The notes below the pieces were generated by a model. It saw only the letters and a list, made by a program, of their open reading frames with translations, had not been told where the DNA came from and ran no database searches. Shown here piece after piece: positions 1 to 64,000 of a stretch of 64,000 nucleotides of DNA. The DNA is from Rufibacter glacialis (GTDB lineage: Bacteria > Bacteroidota > Bacteroidia > Cytophagales > Hymenobacteraceae): contig NZ_VKKZ01000021.1 of NCBI RefSeq assembly GCF_008271745.1, positions 434,001-498,000 on the forward strand, given 5' to 3'. The stretch's first letter is position 1; every line of letters begins with the position of its first letter. The translations under genes and the position numbers were made by a program.

Positions 1-214
1 ACACAAACAGGTGCAGAACGGCAGGCAAGGGCCGCTTGAACATTTTTTGTTGCCCAAAAGCAACGAGCAAAAGGGTATTTATGCGGGTAGAAACATCCCC
101 TGAAATCTTCTTGTCGCGCCCCAGGTTGATGTTGTGGGCAATCTTCCGCATCTGCCACACAAACAGGCCGATACCTAACGCCGCCACAATAAAAAAGATG
201 ATATTACTGATCAC
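1..214 (-). CDS. (Fe-S)-binding heterodisulfide-reductase-like membrane protein, N-terminal part
   Basis: This is the start of a gene that runs off the left edge; only about 71 codons are visible. The reading begins at GTG (212-214) and opens with VISNIIFFIVAALGIGLFVW, a membrane segment, followed by a basic stretch with GRDKKISGD and FGQQKMFKRPLPAVLHL. This layout matches the N-terminal membrane part of the Bacteroidota (Fe-S)-binding oxidoreductases related to HdrC/GlpC; the cysteine clusters would lie outside the window. GTG was chosen because no ATG, GTG or TTG occurs in frame between the upstream stop (about 242-244) and it. The family call is from recognition of the N-terminus and is fairly sure; the electron partner is unknown. 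Confidence 0.7.
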   Translation of the reverse strand, partial: MISNIIFFIVAALGIGLFVWQMRKIAHNINLGRDKKISGDVSTRINTLLLVAFGQQKMFKRPLPAVLHLFV

Positions 215-307
215 AGAAAGGAAGTTTAGACATGGAAACTGCTAGTACTACGAACGAATTTAACAAAGTATTCTGAAAAGGTCAGAAAAGATTTTTTTGC
301 CAGAAGT

Positions 308-338
308 TTTGCAAATCCGGGCTAGCTCCTTACATTTG
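308..338 (+). promoter_or_regulatory. Bacteroidota-type promoter of tRNA-Phe
   Basis: TTTG at 308-311 and TACATTTG at 331-338 are separated by 19 bases. This fits the Bacteroidota primary sigma factor consensus TTTG-N19-21-TAnnTTTG. Transcription would begin near 345, about 50 bases before the tRNA. Confidence 0.75.
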
Positions 339-396
339 CATACTTTTTAACCACAACGGCAGCGAAACATCTCCGGAACGGTTCTTAAAAGGTGCT

Positions 397-472
397 GGTG
401 ATGTAGCTCAGTCGGTAGAGCAAAGGACTGAAAATCCTTGTGTCGTTGGTTCGATTCCAATCATCACCACCA
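397..472 (+). tRNA. tRNA-Phe (GAA)
   Basis: A full 76-nt cloverleaf is present. The acceptor stem GGTGATG pairs with CATCACC (462-468) and the terminal ACCA (469-472) is encoded. The anticodon loop CTGAAAA (428-434) carries anticodon GAA (430-432), and the T-arm holds GGTTCGATTCC. It has its own promoter and terminator, so it looks monocistronic. The AT-rich accessory island begins directly downstream. tRNA genes are common integration sites, but I found no second copy of the tRNA 3' end in the window. Confidence 0.97.
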
Positions 473-478
473 GCATAG

Positions 479-517
479 AAAATCCCGCTTCAGCAATGGA
501 GCGGGATTTTTGTTTTT
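479..517 (+). terminator. Rho-independent terminator of tRNA-Phe
   Basis: AAAATCCCGCT (479-489) pairs perfectly with AGCGGGATTTT (500-510), followed by a T-rich tract (TGTTTTTT). The 3' arm lies 28 bases after the tRNA end. Confidence 0.9.
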
Positions 518-935
518 TCACTCATTTCTGGCAGTTTACAACCTCTAAGAGAAAACTCAGATGAGACACTAGCAAGACACGCATATACCTGCTTATTGGC
601 TACACTCACTAGATTTTGTTGCGTTGCTTGTCTCTCCTACTGTCTCTCTGAAAGGAGACATAAACACATTAAAGCTCTACGGGGTGTTTTACACTTAGCT
701 TAGCTTGACCTCGTTGCTTTATACAGCACATGAGAAAACATCTGCTAAGTTTTTACTTAGAGTTTGCATCTTTATGAGGAAGGGACACTTAGGTCTATCA
801 CTGTACTTCATACTGTTAATACTGTTATGGTTTAAACAGATGCACCTATAAAACGCCGCAGTCAGAAAGATATAATGGTAAGTAAATCATTATATTCAGG
901 GTTGAAAATATTCAAGCACCTCATCTACACTACCA
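518..935. other. AT-rich non-coding stretch before the TIR gene
   Basis: No reading frame with coding character and no clear TTTG / TAnnTTTG promoter pair was found. The base composition is already that of the island to the right (richer in A and T than the core genes). It must contain the promoter of the TIR gene, which I could not place. Confidence 0.5.
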
Positions 936-1817
936 ATGGCATTAAACCCAGACCTCATTGCTTTTTATATCAAACGTATTAGAAGCGCAGAAGAAAGAAC
1001 TTTTGGTAGTGAGGCCGCACATCTGTTTCAACATATCCACTCAGAAGTGAAAGACAATCCCATTTTCCAGAAGTATGAGATTGAGACAAGTGCATGGAAG
1101 GGATGGCCGAATGATGTCGAAGAAGATGCCTGGGTTTCAGATTGGTACTTACCCTCTGAACATGAAAAGGCTAAATCGCTTTCATACTACTTGTACAAGA
1201 AGAGTGCAGAAATGAAGGAGAACGCGTCTCAAATTGTGTTTGCGTTGATGCAGGACAGAACTATGAGTAGTTCTATAAGTAAGTTCAATACAGTCTTCTT
1301 AGACTATTTCTCTCAAGCTTTGGACGATATCATCAGAGCCAACCCAGAGTTAGTAAAAGATGAACCTGCAATAGCTAATGGCAACACTGTTTTTATAATA
1401 CATGGGCATGATGGCTTGATGAAGACTCAAGTGCAATTGCTTCTTACCCGTGCTGGAGTCAGAAACATCGTACTGCATGAACAGCCAGATAGAGGCAGAA
1501 CCATCATTGACAAACTTGTAGAGGAAGGTAGAAGCTCAAACTATGCTATTGCTTTATTCTCTCCAGATGACTCCATGGATGGAGGTCATAAAAGAGCTAG
1601 ACAGAATGTAGTATTGGAAGTAGGTTATTTCATGGGTAAGCTTGGTAAAGAGCGTGTCAGAATGCTAGTCAATGACAATCTAGAAATCCCAAGTGATCTC
1701 AGCGGGATATTATATGAGAAGTATGATGCTTCTGGAGCGTGGAAAATGAAGATTCTTAAAGAGCTTCAGGCAGTAGGCATCTTTGTTGATTTTAACTCAG
1801 TATTGAACCTGTTTTAA
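936..1817 (+). CDS. CAP12/Pycsar-type TIR domain nucleotide-binding protein
   Basis: The 293-residue protein has two parts. Residues 1-148 are a mostly helical region that I do not recognise. Residues 151-285 are a TIR-like domain of the PF10137 type (CAP12/Pycsar effector), with VFIIHGHD (152-159), LHEQPDRGRTIIDK (180-193), the SPDD loop (209-212) and the block RARQNVVLEVGYFMGKLG (220-237). In this family the glutamate of that last block (E228) is the expected NAD+ hydrolysis residue. Relatives act as cell-suicide effectors in CBASS and Pycsar defence, where a nucleotide made by a neighbouring cyclase activates them. No cyclase lies next to this gene, so it may sense its trigger through the N-terminal half. 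It is the first gene of the AT-rich island beside tRNA-Phe. The family call is firm; a defence role is inferred. Confidence 0.85.
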   Translation: MALNPDLIAFYIKRIRSAEERTFGSEAAHLFQHIHSEVKDNPIFQKYEIETSAWKGWPNDVEEDAWVSDWYLPSEHEKAKSLSYYLYKKSAEMKENASQIVFALMQDRTMSSSISKFNTVFLDYFSQALDDIIRANPELVKDEPAIANGNTVFIIHGHDGLMKTQVQLLLTRAGVRNIVLHEQPDRGRTIIDKLVEEGRSSNYAIALFSPDDSMDGGHKRARQNVVLEVGYFMGKLGKERVRMLVNDNLEIPSDLSGILYEKYDASGAWKMKILKELQAVGIFVDFNSVLNLF

Positions 1818-1965
1818 GACGAGCTTGGTACTATATACGTCTTTAGTGACTGGAAGTAACTACCCGCCTACCCAACCTCCCTCTCTTCTGTATCATCTGC
1901 TGTCTCACAATAGACAACACATTTTAGGATAGAAGTGCAAGAACGACAACCAGCTTCTGGAAAGA

Positions 1966-2041
1966 GTTATGGGTAAATTTACCGTTTTTTTACCCATGAC
2001 GATAAAGACGTGAGTAAGTTATGGGATTCTTTACCCATAAC
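1966..2041. repeat. Two related palindromes in the gap after the TIR gene
   Basis: The gap 1818-2178 has no gene. Its one visible structure is a pair of inverted repeats sharing the arm GTTATGGG...CCCAT. The first runs 1966-2000, with GTTATGGGTAAA facing TTTTACCCATGAC with small mismatches. The second runs 2018-2041, with GTTATGGG and CCCATAAC perfectly paired around an 8-base loop. Paired operators for a dimeric regulator, or terminators of the TIR gene, are both possible. No long T tract follows the second hairpin. Confidence 0.6.
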
Positions 2042-2178
2042 AACCTACCCTATAGTTGCTATTGAATGCCATTAAGATCTACGTGACTACACTAGCTAAT
2101 AGCACTGTAGTAGTACTATGCTTTTATATTCATACTTAAAACTCTATATTTAATCAACCTTAGACATAGATGCTATAA

Positions 2179-2457
2179 ATGATTATAAAGAGGCAACTAC
2201 TCACCCTCTTGTTTGTGATACTGTCAATTTGCAGTTATGCCCAAACCACACAAACAACCTCCAAGAAAGCACCAACCAAGAAAACAGCTACTAGGTCTTC
2301 ACCTAAGGTGTACATCTGTGAAGGAGGCAGTGCTTACGCCTATCATAGCTTCTCATCCTGTAGTGGATTGAACAGATGCACCCATATTATCTCAGCAGTC
2401 ACCCGCTCAGATGCAGAGAACAACTACAGCAGAAGACCATGTAAGAAATGTTACTAG
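2179..2457 (+). CDS. Small secreted cysteine-rich protein
   Basis: The 92-residue protein starts with a signal peptide (residues 1-21, hydrophobic LLTLLFVILSICSYA, cleavage likely after AQ). A Thr/Lys-rich spacer follows, then a compact C-terminal module from about residue 43. The module has C47, H56, C61, C67 and a closing RRPCKKC (C88, C91). The spacing recalls a small metal-binding fold seen at the end of many secreted Bacteroidota proteins, where it follows a YHxxxxC pattern. Six possible metal or disulfide ligands are present. The gene lies 31 bases before the lipoprotein start at 2489 and may share its transcript. No function is known; being a real gene is likely from the signal peptide and conserved-looking motif. 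Confidence 0.7.
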   Translation: MIIKRQLLTLLFVILSICSYAQTTQTTSKKAPTKKTATRSSPKVYICEGGSAYAYHSFSSCSGLNRCTHIISAVTRSDAENNYSRRPCKKCY

Positions 2458-2488
2458 TCTGGACCTTCTACCCATTCTATCTATAAAC

Positions 2489-3046
2489 ATGGCTAGGTAC
2501 CTTTCTCTATTCTTCCCTCTTCTACTTGTACTTACAGGCTGTAGTCTTAAACCCAACAAAGCAAGCTCCGACAACTCTCCTTTGGAGGCTTTCAAGGGGA
2601 AGAAACCTTTGATAGTTCTGGATGGCAAACCCATACCTCAAGACTCGTCTTTAGAGCAATATGCGACCAAAGAAGAGATTGAATCTATAGAGCTTATCGA
2701 AAACAACTCTGAGAGCAGAGATTATCTCAGTATAACCTATAGGGAGGCTGCCAAAGATGGAGTAATCAAGGTAACTACCAATACCCATAAGGCTAAACTG
2801 AGACAACAGCTCTTTGACTCTCTGCTTGAAAGGTTGAAAGCATATGAGCAGGCCCCATCAACGTTTCTGTTTGTGAAGGATGGTCTTTTAATGGCTGAGG
2901 AAGAAGTTACAAAGCTGAAGGCCTTAAACCCATCAGAACTGGTGGATGTGGTAGTGTTAAAAGAGGAAGCAGCAAAGGCAATCTATGGGAGTGCAGCCAG
3001 GGAGACCACAGTGCTTATAAACACGCGCAACATAAGTAATAAATAA
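2489..3046 (+). CDS. Lipoprotein with two TonB-plug-like modules
   Basis: The 185-residue protein begins with a lipoprotein signal ending in LVLTGC, so it should be lipid-anchored. The frame is open further upstream to 2411, but the ATG at 2489 is the start that places the signal peptide first. The mature part holds two similar halves. One has PLIVLDGKPIP followed by EEIESIELIEN and DGVIKVTTNT. The other has FLFVKDGLLM followed by NPSELVDVVVLKEEAAKAIYGSAA and VLINTRN. Both copy the pattern of SusC/TonB-receptor plug domains (PLIVIDG, then IESIEVLKDAAAAAIYGS, then GVILITTK), but no beta-barrel follows. It might dock on or regulate an outer-membrane receptor. This is inference from motif likeness; the lipoprotein call is firm. 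Confidence 0.75.
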   Translation: MARYLSLFFPLLLVLTGCSLKPNKASSDNSPLEAFKGKKPLIVLDGKPIPQDSSLEQYATKEEIESIELIENNSESRDYLSITYREAAKDGVIKVTTNTHKAKLRQQLFDSLLERLKAYEQAPSTFLFVKDGLLMAEEEVTKLKALNPSELVDVVVLKEEAAKAIYGSAARETTVLINTRNISNK

Positions 3047-3103
3047 TCTAAATCTATTAGCGGCTGAGCTATATCAACCTTATTCAACCATTATTATACA
3101 ACA

Positions 3104-4333
3104 TTGAATACAAGAACCATTCTAGCGTTAGCCCCTAAATCGTACTGGATCTTCTTATGCATTGGCCTCCTGTTGAGGATACCAGAAGGACCTATTGCCA
3201 TCAAATGGTCCAACATCGCCTTAAACCTGCTCTTCCTATATTTAGGAGTCAAAATAGCGCTAATTACTCATGAGCTAGGGCATCTATTATTCGCCAAGAT
3301 GGTTGGGGGCATCCCAAGGAGAATGGTACTAGGCAGAGGGCATGAGGTCTATCGTACTGAGATCATGGGTGTCAAGGTAATAATTAACTCCAACGTCAAC
3401 TCAGGACTGGCCTTCGCAACGTTCGAAAACCTTAAGCAAATCAAGTTTAAACTTATCCTATTCACCAGTGGTGGGTTTATCGTCAATTTCCTGACTGCAG
3501 CCCTGCTCTTCTATTTCAATGGGTTTGAGATTGACCCTGATACTGGGTTACATGCCTCTTCTGCGATTGGTTTGGTCTGCCTCCTTACAGGTCTGACCAG
3601 TTTGATTCCAACCAGGAGCAGTTACCAAGGCATGAGGCTCTTCTCTGATGGCCTATCGATCTTGAAGATTCCCTCTTACAAGCAGGAAAGCCTAATGGAG
3701 CTAAGTCTTACTGGCAAATTCATGGACGCATATGATCTGTTTGAGGCGAAGGAATATGCTCAGGCCATTGAGATATATCAGTACTGTTTGGACAGAAACC
3801 CAAAATTGGTTTTGCCCATCATGAATACAGGATTAGCTCACCTGAAAATGGGTGATCACCAACAATCCACATATTACCTAGAGTCCCTTATCCCCATGAT
3901 GGAAGAGACTGAGAATATTGGTTATAAACCCATTGTTTACAATGGACTCGCGTGGAATTACCTGCTGATAGAAAACCTTGCTGAAGCAGACAGATTCTCT
4001 GAGTTAGCTTATAGTATTCTACCAAACAGCGAGCATATAAGGGGCACGCGTGGCTCTGCGTTAATCGCCTCAGGCAGATACGATGAGGGAATAAAGCTTC
4101 TTGTAAACGAAGTTGACTTTAAGTACCCTAATAGTAATACCCTGGCAGCTGCTACCTTCCTAGCCCAGGCCTATTATGGGTTGAGGAATGAGCCAGAAAT
4201 GAGCAAGTATCTATCCTTTGTCGAAAGCAACATTGAGAAGTTGGAAACAGACGAAAAGCTGTTGTTTGAGAGAATAAATCAAAGGATCACTTATAAAGAA
4301 TTAGTTATGGATACTGCAGAGGAATATTCCTAA
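3104..4333 (+). CDS. M50 (site-2-protease-like) membrane metalloprotease with TPR tail
   Basis: The 409-residue protein has membrane segments near residues 13-25, 38-54, 117-138 and 152-168. The zinc motif HELGH sits at 56-60 at the end of the second segment, and the third ligand is probably D182 in FSDG, after SLIPTR, as in the N/IPxxxxDG motif of M50 proteases. From about residue 205 the protein turns into soluble TPR-like helices (EYAQAIEIYQYCLDRNP, GLAHLKMGDHQQS and similar) to about 400. The start is TTG at 3104; no ATG is available near it. M50 enzymes cut transmembrane segments of regulators; here the TPR tail could select the substrate. No PDZ domain is present. It lies between two secreted or anchored proteins in the island. 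Confidence 0.75.
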   Translation: MNTRTILALAPKSYWIFLCIGLLLRIPEGPIAIKWSNIALNLLFLYLGVKIALITHELGHLLFAKMVGGIPRRMVLGRGHEVYRTEIMGVKVIINSNVNSGLAFATFENLKQIKFKLILFTSGGFIVNFLTAALLFYFNGFEIDPDTGLHASSAIGLVCLLTGLTSLIPTRSSYQGMRLFSDGLSILKIPSYKQESLMELSLTGKFMDAYDLFEAKEYAQAIEIYQYCLDRNPKLVLPIMNTGLAHLKMGDHQQSTYYLESLIPMMEETENIGYKPIVYNGLAWNYLLIENLAEADRFSELAYSILPNSEHIRGTRGSALIASGRYDEGIKLLVNEVDFKYPNSNTLAAATFLAQAYYGLRNEPEMSKYLSFVESNIEKLETDEKLLFERINQRITYKELVMDTAEEYS

Positions 4334-4398
4334 TTCGCTTTGCTGGTCCTAATAGCAGCAAAAGCAAAGAAGGATAATAGTGAACCTCAAAACAACAT

Positions 4399-5310
4399 AT
4401 GAAACCATTCCTACTCTTAGTCATACTTTTAATATTCACCTTCACTTTACAGGCGCAAAAGTCAAACACAAAGCAAATTATACCCCTTACTACAGATACC
4501 GTATACTTTGATCAGGATTGGGAGCGAACACATTTAAGAGAAGACATTAAATATGCCCGCATCATAAAAAGAACAGTTGAAGGAGTACCTTACGGTACTG
4601 TCAGGAACTTCTATTACCCATCATGGAAAAAGCAGTGGGAAGGTAAACTATTGAGCGAAGACCCTGACGTTCCTTTTGGCCTATGCACGTCTTGGTATCC
4701 AAATGGGAAGGTTAAATCCATAGCCACTTACAAAGATGGGGAGGCACAGGAAGACATCCGCATGTGGCATGAGAATGGAACTAAGATTACATGCACATAC
4801 AAATTCATCGACGCCTTACCACTCACTAGAGCGAAGCTTCACTCGTTCTTTAATCCAGGAAGCTCCAGAAAAGTAATTAGCATTGACCTCCCTGCCAATG
4901 CACACGGTATTGTATTCAAAATAGACTTGCGAGATGAGGGAGAACCAGCAGTAGACTGGGCTACTGCATCAACCTTGGCATCTTTGTCAATGCTTGGAGG
5001 AGCAAATGATTTTCTATTTTCTGGTGCTAAAGCACTGTCTAGGGCTTCCTCTAATCAAACAAGATCTACTACATGTCACTATTTCATAACCACTAGCTTA
5101 GAAGATGCTAACCATTTTGAAAGAACCAAAGGAGAGATTCCTGATAAGAACTCTAGCATATGGAAAGCAAAGAATGTCCCACAGGATACACGCCAATTAT
5201 CTATTCCTAAAGATGCCAAGACTCTTTACTTCTGTATCAATAATGACAACTTACAAACATCTGCTGAAGCAACACTGAGCGTAAGCGTTCTTCAAAAACA
5301 ATGTAAGTAG
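4399..5310 (+). CDS. Secreted MORN/YwqK-like repeat protein
   Basis: The 303-residue protein has a signal peptide (MKPFLLLVILLIFTFTLQAQ, residues 1-20). Residues about 92-138 hold two MORN-variant units: GLCTSWYPNGKVKSIATYKD and IRMWHENGTKITCTYKF. These are the pattern (WYxNGxxxxxxxYxDG) of the YwqK/toxin-antitoxin-repeat proteins common in Bacteroidota. The remaining C-terminal half (from about 150) is not recognised. It ends the run of island genes and starts 65 bases after the M50 gene. Location in the periplasm or outside is likely; function unknown. Confidence 0.65.
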   Translation: MKPFLLLVILLIFTFTLQAQKSNTKQIIPLTTDTVYFDQDWERTHLREDIKYARIIKRTVEGVPYGTVRNFYYPSWKKQWEGKLLSEDPDVPFGLCTSWYPNGKVKSIATYKDGEAQEDIRMWHENGTKITCTYKFIDALPLTRAKLHSFFNPGSSRKVISIDLPANAHGIVFKIDLRDEGEPAVDWATASTLASLSMLGGANDFLFSGAKALSRASSNQTRSTTCHYFITTSLEDANHFERTKGEIPDKNSSIWKAKNVPQDTRQLSIPKDAKTLYFCINNDNLQTSAEATLSVSVLQKQCK

Positions 5311-5316
5311 AAGTAA

Positions 5317-5484
5317 GCTGTAAACTTGCAAGAAACATCGACTAGAGTAAGCAACCGCCAGCAGTTACTAACATATTTAGGCTTATCCACACCAGTTACC
5401 AACACTTTTAGACAAAACACCCGTCTCGCTAACGTCTGTAGCATCGTAAAGAACCAAGGATTAAGACTTAGATTTACCCAATAA
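5317..5484 (+). pseudogene. Possible coding remnant at the island edge
   Basis: A 55-codon open stretch with no ATG or GTG start (only TTG at 5326) ends in TAA at 5482-5484. Its translation contains RQQLLTYLGLSTPVTNTF and ANVCSIVKNQGLRLRF, which reads like the end of a DNA-binding helical domain. I cannot name a family. It may be the tail of a decayed gene, or chance. The rest of the gap 5311-5733 holds only the terminator at 5549-5591. Confidence 0.25.
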
Positions 5485-5548
5485 GGGGTACTTAATATCG
5501 CTCTTTTAAACAAATTCCGCAGTCACTCCATAGTATGTATACAAAGAG

Positions 5549-5591
5549 AAACCGGCATCCCGCTTTACCTCCTGAAGCGGGATGCCGGTTT
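5549..5591. terminator. Strong 17-bp hairpin, bidirectional terminator
   Basis: AAACCGGCATCCCGCTT (5549-5565) and AAGCGGGATGCCGGTTT (5575-5591) pair perfectly around a 9-base loop. It lies downstream of the island genes (plus) and of the cupin gene (minus). Its core ATCCCGCT/AGCGGGAT is the same as in the tRNA-Phe terminator at the other end of the island. Confidence 0.75.
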
Positions 5592-5733
5592 TAAGGCACT
5601 TTTAACAAAAAGGCCGCCAAAGCGCCTGTGTAGAAAACAAGCAATTTTAACCCTGTTATTCAACCTTCAGGTGAGCATTGCCTCTTGGTTGGCCTTGGTA
5701 ACCAGTTAAGAACTTGGCAGAAATCACCGTGAG

Positions 5734-6141
5734 TTATTCCGCCTTGGGCAGCAGCCGGTGGTGATGGAAGGTATCCATGCCCAGGCGGCTAAGGGTTTCT
5801 TTCTCAAAGTCGAACTCAATCAGAACGGCGGGTTCCTCCCCTACCACCCAGCCGTCGTGCCCGGGCTCTATGGCCACTACCTGCGGCGCGATAAGGTCTT
5901 CGGTGATGCCATCAGCGTATACGATATGCAGGCGCCCCTTCGCCAGGAAACCCAGGTGCGCGTGCATGCACAAGTCTGTTCCTACAATGGGTTTCATGTG
6001 GGTAGACCACTTAAAGCCAGGGGGATAAATCATCCGTTTTACCCGGGCATCGCCAGCCTTTACAAAATCAAGCTGCACTCCGCCTACTAGCCGGTGTTCG
6101 GCTCCTGTCATGGGGGCCAATAGTGTTTCGGGTGAATCCAT
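5734..6141 (-). CDS. Cupin domain protein
   Basis: The 135-residue protein is a single small beta-barrel of the cupin type. Motif-like parts are KRMIYPPGFKWSTHMKPIVG, CMHAHLGFLAKGRLHIVY (cupin 1: H, H, G) and VVAIEPGHDGWVVGEEP with the second strand pair. Several histidines (CMHAH, PGHD, HHH near the end) could bind metal. No enzymatic activity can be assigned. It lies alone between the island and the HNH genes and is GC-richer than the island, so it belongs to the core side of the boundary. Confidence 0.75.
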   Translation of the reverse strand: MDSPETLLAPMTGAEHRLVGGVQLDFVKAGDARVKRMIYPPGFKWSTHMKPIVGTDLCMHAHLGFLAKGRLHIVYADGITEDLIAPQVVAIEPGHDGWVVGEEPAVLIEFDFEKETLSRLGMDTFHHHRLLPKAE

Positions 6142-6433
6142 GGTCTTGTCTTTTAAGGGTGAAGCCTAAATGCCTTGTTTGAACACTTCAAATTAAATGC
6201 CTGATAGCTAACACTATCTCCCATTAAGTTACTTTTATTTCCTGAATTATGTTATTGGCCACCTTAAAATATTTCAATCAGGGAGCAGTTAAGACAAGGG
6301 TGTGCTCCTTTTTCCTTTCCAAAAGCGAAACACTCTCCGGGAGCCTTCATCTGTTTTAGACTTGCTTTTGGTACATTAGCCCCAAAACACAGATTTTGCC
6401 TTCTTTTACCTTGTCAACCTCCGCCTTTAATTG

Positions 6434-7387
6434 ATGCCTGCGCCCCAAGAAAGCCTTACGTTCTATCTACAGAAGTTCACCCGCTTACGGCAAGGCGTGA
6501 CCAAGTTTGGACCAGCACCGCATAAAGCAATTCTGCTGCTGAGCATCATAGAACAGTTTGAGAAAGGGGAGGTACACCAAAACCAGATCTTCATCTCGCC
6601 TGAGCTAGTAGGTGTGTTCAAAGAGAACTTCGCGCTGCTAGTTACTACCGGTCATAACCCAGATTTCTTCCTGCCCTTCTACTATCTCGCCAGCGAAGGC
6701 TTTTGGTTTGTGAAGACGTTACCGGGCAAAGAGTTGAATGCCCACATCAAAAGCTTCCATGTGTTGAATGGTTTAGTGGACTACGCTTACCTAGCCGAGG
6801 ACCTTTACGCTCTTCTGCTGTTGCCGGAAACCCGCCATCATCTGAAGACCGCTTTGCTAAAGCGCTACTTTCCTGCCAGCCGTCTGCACCAACAAGTGAA
6901 GAGCGACGGGGGCTATCTCCATAACCTGGAGAAATACATCCTGAACGAAAGCCCTGCCATCTACACCCCGCTTCAGCAAACGGTACCCGACGAAGAGCAG
7001 GTGTTTGTGAGAGGCGGCTTGTTTAAGAAATTGGTACCGCAAGTCTATAATTTCACCTGCTGCATCACCGGCATGCGCCTTATTTCCAACCACGGTTTCT
7101 CAATGGTTGACGCTTGCCATATCGTGCCCTTTAGCCGCACCAGTGACGACCGCGTCACCAACGGTTTGGCCCTTTGCCCCAACCTGCACCGGGCCTTTGA
7201 CCGCGGCTTGATCACTATAGACCCGCAATTAAAGGTAGTGGTCTCCCCTTCCATTGCCGAAGACGAAGCGAATGCCTACGCCTTGAAGAAACTGGCCGGG
7301 AAACGGCTGAACTTACCGTTTGGCGCCATCCATTACCCTGCACCAGAGAATCTGGCTTGGCACCGGGAGAAGGTGTTCAAGGGATAA
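6434..7387 (+). CDS. HNH endonuclease with ScoMcrA-like N-terminal (sulfur-binding type) domain
   Basis: The 317-residue protein has an N-terminal domain (about 8-150) with GPAPHKAILLLSIIEQFEKG, PFYYLASEGFW and an end helix LLKRYF. This is the pattern of proteins annotated as phosphorothioated-DNA-binding restriction endonucleases (ScoMcrA SBD type). The C-terminal HNH_2-type nuclease domain (about 190-290) has CC at 209-210, H229 in DACHIVPFS, N243 in TNGLALC and H252 in NLHRAFDRG. Known relatives cut modified DNA as type IV restriction enzymes. No dnd genes are visible nearby, so the target could be foreign DNA. The start is ATG 6434. Its 3' end overlaps that of the convergent HNH gene by 11 bases. 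The HNH call is firm; the sulfur specificity is inferred. Confidence 0.8.
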   Translation: MPAPQESLTFYLQKFTRLRQGVTKFGPAPHKAILLLSIIEQFEKGEVHQNQIFISPELVGVFKENFALLVTTGHNPDFFLPFYYLASEGFWFVKTLPGKELNAHIKSFHVLNGLVDYAYLAEDLYALLLLPETRHHLKTALLKRYFPASRLHQQVKSDGGYLHNLEKYILNESPAIYTPLQQTVPDEEQVFVRGGLFKKLVPQVYNFTCCITGMRLISNHGFSMVDACHIVPFSRTSDDRVTNGLALCPNLHRAFDRGLITIDPQLKVVVSPSIAEDEANAYALKKLAGKRLNLPFGAIHYPAPENLAWHREKVFKG

Positions 7388-8150
7388 ACCTCTGCGAATT
7401 ATGGTATTCCAGGAAGCTCCTTTCAGGTAAGAATCTAGAAGGCAAGATCATTCTCCTATTATCATATTTCAGAAAATAATCTGTGGCAGAAGCAGAAGTC
7501 CCTTCTTCTTTCAGAGAGGAAGATATTTTGATAAGGTAATCAGGAGTAATAGTCAGTAAGCCCGCCTCAAAAGCTTTGTCATGCAAGGCATTGATGATCA
7601 ACCCATTTCTAGGGTTTAATCTATTCTTCTCATCAACAGCCCAAGGGTTTATGTGCCCAGCTACCAGAAGAGCAGGAATTTGGAGGCCAGTGATACAGCA
7701 GGTGGAGTTGTATGCTGCTAGAACCGTTCGCCTGAAAAAAGCTTGGTTCACCCGCATTTTAACCATTTGTTCTCTCACTCTTCCCTCTTTAGGAAGTTCT
7801 GTTTCCTTAATGTGATAAATCTCCTCAATCGTAGATTGGGAGAGCTTTGCCCTTATTTTTTCACTCTCAAAAGGAAGCTCTTCCCAGTTCTGGTTGAATT
7901 CATTCCAAACCTGCTTGTCCAGTTTACTTGTGTTCTTAGCACCCTTAATACCTCGCTCTTGTAAACTTGTATCTAAGCTTGCAAAATTCACAAGCTTATA
8001 GGCTACAGAGTTAGCAGTTCTCCCTATTACCCTCGCTAATTGCTGTACTTCTGGGTTATTACTGTGGAGCTTACCAAAGGGCAACGTACAATACAGATTT
8101 ATTGCTAAAATCAATTCCTCTCTGCTCCATAGAGTTTGGCCTTCCTTCAT
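7377..8150 (-). CDS. HNH endonuclease, second architecture
   Basis: The 257-residue protein begins with WSREELILAINLYCTLPFGK, LHSNNPEV and IGRTANSVAYKLVNFASLD, an N-terminal helical domain frequent in Bacteroidota HNH proteins and likely to bind DNA. The C-terminal HNH_2 domain has CC at 151-152, H166 in AGHINPW, N182 in NPRNGL and H190 in ALHDKAFEAGL. The frame opens at 8171, but ATG 8150 was chosen because relatives start with MKxGQxW. CAAAAGTA at 8154-8161, the reverse of TAnnTTTG, lies 3 bases upstream, so the message could be almost leaderless. The gene converges on the other HNH gene. The composition is AT-richer than its neighbours. Confidence 0.8.
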   Translation of the reverse strand: MKEGQTLWSREELILAINLYCTLPFGKLHSNNPEVQQLARVIGRTANSVAYKLVNFASLDTSLQERGIKGAKNTSKLDKQVWNEFNQNWEELPFESEKIRAKLSQSTIEEIYHIKETELPKEGRVREQMVKMRVNQAFFRRTVLAAYNSTCCITGLQIPALLVAGHINPWAVDEKNRLNPRNGLIINALHDKAFEAGLLTITPDYLIKISSSLKEEGTSASATDYFLKYDNRRMILPSRFLPERSFLEYHNSQRFIP

Positions 8151-8229
8151 ACGCAAAAGTAAAATCAGCAAAAATCGCCAAGCATATCAACCTTTATTCC
8201 TTATTTCTCCCAAACAGATTCCAAAACAC

Positions 8230-9372
8230 CTACAACAGCAACGTATCCACCCTATGCGCGTGCACCATCATCTCACACGGAGACCAGCTGAAGATGGTGA
8301 AGCGGCCGTCTTGGGAGGCCACCAGGGCGGTGGCGTCGCGTTGGTCATGCACGAACTGGGCGGCGGAGAGGTGACGGGTACCGCCGTTGTAGACCGGATG
8401 GATGATGATGGCTTCATTGCCCTCTACAGGTTCTGTGACCACGATCTGCTCTACTTGCTCATTCCCGTCAGAGCGCAAGATCTTGGCCCCGAAGGCCAGT
8501 ACTTCATGCTGGTCGTTGATGACGGTGGCCCCGTCTACCGCCGTAAGGCCTGCCACTCCGTCAATCTCGCGGCGCAAGGCTCCCTGCCAGAGGCTGTGGC
8601 TTCGGTCTTCCTTGTCTTGCCGCATCAGTTCAGCCAAGGATGAGAAAGCGGGTGAGATGGCGTACTGCATGGGCTGCACGATAGACTCCTGCCATTTGTC
8701 TGAACCGGCCGGCACTACCAGCAGGGTGCCGCCGTTGCCGTGCGCCCGCATAGAAACCGCTAGCTGCACCAAGACATTCACAGAGGCATTCCAAGAGGAA
8801 GGCGTGGTAAAGCCCAGCAGGGAAGTCAGCACCTCGGGGCAGTCTGGCAGGCTGTCGCTGCGCTCGTCTATGATCTTGACCACATCTCCTTTCAGCACGG
8901 CCACGTTGGCAAATTTCCCGAACCCGCTGGACCGCCGGTGCTTGACCACCAACAGACCCGGCTCCGACACATCCAGCACAAAGCACAGACTCAGGATCTC
9001 GCGGGTGGTGCCCCACAGGTACAACTCCCCGTTTTCGTGCCACACACCCAGATGGATACCCGCCCGCTCCACTCCCGGTGCCAACTTGGTGAGGGTATGA
9101 GAAGAAAGCGGAAGCCGCTGGGCGAACAGAAGCGGCCTACCGGCTTGGTCTGGCGGCAGAAAGGCCAGGGAGATCTTAGGCGATTGCCCTTCCTCTTTTC
9201 TGAGACTGGCCCAGAAAGCGACATCAATGAGTGCTTCCACCACCTCTACCGAGGGGGCAGGGGCTACGTTTCCTTCTCCGCGCAGCCGGGCTTCGGTCTG
9301 CTGCTGGGCAAAATGGCGTTCTATGGTGGGCGCCACGGCGGTGGCCGCAGCATAGGTTGTTTTTCGGTTCAT
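8230..9372 (-). CDS. DACNV-domain protein with diadenylate-cyclase-like domain
   Basis: Counted from the first possible start (9438) the protein has 402 residues; the ATG at 9372 (M23) gives 380 and matches family starts (TTYAAATAVAPTIERHF). The N-terminal part is the DACNV putative sensor domain, with EALIDVAFWASLRKEEG, APGVERAGIHLGVW and GLLVVKHRR. The C-terminal part resembles the DisA_N/DAC domain that joins two ATP into c-di-AMP: HGNGGTLLVVP, VDGATVI (D302 G303 A304) and GTRHLSA (353-359, numbered from 9438). Classical enzymes have DGA and GTRHR; here the last R is replaced by L. Activity is therefore uncertain. The gene lies next to two HNH nucleases. The family call is good; the product is inferred. 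Confidence 0.75.
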   Translation of the reverse strand: MNRKTTYAAATAVAPTIERHFAQQQTEARLRGEGNVAPAPSVEVVEALIDVAFWASLRKEEGQSPKISLAFLPPDQAGRPLLFAQRLPLSSHTLTKLAPGVERAGIHLGVWHENGELYLWGTTREILSLCFVLDVSEPGLLVVKHRRSSGFGKFANVAVLKGDVVKIIDERSDSLPDCPEVLTSLLGFTTPSSWNASVNVLVQLAVSMRAHGNGGTLLVVPAGSDKWQESIVQPMQYAISPAFSSLAELMRQDKEDRSHSLWQGALRREIDGVAGLTAVDGATVINDQHEVLAFGAKILRSDGNEQVEQIVVTEPVEGNEAIIIHPVYNGGTRHLSAAQFVHDQRDATALVASQDGRFTIFSWSPCEMMVHAHRVDTLLL

Positions 9373-9757
9373 GTACCAGTATTCATGGTTCAGCAGGAAG
9401 GGAAGGTCTTTTGCATACCAAGCCTTTCCCTTAGGCACTCCCTCACCGGCCTTTGCCGGCCAAGGGAAGGTCTGCCGCTTATTGAGAATCTAACTTACGT
9501 TTAGTTTTAGTCACTACCGCCTGAGGCGGTAATTTGTTTAAGCAGCCAGGTACTGGAGGACCTTGCCCCTTCCTGCACCGCATCCCCTTGGGGGATTTAT
9601 GGGCCGATTTTGGGGAAACGGCAGAAAAACCGTCCGCCTGCACTTGGCTCCCCAAAGGTCGATCATAATTATTTAACACATAATATTCCTATCCAAATCA
9701 TGACTATACGCTTTTAACCTGCTACCTTGCTTCAAATAATCAAACAAACCCTGCTTT
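9373..9757. other. Gap with no recognised gene
   Basis: It separates the divergent DACNV and nuclease genes and should hold both promoters. A small palindrome TACCGCC...GGCGGTA lies near 9515-9532. No coding frame with family likeness was seen. Confidence 0.4.
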
Positions 9758-10630
9758 ATGAAAAAATTTTACCGCCCCCTGCTGTTCGCGTTGGCCTTAG
9801 GCTTGGGCACCTCCTGTTCCATGGAAGAGGTGGCACCCACTCCCGGGCTTAGCCAAACCACTTCCAGTGATGCCACTGCCACCCAAGACAGCCACCTGGC
9901 CATGGGTAACCCCAGTGGCGCCGGCACCAGTTACAGCAACTACCTGGTCAGCAAACCGCAGTTCGTGATGTCGTATAACAGCTACCGGGGCACCCCAAAC
10001 TGGGTAAGCTGGCACCTGAGCAGTGCTTGGGTGGGCAGTACGCCGCGCCAGGATGACTTCAGGGCCGACACCTCGTTGCCCAGCGCCTTCTACAAAGTAC
10101 AGACCTCAGACTATACCGGCAGCGGCTTTGACCGGGGCCACAACACCCCCTCGGCAGACCGTACCCTCACGGTGGCAGACAACTCGGCTACCTTCCTGAT
10201 GTCTAACATGATCCCACAGGCAAGCACCAACAACCAGCAAACCTGGGCGGGCTTGGAGAACTACTGCCGCACCCTCATCAACGCGGGCAATGAGCTCTAC
10301 ATCATCATGGGCAGCTACGGCGTGGGCGGCACCGGCCTCAACGGCTACAAAGAAACCATTGCCGGCGGCAAAGTGACCGTGCCTAACCGCATCTGGAAAG
10401 TGATTGTGGTACTCCCCAATGGCTCCGGCGACGTAAGCCGCGTGACCACCAGCACCCGCGTGATTGCCATCAACACGCCCAACTCCACCAGCATCAGCAG
10501 CACCTGGGGCACGTACCGCACCACCGTTGATGCCATTGAGGCGGCTACCGGCTACAACATTCTCTCTAACGTGCCTGCCACTATCCAGAGCACCATTGAG
10601 GCCCGCGTAGACAACGGCCCTACCCAATAA
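9758..10630 (+). CDS. Secreted DNA/RNA non-specific endonuclease (lipoprotein)
   Basis: The 290-residue protein starts with a lipoprotein signal (LGLGTSC, C20). The Endonuclease_NS domain spans about 60-285. The hallmark DRGH is at 125-128 with H128 as the general base. MSNMIPQASTNNQQTW follows, its second N in NN matching the magnesium-binding asparagine of Serratia nuclease, and LE at 166-167 supplies the family glutamate. It should degrade DNA and RNA outside the cytoplasm, for nutrition or competition. The next gene codes for a NuiA-type inhibitor of exactly this nuclease family, 138 bases downstream beyond a terminator-like hairpin. Confidence 0.92.
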   Translation: MKKFYRPLLFALALGLGTSCSMEEVAPTPGLSQTTSSDATATQDSHLAMGNPSGAGTSYSNYLVSKPQFVMSYNSYRGTPNWVSWHLSSAWVGSTPRQDDFRADTSLPSAFYKVQTSDYTGSGFDRGHNTPSADRTLTVADNSATFLMSNMIPQASTNNQQTWAGLENYCRTLINAGNELYIIMGSYGVGGTGLNGYKETIAGGKVTVPNRIWKVIVVLPNGSGDVSRVTTSTRVIAINTPNSTSISSTWGTYRTTVDAIEAATGYNILSNVPATIQSTIEARVDNGPTQ

Positions 10631-10682
10631 CAAGACGTTCAACCTCTGCAGCGGGAGCCACGCTGCAGTCAACCCAAGAGAG

Positions 10683-10718
10683 AACAGGAAGTCTGGCCAG
10701 CAGGCTTCCTGTTTCTTC
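10683..10718 (+). terminator. Terminator after the nuclease gene
   Basis: AACAGGAAG (10683-10691) pairs with CTTCCTGTT (10705-10713), followed by a T-rich tail TTCTTC. It separates the nuclease from the inhibitor gene, so the latter probably has its own promoter. Confidence 0.7.
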
Positions 10719-10768
10719 TTCAAGACATGATGCACAGTATTTCCCCGGCAGATTAAATCAATAGAAAA

Positions 10769-11161
10769 ATGTCCTCTCTCCTTCAGCAATTAGAGCAGGC
10801 CGCCCAAGGCCTATGGTTTCTCAGTGAAAGCGAATCTGCGCTGGAGCCTTTTACGCTACCAGCGGGTACAGCCCTTGAAACGGAGGCTGATTTCCTGAAA
10901 GCCATGGGAAGCACCGGCCAGCCGGTAGAACAGGTCACGCTGCCTTATTTCTTCCGCAACATGGTGCGCCAAGACCCAGGTCAGGATCCGGCGCAGCAAG
11001 CCATCGCGCAGCGGTTTGTGGCGCTGCAACAGTGGCTGGAGGCAAATTTACAGGAGGTACGGGTGTATAGAGTAGGCCAAATACAGGTACAGGCGTATGT
11101 GGTGGGTAAAACGGAGGAAGGCTCGTGGCTAGGGCTTAAGACCACCCTGATAGAAACCTGA
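10769..11161 (+). CDS. NuiA-family nuclease inhibitor
   Basis: The 130-residue protein matches the nuclease A inhibitor family (PF07924): LLQQLEQAAQGLWFLSESES at the N-terminus, then helices and a final strand pair around VYRVGQIQVQAYVVGKTEEG and WLGLKTTLIET. Anabaena NuiA blocks the non-specific nuclease NucA by inserting a loop into its active site. No signal peptide is present, so it would act in the cytoplasm, protecting the cell from nuclease before export. The position next to an Endonuclease_NS gene supports a nuclease-inhibitor pair. Confidence 0.85.
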   Translation: MSSLLQQLEQAAQGLWFLSESESALEPFTLPAGTALETEADFLKAMGSTGQPVEQVTLPYFFRNMVRQDPGQDPAQQAIAQRFVALQQWLEANLQEVRVYRVGQIQVQAYVVGKTEEGSWLGLKTTLIET

Positions 11162-11162
11162 G

Positions 11163-11438
11163 CTATTCTTTTTCATGTATCAGTTCCTGCACCAGTTTCT
11201 CCAGTGAGGTGGTTTTGAGGTAAGGTTCCAGCTGTTCCTGAGAGGTGAAGGTGCGCACCATGCCCACGCTGCCGCAATGCTCCAGGAGCCAGACTTCCGC
11301 GTAAAAAGTACCCATAAAATACAGGCTGATGTGGCACCACCCTTTTAAGCGGGCATGCAGGTATCTGCCGGTGGTCTGCACGCAGTTCATCTGTTCTGTC
11401 AAGGACAACTGGCTGAATTCTGTCACTTTTATTTCCAT
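11163..11438 (-). CDS. Conserved-looking small cytoplasmic protein
   Basis: A 91-residue protein without signal peptide or membrane segment. It has alternating strands and helices (TGRYLHARLKGWCHISLYFM, FYAEVWLLEHCG, TSLEKLVQELIHEKE). The ATG start at 11438 and normal local codon use support a gene. It converges with the NuiA gene with only one base between the two stop codons. I do not recognise the family. Confidence 0.55.
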   Translation of the reverse strand: MEIKVTEFSQLSLTEQMNCVQTTGRYLHARLKGWCHISLYFMGTFYAEVWLLEHCGSVGMVRTFTSQEQLEPYLKTTSLEKLVQELIHEKE

Positions 11439-11838
11439 CTCTACTAAAGCCTTTCTTGTTCTCTCTTACGCTGCTAAAGCCTGCTTTAGTGCTTAAGATA
11501 CCGTTTTTTTATTTCCTGGCACCACAGAACCGTTTCCTTTCTCTTTCTGCAAAACCAGGCCTTTTCTGGCAAGCCGTTCTTTTTCTGCCGGTACTCCTCT
11601 CCGTTTCCGGGCTGGTTTTCCTGAACCGGCGCCTGGGCACTGACTTCAGGAATTCATGCTAATCAGCTTCCCGTAAAGGGAGGAAACTTCTACAACGAGG
11701 GTGGTTCCCAGAGGGTTGGCCGCTGGGTCCATTATCTAATCTTCTTCTTTGACGGGTGCAATTTCCGGCGTGTTTTCCGAGAAACACCCCAAAAATCCTA
11801 GGGTGTCCGCGGAAGCGGCAGAAGGGACTACCATGTTA
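11439..11838. other. Gap with no recognised gene
   Basis: The 400 bases between two minus-strand genes show only short frames of poor coding character. Nothing specific was seen apart from the likely promoter region of the 91-residue gene near 11440-11500. Confidence 0.4.
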
Positions 11839-12927
11839 TTACGGCTGGCACTGGAAAGCGGCCTCTTCCCGCGCCCGGGCGAAACCCAGTTTGGCTGCTT
11901 TGTTTAGGAGAACACAGCCCTGTGCCTTGTCGCCCTGGGCTTGCTTTATTTTGGCTTGCAGGTAAAAGGCCTTGGCATTGGCAGAATCTTGCCGCAGGGC
12001 CTGCTGCGTGTCTTGCCAGGCCTGTCCCAGTTCCTGCTGCCGGTAAAGCGCGAAAGCCCGGTACAGCAGGGCCTGGGTGGCTTCCGCCGAGGTTGCGGGG
12101 GTTTTCTGCAGGAACCGGCTCAGGTCTGCCTGGGCCTGGGGCCAGTTGTCTTCGGCCTGCAGGTGCACCAGCCCGCGGTCCAGCAGGAAGGTGGCCTGCG
12201 TGGTATCCAGGGAGATGGCTTTGTTCAGGTCCTGCAAGGCCTCTGGGTAGCGCTTGGCCTGCAGGTAGCTCTTGCCGCGGGCGGCATACCAGGTGGCCGG
12301 TGGTTTCCCGTTTTCCTGCAGGGCCACGGTGTAATCGGCAATGGCGCCGGTGGGGTTCTTCAGGTAGGTTAACCGCAGCGCCGCCCGCCGCACCCGGGCC
12401 TCTTCCAGCCCTGGCTTGTGCTCTAGGGCTTCGGAATAGGCGTCATGGGCCTGCTGCCAATGCTTTTGCGCTTCGGCTTGCCGCCCCTGCTCCATGGCCC
12501 GGCCCGAGGCGATCCTGCTCCACCCCAGGTAGGCCCCTACCACCAGCAGCACCGCCGCCAGTACCACGGTCAGCACGATCAGCAGGTCGCGGCCAGAGAA
12601 ATGGGTGGGTTTCTGGGGCCGCTGCCGGTAGTGCCGCTCCTGGAAACCGGCCGGTTGCCGCGTGTGGTGGTAGCGGGGCGTGGCATAGGCCTGGGCCTGG
12701 CGCCGCACCTGCTCGTATTGCCGCTGCAGGTCAAAGGCCGCCCGCCGCTTGGGATCAGAGAGCACCTGGTAGGCGTCGTTCACCTGCTTGAAGCGCTCCT
12801 CGGCGTGAATGTTGTTGGGGTTCTTGTCGGGGTGCAGTTTCAGGGCCAACCGCTTGTAGGCCGCCTTTATCTCGGCGGCCGAAGCATTGGAGGAGACTCC
12901 TAAAATATGGTAGTAATTCTTGCTCAA
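11839..12927 (-). CDS. J-domain protein with membrane anchor and TPR repeats
   Basis: The 362-residue protein has a J-domain at residues 3-68 ([23 protein letters not shown] at 32-34, then [16 protein letters not shown]). A basic linker follows, a single membrane segment is at about 114-136 ([20 protein letters not shown]), and a TPR array fills about 145-355. The J-domain would call DnaK to the membrane, while the TPR part on the other side binds partners. It lacks the Gly/Phe and zinc regions of true DnaJ. The start is TTG 12927; no ATG precedes the J-domain in frame. It is transcribed away from the holin-like genes. Confidence 0.85.
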
Positions 12928-13076
12928 CGGTTCAAAGGCAGGCGGGCTATCCGCAAAAATACGAGTTCCTGTGGGGGAGTGGGTGTTCTGGCGGTCCGTT
13001 TTATACTTATTTTCTGAAAATCAGCCGCTAAACCGGTTTTACGCAGCCCTCATTTAAGTTATCCCTCAGAGGCCCA

Positions 13077-13110
13077 TTTGCGTATGGAATTTTGAGGAAG
13101 TTTATTTTTG
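13077..13110 (+). promoter_or_regulatory. Bacteroidota-type promoter of the holin-like operon
   Basis: TTTG (13077-13080) and TATTTTTG (13103-13110) with 22 bases between fit the consensus closely. The leader to ATG 13168 would be about 50 bases. Confidence 0.55.
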
Positions 13111-13167
13111 GAATATTTTTCCGTAGATGTACCGTATATCACCTACGCACCCTCAAACACAAGACAC

Positions 13168-13539
13168 ATGGCTACCGAAGACAAAAGTAAAACTGACAGC
13201 ATCATAGGTAATTTAATGGGGTACATTGATACCCGCATAGAGTTGGTCAAGCTTGACCTGCAAACCAAACTGAAAAGCATTTTTGTGAGCACGGTGCACG
13301 GGGTACTCCTGGGCTTGGTGGCGCTGATGGTGTTGCTGTTCCTGAATGTGTTCATTGCCCTGCTGCTGAACGACCTTTTAGACAGCCGGTACTGGGGCTT
13401 CGGGATTGTCACGCTTTTTTACCTTATCTTGCTGGTCATTTTGCTGGTAGGCCTGGATAAAAAGGTATTTCAGGGCATGGCTGACAAAGCCTTCCGGAAC
13501 ACCATCTACAAAACAGACGAATCTAACCAAACGATCTAA
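13168..13539 (+). CDS. Phage-holin-superfamily (DUF1469-like) membrane protein
   Basis: The 123-residue protein has an amphipathic N-terminus (IIGNLMGYIDTRIELVKLDL) and two membrane segments (about 38-62 and 71-95), with a charged C-terminal tail. This is the layout of the Actino_holin_III / DUF1469 family, which in Bacteroidota is usually not phage-borne and is paired with a second small membrane protein. The frame is open to 13108, but ATG 13168 fits family length. The next gene starts 15 bases after the stop, so they form an operon. A role in envelope physiology is likely, not lysis. Confidence 0.75.
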   Translation: MATEDKSKTDSIIGNLMGYIDTRIELVKLDLQTKLKSIFVSTVHGVLLGLVALMVLLFLNVFIALLLNDLLDSRYWGFGIVTLFYLILLVILLVGLDKKVFQGMADKAFRNTIYKTDESNQTI

Positions 13540-13554
13540 CCTATACCTGTTGCC

Positions 13555-14196
13555 ATGAGCGAACTAACCAATCCGCTTTTTGATGACCCCCGCGAGTTCC
13601 TGGAGCGTCAGAAAGAAGAATATAAAAACGCCCTCCTCAGTGATGTCACTGAGCTCAAAGACCAGTCTCAGCAAATTGGCAAGAACCTGGCCATTGCCGG
13701 CGGTATTCTGGCGGGTATCTACTTCCTGAGCAGAGCCTTCAGCAATAAAAAAGAGGCGAAGCCTAAAAAGAAGAAAAGCAACCGGCTGGAGAACCCGGCC
13801 CGCTTCAAGAGCGCCGAGGACCGTGCCTGGATCTCCTCTATCCCAGACGTGGAAGACGACGAGCCGCTCTACAGCGCCATTGAGCGCAGCTACCCGGCCG
13901 TGTACCACCCCAGCACCGGCACCCAAAGCGCCACCTTCGGCTACCGGGCCAAGCGCAAAGACAAAGGTTCTTCCCTGAAGGAGTTCTTCCAGTCGGATCT
14001 ATTCAAGATCTTGGAACAACAGCTGGCAGCGCTGGCAATGGTGTACCTGACCAAGCTGATTGAACAGCACCTGAAGGCCCCGGCCGCCACCCAACCCATT
14101 CTGGTGGAAGAAACCACCACCCTGGAATACGAGTTACAGCCTGACGATATCACGGATGCCCAATCGCCCCAATCACCACCTGTTCCCTACGCATAA
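13555..14196 (+). CDS. Membrane-anchored protein partner of the holin-like protein
   Basis: The 213-residue protein has a helical N-terminus (DDPREFLERQKEEYKNALLS), a membrane segment near 44-62 (LAIAGGILAGIYFLSRAF), a lysine-rich patch, a disordered middle and an amphipathic helix LFKILEQQLAALAMVYLTKL. The first 60 residues recall proteins that follow DUF1469 genes (YtxH-like). Its last 41 bases overlap the GGGP synthase start in another frame, which suggests translational coupling. Function unknown. Confidence 0.65.
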   Translation: MSELTNPLFDDPREFLERQKEEYKNALLSDVTELKDQSQQIGKNLAIAGGILAGIYFLSRAFSNKKEAKPKKKKSNRLENPARFKSAEDRAWISSIPDVEDDEPLYSAIERSYPAVYHPSTGTQSATFGYRAKRKDKGSSLKEFFQSDLFKILEQQLAALAMVYLTKLIEQHLKAPAATQPILVEETTTLEYELQPDDITDAQSPQSPPVPYA

Positions 14197-14935
14197 CGCT
14201 CAGGACACTGCCAACCGGCCCAAGCGGCTGGCAGTGCTCTTAGACCCAGACCACCTCACCGTTGCGCGCTGCCAGGAGATCCTGGCCCTGAGCCACCGGC
14301 ATGAGGTGGATTTCTTTTTCATGGGCGGCAGCCTGATCTCTAACCCAGAGCAAGGCTCTTTCATTGGGTACATCAAGCAGCACAGCTCCATACCGGTGAT
14401 CCTGTTCCCCAGCAGCGGCCTCTACATAGACCCGCAGGCTGATGGTATGCTGCTGCTCTCCCTGATCTCGGGCCGAAACCCGGACCTGCTCATTGGCCAG
14501 CACGTGGCGGCGGCGCCCCTGCTTAAGAACAGTGGCCTCCCGCTCTACCCCACCGGGTACATGCTCATTGACTCTGGGCGGCAGACCACCGCCTCTTACA
14601 TGAGCGGCACCACCCCCATTCCGCATGACAAGCCTTCCATTGCCGCCTGCACCGCCCTGGCGGGCCAGATGCTGGGCCTGCACTACATGTTCTTAGACGG
14701 CGGCAGCGGCGCCATGTACCCCGTGAGCCCTGCCATGATCCAGGCGGTGCGCCAGGCGGTATCTGTGCCCATTCTGGTGGGCGGCGGCGTGAACACCCCA
14801 GAGAAGGCAGAGGCCGCCTGGAAAGCCGGCGCCGATATCTTGGTGGTAGGCAACCACATAGAGAAGAGCCCGCAGTTTATTTCTGAGGTAAGCAAGGTAA
14901 AGCAGCGGTTTAACGTGGCCCTGCCGCAAGAGTAA
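14156..14935 (+). CDS. Geranylgeranylglyceryl/heptaprenylglyceryl phosphate synthase
   Basis: The 259-residue TIM-barrel protein carries the family blocks LAVLLDPDHL, FFMGGSLISNP, PVILFPSSGLYIDPQADGML, YPTGYMLIDSG, YMFLDGGSGAMYPV, PILVGGGVNTPEKA and DILVVGNHIE. These enzymes join a polyprenyl diphosphate to sn-glycerol-1-phosphate, the first ether-lipid step; the bacterial group seen in Bacteroidota is close to the archaeal one. The last glycine-rich block binds the substrate phosphate. The ATG at 14156 lies 41 bases inside the previous gene; no other in-frame start precedes the conserved core, so the overlap appears real. Confidence 0.9.
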   Translation: MPNRPNHHLFPTHNAQDTANRPKRLAVLLDPDHLTVARCQEILALSHRHEVDFFFMGGSLISNPEQGSFIGYIKQHSSIPVILFPSSGLYIDPQADGMLLLSLISGRNPDLLIGQHVAAAPLLKNSGLPLYPTGYMLIDSGRQTTASYMSGTTPIPHDKPSIAACTALAGQMLGLHYMFLDGGSGAMYPVSPAMIQAVRQAVSVPILVGGGVNTPEKAEAAWKAGADILVVGNHIEKSPQFISEVSKVKQRFNVALPQE

Positions 14936-15348
14936 CCGCTTGGCCTTGCTATTGACGCAATTAGGGGTTATCTTTGATAATCACCAGAGAAAATGCCGTG
15001 CCGTCTTTCAGTTACATACGAACTTTGCTCATCAACCCTTTCACGGGTTTGGCAGCAGCTTCGCATCATGCCGCCCAGCATGATGACCTGAACGGGTATT
15101 GCCTTTTCTTTTATACCACTCCCAAAGCTTTCATTAGCTAAGCCGGGCACCCCCGGCCCCCTCCACCGTTGCTTTTAGGCACGCGCCCCCGGATTTCCTT
15201 CACAGGAGGCCGCCGGCCATCCGCCTAAGGCTGTACTGTTCCGCCCCTGCCTTTTTTTGTACATGAGCACTCTCTGGGTTTTCTATGGGGGTGCTTTGCG
15301 CGTGCCGCAGCGGGTCTTCTTTAAGAGAGAAACCTAACCCTTAATCCA
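14936..15348. other. Gap with no recognised gene
   Basis: Contains short hairpins only (for example CATCATG at 15064-15070 facing CATGATG at 15079-15085, and a GC-rich CCGGG/CCCGG stretch near 15145). It should include the promoter of the Rnk-like gene. No frame with family likeness was seen. Confidence 0.4.
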
Positions 15349-15753
15349 ATGGATAATATACTTTTAACCGAGAAAGACTACGAACGTCTGCACCTGCTGG
15401 TGCAGGCCCAGCGTACCTCTGGCGCCCCCGCCACAATTGAGAGCCTGTGCAAAGAACTGCGGGAGGCCAAAATCATCCCGTCTGAAGAGGTACCGGTAGA
15501 CATAGTGACCATGAACTCGCTGGTACGGCTGCGCGAGAAGAAAAGCAACACCGTGATGGAGCTTACCCTCTCCTACCCCAAGAACGCAGACGTGAGCACC
15601 CGGAAAATCTCTGTCCTCTCGCCGGTAGGCACCGCCATCTTAGGGCGTAAAGTGGGCGAGGAGGTGGAATGCCCGGCGCCCAGAGGACTGCTTACCTATC
15701 AGATAGAGGAAGTGATCTACCAACCAGAAGCCGCCGGCGACCTGTTTCTGTAA
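15349..15753 (+). CDS. GreA/GreB-family (Rnk-like) elongation factor homologue
   Basis: The 134-residue protein has a short helical N-terminus (LLTEKDYERLHLLVQAQ) instead of the long GreA coiled coil. The C-terminal GreA/GreB domain contains VTMNSLVRLREKKSNTVMEL, LSPVGTAILGRKVGEEVECP and YQIEEVIYQP. This is the Rnk (regulator of nucleoside diphosphate kinase) layout, which binds the secondary channel of RNA polymerase. Without the full coiled coil, transcript cleavage is unlikely. It sits alone. Confidence 0.85.
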   Translation: MDNILLTEKDYERLHLLVQAQRTSGAPATIESLCKELREAKIIPSEEVPVDIVTMNSLVRLREKKSNTVMELTLSYPKNADVSTRKISVLSPVGTAILGRKVGEEVECPAPRGLLTYQIEEVIYQPEAAGDLFL

Positions 15754-15975
15754 CCCCTCAAAAAGCTTTGTTTTCAGCCCTTTGCAGCCCCTTCACCCAA
15801 AGAGGCTGGTTTGCTATGCCTTTTTGGCCCGCTTCTTGAGGATTGATCTTCGCCCGGGGCCGTTTGGCGCCCAGTTTCCTGAAAGGGGTTGGAAACGCGG
15901 GCCAGAGGGGAAAAGGCTTCCCCGCCGTCTGCTTCCGGCAGCCGGAGAGTACTTTGTTATCTTAATTGCTGTGTT

Positions 15976-16416
15976 ATGAGATCAGAACTTGTGAATGCTT
16001 TCGGGAATGTGTACCTCACCATCTCATTGGACCATGACAACCAGTGGATTCAGGCTACCTGGCAGGGCTATTCTACCCCTGAGGCGGTAAGAACCGGCAT
16101 GGAGGCCTATACGGAAACCTTAGAAGAAGCAGACTACAATGCTATGCTCATAGACACCCGCTCCATGGTGGGCTCCTGGAGCCACTCCCTGGAATGGACC
16201 CTTGAAGAATGGGCCCCTGAGGCGGCCAAGGCGGGCCTGCAGTACTATGCCATGGTGGTGAACCCTGAGACCTTTGCTGAAGCTACCGCTGATGCGTTCT
16301 ACGCCAATGTGGAATCGTTTGAGGCTGAGGTCTTCGCCGACCTGGCTACTGCCCGCGCCTGGCTGCGCCGCTGCCGGCTTCAGCAGAAAGAGCTGGGCAA
16401 GTACCAGACCACGTAG
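15976..16416 (+). CDS. SpoIIAA-like / STAS-type domain protein
   Basis: The 146-residue soluble protein has the pattern of SpoIIAA-like (DUF3478/STAS-like) proteins: NVYLTISLDHDNQWIQATW, then EAVRTGMEAYTETLEEADY, MLIDTRSMVGSWSHSLEW and a C-terminal block VFADLATARAWLRRC. The ATG at 15976 was chosen; the frame extends upstream to 15889 without similarity. No kinase or phosphatase partner lies near. Function unknown beyond fold likeness. Confidence 0.6.
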   Translation: MRSELVNAFGNVYLTISLDHDNQWIQATWQGYSTPEAVRTGMEAYTETLEEADYNAMLIDTRSMVGSWSHSLEWTLEEWAPEAAKAGLQYYAMVVNPETFAEATADAFYANVESFEAEVFADLATARAWLRRCRLQQKELGKYQTT

Positions 16417-16602
16417 GCACCACCATTTGGGTGTTAGTTCTTACCAGCCGGGTTTTGAGTCTGCCTTGCCAGAAACAGGCGTAAAATGGGCCAGGCCTCA
16501 CCCTGAACCCTGGGCTTCTCCCATTTCCAGCACCCTAGTCCCAGAAAAGGAAATTTGGGGCTTTCTGTTTAGACCTCGTTTTTAGAAAAATAGCCTTCAA
16601 AC

Positions 16603-16637
16603 AAAAAGGCCCGCTGTTGGCGGGCCTTTTTGTTTTT
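16603..16637. terminator. Bidirectional terminator
   Basis: AAAAAGGCCCGC (16603-16614) and GCGGGCCTTTTT (16620-16631) pair perfectly around a 5-base loop, with a T tract on the plus strand and an A tract ahead of it. It serves both the SpoIIAA-like gene and the AraC-type gene. Confidence 0.9.
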
Positions 16638-16652
16638 ACGAGTGTTCTACGC

Positions 16653-17573
16653 TTACACGTTCATAGAAGACTCACGGCGGCGCATTTTACCGGCCGGAAT
16701 CCCGAACATCATCTTGAAACGACGGCAGAAATACGCGGTGTCTTTGTAGCCCACGTCTTTCCCGATCTCTCTGATGCTTTTCTTGGTAGTGCGCAGCAAG
16801 AACACGGCACGCTCCATGCGCTGGTATTCAATGTAATCCTGCGGGTTGATACCAGTCAGCATTTTGAAGTACTGGCCTACATAGTCTTCAGACACGTTGG
16901 CTACGTTGCTGAGTACTTTGTTAGACAAGTCGCCGCCCAGGTTCTCTTTGATGTAGTTGAACAGGTCAATGAGGCGCGGGTCTTTGAAGTAGGTGCTGTT
17001 GGTAGCCAGCTGCTCCACAAACATCTTGTTCTTCAAGATGTAGCGGATCAATTCTACCACCATCTGCTCCGTGTACAGGCTGATGATACGCTCCTTGCCT
17101 GGCAGCTCCTGCATGCTCTCCTCCACAATCTTGATCACCAGCGTGGCCAGCTTGTTGCTGGTAATCACAAACGCCGGCACTTCCAGAGAGGTGAAGAAGT
17201 TCACAGAGTCAAATACCTTGGCTTCAAAACTCACGAAGCTGTGGCTATCATCTGCCTCCCCAATCAGGTCAAGGTCATTGTTGCTTTTAAAGAACTTGTC
17301 TTTGGTCGTAATATAGTCATCATTGGAGATTACCCGGCTCTCAGTGTCACCATAGTAGAGCTTGGTGCTGCGTCCTCCCGGAATAAAGAGCAATTGCCCC
17401 TCTTCCGCTACTTGTTTATCGTCTCCGAAAGCGACAATGCCGTTGTGCACTAAGATCAAGTTGTTCCCAACATCATAATAGTTACGCACCGTGAGCGGCT
17501 GCTGCAACATCAGGTTCTTGGCCTTGATGTAGCGCACTTTCAGCGACTCAATAATTTTATTGTAATCTTCCAT
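16653..17573 (-). CDS. AraC-family transcriptional regulator
   Basis: The 306-residue protein has an N-terminal sensing region (about 1-190: a cupin-like part with LLFIPGGRSTKLYYGD) and a C-terminal double helix-turn-helix (about 205-300) with NVSEDYVGQYFKMLTGINP and the AraC signature IREIGKDVGYKDTAYFCRRF, then KMMFGIPAGKMRRR. It is a DNA-binding regulator; the ligand and targets are not visible. It lies upstream of the acyl-CoA dehydrogenase position in the same direction with its own 170-base leader. Confidence 0.93.
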   Translation of the reverse strand: MEDYNKIIESLKVRYIKAKNLMLQQPLTVRNYYDVGNNLILVHNGIVAFGDDKQVAEEGQLLFIPGGRSTKLYYGDTESRVISNDDYITTKDKFFKSNNDLDLIGEADDSHSFVSFEAKVFDSVNFFTSLEVPAFVITSNKLATLVIKIVEESMQELPGKERIISLYTEQMVVELIRYILKNKMFVEQLATNSTYFKDPRLIDLFNYIKENLGGDLSNKVLSNVANVSEDYVGQYFKMLTGINPQDYIEYQRMERAVFLLRTTKKSIREIGKDVGYKDTAYFCRRFKMMFGIPAGKMRRRESSMNV

Positions 17574-17741
17574 GTAAGGGCACTAATTAAAGGGTTTTAA
17601 CTTTTGTTGATTTTTCAAGTTGTCTGTCGGTTTAAAATTAGTACTAATCTTTTAAGTTATCAAACAAAAAAGTTATATATTTATAAACAGCCAAACACTA
17701 TATACTTAAATATCAACTTTCAGCGTTGTATAACCCTCTTC

Positions 17742-18881
17742 CTATTTCAATATCTCCCTTGAGATTACTATTTTCTGAATTTCAGATGTTCCCTCATAAA
17801 TTTGCGTGATTTTGGCATCGCGCATGAGACGCTCCACATGATATTCTTTCACAAACCCGTACCCGCCGTGTATCTGAACCGCCTCAACGGTGGTATCCAT
17901 CGCCACTTTTGAAGAGAAAAGCTTGGCCATGGCCCCAGATTTTGAGTAGTCACGGTGCGCGTCTTTGTCGGCAGCGGCTTGCAAGCATAACAAGCGGGCG
18001 GCGTCAATGTTGGTGGCCATGTCCGCTAATTTGAACTGGATGGCCTGGTGCTGGGAAATAGGCACGCCAAATGCCTTGCGTTCCTTAGAATACTTCAACG
18101 ATAGTTCATAGGCACCAGAAGCGATGCCCAGCGCTTGGGAAGCGATGCCAATGCGGCCTCCGTTCAAGGTAGACATGGCAAACTTGAACCCGAAGCCGTC
18201 TTCGCCAATGCGGTTTTCTTTAGGCACCTTCACGTCAGTGAACATCAGGGAGTGCGTGTCTGACCCTCTGATCCCCAGTTTGTTCTCTTTGGGGCCTATC
18301 TCAAACCCAGGCATGCCTTTCTCCACGATCAAGGCATTGATGCCCTTGTGGCGAAGCTCTGGGTTGGTTTGGGCAATCACCAGGTACACAGAGGCGGTGC
18401 TTCCGTTCGTGATCCAGTTCTTGGTTCCGTTGAGCAGGTAATGGTCGCCTTTGTCTTCGGCGGTGGTGCGCTGCATGGTGGCATCTGACCCAGCCTCTGG
18501 CTCAGAAAGGCAAAAAGCCCCAATGATCTCCCCGGAAGTCAGGCGAGGCAGGTACTTCTGCTTCTGCTCCTCATTGCCGTATTTCTCCAGGCCCCAGCAC
18601 ACCAGCGAGTTGTTCACTGACATCACCACAGAGGCAGAAGCGTCTACTTTGGAGATTTCCTCCATGGCCAGCACGTAAGAAACGGTGTCCATGCCGCCCC
18701 CGCCATACCTGGGGTCTACCATCATGCCCAGGAAACCCAGTTCCCCCATCTTCTTAACCTGCTCGGCAGGGAATTTCTGGTGTTCGTCTCTTTCAATGAC
18801 CCCGGGCAACAGCTCATTCTGCGCAAAATCCCGGGCAGCCTCCTGCACGGCTAAGTGTTCTTCAGTTAGTTTAAAGTCCAT
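17742..18881 (-). CDS. Acyl-CoA dehydrogenase
   Basis: The 379-residue FAD enzyme has the full short-chain acyl-CoA dehydrogenase layout: N-terminal helices, FCLSEPEAGSDA (FAD/substrate signature), YLLNGTKNWITNGS, a flavin-binding ERKAFGVPISQHQAIQFKLA block, QIHGGYGFVKEYHVERLMRD and IYEGTSEIQK with E363 as the catalytic base. It oxidises acyl-CoA to enoyl-CoA in fatty or branched-chain acid breakdown. The start ATG 18881 is supported by the M-D-F-K-L-T-E-E family beginning. A CAAAAATA (18928-18935) matches the minus-strand -7 element. Confidence 0.95.
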   Translation of the reverse strand: MDFKLTEEHLAVQEAARDFAQNELLPGVIERDEHQKFPAEQVKKMGELGFLGMMVDPRYGGGGMDTVSYVLAMEEISKVDASASVVMSVNNSLVCWGLEKYGNEEQKQKYLPRLTSGEIIGAFCLSEPEAGSDATMQRTTAEDKGDHYLLNGTKNWITNGSTASVYLVIAQTNPELRHKGINALIVEKGMPGFEIGPKENKLGIRGSDTHSLMFTDVKVPKENRIGEDGFGFKFAMSTLNGGRIGIASQALGIASGAYELSLKYSKERKAFGVPISQHQAIQFKLADMATNIDAARLLCLQAAADKDAHRDYSKSGAMAKLFSSKVAMDTTVEAVQIHGGYGFVKEYHVERLMRDAKITQIYEGTSEIQKIVISREILK

Positions 18882-19052
18882 GTGGTGTAATACTTATGAG
18901 AAGAAAGGAAGTTTTAATATTGGTAAAACAAAAATAGGCAAATTTTAGTATGCAAGCAGCACACTTATAGACCACCTCACCAAAGCTAACATTTGTTTGG
19001 TAGATTTTTAAGGGGTTTCCTAAAAAACAACGCCATAACGGGACCCTGACAT

Positions 19053-19090
19053 AAAAAAAAGAGGGCGACTAACATCGCCCTCTTTTTTTA
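19053..19090. terminator. Terminator of the zinc peptidase gene
   Basis: AAAAAAAGAGGGCGA faces TCGCCCTCTTTTTTT across a 6-base loop (arms around 19054-19068 and 19075-19089). A/T tracts on both sides allow termination on either strand. Confidence 0.9.
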
Positions 19091-19107
19091 TGTTCCCATC
19101 ATCTGCT

Positions 19108-19788
19108 TTAGTCTCTGCGGCCCAACAGGAGCGAGGCGTAATACAGTAAAGTTGCCAATGAACCCAAGGCAGCCACCACATAGGTCATAGCGGCCCATTT
19201 AAGGGCGTCTTTAGCCATCACGTGTTCCTGCGCCGTCACAATTCCTCTGGTATCCATCCAGGCCAGGGCCCGCTTGCTGGCGTCAAACTCCACCGGCAAG
19301 GTGACAAAACTGAAGATCGTGGTCAAGGCGAACAGCGCCACCCCAATAGCCAGGGGAATAGGCGTGCTCTGGATCAGCAATACGCCAATCAACAGAATCC
19401 ACTGCATGTAGCGGCTGGCTACGCTCAGCGCAGGCACCATAGCCGACCGGAATTTGAGGAACGTATAGGCCTTGGCGTGCTGCACGGCGTGCCCGCACTC
19501 ATGCGCGGCCACCGCGGCGGCGGCGGCACTGCGGCTCTCATACACCGACTCACTCAGGTTCACGGTCTTGTCTGCGGGGTTGTAGTGGTCAGTGAGGCGG
19601 CCCGGGGTGGAAATCACCCGCACATCTGTGATGCCGTTATCAGCTAGCATCATTTCCGCCACCTCGCGTCCGCTAAGCCCAGACCGCAGGCCCAGTTTAG
19701 AGTACTTCTCAAACTTGCTTTTCAATGTCCAACTGACCAACGCCGAGGCCAGCATCATCACAATCATTATAATCCAAATCCCACCCAT
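19108..19788 (-). CDS. Neutral zinc metallopeptidase, YugP type
   Basis: The 226-residue membrane protein matches the YugP/Zn_peptidase_2 family (PF04298). An N-terminal membrane segment is followed by SGREVAEMMLADNGI and VNLSESVYESRSAAAAAVAAHECGHAVQH, where HECGH is the zinc motif. Two or three membrane segments (MQWILLIGVLLIQSTPIPLA, VALFALTTIFSFVTLPVEFD and the end) follow. It is an inner-membrane protease of unknown substrate. It lies downstream of rfaE2 in the same direction. Confidence 0.88.
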   Translation of the reverse strand: MGGIWIIMIVMMLASALVSWTLKSKFEKYSKLGLRSGLSGREVAEMMLADNGITDVRVISTPGRLTDHYNPADKTVNLSESVYESRSAAAAAVAAHECGHAVQHAKAYTFLKFRSAMVPALSVASRYMQWILLIGVLLIQSTPIPLAIGVALFALTTIFSFVTLPVEFDASKRALAWMDTRGIVTAQEHVMAKDALKWAAMTYVVAALGSLATLLYYASLLLGRRD

Positions 19789-19829
19789 TTTCTTTGTCTT
19801 TTAAAAGTTATCGATTTATCGTTTCCTGG

Positions 19830-20318
19830 TCATGGCTTCTCTCCCAGGATTTTAGCCACTACCTGTGAAGTAGAGTACCCCTTCACCAACGGAATTGTTT
19901 TCGCGGCACCGCCTCTGGCTAAGACCACCTCATGCCCCACAATGTTCTCCAGAGCATAGTCGTCGCCTTTCACCAAGACATCTGGCCCTAGCGCGGTAAT
20001 CAATTCCAGAGGGGTTTCCTGGTCAAAGAGCACTACTGCATCTACAAACCAAAAGGATGCCATAACCCTTATACGTGACATTTCGTCTTGCAATGGCCTG
20101 GTTGGTCCTTTTAATCTACTGACAGATTGGTCAGTATTTAGTCCTACTACCAGCTTGTCGCCTAAAAGCCGGGCGCGCTCCAGATAATCCACGTGCCCCA
20201 CGTGCACAATGTCAAAGCAGCCATTGGTAAACACAATTTTCTGGCCTTGGCCGCGCCATTCTTCCACCTTAGCCAATAACTGGGGAAGCGCAACGATTTT
20301 CTCTTGTGATGGAAGCAT
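19830..20318 (-). CDS. rfaE2: D-glycero-beta-D-manno-heptose 1-phosphate adenylyltransferase
   Basis: The 162-residue nucleotidyltransferase has IVFTNGCFDIVHVGHVDYLE (29-48), with the HxGH ATP motif, then DKLVVGLNTDQSVSRLKGP and LVKGDDYA plus the closing LVKGYSTSQVVAKI. It corresponds to the C-terminal half of HldE alone (RfaE domain II) and makes ADP-heptose for LPS core. The matching kinase (domain I) is not in this window. It precedes the zinc peptidase gene by 41 bases on the same strand. Confidence 0.93.
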   Translation of the reverse strand: MLPSQEKIVALPQLLAKVEEWRGQGQKIVFTNGCFDIVHVGHVDYLERARLLGDKLVVGLNTDQSVSRLKGPTRPLQDEMSRIRVMASFWFVDAVVLFDQETPLELITALGPDVLVKGDDYALENIVGHEVVLARGGAAKTIPLVKGYSTSQVVAKILGEKP

Positions 20319-20427
20319 AACCTAAAGGAAAGGGAGTGGAACGAAAAGAACCTAGATGCAAGGAGTTAACGCCAGATCCTGGCGTTCTATTTTGGAACTT
20401 ATTTATAGAAAACAGCCCTGAAAGAGC

Positions 20428-21441
20428 TTAGGCGGTCTGCTTGGCCGGTTCGCGTTTCACCTTGGTGAAACTAGCCACCAGACTGATGGCGCCCATCAAT
20501 ACCACCAGAAAAGCCCCGGTGGTGTGGGTGATAAGCGCGTAGGCCATGCCTTTGTCTAAGGGCACGGCGTACAGGAGAAGCGCGGTTCTCACCAGTATAT
20601 GGTACACGCCTATGCCGCCCTGCACCGGCGCTGACATCCCCAGGCCGCCCACCACCAAAATGGCCATGCCCGCCTGCCAGGTGAGGTCCTCGGTCCCAGG
20701 CAAGGCGAAAAAGGCCAGGTAGCTGGTCAGGTAGTAGGTGACCCAGATAAAGAGCGTGTGGAAAACGAAGGCCCCTTTCTGCTCCATTCGGGCGATACTG
20801 AAAATGCCTTGCCAGATTCCTAGCACAAAGTCACTCACCCGCTTGAAGAACGGGTTGCGCTGCAACTTGGAGATATTCTTGTACAGGTACCAGATGACAA
20901 AGCCAGACCCTATGATGCCTACCGCCCCAAGCAGGTAGAGCGTCTGCAGGTTCTGCTCCATGCCCTTGAAGCTCTCAGAGAAAATCTCCAGGAAAAAACT
21001 GTTCAGGCGGTCAAACTCCAGCAGCAAGGTAAAGCACATGCACAGGAGCAGCATGACCAGGTCAATGACCCGCTCGGTGATCACCGTGCCCAGCGAGACG
21101 TTCACCGGCACCTCTGAGGTGCGCCGCAGCAAGGTGCACCTGATCACTTCGCCGGCCCGGGGCAGTACTATGTTGGCCAGGTACCCCACCATGAGGGCAT
21201 GGTACGTTTGCAAGTGCCCAGGTTTATAGCCCAATGGCACAAACTGCATGCGCCACCTGATGGCCCGGCTTATGTAGCCTGCCACGGAGAGCAACAGGGT
21301 AACGACAATCCAGGAATAGTTCGCCTGGGCCAGCTCGGCCTTTACCGCCGTGAAGTTGATGCTGCGCAAGGCATAGCCCATCAGGAAAACCGAAACCGCC
21401 AGAAGCAGCAGGTACTTGAGTACGTTGACGGTTTTCTTCAT
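20428..21441 (-). CDS. UPF0104/LPG-synthase-TM flippase-like membrane protein
   Basis: The 337-residue protein has about eight membrane segments and the family blocks SWIVVTLLLSVAGYISRAIR, GYLANIVLPRAGEVIRC, GTVITERVIDLVML and GLGMSAPVQGGIGVYH. It belongs to the lysylphosphatidylglycerol synthase transmembrane region family (PF03706), whose members without a synthetase domain are thought to move lipids across the inner membrane. ATG 21441 is used; TTG 21450 would add three residues. It starts 13 bases after the panD stop, so it is cotranscribed with panC-panD. The lipid moved is unknown. Confidence 0.88.
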   Translation of the reverse strand: MKKTVNVLKYLLLLAVSVFLMGYALRSINFTAVKAELAQANYSWIVVTLLLSVAGYISRAIRWRMQFVPLGYKPGHLQTYHALMVGYLANIVLPRAGEVIRCTLLRRTSEVPVNVSLGTVITERVIDLVMLLLCMCFTLLLEFDRLNSFFLEIFSESFKGMEQNLQTLYLLGAVGIIGSGFVIWYLYKNISKLQRNPFFKRVSDFVLGIWQGIFSIARMEQKGAFVFHTLFIWVTYYLTSYLAFFALPGTEDLTWQAGMAILVVGGLGMSAPVQGGIGVYHILVRTALLLYAVPLDKGMAYALITHTTGAFLVVLMGAISLVASFTKVKREPAKQTA

Positions 21442-21453
21442 GCCGGGCAAAGG

Positions 21454-21801
21454 CTACACTAAGCGGTTATGCTGGTCGGGGAAAATGACGGTGGGTTCGT
21501 GGGAACGGGCGTCAGCGAAATTGATGAGGGCATAGGAGATGATGATGATGATGTCCCCTACCTGCACCCGGCGGGCGGCAGGGCCATTGAGGCAGATCAT
21601 ACCGGTCCCTCGCTCACCTTTTATAATATAGGTCTCAAACCGCTCGCCGTTGTTCACGTTCACGATCTGGACTTTCTCATGGGGAACCATGTTGGCGGCA
21701 TCCAATAGATCCTCGTCTATGGTAATGCTTCCCACGTAATGCAACTCGGCCTGGGTTACCTTGGCCCGATGTATTTTGGATTTAAGAACTTCAATCTGCA
21801 T
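21454..21801 (-). CDS. panD: Aspartate 1-decarboxylase
   Basis: The 115-residue protein has the self-cleavage site [16 protein letters not shown] with G24-S25; cleavage makes the pyruvoyl cofactor. The further blocks [44 protein letters not shown] and [10 protein letters not shown] complete the family length. It makes beta-alanine from aspartate, the second substrate of the panC enzyme just upstream (80 bases). Start ATG 21801; TTG 21804 is less likely. Confidence 0.95.
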
Positions 21802-21881
21802 CAAAACAATCTAAAAACACACAAAGTTATAGATTATTTATGAGACAATTAACGCCCTGCCTTTTTGCTTTTGCAGAAGCC

Positions 21882-22721
21882 TTACAATAGCAGATTGTCT
21901 ATGAGCCTTACCTCGCCTAGAAAGGCCGCCAGGCACAATGCCACGGGAGCCCCCTGGCCCACCTCCTGCAAGGGCTGCAGGGTTTGCGCATGCACCACCT
22001 CCAGGTATTCCAGCTTGATTTGCGGAAAACGCTGTAAAAACGCCTCGGCCTCCTGTTTAGCGGCGGGCACGGGCAGGGTCTCCAGTTTCTCCCGCAGCAG
22101 TTGCAGGGCCTGGTAGAGCCGGGGCGCTACGGCACGTTGTTCAGGTGCCAAGCGGCGGTTGCGCGAAGACATGGCCAACCCGTCCTCTTCCCTGATGATG
22201 GGGTAACAGACCAATTCCAGGTCAAAGCTCAAATCCAATACCAGTTGTTGGATCACGGCGAACTGCTGCAGGTCTTTCTGCCCAAAGAACGCCTGGTGCG
22301 GCTTGACCAGGTGGAAAAGCTTGCTCACCACGGTAGCCACCCCGTTGAAGTGCCCTGGCCGATGCGCCCCTTCCATCACCTGTTCCAGCTCCCCAAAGTC
22401 AAAGTGGAGCCGGGGCGTCTGCCGGTACATCTCCTCGGCGGCCGGGGAGAACAGGATGTCACAGCCTTCCTGGGCCAGCATTTGGGCGTCCTTTTCCAGG
22501 ATGCGCGGATAAAGCCGGTAATCCTCGGGGTTGTTGAATTGCGCCGGGTTCACAAACACGCTGCAGACGGTGATGTCATTCTGGTGGCGGGCGGCCCGCA
22601 CCAGCGTTAAATGCCCTTCATGCAGGGCCCCCATGGTAGGTACAAATCCTATACGTTTGCCCTGCCGCCGAAGCAGTTCTGTCTGCTGCCGAATGTCAGA
22701 TATAGAAGAAAGATGCAACAT
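21882..22721 (-). CDS. panC: Pantoate--beta-alanine ligase
   Basis: The 279-residue enzyme has PTMGALHEGH (28-37, ATP-binding HIGH-like motif), VCSVFVNPAQFNNPEDYRLYPR, FGQKDLQQFAVIQQLV and the KMSKS-like MSSRNRRLAPEQR. It joins pantoate and beta-alanine into pantothenate for CoA. It leads the operon panC-panD-flippase. Divergent transcription from the GT5-type gene shares the 22722-22862 gap. CAAAGGTA at 22760-22767 matches a minus-strand -7 box, but its -33 partner is not evident. Confidence 0.96.
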   Translation of the reverse strand: MLHLSSISDIRQQTELLRRQGKRIGFVPTMGALHEGHLTLVRAARHQNDITVCSVFVNPAQFNNPEDYRLYPRILEKDAQMLAQEGCDILFSPAAEEMYRQTPRLHFDFGELEQVMEGAHRPGHFNGVATVVSKLFHLVKPHQAFFGQKDLQQFAVIQQLVLDLSFDLELVCYPIIREEDGLAMSSRNRRLAPEQRAVAPRLYQALQLLREKLETLPVPAAKQEAEAFLQRFPQIKLEYLEVVHAQTLQPLQEVGQGAPVALCLAAFLGEVRLIDNLLL

Positions 22722-22785
22722 GGGGGGCTCTGATTTAAGGGTGTACTGGGAAAAGACGCCAAAGGTAGGATTTTATTCAAATAAA

Positions 22786-22816
22786 TTGAGAATCAGCTGA
22801 TAATTGCTTAATTTTG
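22786..22816 (+). promoter_or_regulatory. Bacteroidota-type promoter of the GT5-like gene
   Basis: TTG (22786-22788) and TAATTTTG (22809-22816) are 20 bases apart, matching the consensus. The start codon at 22863 leaves a leader of about 40 bases. Confidence 0.7.
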
Positions 22817-22862
22817 CATTTCGCAATTCCTATTGCCTGTTTTATTTTAATCACTCCAACCT

Positions 22863-23675
22863 ATGTCCAAATTGAGAATCTTATACGCGGCTACTGAGAT
22901 TGATCCATTTCTGCAAACCACAAAAGTAGCGGAATTCCTGAGGATGTTGCCACAAGCGATGCAAGAGCGAGGGATGGAAGTAAGGATTTTCGTACCCCGG
23001 TTTGGTTTGATCAACGAACGCAAGAACCGTCTGCACGAGGTAGTGCGGCTTTCTGGCATAAACATTGCCGTTGGCGAAGAAGAGAAACCCCTGATTATCA
23101 AGGTAGCCTCTATCCCTAATGCCAAGCTTCAGGTATATTTCATTGACAACGAAGACTATTTTCACCGCAAGTCCGTTTTGGTGGACAAAGACAACAAATT
23201 TTACCCAGACAATGATGAGCGGGCCATCTTTTTCTGCAAAGGCGTCTTGGAAACGGTGAAGAAACTGGGTTGGGCCCCGGATATTGTGCATTGCAATGAC
23301 TGGATGACCAGCCTTATTCCGCTGTACCTGAAGAGCACTTACAAGAATGACCCTATCTTTAAGACCTCAAAATCTGTTTTCTCTGTGTACAACAGTGAGT
23401 TTACCCACAAGTTTGAGGGCGACCTGCTAGAGAAAGCCAAGATGCTGGACATTGAAGACGAGATGCTGGCCAACCTGCGGGCCGGTGATTTTGGAGCCTT
23501 CATCAAAATGGGGATGCAATACGCTGACATGGTGATCAAATCAAATGAGGATTTCAGTGACAACCTCAATGCTATGTTTCAGGAATACAACAACACCAAG
23601 CAGATCAACACCATTAGCTCAGACGAAAACACCCTGGATTCTTACTTTAACTTGTATAATGAACTTGCGAATTAG
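22863..23675 (+). CDS. Glycogen/starch synthase-like protein, N-terminal GT5 domain only
   Basis: The 270-residue protein matches the N-terminal Rossmann domain of GT5 glycogen synthases: LRILYAATEIDPFLQTTKVA, MEVRIFVPRFG, VYFIDNEDYFHRK and IVHCNDWMTSLIPLYLK. The ADP-glucose-binding KxGGL loop is replaced by QTTKVAE, and the C-terminal GT-B half (residues 271-480 of the normal enzyme) is missing. Such short proteins are regular in Bacteroidota next to glmS and DUF4270 genes; catalysis is doubtful. The DUF4270 gene starts 17 bases before its stop, which suggests coupled translation. Confidence 0.85.
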   Translation: MSKLRILYAATEIDPFLQTTKVAEFLRMLPQAMQERGMEVRIFVPRFGLINERKNRLHEVVRLSGINIAVGEEEKPLIIKVASIPNAKLQVYFIDNEDYFHRKSVLVDKDNKFYPDNDERAIFFCKGVLETVKKLGWAPDIVHCNDWMTSLIPLYLKSTYKNDPIFKTSKSVFSVYNSEFTHKFEGDLLEKAKMLDIEDEMLANLRAGDFGAFIKMGMQYADMVIKSNEDFSDNLNAMFQEYNNTKQINTISSDENTLDSYFNLYNELAN

Positions 23676-25077
23676 TAAAGCTGCTGCTGTACTGTTTTTT
23701 TCCTCCTTCTTTTTTTCTGCTTGTGAAGACCCAACGGCCATTGGCCTGGAGTTGCAGGAGCCCGGTACCCAAATTGGCACTTCTTATACAGACACCGCTA
23801 CCATAAAAGCCTCCACGGTTTTGCTCAAGGACTCCATCATCACCTTGGGAGCTAGCCGTGTGCAGGCCGGTAGAATCACAGACGCTACCTTTGGCACGGT
23901 GACCGCCCGCACTTTCGCGGAGTTCGCGCCTTTGGCGTTTCCGGCCCATCCAGACTCCATAGATGCCTCCAAAGGAGCAGATTCTTTGATCATCAATCTG
24001 GATTATAACTATGCTTTTGGGGAAAAAGGCAAAAACATAAAACTGAACGTGCACCGCCTCACAGAGGCGTTCCGGGATGATGCCACCTATTACACCTCCA
24101 GAAAGCTTTCCTATAATGAGACGCCGGTAGGCACCGTGACGTTCCTGCCGCAGCCAGACGCCACCTATAAGAACCCCACAGATACCAGCAAGACCTTACC
24201 GGTCCTGATCAAAATCAAGATCACGGGTACTTTCGCGAACCAGGTGCTGCAATCGCTGTCGCAAACCTCCACCACCCAGGCGTTTATCAGCGCCATCAAC
24301 GGGCTGGTGATTGAGCCGGCTGCCGGAACAGAAGACCAGGGGACCATCATCGGCTTGTTGCCCACCTCTGCCAACACCAACCTGTCGCTCCATTACAAGT
24401 CAAAGAAGAACATTGCCAAGACCACAACCTTTCTTTTCACGGAGCGGTATTACAACCAGATTGAGGCGAACAGAAACGGATCTGCTCTGGCTGCGCTGCA
24501 AACCAACGGCGCTACGTTGTCTTCAGGGGCAGCCGGCAACCGTACGTTCCTGCAGGCTGGTACAGGCATCGTCACCAAGATTGAGTTACCTCATATCTCC
24601 TTCTTCCGGGAGAAAGACCCTATTGAAGCCGCCAGAACCGGTAAGAAACAGGATCAGAACTTAGCCATCAACAAAGCTGAATTGATCATCCCCATTGCAA
24701 ACGGAGCTGATTCCTTGTCGTTACCTCCGGTGATTACCCTGGTAGAGGCTACCCGCTCCAACAGGGTTTCCACGTCGCCACAAGGTGTTCCCAATGCGTT
24801 GGTGGCAGAAGGCAGCAACGTGGCCGCCACCCTCCAGTACAGAGGCAAAAGCGGCGGGTACGTCTATGTAGTGAACATCACCAGTTATCTTCAGAACCTA
24901 TTGTATAACAGAAGAGAAAACAACGGCCTTATCTTATTGCCTTCCAATGTGACCAGTAACGTTGGAACGCCTACCAACCTGGCACAAACGGTAAACCGCG
25001 CCATCTTGGAGGCCAACCAAAGTCCCAACGCTGAGCGCCGCATCAAACTCAGACTCTTCTATTCAACCGCTCAATAA
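23659..25077 (+). CDS. DUF4270 lipoprotein
   Basis: The 472-residue protein has a lipoprotein signal (FFFSACEDP, C22). The mature part contains GLELQEPGTQIGTSYTDT, DSLIINLDYNYAFG, LRLFYS at the end and LVEATRSN, the layout of the DUF4270 family. It is exported and lipid-anchored; no activity is known. The frame is open to 23545 but ATG 23659 places the signal first. It overlaps the GT5-like gene by 17 bases and precedes glmS by 43 bases, so GT5-like, DUF4270 and glmS form an operon. Confidence 0.9.
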   Translation: MNLRISKAAAVLFFSSFFFSACEDPTAIGLELQEPGTQIGTSYTDTATIKASTVLLKDSIITLGASRVQAGRITDATFGTVTARTFAEFAPLAFPAHPDSIDASKGADSLIINLDYNYAFGEKGKNIKLNVHRLTEAFRDDATYYTSRKLSYNETPVGTVTFLPQPDATYKNPTDTSKTLPVLIKIKITGTFANQVLQSLSQTSTTQAFISAINGLVIEPAAGTEDQGTIIGLLPTSANTNLSLHYKSKKNIAKTTTFLFTERYYNQIEANRNGSALAALQTNGATLSSGAAGNRTFLQAGTGIVTKIELPHISFFREKDPIEAARTGKKQDQNLAINKAELIIPIANGADSLSLPPVITLVEATRSNRVSTSPQGVPNALVAEGSNVAATLQYRGKSGGYVYVVNITSYLQNLLYNRRENNGLILLPSNVTSNVGTPTNLAQTVNRAILEANQSPNAERRIKLRLFYSTAQ

Positions 25078-25120
25078 TAATCCATTTATATCCCCAAATT
25101 TAAACCAACTATTAAATAGT

Positions 25121-26959
25121 ATGTGTGGAATTGTAGCCTATGTAGGGCAGAGAGAAGCCTGCCCAATCATTCTGAAAGGGTTGAAGCGTTTGGAATACCG
25201 CGGCTATGATAGTGCTGGAGTGGCATTGTTGAACGGCGGTGATCTTAAAGTATTTAAAAAGAAAGGGAAAGTAGCTGACCTGGAAGCCCACATTGGCACT
25301 CAGGATACAACCAGCACGATTGGTATTGGCCATACGCGGTGGGCTACCCACGGGGAACCCAATGATGTCAATGCGCACCCACACTACTCTACTTCCAAGA
25401 AGATTGCCATCATCCATAATGGCATCATTGAGAACTATGCCTCGTTGAAGACCCACTTGCTCAACAAAGGGTATGAGTTCCACAGTGACACAGACTCTGA
25501 GGTGTTTGTGAACCTGATTGAGGATGTACAAAAGGAAAGCAAGGTTTCCTTAGCGGAGGCGGTACGCCTGGCCCTGCATGAGGTGGTAGGTGCTTACGCT
25601 ATTGTGGTGATTTCCCATGATTCCCCTACGCAATTAGTGGCCGCCCGTAAAGGCAGCCCTTTGGTGATTGGCGTAGGCAAAGGCGAGTACTTCCTGGCCT
25701 CAGATGCCACTCCTATCATTGAGTACACCAATGAAGTGGTCTACCTTAATGATTTTGAGATAGCCGTGATCAAAGACGGGGTACTGGACATCCGCAGTAA
25801 AGAAGACGTGGTGCAGACGCCTTATATCCAGAAACTGGAGTTGGAGTTGGAAGCCATTGAGAAAGGCGGCTACCCTCACTTCATGCTGAAAGAGATCTTT
25901 GAGCAACCACGTTCTATCATGGACAGCATGCGCGGCCGTTTGGTGGCCGAGAACACGCAACTGACCATGTCCAGCATCAGAGAGTATGCCACCCGTTTCA
26001 AAAACGCGGAACGCATTCTTATTGTGGCCTGTGGCACTTCCTGGCACGCCGGCCTGGTGGCCGAATACATGATTGAAGAGTTTGCCCGCATCCCTGTTGA
26101 AGTGGAGTACGCTTCTGAGTTCCGGTACCGGAACCCGGTGATCCGCGAGGGAGACATTGTGATTGCCATTTCCCAGTCTGGTGAAACCGCTGATACGTTG
26201 GCGGCCCTGGAACTGGCGAAAGCCAAAGGCGCCATGATCTTTGGGGTGTGCAACGTGGTAGGTTCTTCTATCGCCCGTGCCACCGACGCCGGTGCTTATA
26301 CCCACGCCGGTCCTGAGATAGGGGTGGCCAGTACCAAAGCCTTCACGGCTCAGGTAACGGTTCTTTCCCTTATGGCCATGATGATCGCTGAGATGCGTGG
26401 CACCATGGAACTGACGGCTCTGCGTACCCTCATGCTGGAGATGGAGAAAATCCCGGCCAAGGTGGAGCAGGCATTGCTGCTGGACAAAGAAATACAGGCC
26501 ATCTCTGAGATCTTCAAAGATGCGTCTAACTTCATCTACCTGGGCCGTGGGTTCAACTTCCCGGTAGCTCTGGAAGGCGCCTTGAAACTGAAGGAGATCT
26601 CTTACATCCACGCAGAAGGATACCCGGCGGCAGAAATGAAGCACGGCCCTATCGCGTTGATTGACGAGAACATGCCGGTGGTGGTGATTGCTACCAAAGA
26701 CAGCTCTTATGAGAAAATCGTTTCTAACATACAGGAGGTAAGAGCCCGTAAGGGACGGGTGATCGCGATTGTGACCGAAGGTGATACCGTGATCCCGCAA
26801 ATGGCCGAGTTCGTGATTGAGGTACCCAATACCCATGAAGCCCTCATGCCGTTGATCTCCGTGATTCCTTTGCAGTTACTCAGCTACCACATTGCCGTGA
26901 TGCGGGGCTGTAACGTAGACCAACCACGTAACTTAGCTAAATCAGTAACGGTGGAGTAA
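25121..26959 (+). CDS. glmS: Glutamine--fructose-6-phosphate aminotransferase
   Basis: The 612-residue enzyme begins MCGIVAYVG, where C2 becomes the N-terminal nucleophile of the glutaminase domain (1-220), with RWATHGEPNDVNAHPH. Two SIS sugar-isomerase domains follow (about 290-425 and 460-600), with CGTSWHAGLVAEY, SQSGETADTLAAL, LGRGFNFPVALEGALKLKEI and AEMKHGPIALID. The end is QPRNLAKSVTVE, the invariant C-terminus. It makes glucosamine-6-phosphate for peptidoglycan and LPS. Length and motifs are typical; no ribozyme leader is expected or seen. Confidence 0.98.
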   Translation: MCGIVAYVGQREACPIILKGLKRLEYRGYDSAGVALLNGGDLKVFKKKGKVADLEAHIGTQDTTSTIGIGHTRWATHGEPNDVNAHPHYSTSKKIAIIHNGIIENYASLKTHLLNKGYEFHSDTDSEVFVNLIEDVQKESKVSLAEAVRLALHEVVGAYAIVVISHDSPTQLVAARKGSPLVIGVGKGEYFLASDATPIIEYTNEVVYLNDFEIAVIKDGVLDIRSKEDVVQTPYIQKLELELEAIEKGGYPHFMLKEIFEQPRSIMDSMRGRLVAENTQLTMSSIREYATRFKNAERILIVACGTSWHAGLVAEYMIEEFARIPVEVEYASEFRYRNPVIREGDIVIAISQSGETADTLAALELAKAKGAMIFGVCNVVGSSIARATDAGAYTHAGPEIGVASTKAFTAQVTVLSLMAMMIAEMRGTMELTALRTLMLEMEKIPAKVEQALLLDKEIQAISEIFKDASNFIYLGRGFNFPVALEGALKLKEISYIHAEGYPAAEMKHGPIALIDENMPVVVIATKDSSYEKIVSNIQEVRARKGRVIAIVTEGDTVIPQMAEFVIEVPNTHEALMPLISVIPLQLLSYHIAVMRGCNVDQPRNLAKSVTVE

Positions 26960-26979
26960 TATCACCTTGCTTAAGGTAA

Positions 26980-27014
26980 AAGGGGAGGCCAAACGGCTTC
27001 CCCTTCTTGTTTTA
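26980..27014 (+). terminator. Terminator of glmS
   Basis: AAGGGGAGGC (from 26980) pairs with GCTTCCCCTT (to about 27005), with one G-T pair, followed by CTTGTTTTA. It lies 20 bases after the stop codon. Confidence 0.85.
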
Positions 27015-27489
27015 GGCCCTTTCTGCTTCAGCCCCCATTTCAGAAAAGGAGGTCAAAAAGGCGCTGTTTGCCATTCAACGCCTGCTTGGTCCTACTCCAC
27101 TTCCTCCTGGCAGTAGCTACCAAACGGCAGGCTGGTTTAGCTACAATTCCAGACGCAGTCTGCTCTCCGGGCTCTGTTTCAGGGGCCTTTCCCCAAAAAT
27201 AACCTTGAAACAAAACCTCATGACCAAAGGTTGCCACCTCTCTTTCAAGGTCCTTTTCCCTAAAACAGCCCTCAAACAGAGCTTCATGGTTGGCGGTTTC
27301 AGGCGGTAGGTTCCCTCATCATCCTATGGTCCAAGGACAACGGCTAAAAAAAGTGAGCTTACCATTAAACTTTGTAAGCCGTTTTCTATCTATAAGACAC
27401 AGAACACCTTTGATCCTGAAGCACAAGAGGCTCAAGGCCTGACTATCTGTTGTTTGTCATCTTGTCCAAGCCCGTATCCCTTCACCGCT
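27015..27489. other. Gap with no recognised gene
   Basis: The stretch holds no frame with coding likeness. Short degenerate direct repeats of the kind CTTTCAAGG / CCTGAAAC / CCTCAAAC occur between 27040 and 27310. It should hold the promoter of the DUF1800 gene, which I could not place. Confidence 0.4.
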
Positions 27490-29508
27490 ATGAAAAAAGC
27501 AATCCAGTTTTCGGTTCTTGCGCTGCTCCTGCTGGCAGGGGGGCTTATCTTTTCTTCCTTTAGGGAAAGAAACACCGTGGCTGCCAAAGGGCCGAAGTTC
27601 CCTTATAAAAAGGCGGGGCTTACAGAAAGGCAGGCTGCCGCCCATTTACTTAGCCGGTTCACCTACGGAGCCCAACCCAGGCAGGTAGACGAAGTGGTGA
27701 AGATGGGGCTGGAGAAATGGCTTCTACAGCAACTCACCGCCCAACTTCCCGATCAAGCGCTCCAGCAGCGGCTGGAAGCCTACAGCACCCTCAAAATGAC
27801 CAATGAGCAGATCGTGCAAACCTTTCCGCAGAGGGGGCAATTGGTACGCCAGGCGGTCAAAGAGGGCGTGATAGACCAAACGAAGGTAAAGAATGGCTTT
27901 GCAGACAAATCTGCCAATGAGGAGTACCGCCAGAAGCTGGGTGACTACATGAAGCAGAAAGGGTTCAGGCAAGAGCGCGAATTGTACCAGGAGCTCATCA
28001 ACCAGAAGATTCTTAGGGCGGCTTACACCCAGAACCAGTTACAGGAGATTCTCACCAGCTTCTGGTTTAACCATTTCAACGTGTCCTTCACCAACAAGAA
28101 CTGCTCTCCTTATATCCTCTCCTATGAGCGGGATGTGATCAGGCCTAACGCGTTGGGCCAGTTTGAGAGGTTGCTGCTGGCTACGGCCAAATCGCCGGCT
28201 ATGCTGACGTATCTGGACAATTTCAAAAGCACCGTTTCCTCAGAAAGCCTCACCCCTTCCCAGAAGAAAGTACAGCAGTACCAACTGCGCGCCTTGCAAG
28301 AACGGCAGGCCCAGGACTCGTCTGCCCAAGGCCTGCAGATGATGGAGATGGTAAAGGCCAGCCAGAAAAAGCAAGGTCTCAATGAGAACTACGCCCGCGA
28401 GATCATGGAACTGCACACCCTGGGCGTAGACGGCGGCTATACCCAGCAAGACGTGACCCAGGCTGCCCGGGTGCTCACTGGTTGGACTATCAACCCCGCT
28501 ATCACCCAGTACAATGCAGCGGGGAACAAGGCGGCAGCCCCGGGGCCCAAGCGTTTAGCGGCCATGGCTACCCAAGGGTACGTGCTGGAAGAGGACTTCC
28601 GGTTCGCGGCCAACAAGCATGACAAAGGCAAGAAGGTGGTGCTGAGCAAAGAATTCGCAGCCAACGGCGGCTATGAAGAAGGCGTGGAGCTGATCAAACT
28701 CCTGGCCCACCACCCTTCCACAGCCAGATTCATCTCCAAAAAGCTGGCCGTACGCTTTGTAAACGACAATCCGCCGCAAACCCTTATAGACAAAATGGCT
28801 AAGACGTTTACTGAGAAAGGTGGCGACATCCAGCAGGTGTTGCTGACCATGGTTTCTTCGCCGGAGTTCTGGGACAAGGAGGCGCTGCGTGAGAAGACCA
28901 AGTCGCCGTTTGAGTTGGCCATCAGTTCGGTGCGCAGCCTGAACGCCGAGGTAAATGCCCCTTTCCAACTGCACAACTGGATCTCTAAAATGGGCGAGCG
29001 CATGTATTACTACCAGGCTCCCACGGGGTTCCCAGACAAGGCCGCCTACTGGATCAACACCGGCTCTTTGCTGAATCGCATGAATTTTGGCTTGGCCCTG
29101 GCCTCGCAGCGGATACCCGGCGTGCGGCTGGATCTGATGGCCCTGAACCAGCACCGGGAGCCGGAGAGCGCAGAGGTGGCCCTGGCCACCTACAGCCGCT
29201 ACCTCCTGCCTGAGCGGGACCTCACCGAGACCATCAAGCGACTGACCCCTTCCCTCAAAGACCCTGACTTCAGCCACAAGGTGGATGCTGCCGCCAGCCA
29301 GAACAACCCCATGGCCCCCGCCGATGCTTCAGAAGACGAGGACCAGATGATGGCACCCCGCCTTGAAAAAAAGAACGGTGGCCGTAAAAACGCAGGCGCA
29401 GCTACCTCAGATTCTGCCAGAGCCAGGCAGGGGAACAACGGCAGCAACCCCATGCTGGCCCAAGTGGTAGGCATCATCATAGGGTCGCCAGAATTCCAGC
29501 GCCGGTAA
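27490..29508 (+). CDS. DUF1800 domain protein
   Basis: The 672-residue protein begins with a signal or membrane segment (MKKAIQFSVLALLLLAGGLI). The DUF1800 domain then shows AAAHLLSRFTYGAQPRQVDE, LTSFWFNHFNVSFTNK, NYAREIMELHTLGVDGGYTQ, VTQAARVLTGWTI, FISKKLAVRFVNDNPPQTLI and QQVLLTMVSSPEFWDK. A long insertion (SSESLTPSQKKVQQYQLRAL and after) and a low-complexity segment near 620-660 are extra. It is always paired with a DUF1501 gene, here 38 bases downstream; both are exported and of unknown activity. ATG 27490 is chosen as it begins the signal. Confidence 0.92.
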   Translation: MKKAIQFSVLALLLLAGGLIFSSFRERNTVAAKGPKFPYKKAGLTERQAAAHLLSRFTYGAQPRQVDEVVKMGLEKWLLQQLTAQLPDQALQQRLEAYSTLKMTNEQIVQTFPQRGQLVRQAVKEGVIDQTKVKNGFADKSANEEYRQKLGDYMKQKGFRQERELYQELINQKILRAAYTQNQLQEILTSFWFNHFNVSFTNKNCSPYILSYERDVIRPNALGQFERLLLATAKSPAMLTYLDNFKSTVSSESLTPSQKKVQQYQLRALQERQAQDSSAQGLQMMEMVKASQKKQGLNENYAREIMELHTLGVDGGYTQQDVTQAARVLTGWTINPAITQYNAAGNKAAAPGPKRLAAMATQGYVLEEDFRFAANKHDKGKKVVLSKEFAANGGYEEGVELIKLLAHHPSTARFISKKLAVRFVNDNPPQTLIDKMAKTFTEKGGDIQQVLLTMVSSPEFWDKEALREKTKSPFELAISSVRSLNAEVNAPFQLHNWISKMGERMYYYQAPTGFPDKAAYWINTGSLLNRMNFGLALASQRIPGVRLDLMALNQHREPESAEVALATYSRYLLPERDLTETIKRLTPSLKDPDFSHKVDAAASQNNPMAPADASEDEDQMMAPRLEKKNGGRKNAGAATSDSARARQGNNGSNPMLAQVVGIIIGSPEFQRR

Positions 29509-29546
29509 AGGAACACAGCTTTCACCCATCACCAAAAGACACGGAT

Positions 29547-30815
29547 ATGATCACTAGAAGAGGTTTCCTGAAATCAGGGGCGTTGGCCATGTTTGTAGCC
29601 GGGCTGGGGGGCATGCCCAACTTCCTGGCCCAGGCCGCCAGCAGCTATAAACTGGCAAGGCCGTACAAGCGCAACAGAATACTGGTCTGCATCTTCCAGC
29701 GCGGGGCCATGGACGGCTTAATGGCCGTGACGCCCTTTACCGATGCTTATCTGCAGAAGGCCCGCCCCAGTCTGTTCATGACCGCCGCCAAGTCATCAGC
29801 TAACCCCTTGCTGGACCTGGACGGCAGATTTGGCCTGCACCCTGCCATGAAGGCGTTTGAGCCGCTGTTCCTTGAAAAGCGGCTGGCCATTGTGCACGGC
29901 ATGGGCTCCCCTAACCCTACCCGATCGCATTTTGACGCCCAAGACTACATGGAGGCCGGTACCCCCTTTGACAAAGGCACGTCCAGCGGCTGGTTGAACC
30001 GGGCGGTGGGGCTATTGGGCCATGAAGCGGCCACTCCGTTTCAGGCCGTTAGCCTCACCTCTTCCCTGCCCCGCTCCTTCTACGGTGACCATGCCGCCGT
30101 GGCCATCAGCAACTTACAAGACTTCGGCATTCAGCTCCGCGGAAACCAGAAAGCTTCGGCCCTGGCTTCCCGCAGCTTTGAGGACCTCTATGACCAGACC
30201 TCTTCCTCCCTGCTCAACCGCACCGGCAAAGAGAGCTTTGAAGCGGTGAAGATGCTGAAGGAGGTAGATACCAAAAAGTACATGCCGGCCAATAACGCGG
30301 TTTACCCCAATAGTCCGCTGGGGAATTCCATGAAGCAGATCGCGCAGCTTATCAAGATGGACGTGGGGCTGGAAGTGGCTTTTGCCGAATCTGGGGGCTG
30401 GGACACGCACTTCAACCAGGGGGCTGGCCAGGGCCCGTTCGCGCGCAACGTGCAGGACCTGAGCCAAAGCATCACCGCCTTCTGGACTGATCTGGACGCC
30501 TACCAGGACGAAGTGGATGTAATGACCATGACCGAGTTTGGCCGCACGGTGCACCAGAACGGCAGCAACGGCACCGACCACGGCCGTGGCTCCTGCATGT
30601 TCCTCCTGGGCAATAACGTGAACGGCGGGCTGGTGCACGGGCAGGTACCCACCTTAGCCAAAGAAAACCTGGAAGACGGCCGTGACCTTCCGGTTACGAC
30701 TGATTTCCGCAGCATTTTCAGCGAAGTAGCCGGAAAACACCTGAAGATCAAAGCCGACCAAACCCTGTTCCCGGACTGGAAGGGCGAGGGAATAGGCGTG
30801 ATGCGCCCAGGGTGA
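29547..30815 (+). CDS. DUF1501 domain protein, Tat-type signal
   Basis: The 422-residue protein opens with MITRRGFLKSGALAMFVAGL, a twin-arginine signal (RRGFLK). The DUF1501 domain belongs to the alkaline-phosphatase/sulfatase superfamily and shows LVCIFQRGAMDGLMAVTPF, RFGLHPAMKAFEPLF, GSPNPTRSHFDAQDYME, FAESGGWDTHFNQG and MTEFGRTVHQNGSNGTDHG. The His/Asp residues of the last two blocks could bind metal. Folding before export via Tat fits a metal-binding protein. It is the partner of the DUF1800 protein. Confidence 0.93.
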   Translation: MITRRGFLKSGALAMFVAGLGGMPNFLAQAASSYKLARPYKRNRILVCIFQRGAMDGLMAVTPFTDAYLQKARPSLFMTAAKSSANPLLDLDGRFGLHPAMKAFEPLFLEKRLAIVHGMGSPNPTRSHFDAQDYMEAGTPFDKGTSSGWLNRAVGLLGHEAATPFQAVSLTSSLPRSFYGDHAAVAISNLQDFGIQLRGNQKASALASRSFEDLYDQTSSSLLNRTGKESFEAVKMLKEVDTKKYMPANNAVYPNSPLGNSMKQIAQLIKMDVGLEVAFAESGGWDTHFNQGAGQGPFARNVQDLSQSITAFWTDLDAYQDEVDVMTMTEFGRTVHQNGSNGTDHGRGSCMFLLGNNVNGGLVHGQVPTLAKENLEDGRDLPVTTDFRSIFSEVAGKHLKIKADQTLFPDWKGEGIGVMRPG

Positions 30816-30842
30816 CCTGAGCCTTAGGAAATCGGTTTATTA

Positions 30843-30884
30843 AAACGGAAAGGGAAGCTAAACAGCTTCCCTTTCCGTTTCTAG
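30843..30884. terminator. Terminator of the DUF1800-DUF1501 operon
   Basis: AAACGGAAAGGGAAGC (30843-30858) and GCTTCCCTTTCCGTTT (30865-30880) pair perfectly around a 6-base loop, 28 bases after the DUF1501 stop. Confidence 0.85.
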
Positions 30885-31074
30885 CTAGTTTTCAGGAAAC
30901 AACCTGAAATCCCCTTCGCGGGTGCGAGCCTGACGCTCTTGGCCGCACGCATGATGGAGGATTCCTTGGTTCTGGCTATCCCCAAGTCCAGCAATCAGGT
31001 TGTTCTAATGCTTCCCCATTATCCCATCTTGGAAAGCTCTTGTGGCCCGACTAAAAAGACCAAGGTAAAAGCGT

Positions 31075-31115
31075 TATTGCCGTTCGTTCACAAGATCCTT
31101 TCAGGATGACAAAGA
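31075..31115. repeat. Copy of a GATCCTTTCAGGAT palindromic repeat
   Basis: The unit ATTGCCGTTCGTTCACAAG followed by ATCCTTTCAGGATGAC (to 31110) is nearly the reverse complement of the stretch starting at 38741. The core ATCCT-TTC-AGGAT is itself palindromic. It stands in the gap 30885-31240, which holds no gene that I recognise. Confidence 0.7.
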
Positions 31116-31240
31116 GGGAAGAAGTTAGTTTTAAATTTGGTATGTATGCGATCACCATCCGCAAGCAGCGGGCGCCAGCGAGAAGTCAGCCGGTTTCAAT
31201 CTACTTTCGGGCTGTTTTCGCGAAAGGGGGCGATAAGGTC

Positions 31241-31654
31241 TTATTTTTTATTGACCACCAACTGGTACAACGAGGCCAGGAAGACAAAAGCCTTATCTAT
31301 GGCCCGTTGAGAATCCTCGCGGAGGGGGACTACTTCCAGGACTTCGCGGTTTAGCAGAGGCTGGCCTATCAAGCCTGCTAAGTGAAAGTTGAGAGGGGTG
31401 TGCGCAGAGGCGAACTCTGTCAGGTTCAGGTTATTCGCGTTGAAGAACACGGTAAGCTTTTCGCCCTTTCCTTGCTGGTTGTACTGGGCTAGGCGCTCTG
31501 GTTGCTCATGCAGCAATAGATCAATCACCAAATCTGCCTGTGGCAGCCAGGCTTTCAGTTCTGCCGGATCTTGTAAATGAAGGTAGGCTCTATTATAGAA
31601 TTTCAGGCTAACTTCTGCTTCCTGCTCCTGGCTAGCCAAAACCAATGTGTTCAT
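31241..31654 (-). CDS. Small Rossmann-like protein (hydroxyacyl-CoA-dehydrogenase-like fragment)
   Basis: The 137-residue protein resembles part of the NAD-binding domain of 3-hydroxyacyl-CoA dehydrogenases: LPQADLVIDLLLHEQPERLA, TVFFNANNLNLTEFAS, HLAGLIGQPLLNREVLEVVP and DSQRAIDKAFVFLASL parallel the strand-loop order there. The glycine-rich GxGxxG start is missing and the catalytic domain is absent. It may bind a nucleotide or be a reduced relic. It is divergent from ridA with a 48-base gap. The fold call is tentative; being a gene is likely. Confidence 0.6.
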   Translation of the reverse strand: MNTLVLASQEQEAEVSLKFYNRAYLHLQDPAELKAWLPQADLVIDLLLHEQPERLAQYNQQGKGEKLTVFFNANNLNLTEFASAHTPLNFHLAGLIGQPLLNREVLEVVPLREDSQRAIDKAFVFLASLYQLVVNKK

Positions 31655-31702
31655 ATTTCTGTACCTTTAGCCTGGTAAAGATACTGATTAACCTCTTTGT
31701 TT

Positions 31703-32086
31703 ATGGCAACCAACCTTATAGAAAGCAAACACGCTCCGGCTCCCATTGGCCCCTACAGCCAGGCGGTATTGGCTGGCAACACCTTGTACGTCTCCGGGCA
31801 GATCCCACTGGACCAGGCCACCGGCCAATTGGTACAGGGCGACATCCAATCTGAAACGCACCAGGTCATGAAAAACCTGCAGTACATTCTACAGGAAGCC
31901 GGCATGGATTTCAGCCACGTGGTGAAGTGCAGCATCTTCGTGAAAGACCTGGGCAACTTTGCCGCCATCAATGAAACCTACGGCAGCTATTTCACCAGCA
32001 ATCCGCCGGCCCGCGAAACCGTAGAAGTAAGCCGCCTACCCAAAGACGTAAACGTGGAGATCTCCTGCATTGCGGTGAAATTTTAA
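31703..32086 (+). CDS. RidA-family enamine/imine deaminase
   Basis: The 127-residue protein is a complete RidA (YjgF/YER057c/UK114) member: APIGPYSQAVLAGNTLYVSG, GQIPLDQATGQLV, THQVMKNLQYILQEAG, VVKCSIFVKDLGNFAAINE, PPARETVEVSRLPKDVNVEI. The arginine in ARETVEV is the conserved residue that binds the carboxylate of 2-aminoacrylate. It clears reactive enamines released by PLP enzymes. ATG 31703 gives the usual family start. Confidence 0.95.
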   Translation: MATNLIESKHAPAPIGPYSQAVLAGNTLYVSGQIPLDQATGQLVQGDIQSETHQVMKNLQYILQEAGMDFSHVVKCSIFVKDLGNFAAINETYGSYFTSNPPARETVEVSRLPKDVNVEISCIAVKF

Positions 32087-32163
32087 TGAATGATTGAGAG
32101 ATTGAATGATTGAGAGAGTGAGAGAGTGAGAGAGTGAATGATTGAGAGAGTGAAGGAATGAAT
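32087..32163 (+). repeat. Tandem TGAATGATTGAGAGA repeat, left arm
   Basis: Just after the ridA stop, degenerate units such as TGAATGATTGAGAGAG and short GTGAGAGA steps follow one another. The stretch is complementary to 32255-32308, so the two could fold into one large imperfect hairpin. Confidence 0.75.
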
Positions 32164-32254
32164 GTTTAAAAGATGAATAGGAAAACCCTGTTTTAAGCCC
32201 GGTTTTCTGAAAACTGCCTCAAAAACCTTCTGAAGTACTCTTGCTTTCCCATTT

Positions 32255-32308
32255 TCTCACTCATTTAATCATTCTCTCAATCATTCAATCTCTCAATCAT
32301 TCAATCAC
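32255..32308 (-). repeat. Inverted copy of the same tandem repeat, right arm
   Basis: Units of the type TCTCTCAATCATTCAATC run up to the stop codon of the YihY gene and include its last bases. Read on the minus strand it is the same sequence as at 32087-32163. Confidence 0.75.
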
Positions 32309-33272
32309 ACTCCTCTCCTTTGGCCTTGGCCTCATTGGGGCCGGGCTCATCGTTCACTGGGGCGCGGCCTATCTCTACTTCTTTGTTGATGACCCGCACG
32401 GCGTAGTCTGAGGGGTAAATGTCAGTTCCGAAGCGGCGGGCGTACACCAGGGTGAACTGGGCACCCAGGAAGACGATCTGTGAGGTGTAGAATACCCACG
32501 TCAGGACCACAATCACGGAGCCCGCGGCGCCGTAGATACCCGCGAAATCACTGTTGCCCAGGTACAGCCCAATCAAGGATTTCCCCAGCGAAAAGAGCAA
32601 GGCCGTCACCAAGGCCCCTATCCAGACATCGCGCCATTTGATCTTGGCATCGGGCAGAAACTTGTAGATCAAGGCGAACAGGAACATGACCACCCCCGTG
32701 GAACCCACCAAATTGGCCAGTTGCGTTAACTGCAGCAGCGACGGGTCTACCTTGTTGGCCAGAAAAGAGGTAATGGCCACCAGAATAGCGTGCACCACCA
32801 AGCTCACCAGCAACAGGAACACAATGGCCAGGATCATGGCGAAGGACAGCAACCGGTCCAGGAGCAGTTTGAGGTATTCGTTCCGGGGCTTCGGCTTCAC
32901 GCCCCATATCTGGTTCAGCGACTCCTGCAGGGAGATGAAGACGCCCGTGGCCCCCACCAGCAAGGTAAACACCCCCACCACGGTAGCAAAGGTGAAGTCG
33001 GAAGACTGGTTGATGTTCTCCACCATCTCCTGGATATCATAAGCCCCCTTGCTGCCTACCAGCTCCCGCAATTGCTCATACACCTGCCCGCGCACGGCAT
33101 CGTGCCCAAAAACAGCCCCGGCGGTATTGATGATGATAATGAGAATGGGCGGCAGCGCGAAGATGGTGTAATATGCCAGGGCAGCCCCCTTCTGGAAGGA
33201 ATTGTTATCCATGAAGTCTAACACCACTTCTTTGAGAATCCCCCAGAACTCTAGTAGCTTGTTTTTGAGCAT
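32301..33272 (-). CDS. YihY/BrkB-family inner-membrane protein
   Basis: The 323-residue protein has about six membrane segments and the family blocks FQKGAALAYYTIFALPPILI, VGVFTLLVGATGVFISLQES, LNQIWGVKPKPR, WRDVWIGALVTALLFSLGKS and YGAAGSVIVVLTWVFYTSQI with FLGAQFTLVYARRFG. It belongs to PF03631. The early RNase BN assignment for this family was mistaken; the function is unclear. The hydrophilic C-terminus ends KAKGEECD, reaching into the repeat region. Confidence 0.9.
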   Translation of the reverse strand: MLKNKLLEFWGILKEVVLDFMDNNSFQKGAALAYYTIFALPPILIIIINTAGAVFGHDAVRGQVYEQLRELVGSKGAYDIQEMVENINQSSDFTFATVVGVFTLLVGATGVFISLQESLNQIWGVKPKPRNEYLKLLLDRLLSFAMILAIVFLLLVSLVVHAILVAITSFLANKVDPSLLQLTQLANLVGSTGVVMFLFALIYKFLPDAKIKWRDVWIGALVTALLFSLGKSLIGLYLGNSDFAGIYGAAGSVIVVLTWVFYTSQIVFLGAQFTLVYARRFGTDIYPSDYAVRVINKEVEIGRAPVNDEPGPNEAKAKGEECD

Positions 33273-33425
33273 GCCGTTGGTTTTCCTTCTTCATACGTAC
33301 TAGAAGCGGCAGGTTTACAAACTTCTTGGCCGCCAGCCTGTTTCCTTACCAGCCCCTGCCTTCAAAAGAGGGGAGCCTGCTTGGTGCGGCAGAAAACAGA
33401 GGCGCAAGGTTTTACGCGTAAAAGC

Positions 33426-33456
33426 TTTACCAAAGCCTTGAAATACCGTACTTTTG
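33426..33456 (+). promoter_or_regulatory. Promoter of gltX
   Basis: TTTA (33426-33429) and TACTTTTG (33449-33456) are 19 bases apart. The -7 element is exact; the -33 has one mismatch. The leader to ATG 33483 would be about 20 bases and supports the later of the possible starts. Confidence 0.6.
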
Positions 33457-33482
33457 CACCGCTATTGAAAGACCTATATACC

Positions 33483-35021
33483 ATGGAAAGAGAAGTACGA
33501 GTACGCTTTGCCCCTAGCCCCACCGGGCCGCTGCACATTGGCGGGGTACGCACAGCGCTGTATAATTATCTGTTCGCGAAAAAGATGGGCGGCAAAATGT
33601 TGCTGCGCATTGAAGATACTGACCAAACCCGCTTTGTGCCCGGCGCAGAGCAATACATCTTTGACTCCCTGGAATGGTGCGGCATCACCCTAGATGAAAG
33701 TCCCGTGCACGGTGGTCCCCACGCGCCGTACCGCCAGTCTGAGCGCAAGCCCATGTACATGGACTACGCCCTGCAACTAGTGAACGCCGGCCACGCCTAC
33801 TACGCCTTTGACACCGCCGAGGAACTGGAGGAAATGCGTGAGCGCCTGAAAGCCGCCAAAGTAGCCACCCCGCAGTACAACGCCATCACCCGCGCCACCA
33901 TGAAAAACTCCCTCACCCTGCCTGAGGATGAGGTGAAGCGCCGGTTAGAGAGCGGTGACCCGTACGTGATCCGCCTCAAAGTGCCGCGCAAAGAGGAAAT
34001 CCGTCTCAAAGACATGATCAGAGGCTGGGTCATGGTGCATTCCTCGGCCATTGACGACAAGGTCCTGATGAAGTCTGACGGCATGCCCACTTACCACCTG
34101 GCCAACATAGTGGATGACCATTTAATGGAAATCACCCACGTGATCAGGGGCGAAGAGTGGTTGCCTAGCGCGCCGCTGCACGTGTTGCTGTACCGTTACT
34201 TCGGGTGGGAAGACACCATGCCGGAGTTCGCGCACTTACCGTTGTTGCTGAAGCCAGACGGCAACGGCAAGCTGAGCAAGCGCGACGGCGATAAGCTGGG
34301 TTTCCCGGTATTCCCGTTGAACTGGACAGACCCTGTGACCGGCGAGAAATCAAGCGGCTACCGCGAGGCTGGTTATTTACCAGATGGTTTCGTGAACTTC
34401 CTGGCTTTCTTAGGCTGGAACCCGGGTACGCAGCAGGAGATCTTCTCTATGGAGGAACTCATTGAGGCCTTTAGCATTGAGCGCATCGGTAAATCCGGTA
34501 CCCGTTTTGACATCCAGAAGGCCCGTTGGTACAACGAGCAATACCTGCGCGCCAAACCAGACGCAGAACTGGCCCAGTACCTGCTGGCCGCCCTGCCTGA
34601 GCAAGGCATTGACTGCTCTGAAGAGCGCGCCGAGAAGATCGTAGGCTTAATGAAAGAGCGCGTGACCTTCCCGCAGGATTTCTGGAAAGAAGCTTCTTAC
34701 TTCTTCGTGGCGCCTACCCAATACAATGAGCAGGTAGCCGCCAAGAAATGGTCGGCCGCCGCCGCAGGTGCCTTTGAGGAATTTAGAAACGAGCTTGCCT
34801 CGCTGCCTGAGTTCAATGCTGATTCAGTGAAAGCTTTGCTTCTGCAGGTTCTGGAGCGCAACGGTTTGAAGATTGGCCAGGTGATGCAGGCATTGCGCAT
34901 TGCCTTGACGGGCGTGGAAGCAGGCCCAGACCTTATGGCCATCATTGAGATCATAGGCCGCGAAGAAACCGAGAACCGCATTGACGCTGCCTTGACCAAG
35001 TTGGCGCAGTACGCCGCTTAA
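33483..35021 (+). CDS. gltX: Glutamate--tRNA ligase
   Basis: The 512-residue class I synthetase has RFAPSPTGPLHIGGVRTAL near the start (HIGH-type motif) and the KMSKS-type KLSKRDGDK. The substrate blocks RIEDTDQTRFVPGAE, DGMPTYHLANIVDDHLMEIT and HVIRGEEWLPSAPLHVLLY are all present. The C-terminal anticodon-binding part (from about 330) is complete. The frame is open upstream to 33381, but ATG 33483 fits both the family and the promoter. Confidence 0.97.
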   Translation: MEREVRVRFAPSPTGPLHIGGVRTALYNYLFAKKMGGKMLLRIEDTDQTRFVPGAEQYIFDSLEWCGITLDESPVHGGPHAPYRQSERKPMYMDYALQLVNAGHAYYAFDTAEELEEMRERLKAAKVATPQYNAITRATMKNSLTLPEDEVKRRLESGDPYVIRLKVPRKEEIRLKDMIRGWVMVHSSAIDDKVLMKSDGMPTYHLANIVDDHLMEITHVIRGEEWLPSAPLHVLLYRYFGWEDTMPEFAHLPLLLKPDGNGKLSKRDGDKLGFPVFPLNWTDPVTGEKSSGYREAGYLPDGFVNFLAFLGWNPGTQQEIFSMEELIEAFSIERIGKSGTRFDIQKARWYNEQYLRAKPDAELAQYLLAALPEQGIDCSEERAEKIVGLMKERVTFPQDFWKEASYFFVAPTQYNEQVAAKKWSAAAAGAFEEFRNELASLPEFNADSVKALLLQVLERNGLKIGQVMQALRIALTGVEAGPDLMAIIEIIGREETENRIDAALTKLAQYAA

Positions 35022-35108
35022 GCGGTTGGTACGCCTCAAAGCAAACCCTACGCTTTAGGCCCATTCCTTGCAAAAAGGGGCTTGAAACACGTTCAGGTAA
35101 GAATATTT

Positions 35109-35155
35109 CCGCCGTCATAGACAAGTGCTGCTTGTTTATGACGGCGGTTTCTTTT
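35109..35155 (+). terminator. Terminator of gltX
   Basis: CCGCCGTCATA (35109-35119) pairs with TATGACGGCGG (35137-35147); inner bases ACAAG/CTTGT extend the stem. TTTCTTTTTAA follows. Confidence 0.9.
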
Positions 35156-35247
35156 TAATTCGTTTATCCTTCTTCCAGAATTCCCGTTTGTAGTAGAAGC
35201 AACAGACCGGGTGGTGTTGCGCACGCCTGGCATAACCCTCTACTACT

Positions 35248-35610
35248 ATGGCAAAGAAGAAATCTGATAAGGACAAAAAGGAGAACAAGCCCGAGAAAAA
35301 AGCAAAGGTACACCCTGAGCTGGAAGGCTTTGAGATCAAGATCAACCCCTTGGGTGATATTACCTCTAACTTCAACATTGACCAGTTGAATTCCTTTCTG
35401 GACCGTAACGTCTCTGACAAGAAACTAGTGGGCGACCAAGGAAAGAAACGCGAGGAGGAGGAGGAGGATTATCCCATTGAGGAAACCGTGGAGGAGGAAG
35501 AGAACGAGGAGGATTTCTTCAAAAAAAGGGCCGCTTTAGACGATGACGCAGATGATGATTTCTCTGAGAAAGGCGAGAAATCATCAGAGCCCAAGCCGAA
35601 GAAAAAATAA
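35248..35610 (+). CDS. Highly charged small protein
   Basis: The 120-residue protein has a lysine-rich start ([19 protein letters not shown]), a short ordered core [28 protein letters not shown] and an acidic, disordered tail (runs of E and D). The core pattern is repeated among Bacteroidota small proteins of unknown role. It lies 11 bases before the TIGR00266 gene and is surely cotranscribed with it. Confidence 0.7.
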
Positions 35611-35621
35611 ATAAACCTCTT

Positions 35622-36383
35622 ATGATATCCCACGAAGTAGATTACCGCATTCATGGCGCTGATATTCAGGTGCTGGAAGTAGAACTGGACCCACAGGAAA
35701 CCGTGATCGCCGAAGCCGGCGCCATGGTGTTCATGGAAGACGGCATCCAGTTTGAGACCAAGATGGGCGATGGCTCCAACCCCAACTCAGGCTTTTTCGG
35801 GAAGTTGGTGCAGATGGGCGCCCGCGCCATCACCGGCGAGTCGTTGTTCATGACGCACTTTACGCACCGTGGCCACGGCAAGGCCAAAGTAGGTTTCTCG
35901 GCTCCTTACCCCGGCACCATCATGCCCATCAACCTTTCTGAATTCCCGCAGGGTCTGGTGGTGCAGAAAGACGGTTTCTTAGCCGCCGCCCTGGGCACTA
36001 AGATCGCCATGCACTTTAACCAGCGGCTGGGCGCAGGCTTCTTCGGGGGCGAAGGCTTCATCATGCAGCGCCTCACCGGCGATGGCCTGGCCTTTATCCA
36101 TGCGGGCGGCACAGTCATTGAGCGGCACCTGCACAATGAGACCCTGCGCGTAGACACCGGCTGCGTGGTGGCGTATGAGAACGGGATTGACTTTGACATT
36201 CAGCGGGCCGGCGGCCTGCGTTCCATGGTCTTCGGCGGCGAAGGTCTTTTCCTGGCTACCCTCCGAGGCACCGGCCGCGTCTGGATCCAGTCTATGCCGG
36301 TGAAGAAACTGATCCAGGCCTTGATGCCACACGGCGGCAACGCCAACAAAGAAGGCGGCATGTTTAGCAGCTTTTTAGAATAG
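35622..36383 (+). CDS. TIGR00266 (AIM24-like) family protein
   Basis: The 253-residue protein has the family blocks [104 protein letters not shown] and GRVWIQSMP. It is a beta-rich fold distantly related to the tryptophan RNA-binding attenuator shape; no biochemical role is established. It follows the charged small protein. Confidence 0.92.
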
Positions 36384-36407
36384 AAGATGCAGTAGATACA
36401 CGCTTAC

Positions 36408-36440
36408 CAAAACACCGCTCCAAGCGGTGTTTTGTGTTTT
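36408..36440 (+). terminator. Terminator after the TIGR00266 gene
   Basis: CAAAACACCGCT (36408-36419) and AGCGGTGTTTTG (36423-36434) pair perfectly with a 3-base loop, followed by TGTTTT. Confidence 0.85.
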
Positions 36441-36480
36441 AGGGGTATTTTGGAGAAAACGGGCGGAAAGAAGTTTAGCA

Positions 36481-36519
36481 AGATTCTCCCCTTGAGGGGA
36501 GTTAGAGGGGTGTTTACAC
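36481..36519 (+). repeat. Left 39-bp inverted repeat of the DUF559 cassette
   Basis: This stretch is the reverse complement of 36935-36973 with one mismatch over 39 bases. It contains an inner palindrome TCCCC-TTGA-GGGGA followed by GTTAGAGGGG and TGTTTACAC. Confidence 0.9.
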
Positions 36520-36551
36520 CTGCAGTAAATGTTTTACGTAAACTGTCTGCC

Positions 36552-36923
36552 ATGCCAAACAGAATCATCCCATACCGCCCAGACCTAAGGGAGAAGGCAA
36601 GACAACTGCGCAACAACAGCACCCTGGGAGAGGTATTACTTTGGGAAGAAATCAAAAACCGGAAACTAGGTCTTCAATTTCACCGGCAAGTACCCTTGCT
36701 CAGTTACATTGTTGATTTCTACTGTCATGGACTACGGTTAGCTATTGAGGTGGACGGAAGCAGCCATGATGAAAAAGGAGAATATGATTCTAAGCGGGAG
36801 CAGGAACTGAGCGCCTATGGGGTGAGATTACTCAGATTTGAGGACATGGATGTGAAGAGAAGAATGCCCTATGTTGTGCAGGAGATTCTTTATTGGATAG
36901 AAGACCACAAGAACCCGCAGTAG
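36552..36923 (+). CDS. DUF559 endonuclease-fold protein
   Basis: The 123-residue protein is a complete DUF559 member of the PD-(D/E)xK/Vsr-like nuclease fold: STLGEVLLWEEIKNRKLGLQ, FHRQVPLLSYIVDFYCHGLR (D in IVDFYC) and LAIEVDGSSHDEKGEYDSKR (E and D), then YGVRLLRFEDMDV. The acidic residues and the histidine are the expected metal and catalytic ligands. The gene sits exactly between two 39-bp inverted repeats, 32 and 11 bases from its ends, like a mobile or self-maintaining unit. ATG 36552 starts the conserved part; the frame also opens at 36432 through the left repeat, which is unlikely to be translated. Confidence 0.9.
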   Translation: MPNRIIPYRPDLREKARQLRNNSTLGEVLLWEEIKNRKLGLQFHRQVPLLSYIVDFYCHGLRLAIEVDGSSHDEKGEYDSKREQELSAYGVRLLRFEDMDVKRRMPYVVQEILYWIEDHKNPQ

Positions 36924-36934
36924 TAAGTTCTCCT

Positions 36935-36973
36935 GTGTAAACACTCCTCTAACTCCCCTCAAGGGGAGAATCT
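36935..36973 (-). repeat. Right 39-bp inverted repeat of the DUF559 cassette
   Basis: Mirror copy of 36481-36519 with a single difference (an A-T pair replacing G-C in the GAGGGG run). It begins 11 bases after the DUF559 stop and ends about 50 bases before the GH3 stop. Confidence 0.9.
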
Positions 36974-37026
36974 ACATACCAAAGGCAATATTGCCGCTAC
37001 AGGGAATAGTAAGGGTGGAATGACTT

Positions 37027-38547
37027 TTACCCCAGATTATTCACCTCCAGGATCTCCTCCAGGTACTTGCGGTCGTTGGCCAGGCGCGGCACTTTGTGCT
37101 GTCCGCCCATTTTGCCTTTGTGCTGGAGCCAGTTCAGGAAGGCGCCGGCAGGGGCCACGGTGATCAACGGAGCCTGCAGGGCCAGGTCTTTCTGGCGTTT
37201 GGCATCATAATCTGAGTTGATACTGCGCAAGGTCTGATCCAGCACCTCGGTGAACTGATCTAGGCTGGAAGGCTGCCGGGAAAACTCTATAACCCATTGA
37301 TGCCCGCCTTTGCTCTTGCCCTCAAAGTACACCGGGGCGGCCGTGAAGTTAGTGATAGTGGCACCCGTGGCCTCGCACGCCTTGGTGATCGCGGTTTCGG
37401 CGTTCTCCACTACCACCTCCTCACCGAAGGCGTTTATGAAATGTTTGGTGCGGCCTGAGATCTTGATGCGGTAAGGCGCCAATGAAGTGAACTTCACCGT
37501 GTCCCCAATCTTGTAGCGCCAAAGGCCGGCATTGGTTGAGATGATGAGGGCGTAGTTCTTGCCCAGTTCCACCTGGTCCAGGGTGAGCACTTTGGGGTTT
37601 TCCCCGTCGGCCTCTTCCATGGGGATGAACTCGTAGAAGACGCCGTAGTCCAGCATCAAAAGCATCTCGTCTTTCAGGCTGGGCTCATCCTGTATCCCGA
37701 AGAATCCTTCAGAGGCATTGTAGACCTCCAGGTAATTCATTTTCTCTGAGGGAATGAGTTGCCGGAACAGCTCGCGGTACGGACCGAAGGCCACGGCCCC
37801 GTGGGTGAACAGCTCCAGGTTAGGCCATACCTCGGTAATGTCTTTCGCGCCTGTTTCCTCTAAAATGCGGTTTAAAAGCACGTAAGTCCAGGTGGGCACG
37901 CCCGAGATGCTGGTTACGTTCTCTTTCACGGTGATCTCCACCATCTTGGCGATCTTCTCTTCCCACTTGTCCATGAGGGCCACCTTGAGCGGGGGCGTGC
38001 GCATGGCCTCGGCCCAAATGGGCAGGTTCTGCATGATCACCGCAGAGATGTCACCGGTGCGGGTATTGCTGTTGAAGTCGTTGGGGTGGTGGCTGCCGCC
38101 GATGGAAAGGCTCTTGCCCGCGAAGACCTTGGTTTCTGGGTAGTTGTTCACGAAAATGGACAGCATGTCTTTGCCTCCCTTGTAGTGACAGTCTTCCAGC
38201 GCCTCTGGGGTCACAGGAATGTATTTGCTGCGGGCGTTGGTGGTTCCGGAGGACTTGGCAAACCATTCCACCTTGGTGGGCCACAGCACATTCTGCTCGC
38301 CGCGCATGACACGCTCAATGTACGGGTAGAGGTCTTCATAGGCGCAGATAGGCACCCGTTCCTGAAACTCGCGCACGCTCATTTTGTCTGAGTAGCCGTA
38401 TTTCTGCCCCCATTCGGTGTTTCGGGCGGCATTGGTCAGGTTTGAAAACAACTCGTTCTGCACATCATGCGGGTACTTCCTGAAGAGGTCTATCTGATGG
38501 ATCCTCTTCTTCATTACCCATGTTACCAGCGAATTGATTATCTCCAC
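37027..38547 (-). CDS. GH3 auxin-responsive-promoter family protein (acyl-adenylating)
   Basis: The 506-residue protein belongs to the GH3 family of adenylate-forming enzymes: VEWFAKSSGTTNARSKYIPV (ATP motif), GGSHHPNDFNSNTRTGDISA, TSISGVPTWTYVLLNRILEE, YNASEGFFGIQDEP, LWRYKIGDTVKFTSLAPYRI and KISGRTKHFINAFGEEVV. Plant members join amino acids to hormones; bacterial substrates are not known. The first codon is GTG (38547); an internal ATG lies 11 codons later. It is common in Bacteroidota as a single gene. Confidence 0.93.
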   Translation of the reverse strand: MEIINSLVTWVMKKRIHQIDLFRKYPHDVQNELFSNLTNAARNTEWGQKYGYSDKMSVREFQERVPICAYEDLYPYIERVMRGEQNVLWPTKVEWFAKSSGTTNARSKYIPVTPEALEDCHYKGGKDMLSIFVNNYPETKVFAGKSLSIGGSHHPNDFNSNTRTGDISAVIMQNLPIWAEAMRTPPLKVALMDKWEEKIAKMVEITVKENVTSISGVPTWTYVLLNRILEETGAKDITEVWPNLELFTHGAVAFGPYRELFRQLIPSEKMNYLEVYNASEGFFGIQDEPSLKDEMLLMLDYGVFYEFIPMEEADGENPKVLTLDQVELGKNYALIISTNAGLWRYKIGDTVKFTSLAPYRIKISGRTKHFINAFGEEVVVENAETAITKACEATGATITNFTAAPVYFEGKSKGGHQWVIEFSRQPSSLDQFTEVLDQTLRSINSDYDAKRQKDLALQAPLITVAPAGAFLNWLQHKGKMGGQHKVPRLANDRKYLEEILEVNNLG

Positions 38548-38590
38548 TCTTTATATTGTTAATTGTTGGTTGTTGATTGTTTTGACCTGC

Positions 38591-38712
38591 TTACGTTTTA
38601 AGGTTATCGTTGGTCACTTTGATGAGGCTGTTGATCAAGAGAGGCAACTGCTGTAAGCGTTGGAATATGTGCTTGTACTGCTCTTGAATGAATTGGTTGC
38701 TCACCGCTGATT
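38591..38712 (-). pseudogene. Possible relic of a four-helix-bundle (23S rRNA IVP) protein
   Basis: The last 39 codons of an open frame read AVSNQFIQEQYKHIFQRLQQ then LPLLINSLIKVTNDNLKT, the pattern of the last helix of four-helix-bundle proteins (also called 23S rRNA intervening-sequence proteins). Upstream the frame runs into the palindromic repeat at 38741-38827 and loses likeness. The 5' part therefore seems lost, perhaps by repeat insertion. Likeness is over one helix only. Confidence 0.35.
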
Positions 38713-38740
38713 TCCCCAAAGAAACCCTCCTTCCCTTCCT

Positions 38741-38827
38741 GTCATCCTGAAAGGATCTTGGTGGCGAACGGTAATTGCGATGAAAAGAAGCCTTTCTAGT
38801 TTGCCCACAAGATCCTTCCAGGATGAC
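38741..38827. repeat. Inverted pair of GATCCTTTCAGGAT-type repeats
   Basis: GTCATCCTGAAAGGATCTTG (38741-38760) and CAAGATCCTTCCAGGATGAC (38808-38827) face each other with one mismatch over 20 bases and 47 bases between. The same unit is found singly at 31091-31110. Confidence 0.85.
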
Positions 38828-38895
38828 AAAAGAGGGGGCTACACAGAAGGTAAGCTTACTGGAGCAACAATCAGCAATCAACAACCAACAATTAA

Positions 38896-39627
38896 TTAAA
38901 CCTTCCGCTTCAGCTCAAAGTGCTTGCCCAGGTACACGCGGCGTACCTGTTCATCGGCGGCCAGTTCCTCGGCGGTGCCGGATTTCAGGATCTTGCCCTC
39001 AAACAGCAGGTAGGCGCGGTCTACGATGGAGAGCGTCTCGTTCACGTTGTGGTCGGTGATGAGAATGCCGATGTTCTTGGTCTTGAGCTTGGCCACGATG
39101 GTTTGGATTTCCTCTACCGCGATGGGGTCTACCCCGGCAAAGGGCTCATCCAGCAAGACGAAAGACGGGTCTACGGCCAGGGCGCGGGCAATCTCAGTCC
39201 GGCGGCGTTCCCCGCCAGACAGCACCACGCCTTTGTTCTTGCGCACGTGTGTGAGCGAGAACTCCTCCAGCAACTCCTCTACTTTCTCCTTTCTAGCTTG
39301 CTTGCTGATGTCGGTCATCTCCAACACTGACATGATGTTCTCCTCCACGGTGAGATCTCGGAAAACCGAAGCTTCCTGCGCCAGATACCCTACGCCTTTC
39401 TTGGCGCGCCGGTACATGGGCAAACTGGTGATGTCCTCCTGATCCAGGAAAATGCGTCCGGAGTTAGGCTTCACCAACCCCACAATCATGTAGAACGAAG
39501 TCGTCTTCCCGGCTCCGTTCGGGCCCAGGAGGCCTACAATCTCGCCTTGGTTTACCTCTACGCTCACATCGTTTACCACCGTGCGAGACTTGTATTTTTT
39601 GAACAGGTTTTCGGAACGTAAAATCAT
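38896..39627 (-). CDS. lptB: LPS export ABC transporter ATP-binding protein
   Basis: The 243-residue ATPase has Walker [19 protein letters not shown], the Q-loop region [20 protein letters not shown], signature [16 protein letters not shown], Walker [14 protein letters not shown] and the H-loop [14 protein letters not shown]. It powers transport of LPS from the inner membrane to the outer leaflet; lptC of the same machine is at 53660-54226. The frame opens further upstream to 39720 but ATG 39627 gives the LptB length ([15 protein letters not shown]). Confidence 0.95.
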
Positions 39628-39823
39628 TGCCTTAAAATTAAGCAATAAACCGCAGATGTAGTACGCTAACGAAAAAGAGCATTGGCTACGTATCTTTCCA
39701 TCTAAGGTTCTAGCCCTCAATATGATTTATCAAACAATGTGCTAGCCTCCTGTAAAGATTACTTGCAAAAGCTACTGTTTCCCCTTACCTTTTACTACTC
39801 TTTACTCCTTGCCCATAGCGTCT

Positions 39824-40570
39824 ATGTTTTCTCTGTTACGCAAAGCAGCTCGCCGTTCTGGGGCGGCAGCGGCCTTAGTTCTCTCCTGTTCGCTGCTGCT
39901 AGGCGCCGGCTCCGGCCCTTCGTCTTTCTTGCATGGCATAGACGTGTCAAGGTACCAACAAGAGGTAGACTGGAAACATGTGAAAGAGTCTAACATCAGT
40001 TTCGCGTTCATCAAAGCCACTGAGGGAGATTTCCTGAAAGACCCTTTCTTTGACCGTAACTGGGAGCAAAGCCGCCAGCAGGGGATTACGCGCGGGGCCT
40101 ACCACTATTACCTGCCTTGGGTAGACGTTGACCTGCAGATAGAGAAGTTCAAGAACACCGTTAGGCTACAGCCTGGCGACCTGGCGCCGGTACTGGACGT
40201 AGAGACGTTTGCCCCAGATATTCCTGACGCGAAGATGCGCAATGACGTACGCCTCTGGCTTTCTGCCATTGAGGAACATTACGGCGTAAAACCCATCATC
40301 TACACCTACCAGGCATTCTATGACCGTAAGCTGCGCGGCCACTTCCCAGGATACCATTTCTGGATTGCCCGCTACCAGAACGCTGAGCCTGCCACCCACC
40401 CCGGTGACAAGATGGCTTTCTGGCAGTATTCTGAAAAAGGCACCGTAAAGGGAATTAACGCCCCGGTAGACGTGAACTGGTTCTACGGTGATGTAGCCGC
40501 GCTGAGTTCTTTCTGCGTACCTATCCCTCCGCCCGCCGCTGCCCCGGGTAGCATGGCAAAAACCAATTGA
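39824..40570 (+). CDS. GH25-family lysozyme
   Basis: The 248-residue protein has an N-terminal hydrophobic signal (SGAAAALVLSCSLLLGAGSG) and one GH25 domain: FLHGIDVSRYQQEVDW with the catalytic Asp, SFAFIKATEGDFLKDPFF, GAYHYYLPWVDVDLQIEKF, APVLDVETF with the catalytic Glu, IIYTYQAFYDRKLRG, FWIARYQNAEP and MAFWQYSEKGTVKGINAPVD with DVNWF. It cuts peptidoglycan outside the cytoplasm, in growth or in attack. ATG 39824 is chosen over TTG 39809. It is divergent from lptB. Confidence 0.93.
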   Translation: MFSLLRKAARRSGAAAALVLSCSLLLGAGSGPSSFLHGIDVSRYQQEVDWKHVKESNISFAFIKATEGDFLKDPFFDRNWEQSRQQGITRGAYHYYLPWVDVDLQIEKFKNTVRLQPGDLAPVLDVETFAPDIPDAKMRNDVRLWLSAIEEHYGVKPIIYTYQAFYDRKLRGHFPGYHFWIARYQNAEPATHPGDKMAFWQYSEKGTVKGINAPVDVNWFYGDVAALSSFCVPIPPPAAAPGSMAKTN

Positions 40571-40666
40571 TTTCCGTTCCCCTTTTCAGAAAACGGGCCT
40601 AAAACAGAAGCAGTCCTCGGTTTGGGCCAACCTCTCCTTTGGTGCCTCCTTTTCTGCTGAAGCACT

Positions 40667-41024
40667 TTACCGGCGGCGTTTGCCTAAGAACTTTCCAACG
40701 GCTACCCCAAACGCTGTTCCCAGCAGGAATAGCTGAGTTGACCGCACTAAACGTCGTCTTGCCTGCTGTTACCTCAAACGCGCCGTTTAGAATGGTGAGC
40801 AAACCCGCTCCTTCTCCTCCGGCCTGCGGGAGCGCCGCTTCTCTTTTCTTCCTTCCTTGCCCGAAGCCGCCGCCAAATCATAGGACTATCTGAGCCACCG
40901 GGATAATGGTCTTGCCCTGCGTTTCTATGGGCTTTCCAAAGCTATTCTTCAAGGACGCATTCTGGTTCAGGCTGGCCATGACCAAAGCCCCAATGTTTTT
41001 ATCCTCTGCGCCGGTGGCTGTCAT
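40667..41024 (-). pseudogene. GerW (YtfJ)-like gene broken by a stop codon and a frameshift
   Basis: From ATG 41024 the frame reads MTATGAEDKNIGALVMASLN, then FGKPIETQGKTIIPVAQIVL, the GerW/YtfJ hallmark, and hits TGA at 40880. After the TGA the same frame goes on with FGGGFGQGRKKREAALPQAG, GEGAGLLTILNGAFEVTAGK and TTFSAVN, exactly the family continuation (GFGGGFG, with Gly where TGA stands; GGA to TGA is one base). Near 40735-40750 the family end then moves to another frame, STQLFLLGTAFGVAVGKFLG then KRRR and TAA at 40667. Two lesions make a functional product unlikely. GerW-like proteins outside spore formers have no known role. Confidence 0.75.
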
Positions 41025-41116
41025 ATCAGGTGCCTTTCGCCTCCCTCCTGCACCTGTTCCTACTCCAGATGGTTTCCCTTTGCCGTAGCGGCCGTTGCTC
41101 CTGCCTAACCATCTGC

Positions 41117-41165
41117 CCATAAAAACGCCCCACCTCCCTTGCCGGGAAGTGGGGCGTTTTTATGG
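41117..41165. terminator. Terminator of the S9 peptidase gene
   Basis: CCATAAAAACGCCCCAC (41117-41133) and GTGGGGCGTTTTTATGG (41149-41165) pair perfectly. Read on the minus strand it follows the S9 peptidase stop by 28 bases. Confidence 0.88.
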
Positions 41166-41193
41166 TACTTTCAGGAAAAAAACCTGTAAACCC

Positions 41194-44127
41194 TTACCGC
41201 ATGGTGGTCGGGGTGGCGGTAGGAGTAGCGGTTGGTTGCTGACCAGGGGTGGGCGTAGTCTTAGCCGGTTCCTCAATCAGCTCCAGGCCGTACTCTTTGC
41301 CCTTTACCAGCGTAGGCACGCCTTTCTTCATCCAGGCGGGTTCCGGGGCTCCTTTCAGGTAATGGTCAAAAAACTGCGACATGCGCACTGACAGGTCTTT
41401 GCGATTCTTGCGCTGCATGAGGTTGTGGGCCTCGCCGTTGTAGACCAAGAGCCAAACCGGTTTGCTCAAGCGGCGCAGGGCCATGAACATCTCAATGCCT
41501 TGGTACCACGGCACGGCACCATCATTGTCGTTGGCCATCATCATGAGCGGGGTTTCTACCTTGGGCACGTAAAACAGCGGCGAGTTCTCAATGTACTGCA
41601 TGGGCTTCTCCCACAGGGTACCGCCAATCCGGCTCTGGGTGCGCTCATACTGGAACTGACGGCTCATGCCGCTCTCCCACCGGATTCCGCCGTAGGCGCT
41701 GGTCATGTTGCTCACGGGCGCACCGGCCATGGCGGCCTTGAACATGTTGGTGCGCGTGACTAGGTACGCTACTTGGTAACCTCCCCAGCTCTGCCCTTGC
41801 AGCGCCATATTCTTCTCGTCCACGAACCCTTTGGCTACTAAACTCTGCACGCCTGGTATGATGCTGTGGTAGGCGCTCTCCCCGGGGTAGCCGTCTTTGT
41901 AGATGATGTCTGGCACGAACACCAGGTAGCCCTGGCTCACGAACAGCGGAATGTTGATGGTAGAGGCACTGGGTGCCGGCGAGCGGTAGTTGTGCAGGGT
42001 CTCGGCGTTGCGCTCATAGAAATACACCAGCATGGGGTACTTCTTTTTCGGGTCGAAATTCTCTGGTTTGAACAGCAGGCCTTCCAGCGGAGTCCCGTTG
42101 TCTGAACGCCAATCTACCAGTTCCACGCTGCCCCATAGGTACTCACTCTGCTGCGGGTTGGCGTTGCTGATCTTCTGCGGCGTAGCGAACGCGGTATTGG
42201 TCACCCACAGGTCTGAATACTCCTTGAAGTTGGCTTTCCGGAACACGAGGCGGTCGCTGTCTTTGGCTTTGCGTACGCTCACAAAGCTATACGGCTCCAT
42301 CAGGACTTTCTGCGGAACTCCGGTTTTGGTCACGTAATCGGTGTAGAAACCGGCGTCTTTGGTCTTGAGGTTCAGGGTGCGCAGCAATAGCCTATCGTCT
42401 ACGGGAACTGTCCGCAGGCTCGGGTTCAGGCTCACGTACCGGAACTGGAGGTTGTTCTGCCGGCCGTACCCGTCTGTGATGTTCACGGCGGCGGCTTTCC
42501 CGGCGGGGTCTAAACGCCAAAGGTCATAGCGGTCGTTCACCAGCAGGTACTGGTCATCTTTCGTCCAGCCGGTCAGGCCATAGTCATCCGGAAGAGAGGG
42601 TACGTCATTCTGCTCATCGTAGAAGGCCACCTTCAGCTTTTTGGTCAGGTTCACGGGGCTAGACGCTTTCACAGACATAGCCTTCCAGGAGCTGTCCGAG
42701 GGCTCGTACCAGTACAGGTATTTGCCGGCCGGCGACAACCGAGGGGTACCGCGGGTGTCTTTCACGGCCAGCCGGCGGCTTCCGTCCTTCAAATCAATCA
42801 ACCAGGCATCTTGCCGCGAAGGGGTGTCATAGCCCACGCTCAACAGGTAGTTCACGTTGCTGCTGCCCACGGCCACATCGGCGGTACGCCCCGGGTTAAG
42901 AGAAACGTCTGGGATCTCCAGCGTGGCCAGCTGCACTATTTTCTTGCCTTTTACGTCATACAAAGCCAGAAACGAACGCTTCTGCTCGCGCTCCAGCTGC
43001 TTGAGCTGCATGGGCTGAATGAGCGGGTCACGGTACGTCCAGACATCCAGGCTTACTTTGTCTTCTTCCAGCTTGGTAGAGTCTTTCTCATACTGGGTAG
43101 GCCGCGGGAACGTGCCGAAGAACAGGCGGTCGCCTTTGTCTGAGAAGCCCAGTTGCGCATGCTCACTCACCATCCATTTAGACGGCACGCCTTTGTAAGC
43201 GGTATCGGCCACCACGCGGGCGCGGTTGTCCTTGGGCGTCCAGTGCAGCAGGTGGAAATAGCGGATGTCTTTGCCGGTGCTGTCTTTGCTGGCTACGAAG
43301 GCCAATTGCTCCCCGGCTTTGTCTGTGGTGATGTTCTTGTAAGAAACCCGGCCACTGTCTACAGGCATTACCTTGCGGGCGGAGGTGTTGAACGCGAACA
43401 CGCCTGCTTTGTGCAAGGAATCTTTCTCGGCTTTCACAAAGAACAGCATGTTGCCTTTCTCGGAGAACAGGAAATCTGTGACGCGATCAAACCGGTATTC
43501 CTGCCCGGTGGGCAAGTGCCGGAGCACCAGTTCGGTGCCGTCTTCTTTTTTGCCCGAGCCGCCCGCGGCTGGTCTGCCAGCCGGCGCTTTAGCGGCTGGA
43601 GCCGGAGTGGCTGTTTTGGTTTTGCTGGTATCTTTGGCGGCCTTGGTGGCCAACGGGGCCTCCAGATGGTAAGCCACCCATTCCCCGTTTTCCTTCGGGA
43701 GTTTATAGGATTTCACCCGCGCCACATAGTACGTACTGCCCTTGGCCAGGTCATGGATCGCCAGCGAGTCTTTGGGCATCTCCTCGGGCTTTTTCTTCTT
43801 GAGCTTGGCCTGGCGGGTAGCGGCAAAGGAAGGCTTCACCTGAAAAACAGCAAACCGACTGTCGGCGGTAAAGGCGTTGCGGTACCCGCGGGCAAAGGTC
43901 TTGCCGGTACTCAGGCCCAGTTCACGCAGATGCAGCACCCCGTCGCCCTCCTGCGGGTTCACCGCGTACAGCAGGTACTTGCCGTTATGGGAGATAGAAT
44001 CTGCCTCAATGCTTTTCCAGGAGTCATAGACCTCATGGGTCAGTATTTTCTTGGCGGGCGCCTGCGCCTGCACCGTCAACGCACCTGCGGTCAGCAAGAG
44101 CCCTGCCAAAAGGATTCTGGATTTCAT
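41194..44127 (-). CDS. S9-family (prolyl-oligopeptidase-like) exported peptidase
   Basis: The 977-residue protein has a signal peptide (ILLAGLLLTAGALTVQAQAP), a long N-terminal beta-propeller part (about 30-690), then an alpha/beta-hydrolase. The nucleophile elbow GQSWGGYQ carries S780; the Asp lies in MANDNDGAVPWYQG and the His in NGEAHNLMQRKNRKD. Relatives remove or cut peptides from proteins in the periplasm. Low-complexity stretches occur at TKTATPAPAAKAPAGRPAAG (about residues 170-190) and at the C-terminal tail rich in T, P and A. The length exceeds most S9 enzymes (about 650-750) by the propeller insertions. Confidence 0.93.
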   Translation of the reverse strand: MKSRILLAGLLLTAGALTVQAQAPAKKILTHEVYDSWKSIEADSISHNGKYLLYAVNPQEGDGVLHLRELGLSTGKTFARGYRNAFTADSRFAVFQVKPSFAATRQAKLKKKKPEEMPKDSLAIHDLAKGSTYYVARVKSYKLPKENGEWVAYHLEAPLATKAAKDTSKTKTATPAPAAKAPAGRPAAGGSGKKEDGTELVLRHLPTGQEYRFDRVTDFLFSEKGNMLFFVKAEKDSLHKAGVFAFNTSARKVMPVDSGRVSYKNITTDKAGEQLAFVASKDSTGKDIRYFHLLHWTPKDNRARVVADTAYKGVPSKWMVSEHAQLGFSDKGDRLFFGTFPRPTQYEKDSTKLEEDKVSLDVWTYRDPLIQPMQLKQLEREQKRSFLALYDVKGKKIVQLATLEIPDVSLNPGRTADVAVGSSNVNYLLSVGYDTPSRQDAWLIDLKDGSRRLAVKDTRGTPRLSPAGKYLYWYEPSDSSWKAMSVKASSPVNLTKKLKVAFYDEQNDVPSLPDDYGLTGWTKDDQYLLVNDRYDLWRLDPAGKAAAVNITDGYGRQNNLQFRYVSLNPSLRTVPVDDRLLLRTLNLKTKDAGFYTDYVTKTGVPQKVLMEPYSFVSVRKAKDSDRLVFRKANFKEYSDLWVTNTAFATPQKISNANPQQSEYLWGSVELVDWRSDNGTPLEGLLFKPENFDPKKKYPMLVYFYERNAETLHNYRSPAPSASTINIPLFVSQGYLVFVPDIIYKDGYPGESAYHSIIPGVQSLVAKGFVDEKNMALQGQSWGGYQVAYLVTRTNMFKAAMAGAPVSNMTSAYGGIRWESGMSRQFQYERTQSRIGGTLWEKPMQYIENSPLFYVPKVETPLMMMANDNDGAVPWYQGIEMFMALRRLSKPVWLLVYNGEAHNLMQRKNRKDLSVRMSQFFDHYLKGAPEPAWMKKGVPTLVKGKEYGLELIEEPAKTTPTPGQQPTATPTATPTTMR

Positions 44128-44388
44128 GGTAGGTAGTAGTTGTTTGTCATGTGATGGTAAGCTGAACTTAAAAATACATTATCTCCCCGTTACATGCGAG
44201 GGGAATTACAGCTAAATCACATTTAAGCCCTATTTTGAGAAAACAGCCCCAAAACTGGAATTTATCCTTCTCTGGAAAGAGAACTCTGACTTATGGGAGG
44301 AGGCAGTTAAGCGGCAGGATGAGTTGTTGGTGATAACACCAACAACGGCGGAAACTCTGACTTGCGGACGGGGGCTTTGTTAAGAAAG

Positions 44389-44535
44389 GTAGGGGCAATC
44401 CTTGTAATTGCCCTGATCGGATGGTTACGTAATGAAAAGGATTATTTAGAACCAGCTACCACGTGGAACAGTAAGGCAGAAAGCCACGGCAAAACCATGG
44501 GGACGGCAAAGGGCAACTACAAGGGATTGCCCCTA
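44389..44535. repeat. Inverted pair of GTAGGGGCAATCC repeats
   Basis: GTAGGGGCAATCC with TTGTAATTGCCCT (44389-44414) faces AGGGCAACTACAAGGGATTG with CCCCTAC (44510-44535). The two are the same 26-27-base unit in opposite directions with two small differences, 95 bases apart. The gap 44128-44592 between the S9 and recJ genes holds nothing else I recognise. Confidence 0.8.
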
Positions 44536-44592
44536 CTTCCTTTTCTGCCCTGTTTCAGCAGAAACAGCTGAAAAACGGGCAACGGGTTCTTC

Positions 44593-46299
44593 CTACGCGA
44601 AGCGGATATCTTTGATGCGCAGCTGGAGCGAAACGTTGCCACGAAAGACGTTCTCCTCCAGGCAATAGCACACGTCAAAAGGAATGCCTTTCTGGATGCG
44701 CGGGTAGTATTCGGCCATGCCGAAAGCGATGGCGTCAAAGAAGGTCTCGCCGTCTTGGGTGAGGCGAAGCTTGAGATGGGCATCGCCTACCACTCTGGCC
44801 GAACCGGTATCATAGACACAGGTGCTCATGAACACCGGTGCCATGTTGCCCGGCCCAAACGGCTCCATCTGCTTGAGGATGTTGAAGAACTTCTGGCTGA
44901 TCTGGTGGAACTCCAGCGGTGTGTCTATCTCTACCATGGGTACCAACTGCTCTTCCAGAATGGTACTGGCCACGATTTGCTCAAAACGCTCCCTAAACGC
45001 CGGCACGTTCTCTACGGGCAGCGTAAGCCCGGCAGCGTACATGTGCCCGCCAAACTGGTCCAGCAGGTCTGAACAAGCCACAATGGCCTGGTGAACGTCA
45101 AACCCATGCACGGAGCGGGCAGAACCGGTGGCCTTGCCGTTAGACTCCGTGAGGATGATGGTGGGGCGGTAATATTTCTCGATGCAGCGCGAGGCCACAA
45201 TGCCTACCACGCCTTTGTGCCAGTTCTCTTTGAACAAGACGGTAGAGCGGGCGTTGCGCAGGAAATCGTCTTCCTCAATCATGAGCAAGGCCTCTTTGGT
45301 GATGCTGGTGTCATGGCCCCGCCGTTCTGAGTTGGAGACGTTGATCTTCTGCACCATGTCAAAGGCTTCCTCCTTCGTTTGGGCCAGCAGCATGGCTACC
45401 GAGCGCTTGGCATCTCCCATGCGGCCGGCGGCGTTGATTCGCGGGGCAAACCCGAAGACGATCTGGGTGATGTCCATTTCGCTGCGCAGCTCAGCCAGTT
45501 CTTTCAGGGCTTGGAGGCCGGGCCGCAGCACGCCGTTGTTCAGGCGCTGCAAACCATGGTAGGCCAGAATACGGTTTTCGCCCGTGATCGGCACAATATC
45601 TGCGGCAATGCTCACCACCACCAGGTCAAGTAATTGGAACAAGGGCTCCTCATCAACTCCCAGTTGCTGGCAGAAGGCCTGCATGAACTTGAAGCCTACG
45701 CCACAGCCAGCCAGTTCTTTGTACGGGTATGGACAGTCAGAACGTTTGGCGTCCAGCACGGCCACGGCCTGGGGCAATTCCTCGTCGGGTAAGTGGTGGT
45801 CGCAGATGATGAAGTCAATGCCTTTGGTGTTGGCATACGCGATCTTGTCTATGGACTTCACGCCGCAATCCAATGAGATGATCAGGCTGTACCCGTTTTC
45901 CTGCGCCCAGTCAATGCCCTGGAACGAGATGCCGTAGCCTTCCGCGTAGCGGTCTGGGATGTAGTACTCTATGCGGCCCTGAAAAAACCGCTGCAAAAAC
46001 CCATAGACCAAGGCCACCGAGGTGGTGCCGTCTACATCATAATCGCCGTAGATGAGAATGCGTTCTTCTCCATGGAGGGCCTCCAGAAGCCGGTTGACCG
46101 CCTTGTCCATGTCCTTGAGCAGGAACGGGTCATGCAGGTCGTGCAAAGAGGGGCGGAAGAATGCTTTCGCCTTGTCAAAGGTGCCAATCTCCCGCTGGCA
46201 GAGAATGCTGGCTAAGGTAGAACCAATGTTCAGGCTATCGGCTAGATTCTGTACTTTTGCGGCGTCCGGCGCTTCCTTTACTACCCATCGTTTCTGCAT
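44593..46299 (-). CDS. recJ: Single-stranded-DNA-specific exonuclease RecJ
   Basis: The 568-residue enzyme has the DHH phosphoesterase motifs: ILIYGDYDVDGTTSVALVYG, LIISLDCGVKSIDKIAYANT, FIICDHHLPDEELPQAVAVL and the DHHA1 block ATGSARSVHGFDVHQAIVAC with QFGGHMYAAGLTLP. It degrades single-stranded DNA 5' to 3' in recombination and mismatch repair. ATG 46299 is chosen: the frame opens to 46404, but CAAAAATA at 46337-46344 (minus -7 box) lies between and would put transcription start after the earlier codons. Confidence 0.95.
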   Translation of the reverse strand: MQKRWVVKEAPDAAKVQNLADSLNIGSTLASILCQREIGTFDKAKAFFRPSLHDLHDPFLLKDMDKAVNRLLEALHGEERILIYGDYDVDGTTSVALVYGFLQRFFQGRIEYYIPDRYAEGYGISFQGIDWAQENGYSLIISLDCGVKSIDKIAYANTKGIDFIICDHHLPDEELPQAVAVLDAKRSDCPYPYKELAGCGVGFKFMQAFCQQLGVDEEPLFQLLDLVVVSIAADIVPITGENRILAYHGLQRLNNGVLRPGLQALKELAELRSEMDITQIVFGFAPRINAAGRMGDAKRSVAMLLAQTKEEAFDMVQKINVSNSERRGHDTSITKEALLMIEEDDFLRNARSTVLFKENWHKGVVGIVASRCIEKYYRPTIILTESNGKATGSARSVHGFDVHQAIVACSDLLDQFGGHMYAAGLTLPVENVPAFRERFEQIVASTILEEQLVPMVEIDTPLEFHQISQKFFNILKQMEPFGPGNMAPVFMSTCVYDTGSARVVGDAHLKLRLTQDGETFFDAIAFGMAEYYPRIQKGIPFDVCYCLEENVFRGNVSLQLRIKDIRFA

Positions 46300-46427
46300 C
46301 GGTTGTTGCTGCGGCTTGTTCTGTGGAATGAGGCCACAAAAATACGAAATCTGAGACATAACCGGGCACTCCTTCCTAAACCTTGGTGCTTTTAAGACAC
46401 CCAACTTTCCATTCTAGCGATCTCTGC

Positions 46428-46544
46428 GTGAAAAGACTCAAAGAAATTTACCACAAATACAAAGATTACGGCTTGGTTGATGGGCTCATGTACCTTTCTT
46501 TCTTCTTGTTTCTGGCGTTGTTGTTTACTTTTTGCCAGGATTAA
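46428..46544 (+). CDS. Small single-span membrane protein
   Basis: A 38-residue frame starts at GTG 46428 and reads MKRLKEIYHKYKDYGLVDGL then MYLSFFLFLALLFTFCQD. A basic amphipathic start and one membrane segment make it look like a real small inner-membrane protein. It is divergent from recJ. The reading is open further upstream, so the start is not certain. No family is recognised. Confidence 0.45.
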   Translation: MKRLKEIYHKYKDYGLVDGLMYLSFFLFLALLFTFCQD

Positions 46545-46642
46545 ACCGGCTTTTGGTGTTTTGCAGAAACACTAAAAAAGTTAGGGTTACTGGTGTTTCC
46601 GTAATCACTAAGACTTAAGCCTTTTGCTTTTAGAGCTGGTTT

Positions 46643-46743
46643 GTGCATGCCTTACGTAGTTCCCTTGGCTGTTCTGCTTGTCGCGTAGGTGCATGCCTTA
46701 TGATATTCCCTTGGCTGTTCTGCCTTATTCGTAGGCGCATGAG
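46643..46743 (+). repeat. 46-bp tandem repeat, two full copies and a partial one
   Basis: GTGCATGCCTTA followed by TTCCCTTGGCTGTTCTGC begins at 46643 and again at 46689, and a third partial copy at 46735; the step is 46 bases. Copies differ at several positions. It is non-coding. Confidence 0.75.
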
Positions 46744-46910
46744 CATTTCTGTTTCATAGTTTCCGCTAAGCGCTCACGGCCGCGAGGCCCCGCCTTCCGC
46801 CCTCGCGCTGTGCCCTCTACTCCACCCGCCTCGCTCTCGCTCAGGGGCGGTCGAGTGCTAGGCGCTCAAGCGAAAGGCTGGAATAAGCAATGCGTGGGGG
46901 AATGGTGGTA

Positions 46911-46943
46911 GACCTCACAGGTTTTGGAAACCTGTGAGGTCTT
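46911..46943. repeat. Palindromic repeat AGACCTCACAGGTTT, copy 1
   Basis: AGACCTCACAGGTTT and AAACCTGTGAGGTCT pair over 15 bases with a 3-base loop. The same palindrome recurs at 47396-47432. Confidence 0.85.
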
Positions 46944-47055
46944 GGCTCCCCACGTTTCAAGGCTTCAACTTAGGTTCTATGGCTCGGACATACTTACTTA
47001 ACTAAGGGCTCAAGGCAAAGCAGGTTCTCGGGGAAAAGGTGTGATAAGGGGAATT

Positions 47056-47168
47056 CCCTCTCCCTCCGGGAGAGGGTTAGGGTGAGGGGCAGCGGGCGTT
47101 CAAGGCAAAGGCTTCTCCAGTTAGGAACCTACTCCCCCTCATCCTAGCCTTCTCCCTGAGGGAGAAGG
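47056..47168. repeat. Inverted pair of CCCTCTCCCTCCGGGAGAGGG repeats
   Basis: CCCTCTCCC with GGGAGAGGG, then TTAGGGTGAGGGG (47056-47089) faces CCCCCTCATCCTAGCC with TTCTCCCTGAGGGAGAAGG (47134-47168). Each unit also folds on itself. The two are related (not identical) units in opposite directions with 44 bases between. Confidence 0.8.
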
Positions 47169-47395
47169 AACCCTGGTATTGCGTTTTGGGCCTGGTTTAC
47201 AGAATGGAGTCGGGAAACGCATTGCCGCTTAGAAAGTCGTTTCCTAACAAAATTAACCCATGGATTTCTATGGTTCAAGTTTGCAACTTGGACCTACCAT
47301 GAGAGGCAGTTTTCAACTGCCCTTCTATGCCTCTATTGCGCAGATTTACTTCCATGCTTTTTTCGAAACAGTCGATAACCCTGGCTGATCATTCA

Positions 47396-47432
47396 AAAGA
47401 CCTCACAGGTCTTGAAGACCTGTGAGGTCTTT
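47396..47432. repeat. Palindromic repeat AAAGACCTCACAGGTCTT, copy 2
   Basis: AAAGACCTCACAGGTCTT and AAGACCTGTGAGGTCTTT form an 18-base perfect palindrome around a single base. The outer part equals copy 1 at 46911-46943; the centre differs. Confidence 0.85.
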
Positions 47433-47515
47433 GTTCATGCCGTTTCCGGCTGGTTTTCTAGGAACTAACCTGAAAGCAGAAGCTCAGGGGAAGTTTTCCG
47501 TATCTTAAGGAAGAC

Positions 47516-47523
47516 TAATTTTG
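47516..47523 (+). promoter_or_regulatory. -7 element directly before the PH-domain gene
   Basis: TAATTTTG matches TAnnTTTG exactly and lies only 6 bases before ATG 47530, so the transcript may be leaderless. The -33 region shows only TTTT near 47494. Confidence 0.4.
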
Positions 47524-47529
47524 AACGTA

Positions 47530-47967
47530 ATGGCTTCTGTTACATTCTATTCTTCTAGAAGCTGGGTGGTAGCGTTGGCGGTTTGGGGTACTACTGCCTT
47601 GTTGGCTGCCCTGGTGGTGCAGGAAGCCTCAAGTGAACTTCCGCTCCTAGGGAAGATGGCCCTGGGGCTTTTCTGTCTGCTGGTCAGTGGACTGCTGCTC
47701 TGGACCTGGTTCTGCACTTATTACCAAATCTCCGGGGAAACGCTCTATTACCGCTGCGGTCCGCTCCACGGCAGTATTCCTATTCATAAAATAAGGGACG
47801 TGCAGCTAAATACTCACCTCTGGGCTGGGTTGCGGCCTGCCTTGGGCTTGCACGGACTCGTCATCAACTATCACCGTTGGGATACTATTTATTTCTCTCC
47901 GGCAGAAAAAGAAGCCTTCCTGAACGCCCTCCGGGAAGTGAATCCGGAGATTGAGGTGAAAGCGTAA
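47530..47967 (+). CDS. PH-domain (bPH, DUF1200-like) membrane protein
   Basis: The 145-residue protein has two membrane segments (WVVALAVWGTTALLAALVV and MALGLFCLLVSGLLLWTWF) and then a small bacterial PH domain with YQISGETLYYRCGPLHGSIP, IHKIRDVQL, LGLHGLVINYHRWDTIYFSP and EKEAFLNALREVNPEI. This is the YcxB/DUF1200 type. It is an inner-membrane protein of unknown role. It converges with the TPR gene. Confidence 0.8.
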   Translation: MASVTFYSSRSWVVALAVWGTTALLAALVVQEASSELPLLGKMALGLFCLLVSGLLLWTWFCTYYQISGETLYYRCGPLHGSIPIHKIRDVQLNTHLWAGLRPALGLHGLVINYHRWDTIYFSPAEKEAFLNALREVNPEIEVKA

Positions 47968-48053
47968 GGGCTTGGGTAATTCGGTTCTGAACACCCCTGG
48001 TGTTTTGAGGCTCTTTCTCTGAAAAGGACCCTGAAACATTAGGGGCGTTAAAT

Positions 48054-49874
48054 TTACACCTTATCGCCGCGCAGTTTCCGGAGCCTTTTACGGGCCTCGG
48101 CCACGAACACGCTCCCGGGATGCTTCACCAGCAGTTGGTTGTAGAGTTCCTGGGCTTTCTCGGGTTGCTTGAGATTCTCCTCGTTCAGCTTGGCCAGCAA
48201 GAACAGCGCATCATCTGAGAGGATGTCGTATTTGGGGTTTTCAATGATGCGTTGCAGGTTCTGGGCCGCCTCTGGAAACTGGCCCATCTGCTGCTGCAAC
48301 TCTGCTTTCTGGAAGTAGATCTCGTCGGTGAGGCTGTGGCCGGGGTATTTAGTAAGCAGTTTATCCAAGGCACCCAGGGCTTCTGGGTATTTGTGCTGGA
48401 ACACCAGGAAATCAATGGCGGCGTATTCTTTGAGCGCGGCCGCCGAGGTATCCATTCCGGTGTTATCAATGATGAGCAGGCTCAGGTCCAGGGCATCATT
48501 GGCGATCTCCCGGCTGGTAGCCAGTTTCAGGATGTCCAGGTGACTTTGGGCTAATTCAAAATCACCTTTGTAGTAGCTGAGACGAGCGTTCCTTAGCTTG
48601 GCTTCATAGCCCAGCGGCTGCTCCTTGTGAGTTTTCTCTACCTGGCTGTACAGTAAAGTGCTTTCCCAAGGCTCGCCGCGCAGCAGATAGATGTCGGCTA
48701 AGCCTAGTTTGGCCTCGGCCACTACGTTGGGTTGTGCCCGGGGCATGGCAATGACCTCTTGCAGGTTCTTCATGGCGGCCTCTTGGGCACCCAGGTAAAA
48801 GGCCTGTAATTCGCCCAGCTCCTTGATGACCTCGGCGGTACGGTCGCTGCGGCCCAGTTCCTGGAGCAGGGTCTCGTATTCCTGGGCTAGCAGTTTTATT
48901 TTCTCCTTGTCAATGGGAAAAGTGTTCTTGACCTGTTCTTCGCGGGCTTTGATAATGCGCTGCCGCGCGATGGGGTACAGTTCGCCGGTACGGTACTGCT
49001 GCATGACATAGGTATAGCCCTCAATAGCGGTGGCGTAGTCTTTGTTGCGCAGGCTGATGTCGGCTAGGGAAAGTACCCTGCCGCCCCCGCCCTGGGTGCG
49101 GCGGTCCAACGCCCGCGTTTGCAGCAGGGCCGGCCCGAAGTCTTTCCGTTGCAACAGGGCCCAGATGAGCAGCTCCTGTACCGGGGTGTCATCTGGCTCA
49201 GCCTGTACGGCAGTCATGAGGCGCTGCTCTAGCATACTCAGTGATTCTTCGTCGCGGAGCGTATTCTGGAGCATGTTCTGGGCATAGGCCAGGGGAACGG
49301 CGCTGTTCCTCACCTGCCGCAGCACTTCGTCTACCAGCAGATTGGTTTTGCGTTGGTAGGCGTACAGTTGCAGGAGCTGTGGGGCAAAGGTTTTGTCGCT
49401 GCCGCTTAACTGGCGGGCCCGCAGGTACACTTTCTCAGCGTATTCCAGCATGTCTGCCTGCTGGAAGGCGGTGGCCACCCCATAGACGTTCTCGGGTGTG
49501 GTGGCCTGCACTACCTGCGCCCATTTCTTCTCAGCGGCGCCCGTGTTGCCCGCTGCGTTTAGCACCCGTCCCTCGTCTACAGCATAGGCAGGCACCTCAG
49601 GGTGTTTCTTCTGGGCGCGCTTCACCAGTTTGTCGGCTTCTTTGAAATTACGCAGGGCCAGCAGCGTCTTGAGGTAGTCTGGGTACACCTGCCCAAACTG
49701 GATTTCCTGCTCAATCAGCTTGCTGTACAGGGCTTCGGCTTTGCTGAACTCGTTTTGCCGCAGGTATTCCTTGGCCAGGCTCAGTTGCTCGGGCACTCCC
49801 TGCGCCTTGCTTTGCGGAAGACCCCACCCTAGCCCCCCCAGGAGCAGCCCCCAGACTAATATCAACTTTTTCAT
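48054..49874 (-). CDS. Exported TPR-repeat protein
   Basis: The 606-residue protein has a signal peptide (MKKLILVWGLLLGGLGWGLP, cleavage near QSKAQG). It is then made almost wholly of TPR helices: LSLAKEYLRQNEFSKAEALY at the start, EAKLGLADIYLLRGEPWEST mid-way, and FQKAELQQQMGQFPEAAQNL, LLAKLNEENLKQPEKAQELY and LLVKHPGSVFVAEARKRLRK at the end. The last part resembles the YbgF/BamD style of TPR. It probably acts as a scaffold in the periplasm. No operon partner is evident besides ppiD upstream on the same strand. Confidence 0.85.
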   Translation of the reverse strand: MKKLILVWGLLLGGLGWGLPQSKAQGVPEQLSLAKEYLRQNEFSKAEALYSKLIEQEIQFGQVYPDYLKTLLALRNFKEADKLVKRAQKKHPEVPAYAVDEGRVLNAAGNTGAAEKKWAQVVQATTPENVYGVATAFQQADMLEYAEKVYLRARQLSGSDKTFAPQLLQLYAYQRKTNLLVDEVLRQVRNSAVPLAYAQNMLQNTLRDEESLSMLEQRLMTAVQAEPDDTPVQELLIWALLQRKDFGPALLQTRALDRRTQGGGGRVLSLADISLRNKDYATAIEGYTYVMQQYRTGELYPIARQRIIKAREEQVKNTFPIDKEKIKLLAQEYETLLQELGRSDRTAEVIKELGELQAFYLGAQEAAMKNLQEVIAMPRAQPNVVAEAKLGLADIYLLRGEPWESTLLYSQVEKTHKEQPLGYEAKLRNARLSYYKGDFELAQSHLDILKLATSREIANDALDLSLLIIDNTGMDTSAAALKEYAAIDFLVFQHKYPEALGALDKLLTKYPGHSLTDEIYFQKAELQQQMGQFPEAAQNLQRIIENPKYDILSDDALFLLAKLNEENLKQPEKAQELYNQLLVKHPGSVFVAEARKRLRKLRGDKV

Positions 49875-49983
49875 ATGGTGTCTCCAGCTAAGCTATTCTT
49901 CCTTAACGAATTCTACTGGTATTCAATATACTGTTTTGCCTCCGTTTTTTGAAAACCAGGGAAGAAAGGAATTGGTTTAAACC

Positions 49984-50014
49984 GCAAGAGCCGCGCTGGT
50001 GGCGCGGCTCTTGC
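49984..50014. terminator. Hairpin after ppiD
   Basis: GCAAGAGCCGCGC (49984-49996) and GCGCGGCTCTTGC (50002-50014) pair perfectly. It lies 24 bases after the ppiD stop on the minus strand; the T tract is weak. Confidence 0.65.
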
Positions 50015-50037
50015 AATATCTCCTACTTCTGGGTGTT

Positions 50038-52143
50038 CTAGAAGAACCGAACCCGGTTGTCTTCAATGTTCGCGTTCTTGCGTACGGCCTCATACAAGGC
50101 ACTCTGGGCACGACCGGCCCGCACACCTTGCAGTTGCTGTTTCACAGAAGCAATGTCTGCTACCGGGGCCGCTGGCGTGATGCTTTTCAGCTCCACCATC
50201 ACCACCCCACCTTCGCCATCAATAGGACCGGTGCGCTGGCCTGGCTTAAGGCCGAAGGCTTTTCCAATGGCTACTGGCTCATACCCTAAACCTGGTACCG
50301 TAGCCGCGCCCAATGTCACATCATTGGCCGGACGAACCAAGGCATCTGGTCCGTATTTAGCGGCAATCTGATCTAATGAACCAGAAAGGGAAGCTAGCTT
50401 GTCTTTGATTTTTTTGGCTTTCTGTTCGTTGCGTACGGCGGCAGTTAACTCATCGCGTACATCTTCTACTTTGGCGGTTCCTTTTTCACGCTTGCCGGTT
50501 AATACCGCCACCACGTATTGGTCATCCATGGTGATCACCGGAGAAACATCGCCTTTTTTGGTGTCTTCAGAGAAAGCCCAGCGAACCAGCTCCCGCGCGT
50601 TCTGCAGGTTGTTGATGGCACGGTCAGCAGCGGTGATGTTTTTGGCTTCTGCCTGCATCACGCCTTTCTCATTGGCTACCGCTTTCTTGAAGTCTTCCAG
50701 GCTAGAGCTGTTAGAGGCAATGGCGCTGGCCCGCCCAAAGGCAGATTCACGGGAATTGTCGCTAGGGGTCATGGCCCGGGATACCTGCGCTACCTGATAG
50801 GTTCTGGTAGTTTTAGGCTCGGTGATTTTCACAATGTGGTATCCATAGTCCGTCTCTACCAGGTTAGGCAACAGACCGGCTCCTGAGGCACCAAATACCG
50901 CTTTCTCAAAAGCCGGCACCATGCGGCCTTCGGTGAACCAACCCAGGTCACCACCCATAGAGGCAGTTCCGTCGGTTCCGTGCTGGGCGGCCAGTTGGGC
51001 AAAGTTAGCACCGCCTTTGATCTGGTTCAGGAGATCCTGGGCTTTGGCTTTGGCAGCGGCTTTGGCCTCTGGCGTAGTGTTCTCAGGTTTGATCAAGATG
51101 TGGCTGGCGCGTACAGAAGCCTGGCCACCGTCTTTCACATCCATGATTTTGTAAAGGCTGAAGTTACCGTTCTGCATAAACGGACCGTACATCTTGCCTT
51201 TTTCCAGAGACTGGTTTTTCAACTCTTCAGGTAACTCATTGGCGGCTACGTACGCGCTGTTGAAAGGCGTATCTGACTCTGCCTTCACAAACAGAGAGTC
51301 ATTCTCTGTGGTAGCGAAGCGGGCGGCCAGTTCAGCGGTTTCTTCACTGTACTGGGTGCTGTCTTCTTTAGAAGCGGTTACCGGTATGGTCACATAGGTG
51401 AGGGAGCGGCCTTCTTCTACTTCAAATTTCTTCTTGTTCTTGTTCAGGTACTCGCTCAGCTGGTCATCGGTTACCTTGATGGCAGAATCAGCGATGCTGA
51501 AATAAGGCACAAACAGAGACGTGATACTGGCTTTGGTGTTTTGCTCGGCGTTGAAGCGCTTGGCTTCTTCAGTGGTCACGTAGTTTGAGAAGGTGAACAG
51601 GTTGTAGTACTTGTTCCGAAGGCGGTCTGTGGCCAGATCTGCCTCGTATTTACGCCAGGCGGCCTGCTGCTCTGCAGGCATGCTGCCCAAGTTGCGCAGG
51701 GTTTGCTTTACCTGCTCTACGTTGAACATACCGGTCTGTGGGTCAGTGAACATCTGTCTCAAAGCCGGGTGTACGTTACGGCCTTGCACCATGTCTACCT
51801 GCTCTTCCGCAGAAATACCCAAGCCTACTTTCTCAAACTCCTCCTCAAAGGCATACTTGAAAACCAGTTGGTTCCAGGTCTGCTCCCGCAGAGAAGCCAA
51901 CTCAGCTTCTGACGGCGGACGGCCGTACTGGCTGGTATAGTTGTTCTTGGCCTCTTCAAACATGGCATCGAATTCCTGCACCGACACTTCATGCCCGGCT
52001 ACTTCCCCCACTACCAACTTGTCCCCGAACAGGCGGGAATTTGGTCCCAGCAGGTCTCCCAACACAATGAAAATGAGCAAGCCAATAGCAATTGCGCCAA
52101 TGGCGAAGCCTGACTTCTCCCGAATCTTGTTAATTAATGCCAT
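50038..52143 (-). CDS. ppiD: Membrane-anchored peptidyl-prolyl isomerase, PpiD/SurA type
   Basis: The 701-residue protein has one membrane segment near the N-terminus (FAIGAIAIGLLIFIVLGDLL, 13-32). A SurA_N-like chaperone region follows (about 35-250, VSVQEFDAMFEEAKNNYTSQ). A parvulin domain is at about 335-435 (ASVRASHILIKPENTTPEAK, ANFAQLAAQHGTDGTASMGG and DLGWFTEGRMVPAFEKAVF), and a second less clear one follows near 510-620. It helps secreted proteins fold at the inner membrane. Start ATG 52143 (MALINKIREKSG) is the usual family beginning. Confidence 0.92.
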   Translation of the reverse strand: MALINKIREKSGFAIGAIAIGLLIFIVLGDLLGPNSRLFGDKLVVGEVAGHEVSVQEFDAMFEEAKNNYTSQYGRPPSEAELASLREQTWNQLVFKYAFEEEFEKVGLGISAEEQVDMVQGRNVHPALRQMFTDPQTGMFNVEQVKQTLRNLGSMPAEQQAAWRKYEADLATDRLRNKYYNLFTFSNYVTTEEAKRFNAEQNTKASITSLFVPYFSIADSAIKVTDDQLSEYLNKNKKKFEVEEGRSLTYVTIPVTASKEDSTQYSEETAELAARFATTENDSLFVKAESDTPFNSAYVAANELPEELKNQSLEKGKMYGPFMQNGNFSLYKIMDVKDGGQASVRASHILIKPENTTPEAKAAAKAKAQDLLNQIKGGANFAQLAAQHGTDGTASMGGDLGWFTEGRMVPAFEKAVFGASGAGLLPNLVETDYGYHIVKITEPKTTRTYQVAQVSRAMTPSDNSRESAFGRASAIASNSSSLEDFKKAVANEKGVMQAEAKNITAADRAINNLQNARELVRWAFSEDTKKGDVSPVITMDDQYVVAVLTGKREKGTAKVEDVRDELTAAVRNEQKAKKIKDKLASLSGSLDQIAAKYGPDALVRPANDVTLGAATVPGLGYEPVAIGKAFGLKPGQRTGPIDGEGGVVMVELKSITPAAPVADIASVKQQLQGVRAGRAQSALYEAVRKNANIEDNRVRFF

Positions 52144-52226
52144 GTAAGTGTTTGACGAATTTTAAGCGTTATGCAAAATAATCGCAATAAGTGATAAAAT
52201 CAAAATATAAGTACCTATCGCGCAGG

Positions 52227-53492
52227 TTATTCTTCTGAAGGGGCTAACCTAAGGGCCAGATGTACCGTATTGATGCGGTGTTCGTCCATAGACAGGATCC
52301 TGATCTCAAAGGGCGGAACCACCACCACATCGCCCGCGTTGGGTATTTCTTGCAATACAGACAAGATAAAACCGCCTAAAGTTTCATAGTCGCCCTCTGG
52401 CAGGTTCAGGTTGTATTTCTCATTGAGGTAGTCAATTTCCTGGCGGGCACTGAACAGGTAAGTGTTGGGTTCTGGCAAGGCCTGTTCCAGGAGGTCTTCC
52501 TCGTCGTACTCATCGTTGATGTCACCCAAGATCTCTTCCATCACGTCTTCCAGGGTCACAATACCGGAGGTGCCGCCAAACTCGTCCAGCACCAGCACAA
52601 TGCTGCGGTGTTCGGTGATGAATTTCACGAACAGCTCTTTGGCCAGCATGTTTTCGGGCACGGCTTCTATGGGAGTCAGAATCTCTTCCAGGGTAGCCGG
52701 GTTGCTGAACAGCGAGAACTGGTGGCAGTAGCCCAGAATATGGTCCAGAGAGTCCTGGTAGATCAGGATCTTGGAATGTCCCGTTTCCACCAGCGCCTGC
52801 CGCAGCACCTCTACCCCTTCCTCCAGCTCAATGGCATCAATCTCGGTGCGGGGTACCATGCACTCGCGCACCTTCACATTCTTGAACTGCAGGGCGTTGT
52901 GGAAGATCTTGCTGTCTACCTCATTGGTAGGGGTAAGCACGATCTCTTCGGGGGAATGTAACTTAACAGCGAAAGGCTGCAAAGCTATCCCGTTGGCCAC
53001 TACCTCGGTCTCGCTTTCGTCGTCTTTTTCTGAAAACAGGCCAAAAATGGAGGTAATGATAGAGGTGAGAGGATAAAACAAGACCACGAAGAAAGCCATT
53101 GGAGCGGCCGCCAGTTTTAGAAGACGGACCGGGGCGGTAAGACTAGCCAGTGTACCCACCCCCAGCACCAGGAGCCAGGCTGCCAAAACGGTTCCCACGC
53201 CTGCCGCTACCTGGGCCACCTGCGCTGGTAGCGCCTGCTGCAACAGAAAGGAGAAGCTCCCAAACAAGCCCAACCCCAGCAACAAAAGGGAGAGCCCTAT
53301 GCCCAAGTGAATAGAAAGCAAAGTCTGCCGCTCGCGGGCCAGGAGGAAACCTACCAGGGAGTGGGAGTTCTCTGCCACCTGTAACCGCAGGTACGCCCGC
53401 CCGATCTGTCGCATGCCCACTTCAGCCACGCTGAACAGCGCGAGCAGCAGAATCCCTACTGCGGCTGATATGTACAAGAAGGCAAGGTCCAT
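52227..53492 (-). CDS. CNNM/CBS/CorC-HlyC protein (hemolysin family, GldE-like)
   Basis: The 421-residue protein has four membrane segments (about 1-150, DUF21/CNNM). A paired CBS module follows (about 205-325: VRECMVPRTEIDAIELEEG, ILIYQDSLDHILGYCH, LVLDEFGGTSGIVTLEDVME) and a C-terminal CorC/HlyC domain (about 335-415: YLFSARQEIDYLNEKYNLNL, ETLGGFILSVLQEIP, FEIRILSMDEHRI). It is related to metal transporters and to GldE, which gliding Bacteroidota need; which of these applies cannot be told. It lies between ppiD and the 52-residue membrane protein on the same strand. Confidence 0.88.
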   Translation of the reverse strand: MDLAFLYISAAVGILLLALFSVAEVGMRQIGRAYLRLQVAENSHSLVGFLLARERQTLLSIHLGIGLSLLLLGLGLFGSFSFLLQQALPAQVAQVAAGVGTVLAAWLLVLGVGTLASLTAPVRLLKLAAAPMAFFVVLFYPLTSIITSIFGLFSEKDDESETEVVANGIALQPFAVKLHSPEEIVLTPTNEVDSKIFHNALQFKNVKVRECMVPRTEIDAIELEEGVEVLRQALVETGHSKILIYQDSLDHILGYCHQFSLFSNPATLEEILTPIEAVPENMLAKELFVKFITEHRSIVLVLDEFGGTSGIVTLEDVMEEILGDINDEYDEEDLLEQALPEPNTYLFSARQEIDYLNEKYNLNLPEGDYETLGGFILSVLQEIPNAGDVVVVPPFEIRILSMDEHRINTVHLALRLAPSEE

Positions 53493-53504
53493 GAGATAGG
53501 AAAG

Positions 53505-53663
53505 TTAACGCTTTGGCTTATCCATACGGAAAAGCATGAGAAAGATAAAAGACAACATGATGATCCAGTAACTTTCCAGCACGCCCACCACAATGGATTG
53601 GTGCACGCCAATGACCAGGAAAGCGACGGCCAGCGCCATGTAGATAGTTTGCTTGAGGGTCAT
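53505..53663 (-). CDS. 52-residue membrane protein coupled to lptC
   Basis: The frame reads MTLKQTIYMALAVAFLVIGV, then a second membrane span VVGVLESYWIIMLSFIFLML and FRMDKPKR before TAA (53505-53507). Its start ATG (53663-53661) overlaps the lptC stop TGA (53662-53660) as ATGA, a classic sign of coupled translation. Two membrane spans with basic ends are seen. It is probably conserved in the order coaX-OMP-lptC-small protein-CNNM. Function unknown. Confidence 0.75.
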   Translation of the reverse strand: MTLKQTIYMALAVAFLVIGVHQSIVVGVLESYWIIMLSFIFLMLFRMDKPKR

Positions 53664-54226
53664 TGCTTTAAGACAAAAGAGCCGGAGAACTGTTTTAGCG
53701 TGTAGTCTGAGAAGTCTTGCTTGGCCGTTAAGCCCACGCCCGTCACTACTTCATCTGTACTGGTGATGCGCACAAACTTGTCTGTGAAGATGGTTTGCTT
53801 CTGCCTTTCCCAGAACAGCTCCTCGGTGTTCAGCTGCTCTTGCTTGACCATGTTCTTCACCACCACATCATTGCGGGCAACATACTGGTCTTTGGCTTTG
53901 TCATAGCGGCCGTACTTGGCGGTGATGATGGTAGTAGGCTTCTCTTCTTCATAGAAGGTGATGTGCATGCCTTTGGTATATACTATATCACCGTTCTGCA
54001 ACTGCTGTTCCACCGGGGCGCTCAGCTTCAGTTTCATCTTGGCCGAGTCGCTGTAGATGGTGACCTGGTTGTAGGTCTCAGAAGAAGGGCCTTTGTACTC
54101 AATGGGCTTGATGGTCTCATCTGCCTGCTGGCAGCCCCCACTGAACGCGGTCAGCAGCAGCACCAGCAAGAAGGGCGCCGAGGGGCAGCAATGTTGTATG
54201 AGCAGGGTCTTAAGGCGGTTACGCAT
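53660..54226 (-). CDS. lptC: LPS export periplasmic protein LptC (lipoprotein form)
   Basis: The 188-residue protein has an N-terminal signal with lipobox (LTAFSGGCQQ). The LptC beta-jellyroll follows with SETYNQVTIYSDSAKMKLKL, QNGDIVYTKGMHITFYEEEK, ITAKYGRYDKAKDQYVARND and TEELFWERQKQTIFTDKFVR with GVGLTAKQDFSDY. It passes LPS from the inner-membrane complex (with LptB, at 38896-39627) to LptA. Proteobacterial LptC has a membrane anchor; here the lipobox suggests a lipid anchor, as usual in Bacteroidota. ATG 54226 is chosen; ATG 54256 would add ten residues. Confidence 0.9.
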   Translation of the reverse strand: MRNRLKTLLIQHCCPSAPFLLVLLLTAFSGGCQQADETIKPIEYKGPSSETYNQVTIYSDSAKMKLKLSAPVEQQLQNGDIVYTKGMHITFYEEEKPTTIITAKYGRYDKAKDQYVARNDVVVKNMVKQEQLNTEELFWERQKQTIFTDKFVRITSTDEVVTGVGLTAKQDFSDYTLKQFSGSFVLKQ

Positions 54227-54327
54227 TCCTTTAAACGGTTCAGATACCAGACCCAAAAATCAGCGAGTGATTCAGGGCCTGGTATCTGTCTTTCTTTTTA
54301 TGGATTTGTCTGGTGAACGCTGAGGGC

Positions 54328-55668
54328 TTAGTCAAACTTCCGCTTGATGAACCATTTGTTGTTGAAGGTCACTCCCACGTTCACCCGGAAATACTGCTCT
54401 TTGAGCCCTGTGTTTTTCGCTTGCATCTGCCCCACGGTAAAGCTGGTGTTCAGCAAGGCCTGGGTGTAGTCTGGCGGACGAACGCCTCTGCCCAAGGGCA
54501 GCGAAAAACCCCAGGTGACAGCCATGTCTTTCAAGTCATGGGCGGTCACGGCGTTGCTTCCCTGGCTAATGGCTTTGATCTCTGAGTTACCGTAATAGCC
54601 CCCGAAGCGGTAGGTTACCCGTCTAAAATAAGAGCTCACAGAGCCGGCATCCGGGGTAAACTCAGTGCCTACGCCCACACGGTAACCGTCTCCCATTTCC
54701 TGACGGCCTTCGCCTTTGTTTAAGCTGAAGCCTCTGAAATCAGAGCCTTTGGTTTGGGTATAGTCTGCGCCTAAAGACCAGTTTTTGTTGTTGTCATACG
54801 CCACGCCTACCTGCAACATCTGCGGCAGGGTGGTATAGCCTTCCAAACTATCGGTGACCAGGCTGGAGATGACAGACTCATCCAGAAAACGTCTTTCCTG
54901 CGCTACCTGTCTATCTGTTTCAATGTGGGCTTTGCCGGTATAGGTGGCGCCAAAAGCCAGGTTGGCTTTGTCGCTTACCTTCTTGCGGTAATGCAGCCCG
55001 CCTTTGAACATAAGGCCAGAATACCGCGAAGAGGTGCGGATCAAGGTTTTCTGCAAGGCACTGGTGGAGTCTTCCCTATCTACCAGCACCGTGGACTCCT
55101 GCCGGTCAATGGTCCCGAAGAGGTAAGACCCGGACACCCCAGCGGTCAAACCGGTAGCTATCCGTACCCCATTGGCAAAATACACCTCGTTCAAGCCGCC
55201 GCTGCCGTTGTACTCGCTAAAGGAGGTAACGGTGTTCTCTGCGCCTTTCACGGGGCTGCTGGAGACAGAGGCATAGTTCACCCTGCTGTACGGCCGCAAT
55301 CCAATGGAAGCCGTCCAGCGGCGGGAAAGGGGAAGCGCCAGGGCCAAAGACCCCAGGTTGGCCGTTCCGTCTATCTGGGAGTTATTCTTATCTGACAACC
55401 GCTTCAGTTCCGCGGCTACGGCCGCCTCAAACGTGACTGAGCTGTTATAGAAAAGCAGCGCCGGGTTCTGGTCATTGATGAGTGCCCCACTACCAGAGGC
55501 CACACCTATCTGCCCCATGGCCGCACTGCGGATAGAGCTGGTACCATGCGCCATGTCTCCTACCCCAAAGCGGGAATAAGGGGAGTTGGAGAGCTGTTGC
55601 GCCTGCCCTTGCTGTGCCCCAAGGGCTAGACCAGAAATCAATAACAGTGCGCGGAAAGGCTTATACAT
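54328..55668 (-). CDS. Outer-membrane beta-barrel protein (FadL/PorV-like)
   Basis: The 446-residue protein has a signal peptide (ALLLISGLALGAQQGQAQ) and begins NSPYSRFGVGDMAHGTSSIR, the typical start of a Bacteroidota outer-membrane transport family related to FadL. Amphipathic strands alternate to the end (KWSLGADYTQTKGSDFRGF, YRFGGYYGNSEI, FRVNVGVTFNNKWFIKRKFD). It probably forms a barrel for hydrophobic substrates. The start overlaps the coaX stop by 8 bases when ATG 55668 is used (an earlier ATG at 55677 is possible). It precedes lptC on the same transcript. Confidence 0.82.
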   Translation of the reverse strand: MYKPFRALLLISGLALGAQQGQAQQLSNSPYSRFGVGDMAHGTSSIRSAAMGQIGVASGSGALINDQNPALLFYNSSVTFEAAVAAELKRLSDKNNSQIDGTANLGSLALALPLSRRWTASIGLRPYSRVNYASVSSSPVKGAENTVTSFSEYNGSGGLNEVYFANGVRIATGLTAGVSGSYLFGTIDRQESTVLVDREDSTSALQKTLIRTSSRYSGLMFKGGLHYRKKVSDKANLAFGATYTGKAHIETDRQVAQERRFLDESVISSLVTDSLEGYTTLPQMLQVGVAYDNNKNWSLGADYTQTKGSDFRGFSLNKGEGRQEMGDGYRVGVGTEFTPDAGSVSSYFRRVTYRFGGYYGNSEIKAISQGSNAVTAHDLKDMAVTWGFSLPLGRGVRPPDYTQALLNTSFTVGQMQAKNTGLKEQYFRVNVGVTFNNKWFIKRKFD

Positions 55669-56377
55669 TATACTCAAGTATTCGGTTTAACCCGATTAAA
55701 ACCAATTCGGGAATGACAAAGATGCGTGCTTTTACTGTACTTTCAAAAAACCGGGCGTCTCCGCCGCAGAGAATAACGGCCAATGGTTTGTATTGACGTT
55801 CATAATGTTGAATCATGCCTTCCGCCTCGGCCACCACGCCAAAAAGAACTCCTCCTTTTATGGCCTCAGCGGTGGTTTTACCAGGTCTGGGCGGTAAGTC
55901 AAAACCCGCCAGCAGTGGTAGTTTGCCGGTAAAGGAATGGACCGCCTGGTACCGCATGGCAATGCCCGGCGATATACTGCCGCCTTGGTAAGTACCGTTG
56001 GCTTCCAGCAGGTCATAGGTGATGCAGGTACCCGCGTCTATGATGAGGCAGTGCCGGTCTTTGAGCAGGTACTGCGCCCCTACCGCCGCCGCCAACCGGT
56101 CTGCCCCTAAGGTTTGGGGTGTACCGTACTGGTTCTGCACCGGCACCGGAGTCTGGGCATTGAACAGTATCCGGTGCCCCGTCACCGGAATATGCTGCAC
56201 CAGTTCCGCTGACTCCTGACTCACTGAAGACATGATGGCGTTTTGCAGGGGAACACCCGCCAGTTGCTCCCCCAGAGAGGAGAAATCTGGTGCGGTGAAC
56301 TGCTGCACCAAATGCCCGTCTTGAAAAAGACCGGCCTTGATGCGGGTGTTCCCCCGGTCTATCGCCAAATTCAGCAT
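55661..56377 (-). CDS. coaX: Type III pantothenate kinase
   Basis: The 238-residue ASKHA-fold kinase has NLAIDRGNTRIKAGLF (phosphate 1), the GADR block TLGADRLAAAVGAQYLL, IIDAGTCITYDLLEANGTYQ with GGSISPGIAMRYQAVHSFTG (phosphate 2) and ILCGGDARFFES (adenosine). It phosphorylates pantothenate and so continues the route begun by panC and panD at 21454-22721. It is the first gene of the run coaX-OMP-lptC-small protein-CNNM. Confidence 0.94.
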   Translation of the reverse strand: MLNLAIDRGNTRIKAGLFQDGHLVQQFTAPDFSSLGEQLAGVPLQNAIMSSVSQESAELVQHIPVTGHRILFNAQTPVPVQNQYGTPQTLGADRLAAAVGAQYLLKDRHCLIIDAGTCITYDLLEANGTYQGGSISPGIAMRYQAVHSFTGKLPLLAGFDLPPRPGKTTAEAIKGGVLFGVVAEAEGMIQHYERQYKPLAVILCGGDARFFESTVKARIFVIPELVLIGLNRILEYNV

Positions 56378-56392
56378 TCTTGGAACGACAGA

Positions 56393-58273
56393 TTACATAA
56401 AGTATTTCAGACGCACTACTTCTTTTTCAGATAAGAAACGCCAGTTGCCTCTAGGCAGGTCTTTTTTGGTTAAGCCTGCATACTGCACCCGGTCCAGGGT
56501 GACTACATCATAGCCCAGGTGTTCAAAGATGCGGCGCACAATGCGGTTGCGGCCAATGTGGATCTCAATGCCTAAGAACTTGTTGCTGTCTCCTAAAAGC
56601 GCCACTTCATCTACTTCGGCTTTGCCGTCTTCCAGCATGAGGCCCTCTTGGATCTGCTTCACATGATCTTGCGTGATGGGCTTGTCCAGTTCTACCTGGT
56701 AGATCTTAGAGACCTTGTTAGAAGGGTGCGTCAGTTTCTGGGCCAGTTCGCCGTCATTGGTGAACAACAGCAAACCAGTGGTGTTTCTGTCTAGACGGCC
56801 TACCGGGAACATGCGCTCTTTAGAGGCATTCTTCACCAGGTCCATCACGGTTTTGCGGCCCTCAGGGTCATCTGTGGTGGTCAGGAAGTCTTTTGGTTTG
56901 TTGAGGAGCACGTACACGGTTTTCTCGCGGCTCAGGGTTTTACGCCCGTACTGCACCGTATCTGTGGGAGCCACTTTATAGCCCATCTCCGTTACCACCT
57001 GTCCGTTTACCTTGATCTCACCGGCGGCAATCAACTCATCTGCCTCGCGGCGCGAACAGATACCGGCGTTGGCGATGTAGCGGTTCAGGCGCAGGTCTTC
57101 GTTTCCGTACGACTCGTCTCTTTTCTTGCGGCGCTCTTCATAGCGTTTCAGGTTGTAGAAAGGAGCTTCCTGGGTTTCCTCATCAGTGCGCCCGAAGCGG
57201 CCTTCTTTGAAACCTTTGCCGTCGGCTCTGGCCGGACGGTCTTTTCTATCTGTACGGTCTGCCCCGCGGGCTGGCCTATCTGTACGATCTGGCCTTGATG
57301 AACCCCGCTCCGGACGGTCATCCCGTTTCTGGAAAGATGAAGCACGGTCATCGCGGCCGCGGTTTTCACGTGGAGCACTGCGGTCAAACGGCCGATCGCC
57401 TTCCCTGCGGGCTGGGCGCTCTGAACGGTTTTCGTCACGATTTCCAGAAAATGGCCGGTTTTCGCGCGGAGCATCACTGCGGCGCTCATCACGGTTAAAG
57501 CCTCCTTCGCGGCGCTCACCGCCCTGGTTATAGCCATTGCCTTCACGGTCGCCGGTTCTTTCTCTGCGGTCATCGCCACCACGGTTGAGCCCACGGTCGT
57601 TGCGGTCTGAGGAAAAACCGCCTGGTTTTTGGAAACCACCTTCGCGGCGGTCACCGCTACGGGCCGGACGATTATCGTCTCTGCCGGCTCCGAAAGCCGG
57701 ACGGTCTGAACCTCGGCGGTCACCGCCCCGCTCGTCACGGTTGCCGAAAGAACGGCGCTCGCCGCCTCTTTCTTCTCCGCCCCTGGCCGGGCCTCTGCCG
57801 CCTTCACGACGGTCCTGGAAAGAACCACCGCTGCGGGTGTCTCTGCCTTCAGAGCGGTTGAAGCCGCCTTCTCTGGGGGATCTGCGGTCTGAACGGTCAT
57901 TCTCACCACGGGGCCTGAAATCTGGGCGGTCGTTGCCTCTGTCTGGTCTCTCAAAGCCGCGGGCCGGACGGAAATCTCCTCCCCGGCGGTCGTTTTCCCT
58001 TCTGGGAGCCCGTTCTCTGTTCTCGCGGTTGGTGTTTACTTCTCCGTCACGGTCATCATCTTGGCGCGGTCTTTCTGAACGCTCGCGGCCACCGGTGGCT
58101 CTATCTGATGGGTCTGAGTCTCTCTCTCGGTTGCGGAAGCCTCCTTCGCGCCTGTCGCCTTCTGAGCGGTCAAAGCGGGTGCCTCTGCCAAATACTTTCT
58201 TGTTGTCATCCCCGGAGTTATTATTCCGTGGACGGTCTGTGCCTTCTTGAGGCATATCTTCGTTTCTAGCCAT
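56393..58273 (-). CDS. rluB: rRNA pseudouridine synthase RluB type with long disordered N-terminus
   Basis: The 626-residue protein has two distinct parts. Residues 1 to about 380 are a low-complexity stretch of R, D, E, G and N with recurring RxGGFxR, DRRG and RPAR units. Then come the S4 RNA-binding domain (about 393-445: LRLNRYIANAGICSRREADE) and the RsuA/RluB catalytic domain with VYVLLNKPKDFLTTTDDPEG, FPVGRLDRNTTGLLLFTNDG (catalytic D495) and GRNRIVRRIFEHLGYDVVTL. It makes a pseudouridine in 23S rRNA. The N-terminus, about 60 percent of the protein, is an RNA-binding-like disordered extension. It starts 15 bases before coaX downstream on the same strand. Confidence 0.92.
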   Translation of the reverse strand: MARNEDMPQEGTDRPRNNNSGDDNKKVFGRGTRFDRSEGDRREGGFRNRERDSDPSDRATGGRERSERPRQDDDRDGEVNTNRENRERAPRRENDRRGGDFRPARGFERPDRGNDRPDFRPRGENDRSDRRSPREGGFNRSEGRDTRSGGSFQDRREGGRGPARGGEERGGERRSFGNRDERGGDRRGSDRPAFGAGRDDNRPARSGDRREGGFQKPGGFSSDRNDRGLNRGGDDRRERTGDREGNGYNQGGERREGGFNRDERRSDAPRENRPFSGNRDENRSERPARREGDRPFDRSAPRENRGRDDRASSFQKRDDRPERGSSRPDRTDRPARGADRTDRKDRPARADGKGFKEGRFGRTDEETQEAPFYNLKRYEERRKKRDESYGNEDLRLNRYIANAGICSRREADELIAAGEIKVNGQVVTEMGYKVAPTDTVQYGRKTLSREKTVYVLLNKPKDFLTTTDDPEGRKTVMDLVKNASKERMFPVGRLDRNTTGLLLFTNDGELAQKLTHPSNKVSKIYQVELDKPITQDHVKQIQEGLMLEDGKAEVDEVALLGDSNKFLGIEIHIGRNRIVRRIFEHLGYDVVTLDRVQYAGLTKKDLPRGNWRFLSEKEVVRLKYFM

Positions 58274-58341
58274 GTTCTTGTGAAAAATTGCAGTATCGCT
58301 ACTGTATAAAAAGGATGTGATGCAAGGGATGTGGTGCTATG

Positions 58342-58905
58342 TTAGAGCGCGGCGGCTTCGCCGATGGTGTTCTCTTCCGGGGCCAGGTCTCTGAGCTGCG
58401 GAAGGTCTTTGAGGTGGTTGAGACCAAAATATTCCATGAACTTCTGGCTGGTGCCAAACAGGACGGGGCGCCCAATGGTATTGGCTTTGCCTTTTATTTC
58501 CAGCAGGCCTTTCTCCAGCAGCCGCTGGATGGCGTAGTCACAGCTGACGCCTCTGATCTGCTCTACCTGTGAGCGGGTGATGGGCTGTTTGTAGGCAATG
58601 ATGGCCAGGGTCTCCAAGGCAGAGGCCGACAGCTTCTTCTTGGACTTATGCTTCAATAAAATGCTGACTGAATCTTCATAGGCGGGCTTGGTGAGAAACT
58701 GGTAGCCCCCGCCAATGGCGTAAATCTGAAAAGCGAACGCGTCGGTAGAGAATTGAGCATTGAGCTGCTCAATTCCCTCCAACACATCACTCACGCTCAC
58801 CTCTGTGACCAGGGCCTCAGAAAGGCATTTCTGCAATTCCTCAATAGACACCGGCGAGGTGGCGCAGAAAATAAGCGCCTGAAGATGATTCAGTAACAGG
58901 TTCAA
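58342..58905 (-). CDS. scpB: SMC-ScpAB complex subunit ScpB
   Basis: The 187-residue protein has the two winged helix domains of ScpB: LQALIFCATSPVSIEELQKC, FAFQIYAIGGGYQFLTKPAY, LSASALETLAIIAYKQPITR, QVEQIRGVSCDYAIQRLLEK and GLLEIKGKANTIGRPVLFGT with the final FMEYFGLNHLKDLP. It works with ScpA and SMC in chromosome condensation; neither is in the window. The start is TTG 58905, as no ATG fits. Confidence 0.94.
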   Translation of the reverse strand: MNLLLNHLQALIFCATSPVSIEELQKCLSEALVTEVSVSDVLEGIEQLNAQFSTDAFAFQIYAIGGGYQFLTKPAYEDSVSILLKHKSKKKLSASALETLAIIAYKQPITRSQVEQIRGVSCDYAIQRLLEKGLLEIKGKANTIGRPVLFGTSQKFMEYFGLNHLKDLPQLRDLAPEENTIGEAAAL

Positions 58906-58922
58906 ATTGTATGCGGTTTAAT

Positions 58923-59306
58923 TTAGTCGTTGCGGCTCATTTTGGCCTCAATGGTGTGCTGCGTATGCGGCACCGCCTTTAAACGCTCCTTCGGGATCAG
59001 TTTACCAGACTTGATGCACACCCCGTAGCTTCCGTTCTTGATGCGGATAAGGGCATTCTCCAGCTGCTGGATAAACTTCAACTGTCTAGAGGCCAACTGG
59101 TTCAGACTTTCTTTCTCCTGGGTATCTGCTCCGTCTTCCAATACTTTGGAAGTAGAGGCTGTATTGTCAGTACCAGAATCATTTCGTCGACTCAAGGTTT
59201 CCTTGATAAAGGCAACCTCCCGGCGGGCGTTGTTCAGTTTCTCAATGATAATTTCCTGAAATTCGTTCAACTCCTCTTGGGAATACCGTTGTTTTTCTTC
59301 ACTCAT
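58923..59306 (-). CDS. DksA/TraR-family protein without the zinc cysteines
   Basis: The 127-residue protein has the coiled-coil part (EELNEFQEIIIEKLNNARRE, LNQLASRQLKFIQQLENALI) and the C-terminal globule RIKNGSYGVCIKSGKLIPKE with RLKAVPHTQHTIEAKMS. In classical DksA this globule has four cysteines holding zinc; only one is left here, as in many Bacteroidota relatives. It should still reach into the secondary channel of RNA polymerase and alter transcription under stress. It is 17 bases upstream of scpB. Confidence 0.88.
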   Translation of the reverse strand: MSEEKQRYSQEELNEFQEIIIEKLNNARREVAFIKETLSRRNDSGTDNTASTSKVLEDGADTQEKESLNQLASRQLKFIQQLENALIRIKNGSYGVCIKSGKLIPKERLKAVPHTQHTIEAKMSRND

Positions 59307-60047
59307 GGCTTGTTTTGTTCGTAACGGTTTGGGTATGGTTTGTTTGTATTCAAGATAAGATAGTCAGTCTGCCCTGGTAAATCTTGCTGCCTTAAGTACG
59401 GATAATTTATACTACCTCAGGCTTCTACCAATAGACTGTCCATTTATTTTTTGCGCAAAAATACAGTTAATATTTCGTAAAACTAAGCAGAGTATCAAAT
59501 TGATAGCCGAATTCTTCTATTTCTTCTTTTCAAAGGTACTTTTTTCGGCTGAAACCTTGATAATACAAGTTGGCTCTTTAGAGACAATAGCCTCTGAAAA
59601 CCGCCTACTTTTAAAGAATTGGCGCTTTTTCGCTGCTTTTGGCTGACCTTTTCTCCCGTTCAACCCTAATGTTTCAGACCTTGCCTCCCAAGGCTCCGTA
59701 GGCAAGCAATTTCCTGCTAATCAATTTTTTAACTATTTCTCTCAGACGAGAGACCAAGCAAGTCCACTTCCTTTATTTGGAAAATAGCTTGATTCCAATA
59801 CGGAAGAGGCCTTCTATGGGCAAGCTTCTTCAGCCGGACCCAGGTTCCAGGTGCCTTATGTGATGGGCAGTAGTGATAAAGATTTACTGCTGGGTTCTTT
59901 CAAGGCTTCAGCTCTGGGGCGGCTTGCCTGAGGGACCGCCATCACTATGACTTAATTGCCGGATGGCGGCCATTTGTTTAGCGCCTATTTTAGTGAAACC
60001 AGGGCAAAACCACCTCAGTTTTCTTGGGCTACCACCATCCATCAAAA
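59307..60047. other. Gap with no recognised gene
   Basis: Between the DksA-like gene and the ribH terminator about 740 bases show only short frames without family likeness. CAAAAATA at 59456-59463 matches a minus-strand -7 box and could start the DksA-scpB message, though no -33 partner is evident. The part 59760-60000 is more balanced in base composition and may be decayed coding sequence; I cannot name it. Confidence 0.4.
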
Positions 60048-60086
60048 AAAGGAGGGCTAGCCCTATACGTGGTTAGCCCTTCTTCT
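60048..60086. terminator. Terminator of ribH
   Basis: AGGAGGGCTAGCC and GGTTAGCCCTTCT pair imperfectly around CTATACGT, with an A tract on the left that becomes a T tract for the minus strand. It lies 25 bases after the ribH stop. Confidence 0.7.
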
Positions 60087-60110
60087 CTGCTTATTCTTTT
60101 CAAGGAAGCC

Positions 60111-60593
60111 CTAGTTTACCCAGTTCAGCATCTGGATGGCGGTAGCGGCCGCTTCCACGCCTTTGTTCCCGTGTTTACCGCCCGCCCGGTCCCAGGCTTG
60201 CTGTTCATCATTGGTGGTGACCAACCCAAAGATCACGGGCTTGTTGAACTTTAGGCCTACCTGGGTGAGGCCTTGGGCCACGGCATGGCAGATGTAGTCA
60301 TCATGCTTGGTCTCGCCTTTAATCACCACTCCTAAGGCAATAACGGCATCAATCTCGTTGCTCTGGGCCAGGAACTGGGCCCCCAGGGTCAATTCAAAAG
60401 AGCCGGGCACAGTGTTGCGGTAAATGTTCTCGGGCTTGGCGCCGTGCTGGAGTAATGTCTCATAAGCCCCTTGGCAGAGGGTGTCGGTGATTTCTTTGTT
60501 CCATTCTGCCACTACCAGGCCAAATTTCTTGCCAGAGATGTCTGGCAAGTTATCTGAGTTGTAACTACTGAGGTTTTTAAGGGCGCTTGCCAT
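60111..60593 (-). CDS. ribH: 6,7-dimethyl-8-ribityllumazine synthase
   Basis: The 160-residue protein has the lumazine synthase blocks KFGLVVAEWNKEITDTLCQG, VPGSFELTLGAQFLAQ, DAVIALGVVIKGETKHDDYI (with the catalytic His in KHDD), QGLTQVGLKFNKPVIFGLVT and DRAGGKHGNKGVEAAATAIQ. It performs the penultimate riboflavin step and assembles into an icosahedral or pentameric shell. No other rib gene is near. Upstream lies an unusual hairpin (60628-60662). Confidence 0.96.
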   Translation of the reverse strand: MASALKNLSSYNSDNLPDISGKKFGLVVAEWNKEITDTLCQGAYETLLQHGAKPENIYRNTVPGSFELTLGAQFLAQSNEIDAVIALGVVIKGETKHDDYICHAVAQGLTQVGLKFNKPVIFGLVTTNDEQQAWDRAGGKHGNKGVEAAATAIQMLNWVN

Positions 60594-60627
60594 TTTCTAT
60601 GAAGGTTAAAGGAAGGGTGGTTCTCTG

Positions 60628-60662
60628 GGGCTGGTTTGGGCATTTTTTACCCAAACCAGCCC
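60628..60662. other. 13-bp hairpin upstream of ribH
   Basis: GGGCTGGTTTGGG (60628-60640) and CCCAAACCAGCCC (60650-60662) pair perfectly around 9 bases. It lies 35 bases before the ribH start and 33 bases past the terminator of the TPR gene, so it may belong to the ribH leader. It does not resemble the FMN riboswitch. Confidence 0.6.
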
Positions 60663-60694
60663 GGAAACGTTCTACGCAAATTTGCACAAAAAAA

Positions 60695-60733
60695 CAGAGC
60701 GCCTGCTGAAAATAAATTTCAACAGGCGCTCTG
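60695..60733 (-). terminator. Terminator of the YfgM-like gene
   Basis: CAGAGCGCCTGCTGAAA (60695-60711) and TTTCAACAGGCGCTCTG (60717-60733) pair with one mismatch; the A tract at 60688-60694 is a T tract on the minus strand. Confidence 0.9.
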
Positions 60734-60755
60734 GGTAAGTCGGCTTTGATAAGCC

Positions 60756-61460
60756 TTATTTCTTGGCTAATCCCTCAGCACGGGCCTTGTATTTCTTAGC
60801 GTCGTTCACCTCTGGGCTCAGCGGGTAGTCTGTAATCACGCGGTCAAACACCTCTACGGCCTCTGCGTACTGGTTGCCAGCCTCATAGGCCATGGCGGCT
60901 TTCATGAGATACTGCGGAGAGAAGAAGTCATTGGCTTTGTGTTCAGCGGCTTTCTTGTACAGGGAAGCCGCTTCTTCTTTCTTACCCAATTCCAGGTTGG
61001 CGTCTCCTTGCAGGCTGTAGGCGCGGGCCTGTAACAGCAAATCATCAGACTTGAACTCCTCCAGGTAATTGAGGGCCTCCTGGAATTTGCCTTGTTTCAA
61101 GGAAGCCACGCCGGCGTAGAAGTTGGCCAGTTTACCCGCTTTGGTGCTGCCGTACTCTTCTGCCACGGACTTGAAGCCCGCGTTCTGGCCGTCGCCGTTC
61201 AGGGCTTTGTTCAAGGAATCAGCTTCTAAATAATACTCTGCCTGGAACATGGCAGCCAAGGCTTCCTCGTTTTTAGTCTGCTGGTTCTGGTAATACAGAA
61301 ACCCACCTACTATGGCGAGCGCAATGGCTACAAAGATCCCGATAAAGAGGTTTTTGTTACGTTCCACAAAGTTCTCCGACTGGAGTAGCCGGTCAGCCAG
61401 CGCATCCGGGTTTTCTAATAGCTCGAATTCGCCTTCTCGCTTCATTGTGTTGTTTGACAT
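60756..61460 (-). CDS. TPR inner-membrane protein (YfgM-like)
   Basis: The 234-residue protein has a cytoplasmic start, one membrane segment (about 38-58, LFIGIFVAIALAIVGGFLYY) and a periplasmic TPR domain: AGKLANFYAGVASLKQGKFQ, EALNYLEEFKSDDLLLQARA, YSLQGDANLELGKKEEAASL and YLMKAAMAYEAGNQYAEAVE. This is the YfgM layout, an accessory of the SecYEG translocon that works with PpiD (here at 50038-52143). It follows pdhA on the same strand with a 95-base gap. Confidence 0.88.
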   Translation of the reverse strand: MSNNTMKREGEFELLENPDALADRLLQSENFVERNKNLFIGIFVAIALAIVGGFLYYQNQQTKNEEALAAMFQAEYYLEADSLNKALNGDGQNAGFKSVAEEYGSTKAGKLANFYAGVASLKQGKFQEALNYLEEFKSDDLLLQARAYSLQGDANLELGKKEEAASLYKKAAEHKANDFFSPQYLMKAAMAYEAGNQYAEAVEVFDRVITDYPLSPEVNDAKKYKARAEGLAKK

Positions 61461-61555
61461 CAGTAAGTATGAATAAAATTTAGATGCTGTTCTTGAAAAA
61501 AGCCTTGCCCGTTGAACCCCAAACGGTTAGCTTGGGTTCCCGCGGGCCTGGTTTT

Positions 61556-62602
61556 TTAGTCCATCACGTAAGGGTAGTTAGGCTCTACGTAGATGTCGGT
61601 GTACAATTCCTCTGGTTCTGGGTACGGAGACTTCTCCGCGAACTCCACCGACTCCTGTACCTGGGCCTTGATTTTGTTGTCAATCTCTTCCAGTTCCTGC
61701 TCAGTAGCGTATTGGTTCTCCAGAATGGTGAAACGCACGCTCTCAATAGGATCTTGGTTACGGTAGTTCTCCAGTTCCTCTTTGGTACGGTACTTAGCCG
61801 GGTCAGACATAGAGTGGCCTTTGTAGCGGTAGGTGCGGAACTCCAGGAAGGTAGGGCCTTCACCGGCGCGGGCACGCTCAGCGGCACGGGCTACGGCATC
61901 ATGCACATCTTCGCAACGCATGGCATTTACCGCCTCAGAAGGCATGTCATAAGACAAGCCTAGTTTGTAGAGTTCGGTCACGTTAGACGTACGCTGCACC
62001 GAGGTACCCATGGCGTAGCCGTTGTTCTCTACCACAAAGATCACGGGCAGTTTCCAGAGCATGGCCATGTTGAAGGCCTCATGCAAGGCTCCCTGACGCA
62101 CGGCACCGTCACCCATGTACGTGATGCACAGGTTGCCGGTCTTGTTGTATTTCTCAGCGAAGGCCAGACCCGCGCCCATAGGCACCTGGGCACCCACAAT
62201 CCCGTGGCCGCCGGCGAAATTGACTGATTTGTCAAAAATGTGCATGGAACCGCCTTTGCCTTTAGAGCAACCGGTGGATTTGGCGTACATCTCGGCCATA
62301 ACAGCGTTAGGAGAAGTTCCCAGCCCCAGCGGGTGGGCGTGGTCACGGTAGGCCGTGATCCATTTATCGTCTTTGGTGAGGGCGGTGATGGCACCGGCCG
62401 CACAGGCTTCCTGGCCAATGTAGAGGTGACAGAAACCTTTGATTTTCTGCTGGCCGTATAACTGGCCGGCTTTCTCCTCAAATTTGCGCATGAGTTGCAT
62501 CATCTCATACCAGCGCATATAGGTCTCTTTTGAAAATGCTGGGGCAGCGTTTACCTTTGCCTTTTTCGCATTATTCGTCTTCGCTGCTTTCGTCTCTGCC
62601 AT
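61556..62602 (-). CDS. pdhA: Pyruvate dehydrogenase E1 component, alpha subunit
   Basis: The 348-residue protein has the thiamine diphosphate motif CITYMGDGAVRQGALHEAFN to VENNGYAMGTS. Other blocks are CHLYIGQEACAAGAITALTK, DHAHPLGLGTSP, SMHIFDKSVNFAGGHGIVGA and FLEFRTYRYKGHSMSDPAKY with its phosphorylation-type loop. It decarboxylates pyruvate for acetyl-CoA; the beta subunit is not adjacent. The first 20 residues are rich in K and A and differ between relatives. Confidence 0.95.
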   Translation of the reverse strand: MAETKAAKTNNAKKAKVNAAPAFSKETYMRWYEMMQLMRKFEEKAGQLYGQQKIKGFCHLYIGQEACAAGAITALTKDDKWITAYRDHAHPLGLGTSPNAVMAEMYAKSTGCSKGKGGSMHIFDKSVNFAGGHGIVGAQVPMGAGLAFAEKYNKTGNLCITYMGDGAVRQGALHEAFNMAMLWKLPVIFVVENNGYAMGTSVQRTSNVTELYKLGLSYDMPSEAVNAMRCEDVHDAVARAAERARAGEGPTFLEFRTYRYKGHSMSDPAKYRTKEELENYRNQDPIESVRFTILENQYATEQELEEIDNKIKAQVQESVEFAEKSPYPEPEELYTDIYVEPNYPYVMD

Positions 62603-62742
62603 ACTAGTATAGGTAATTCGTAAGGGTTAAGTCAAAAATTTCAGAACTTGCCTGCTGGCTTTTTACCGGTAGCTTTAGCCCCGGGTTGGTTCTGTAAGGT
62701 ATTATAACATGCGAAATTAAGTAAAAATCTGAAAACAAGTTC

Positions 62743-63861
62743 ATGCTCCTCGAAAATCTACACGTCCTGCACTTCAAGAACTACGAGGAAGCTACCTTGC
62801 CTTTTTCTCCGCACATCAACTGTTTCATTGGCGACAACGGCAGCGGCAAGACTAACCTATTAGACGCCATCCACTACCTCTCGCTCACCAAAAGCGCTTT
62901 TACCTCCTCAGACCTGCAGAACATCAAAGAGGGCGAGGACTATTTCATTGTACGCGGCCGGTTTAAAACCGAAGAGAAAATAAGCGCCGTGCAGTGTTAT
63001 TTAAAAAACGGGCAGAAAAAGATTATCACCTTAAACAAAGCCCCTTATGAGCGGGTGAGCGAACATGTGGGCAAGTTCCCGGTGGTGCTCATCTCGCCCT
63101 ATGACACCGACCTGATCAGGGAGGGCAGTGAGGAGCGCCGCAAATTCTTTGACTCGCTCATGGCCCAGCTGGACCACTCCTATCTGGACCTGCTCATTCA
63201 TTATACCTACGTGCTTAAGCAGCGCAACTCGCTTCTGAAGCAGTTCTATGAAAAGAACTATGTGGACAAGGAGTACCTGCAAGTGTTAGATGAGCAACTC
63301 ATGCCACTGGGCACGGAACTGGGCATCAGGCGGGCGGCCTTTCTGGAATCCTTTGAACCCGTGTTCCAGCGGCACTACCGGCACCTTTCAGATTCCCATG
63401 AAGTGGTGACGCTGGCCTACCAGAGCCAGCTCCTGCGGCAGAACTATGCCTACCTGCTAGACCAGAGCCACCGCAAAGACCTGCTCCTGCAACGCACCAC
63501 CGTGGGCCCGCACAAAGACGATTTCGTGTTCCTGATGGAGGGCAAGAGCGTGAAGAACTTCGGCTCACAGGGGCAGCAGAAAAGCTATGTGATTGCCCTC
63601 AAGCTGGCCCAGTTTGAGATGCTTTCTGCGAAAAACGGCCAGAAACCGCTCCTGCTCCTGGACGATATCTTTGACCGCCTGGACGAGAAGCGCATCACGC
63701 AGCTCATGCAACTGGTGGCCAACCACACCTTCGGCCAGATTTTCCTTACAGACACGCACCTGGACCGCACCGATAAAATCCTTCAGCCCCTGTCTAACAA
63801 TATCAGGCGGTTCAGAATCTCAGAAGGCACCGCCGAGACCATTGAGGAGGAAGACCTGTAG
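62743..63861 (+). CDS. recF: DNA replication and repair protein RecF
   Basis: The 372-residue ABC-type ATPase has Walker A NCFIGDNGSGKTNLLDAIHY (about 26-45), the signature region KNFGSQGQQKSYVIALKLAQ and Walker B PLLLLDDIFDRLDEKRITQL. The D-loop and the TDTHLDR block follow. It loads RecA at gaps with RecO and RecR. Length is typical. It is divergent from pdhA with a 140-base gap. Confidence 0.95.
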   Translation: MLLENLHVLHFKNYEEATLPFSPHINCFIGDNGSGKTNLLDAIHYLSLTKSAFTSSDLQNIKEGEDYFIVRGRFKTEEKISAVQCYLKNGQKKIITLNKAPYERVSEHVGKFPVVLISPYDTDLIREGSEERRKFFDSLMAQLDHSYLDLLIHYTYVLKQRNSLLKQFYEKNYVDKEYLQVLDEQLMPLGTELGIRRAAFLESFEPVFQRHYRHLSDSHEVVTLAYQSQLLRQNYAYLLDQSHRKDLLLQRTTVGPHKDDFVFLMEGKSVKNFGSQGQQKSYVIALKLAQFEMLSAKNGQKPLLLLDDIFDRLDEKRITQLMQLVANHTFGQIFLTDTHLDRTDKILQPLSNNIRRFRISEGTAETIEEEDL

Positions 63862-63882
63862 CGGCGTTACCCTGTAACGCCG
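63862..63882. repeat. Small palindrome after recF
   Basis: CGGCGTTAC (63862-63870) and GTAACGCCG (63874-63882) pair perfectly around CCT, directly after the recF stop. No T tract follows, so it may be a scattered palindromic repeat instead of a terminator. The last 118 bases of the window hold no recognised feature. Confidence 0.6.
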
Positions 63883-64000
63883 AAGCTGATTTATCTTTAG
63901 GCAGTTCTCCTCTGTAAACCACCAAACTGATCTGGCTAGGGGAAAATCACTGTTTTGAGGAACTGCTCTGGCGGCTTGCACCACGGTTTGGGGACTTGCA

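Follow-up and report, generated by a model that had tools for sequence, protein, structure and literature searches.

A small DUF559 gene of Rufibacter glacialis, encoding a predicted nuclease, is framed by intrastrand-triplex repeats of a kind found beside DUF559 genes in many bacterial phyla

We analyzed a stretch of 64,000 nucleotides from Rufibacter glacialis (contig NZ_VKKZ01000021.1, positions 434,001 to 498,000; here called the window), which contains a short unit made of a small DUF559 gene between two inverted repeat arms. This unit is probably the gene-bearing member of a dispersed repeat family that has the DUF559 protein as its cognate enzyme, with dispersal resembling that of REP elements and their RAYT transposases and a Vsr-like nuclease in place of an HUH enzyme. 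Comparison of sequences reveals that repeats of this type are associated with small DUF559 genes, that their tails follow a mirror rule, that protein and repeat diverge together, that gene-less doublets of the repeats are dispersed, and that relatives of the window gene lie scattered over different loci. We infer that the protein binds and nicks the repeat, that a copying pathway follows, and that a triplex rather than the hairpin alone is the form recognized. Other loci and genomes are referred to by our own L and G labels.

The features of the unit are listed in Table 1. A first-pass annotation had described a DUF559 gene framed by near-perfect 39-bp inverted repeats, and this description was accurate: the arms are complementary at 38 of 39 positions and separated by 415 nt, the ATG (36552) lies 32 nt from the left arm, the end of the stop codon (36923) lies 11 nt from the right arm, and the profile match to the family is strong (Table 1). 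The neighboring genes, which we take to be AIM24-like and GH3-like, both converge on the unit. A local inverted-repeat test gave the arm pair a score of 36.5; 0/580 mispaired flanks and 0/103 neighboring ORFs reached 25. The 16-bp arm core, searched with up to 2 mismatches, has four matches in the window, namely the two arms on both strands, where shuffling expects 0.08. A strict scan for the triplex motif matched the left arm at 36486-36511 and missed the right arm because of its one tail change. By eye there was no direct duplication at the unit, the ends of which are not defined to the base.

Table 1. Positions of the DUF559 unit, its parts and a gene-less doublet in the window
Feature	Positions	Strand	Description
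Left arm	36481..36519	+	stem CTCCCC-TTGA-GGGGAG, spacer TTA, mirror tail GAGGGG(T), then GTTTACAC
Small DUF559 gene, 123 aa	36552..36923	+	PF04480 E 5.9e-30; predicted Vsr-like PD-(D/E)xK fold
Right arm, inverted copy	36935..36973	-	single tail change (GAGGAG)
Complete unit, 493 bp	36481..36973	+	arms + DUF559 gene
Gene-less doublet, L007-framing family	47056..47168		type A 47056-47088 +, type B 47136-47168 -

Read from the outside inward, the window arm (CTCCCC-TTGA-GGGGAG-TTA-GAGGGG) is a hairpin followed by a G-rich tail, and this tail is the mirror image of the purine strand of the stem, neither its copy nor its complement. The annotation had noted a palindrome within the arm; this corresponds to the hairpin stem CTCCCC-TTGA-GGGGAG, but the arm is more than a palindrome, and its mirror tail had been overlooked. 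Pyrimidine arm, loop, purine arm, loop and mirror purine tail follow one another as in intrastrand-triplex repeats, with one mismatch in the tail of the right arm. Judged by sequence, the window arms thus have the grammar of the published BoxC/PIT/TM intrastrand-triplex class, and the repeat type is not new.

The mirror rule was examined on arms picked by inverted-repeat score, independently of the triplex scanner; the scanner itself demands the rule, so that tails in the density, association and pairing counts given below obey it by construction. Among 134 small DUF559 loci, 58 had an inverted repeat scoring at least 16 (flanks shorter than 60 nt were left out) and yielded 116 arms. After arms without a G-rich tail, homopolymer stems and repeats of the same arm had been dropped, 68 remained for the count, and in 64 of these the stem was not identical to its own mirror. 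The tail fitted the mirror better than a direct copy in 53 of these 64 arms, worse in 8 and equally well in 3. A version with one arm per locus (41 loci, 32 distinct stems) found the pairing rule, G on G and A or T on A, obeyed at 255 of 277 positions, compared with 213.7 (sd 4.1) for permuted stems; the observed mirror fit was reached by 0/20000 simulations, and a direct copy of the stem as tail gave a z of 1.0 against permuted stems. Opposite a stem A, the tail carries T 35 times, A 21 times, and C and G 4 times each. Where the stem As shift between families, the tail shifts too: AAGGAGGGG occurs with GGGGTGGTT, GGGAGAAGGG with GGGATGAGGG, and AGAGGAGGGGG with GGGGGTGGAGT. Antiparallel purine-motif triple helices are built from these same triplets, G-on-G and A- or T-on-A. 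We also considered a direct-copy tail, as a half-site for a duplex-binding protein would require, and rejected it, since direct copies did no better than permuted stems and mirror copies did better.

To place the gene-repeat association in a wider context, two sets of loci were surveyed. The named set consists of the best 80 of 573 confirmed DUF559 matches, picked by protein similarity only, of which 72 are small. The Bacteroidota set consists of 72 loci from a longer list (3 from the R. glacialis genome, 29 and 40), of which 62 are small, and the sets have 2 identical proteins in common. At the 72 small loci of the named set (best 80 of 573), triplex-motif density was 2.83/kb within 300 bp of the gene; for the same loci (best 80 of 573) it was 0.30 at 300-600 bp and 0.02-0.09 beyond, and inside the gene bounds it was 0.60, by reading mostly due to arms that overlap the gene ends. 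A motif within 350 bp was present on either side of 62/72 small genes in the named set (best 80 of 573) and on both sides of 38/72; the Bacteroidota set gave 51/62 and 20/62, respectively. Neighboring ORFs more than 1 kb away had a motif on either side in 14/614 cases and on both sides in 1/614, and shuffled flanks in 12/360 and 0/360. Fisher tests for the named set (best 80 of 573) returned 2e-63 and 4e-41, which are rough values, as ORFs of one locus are not independent. When an inverted repeat scoring at least 16 was accepted in place of a motif, 66/72 genes of the named set (best 80 of 573) and 57/62 of the Bacteroidota set were framed or flanked. The strict scan found no motif at 10/72 and 11/62 genes, and neither motif nor such an inverted repeat was found at 6/72 and 5/62, the first figure of each pair again referring to the named set (best 80 of 573).

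The association spans 13 named phyla with at least one case each, as judged from sequence comparison; 68 of the 72 small genes belong to named phyla (best 80 of 573). Among these best 80 of 573, a motif accompanied 30/37 genes in Bacteroidota, 11/13 in Pseudomonadota and 4/4 in Acidobacteriota; 2/2 each in Nitrospirota, Nitrospinota, Chloroflexota and Cyanobacteriota; 1/1 each in Rhodothermota, Chlorobiota, Uhriibacteriota, Planctomycetota, Elusimicrobiota and Thermodesulfobacteriota; and 3/4 genes without an assigned phylum. The proposal of a REP/RAYT-like unit with another enzyme family thus gains from the presence of repeats of like grammar at most small DUF559 genes in both sets. Large DUF559-domain proteins, with their start set at the nearest ATG, had a motif on one side in 3/10 and 4/8 cases and on both sides in none. 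As a separate observation made by eye, the C-terminal ends of the DUF559 proteins at L015, L020, L075, L076, L080 and L086 resemble translated repeat, which may have been read into the gene.

These counts bear on the simplest reading, in which GC-rich, terminator-like hairpins happen to lie around small genes and form no system. The energies of the plain hairpins that single window arms form are modest (z -1.9 and -2.1), as that reading expects. However, a terminator does not need a mirror tail, and the reading is contradicted both by the mirror-rule test and by the low motif counts at neighboring ORFs and in shuffled flanks. We assign it a negligible probability.

The preferred reading, that each repeat family has a small DUF559 protein as its cognate enzyme, also draws on the way the two vary. 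A survey of the genus covered 27 of 33 congener DUF559 matches, 3 of the 27 being large. All 24 small genes examined (24/24) had a motif and the large ones had none (0/3), so the outcome that the first-pass annotation had named as fatal to its reading, absence of repeats around other DUF559 genes, did not occur. Within the genus protein clades go with particular stems: GGGAGAAGG/GGGAGAGGG in the L007 clade, AAGGGGG in the L008 clade, AGGGGAG in the window clade, and the similar stems GGAGGGG and (A)GGAGGGG in two more. An exception is L319 from a congener: its protein, which shares 63% identity with that of the window and is outside the count of the window clade, goes with an AAGGGGG-type stem. 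Separate DUF559 paralogues within one genome (that of R. glacialis and G210) go with different repeat families. Across 105 proteins less than 85% identical, stem distance tracks protein distance (Mantel rho 0.244; maximum of 2000 permutations, 0.130), with a weaker signal for pairs less than 50% identical (rho 0.117; maximum of 1000 permutations, 0.126). On a FastTree tree of 95 proteins, leaving out 10 proteins with other stems, four stem classes required 20 changes, compared with 42.7 on average and never fewer than 37 over 300 shuffles. At the level of sequence, then, protein and stem co-diverge. Clade-wise repeat families are expected both if the enzyme spreads the repeat and if it must recognize a target, so this result does not separate dispersal by the enzyme from homing.

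The R. glacialis genome contains two DUF559 genes besides that of the window, L007 and L008. L007 is framed by two nested inverted repeats in the order A-B-gene-B-A, with a sequence other than that of the window arms, and L008 has an inverted pair just downstream of the gene. The first-pass annotation proposed searching the genome for solitary and paired gene-less copies, and these proved to be dispersed. Window arms recur as gene-less pairs ~125 bp apart (L001, L004) and as a single copy (L006); the family has 8 intact arms in this genome, and across the 16 genomes of the genus the number per genome ranges from 1 to 40, with 0 in the reversed control. The L007 repeat (GAGA family) has 59 matches in the R. 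glacialis genome, with 0 in the reversed control; in four other genomes the picture was less clear, with matches versus reversed of 28/2 (G253), 20/14 (G252), 3/1 (G254) and none (G164). Of 20 sampled places of the L007 repeat in the R. glacialis genome, 14 are doublets whose tails point inward, one partner being of type A (stem GGGAGAGGG) and the other of type B (stem GGGAGAAGG), with each stem truncated in one case; the remaining 6/20 have one motif by strict scan. One such doublet lies in the window (Table 1). Another dispersed palindrome, GACCTCACAGGT...ACCTGTGAGGTC, was seen by eye twice near that doublet, at window positions ~46932-46945 and 47400-47431. Copy number compared with gene presence is suggestive for the GAGA family, but the window family is present in all 16 genomes. 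Repeats also occur in genomes that lack a matching gene: G210 has 59 copies of the GAGA family and 0/3 L007-like DUF559 genes, G205 has 14 copies and 0/2 among the genes examined (of 3), and G203 has 23 intact window-family arms and a sole DUF559 gene that is L007-like.

The combination of inverted repeats and short gene-less copies spread over the genome is reminiscent of MITEs, and an ordinary MITE or IS remnant would explain the arms as transposon ends mobilized in trans by a classical transposase, with DUF559 as a passenger. Against this stand the recurrence of the same gene family between arms in many phyla while the arm sequences differ, the lack of a direct duplication visible by eye at the window unit, and the RAYT-like genes of the R. 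glacialis genome, which lack the motif (RAYT-like genes being the transposase family searched); we regard the explanation as very improbable. The RAYT-like Y1 transposase genes in question (PF01797, L220-L223) had a triplex motif within 1.5 kb in 0/4 cases by strict scan, and a RAYT-driven repeat was rejected on this count.

We compared loci across the genus, judging shared flanks on ~1.2 kb per side. The ten genes of the window clade, from nine genomes, had common flanks in 3/45 pairs, which form one syntenic trio, and by this comparison of sequences the window clade has changed positions. By positions, there was no DUF559 match near the window's orthologous gap in 15 congeners. Among the 14 in which the gap was measurable, the left arm is kept in L046 and the right arm in L047, relics also found in the window-family arm search, and in three of these the gap is 104-132 bp long (by eye; eight long gaps were viewed in part). 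A length difference at this locus, on which the earlier reading had been made to depend, is present in close relatives. At a doublet site of the R. glacialis genome (L239), 3/15 congeners have a motif of a different family and 12 have none by strict scan, one of the 12 (L250) having a decayed copy by eye. At another (L224), the doublet is absent in 9/9 measured congeners, and L285 has another motif. At the site of a G201 unit (L325), 11 measured congeners have no motif; G203 has there (L342) one 32-bp palindrome in which two 15-nt arms flank CA; it matches a fusion of the two outer arm halves and is possibly an excision or collapse scar or a target. L007 and its G203 relative (L307) have both flanks in common, but crosswise, so that the unit appears flipped relative to the flanks, as though the stretch enclosed by its inverted arms had turned around. 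Clean empty sites, which had been proposed as a check, and target duplications were not found in the congener gaps of the four sites compared, which have diverged too far or contain other insertions for the ends of a unit to be fixed. A further intergenic repeat around GGGCAACCACAAGGGATTGCCC was noticed by eye in congeners L041, L046, L246, L284 and L338, in L338 as an inverted pair.

Two observations speak against simple mobility: the L008 clade is locus-bound, and repeats persist where no cognate gene is seen. The first fits an explanation by chromosomal control or repair, in which a host Vsr-like DUF559 enzyme processes triplex repeats and the flanking repeats regulate or insulate the gene. 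The L008 clade is indeed mostly at one locus across the genus (21/28 pairs with common flanks), and the E. coli counts given below, a gene found as a rule once per genome amid a near-ubiquitous repeat, point the same way. The different loci of the window clade and the different repeat families of DUF559 paralogues within one genome (R. glacialis and G210) weigh against it, and we consider it distinctly unlikely.

A homing-type cassette is somewhat less unlikely, though still not expected. Here the repeats would be dispersed by other means, and the DUF559 endonuclease gene would invade doublets by cutting uninterrupted ones. A homing endonuclease, I-Bth0305I, is among the nearest solved structures; gene-less doublets of the window family exist (L001, L004); the DUF559 gene lies between arms; and the G203 palindrome at the L325 site is one uninterrupted palindrome of two outer halves. 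On the other hand, an intact doublet in one genome opposite a doublet plus gene in a relative was not seen at any of the four sites compared.

Outside the genus, intrastrand-triplex repeats, also called BoxC and PIT, were described in E. coli by Holder et al. (2015; PMC4666352), who report, in the passages available to us, that the isolated motif strand forms a triplex (CD, NMR), that a duplex forms when the complementary strand is present, and that there is no DMS protection in vivo. In E. coli K-12 they list five inverted pairs, each joining a type A and a type B motif (PMC4666352, same passages). Arm grammar is identical to that of the window arms, the A + B inverted pairs are like the doublets described here, and dispersed copies are many per genome, as in the window and GAGA families. 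The same passages state that transposase or integrase remnants were not found near the motifs and report no mobility enzyme; the words "DUF", "endonuclease", "Vsr" and "ycjD" occur nowhere in its main text. As far as these passages go, the published description (PMC4666352) is without a gene partner, a clade-by-clade family pairing or a gene-bearing unit, which come from the present analysis.

A candidate partner does exist in E. coli K-12, where YcjD is a DUF559 member (ycjD, NC_000913.3 1351407-1351760; L010) with a repeat ~166 bp beyond the 3' end of its gene. The strict scan missed this repeat because of one stem mismatch; to judge from the passages of the paper, the repeat matches the E. 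coli motif except for a single mismatched triplet. With a 49-bp query and a loose E-value limit of 1, the repeat was found in 5376/5426 E. coli genomes at a median of 19 places, and ycjD was found by megablast in 3365/5426, as a rule once per genome. In two ycjD-less strains viewed, an efflux operon fills the gap after fabI, named eefRABC(D) in the part of PMC12817139 available to us; absence of ycjD as a clean empty site was rejected on this ground.

The protein itself is predicted by fold to be a small Vsr-like PD-(D/E)xK nuclease. An AlphaFold2 model of the window protein (pLDDT 89.3, pTM 0.82) resembles most closely, among solved structures, 3hrl, which is an endonuclease-like protein of Neisseria, and the homing endonuclease I-Bth0305I, which a profile search also recovered, followed weakly by Vsr (E 0.05); profile and fold matches to DUF559/PD-(D/E)xK Vsr-like proteins agree, with conserved residues kept. 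Residues invariant among 46 aligned DUF559 proteins include, in window numbering, R20, T24, E27, W31, R45, Q46, D55, E66, H72, D79, R82 and R95, and D68 is nearly invariant. The likeness to 3hrl (NGO0050) and I-Bth0305I (significant) and to Vsr (weak) thus extends to a related fold with conserved acidic residues and a histidine (D55, E66, H72 and near-invariant D68). I-Bth0305I is of the "EDxHD" type. Against NCBIfam and PADLOC, the window protein had only weak or below-cut-off matches, and Pfam lists the function of the widespread DUF559 family as unknown. Kosinski (2005; PMC1189080, as available in part) placed YcjD among putative PD-(D/E)XK nucleases, Vsr being a relative. Because of this assignment and the Vsr-like fold, a nickase that requires a DNA structure is a reasonable expectation for DUF559, not a result. 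In the literature available to us, no description was found of Vsr, I-Bth0305I or 3hrl with terminal triplex repeats such as the DUF559 arms.

The working model takes the small DUF559 protein as the most likely cognate enzyme of the repeat family that accompanies it. Each arm would fold as a pyrimidine strand, loop and purine strand, with a short spacer and a tail running antiparallel along the purine strand under the pairing rule (G on G, A or T on A), so that one arm can supply both a hairpin and a third strand. One strand of the window's doublet folds into a long hairpin (-34.3 kcal/mol, z -3.6, by a program without a triplex model). The protein would recognize this folded arm in single-stranded DNA, on the lagging strand or in a cruciform, during replication, and would nick at or near it. 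Repair or template switching would subsequently place copies of the arm pair, gene included or not, at other sites, and a unit would occasionally collapse to one palindrome. Copying by repair after a nick has been proposed in similar form for REP elements.

The likeness to REP/REPIN and RAYT systems, as available passages of PMC3733652 describe them, comprises short palindromes with a tag or tail, inverted doublets, a repeat-framed enzyme gene and many gene-less copies; the dispersed inverted gene-less doublets found here (A + B at 14/20 places) belong to this likeness. Those passages place an HUH Y1 tyrosine transposase between the repeats, whereas the window unit has PF04480, PD-(D/E)xK-type by family; they give a GTAG/CGTC tag, whereas the window unit has a mirror G-rich tail (PMC3733652). 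Read directly, the window arms have no GTAG or CGTC tag at the hairpin foot. By the tested features, no HUH enzyme and no GTAG/CGTC tag, the window system is not REP/RAYT, though it would work like one.

The repeat class and the DUF559 family are both known, and we rate their pairing as one system as new. The annotation had likewise known of no description of such a system; this stands for the pairing of DUF559 with the repeat, but the repeat itself has the grammar of the published BoxC/PIT/TM triplex class. No published link between the two was found in a literature search made largely without subscription journals and without preprints, so that an earlier description is possible. More broadly, small DUF559 proteins could form a separate class of mobility enzymes, single-domain Vsr-like nickases that recognize an intrastrand triplex and propagate a pan-bacterial repeat superfamily, E. 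coli BoxC among them, with no need for HUH, DDE, tyrosine or serine recombinases; we put this forward tentatively, with somewhat less than even confidence.

The DUF559 enzyme may be the missing partner that spreads triplex repeats. A link between DUF559 and these repeats offers one testable hypothesis for both, and it predicts which repeat each enzyme should act on. It would also provide a natural case of a DNA triple helix perhaps selected as a recognition structure, and REP-like systems would gain a second class of enzyme capable of driving them.
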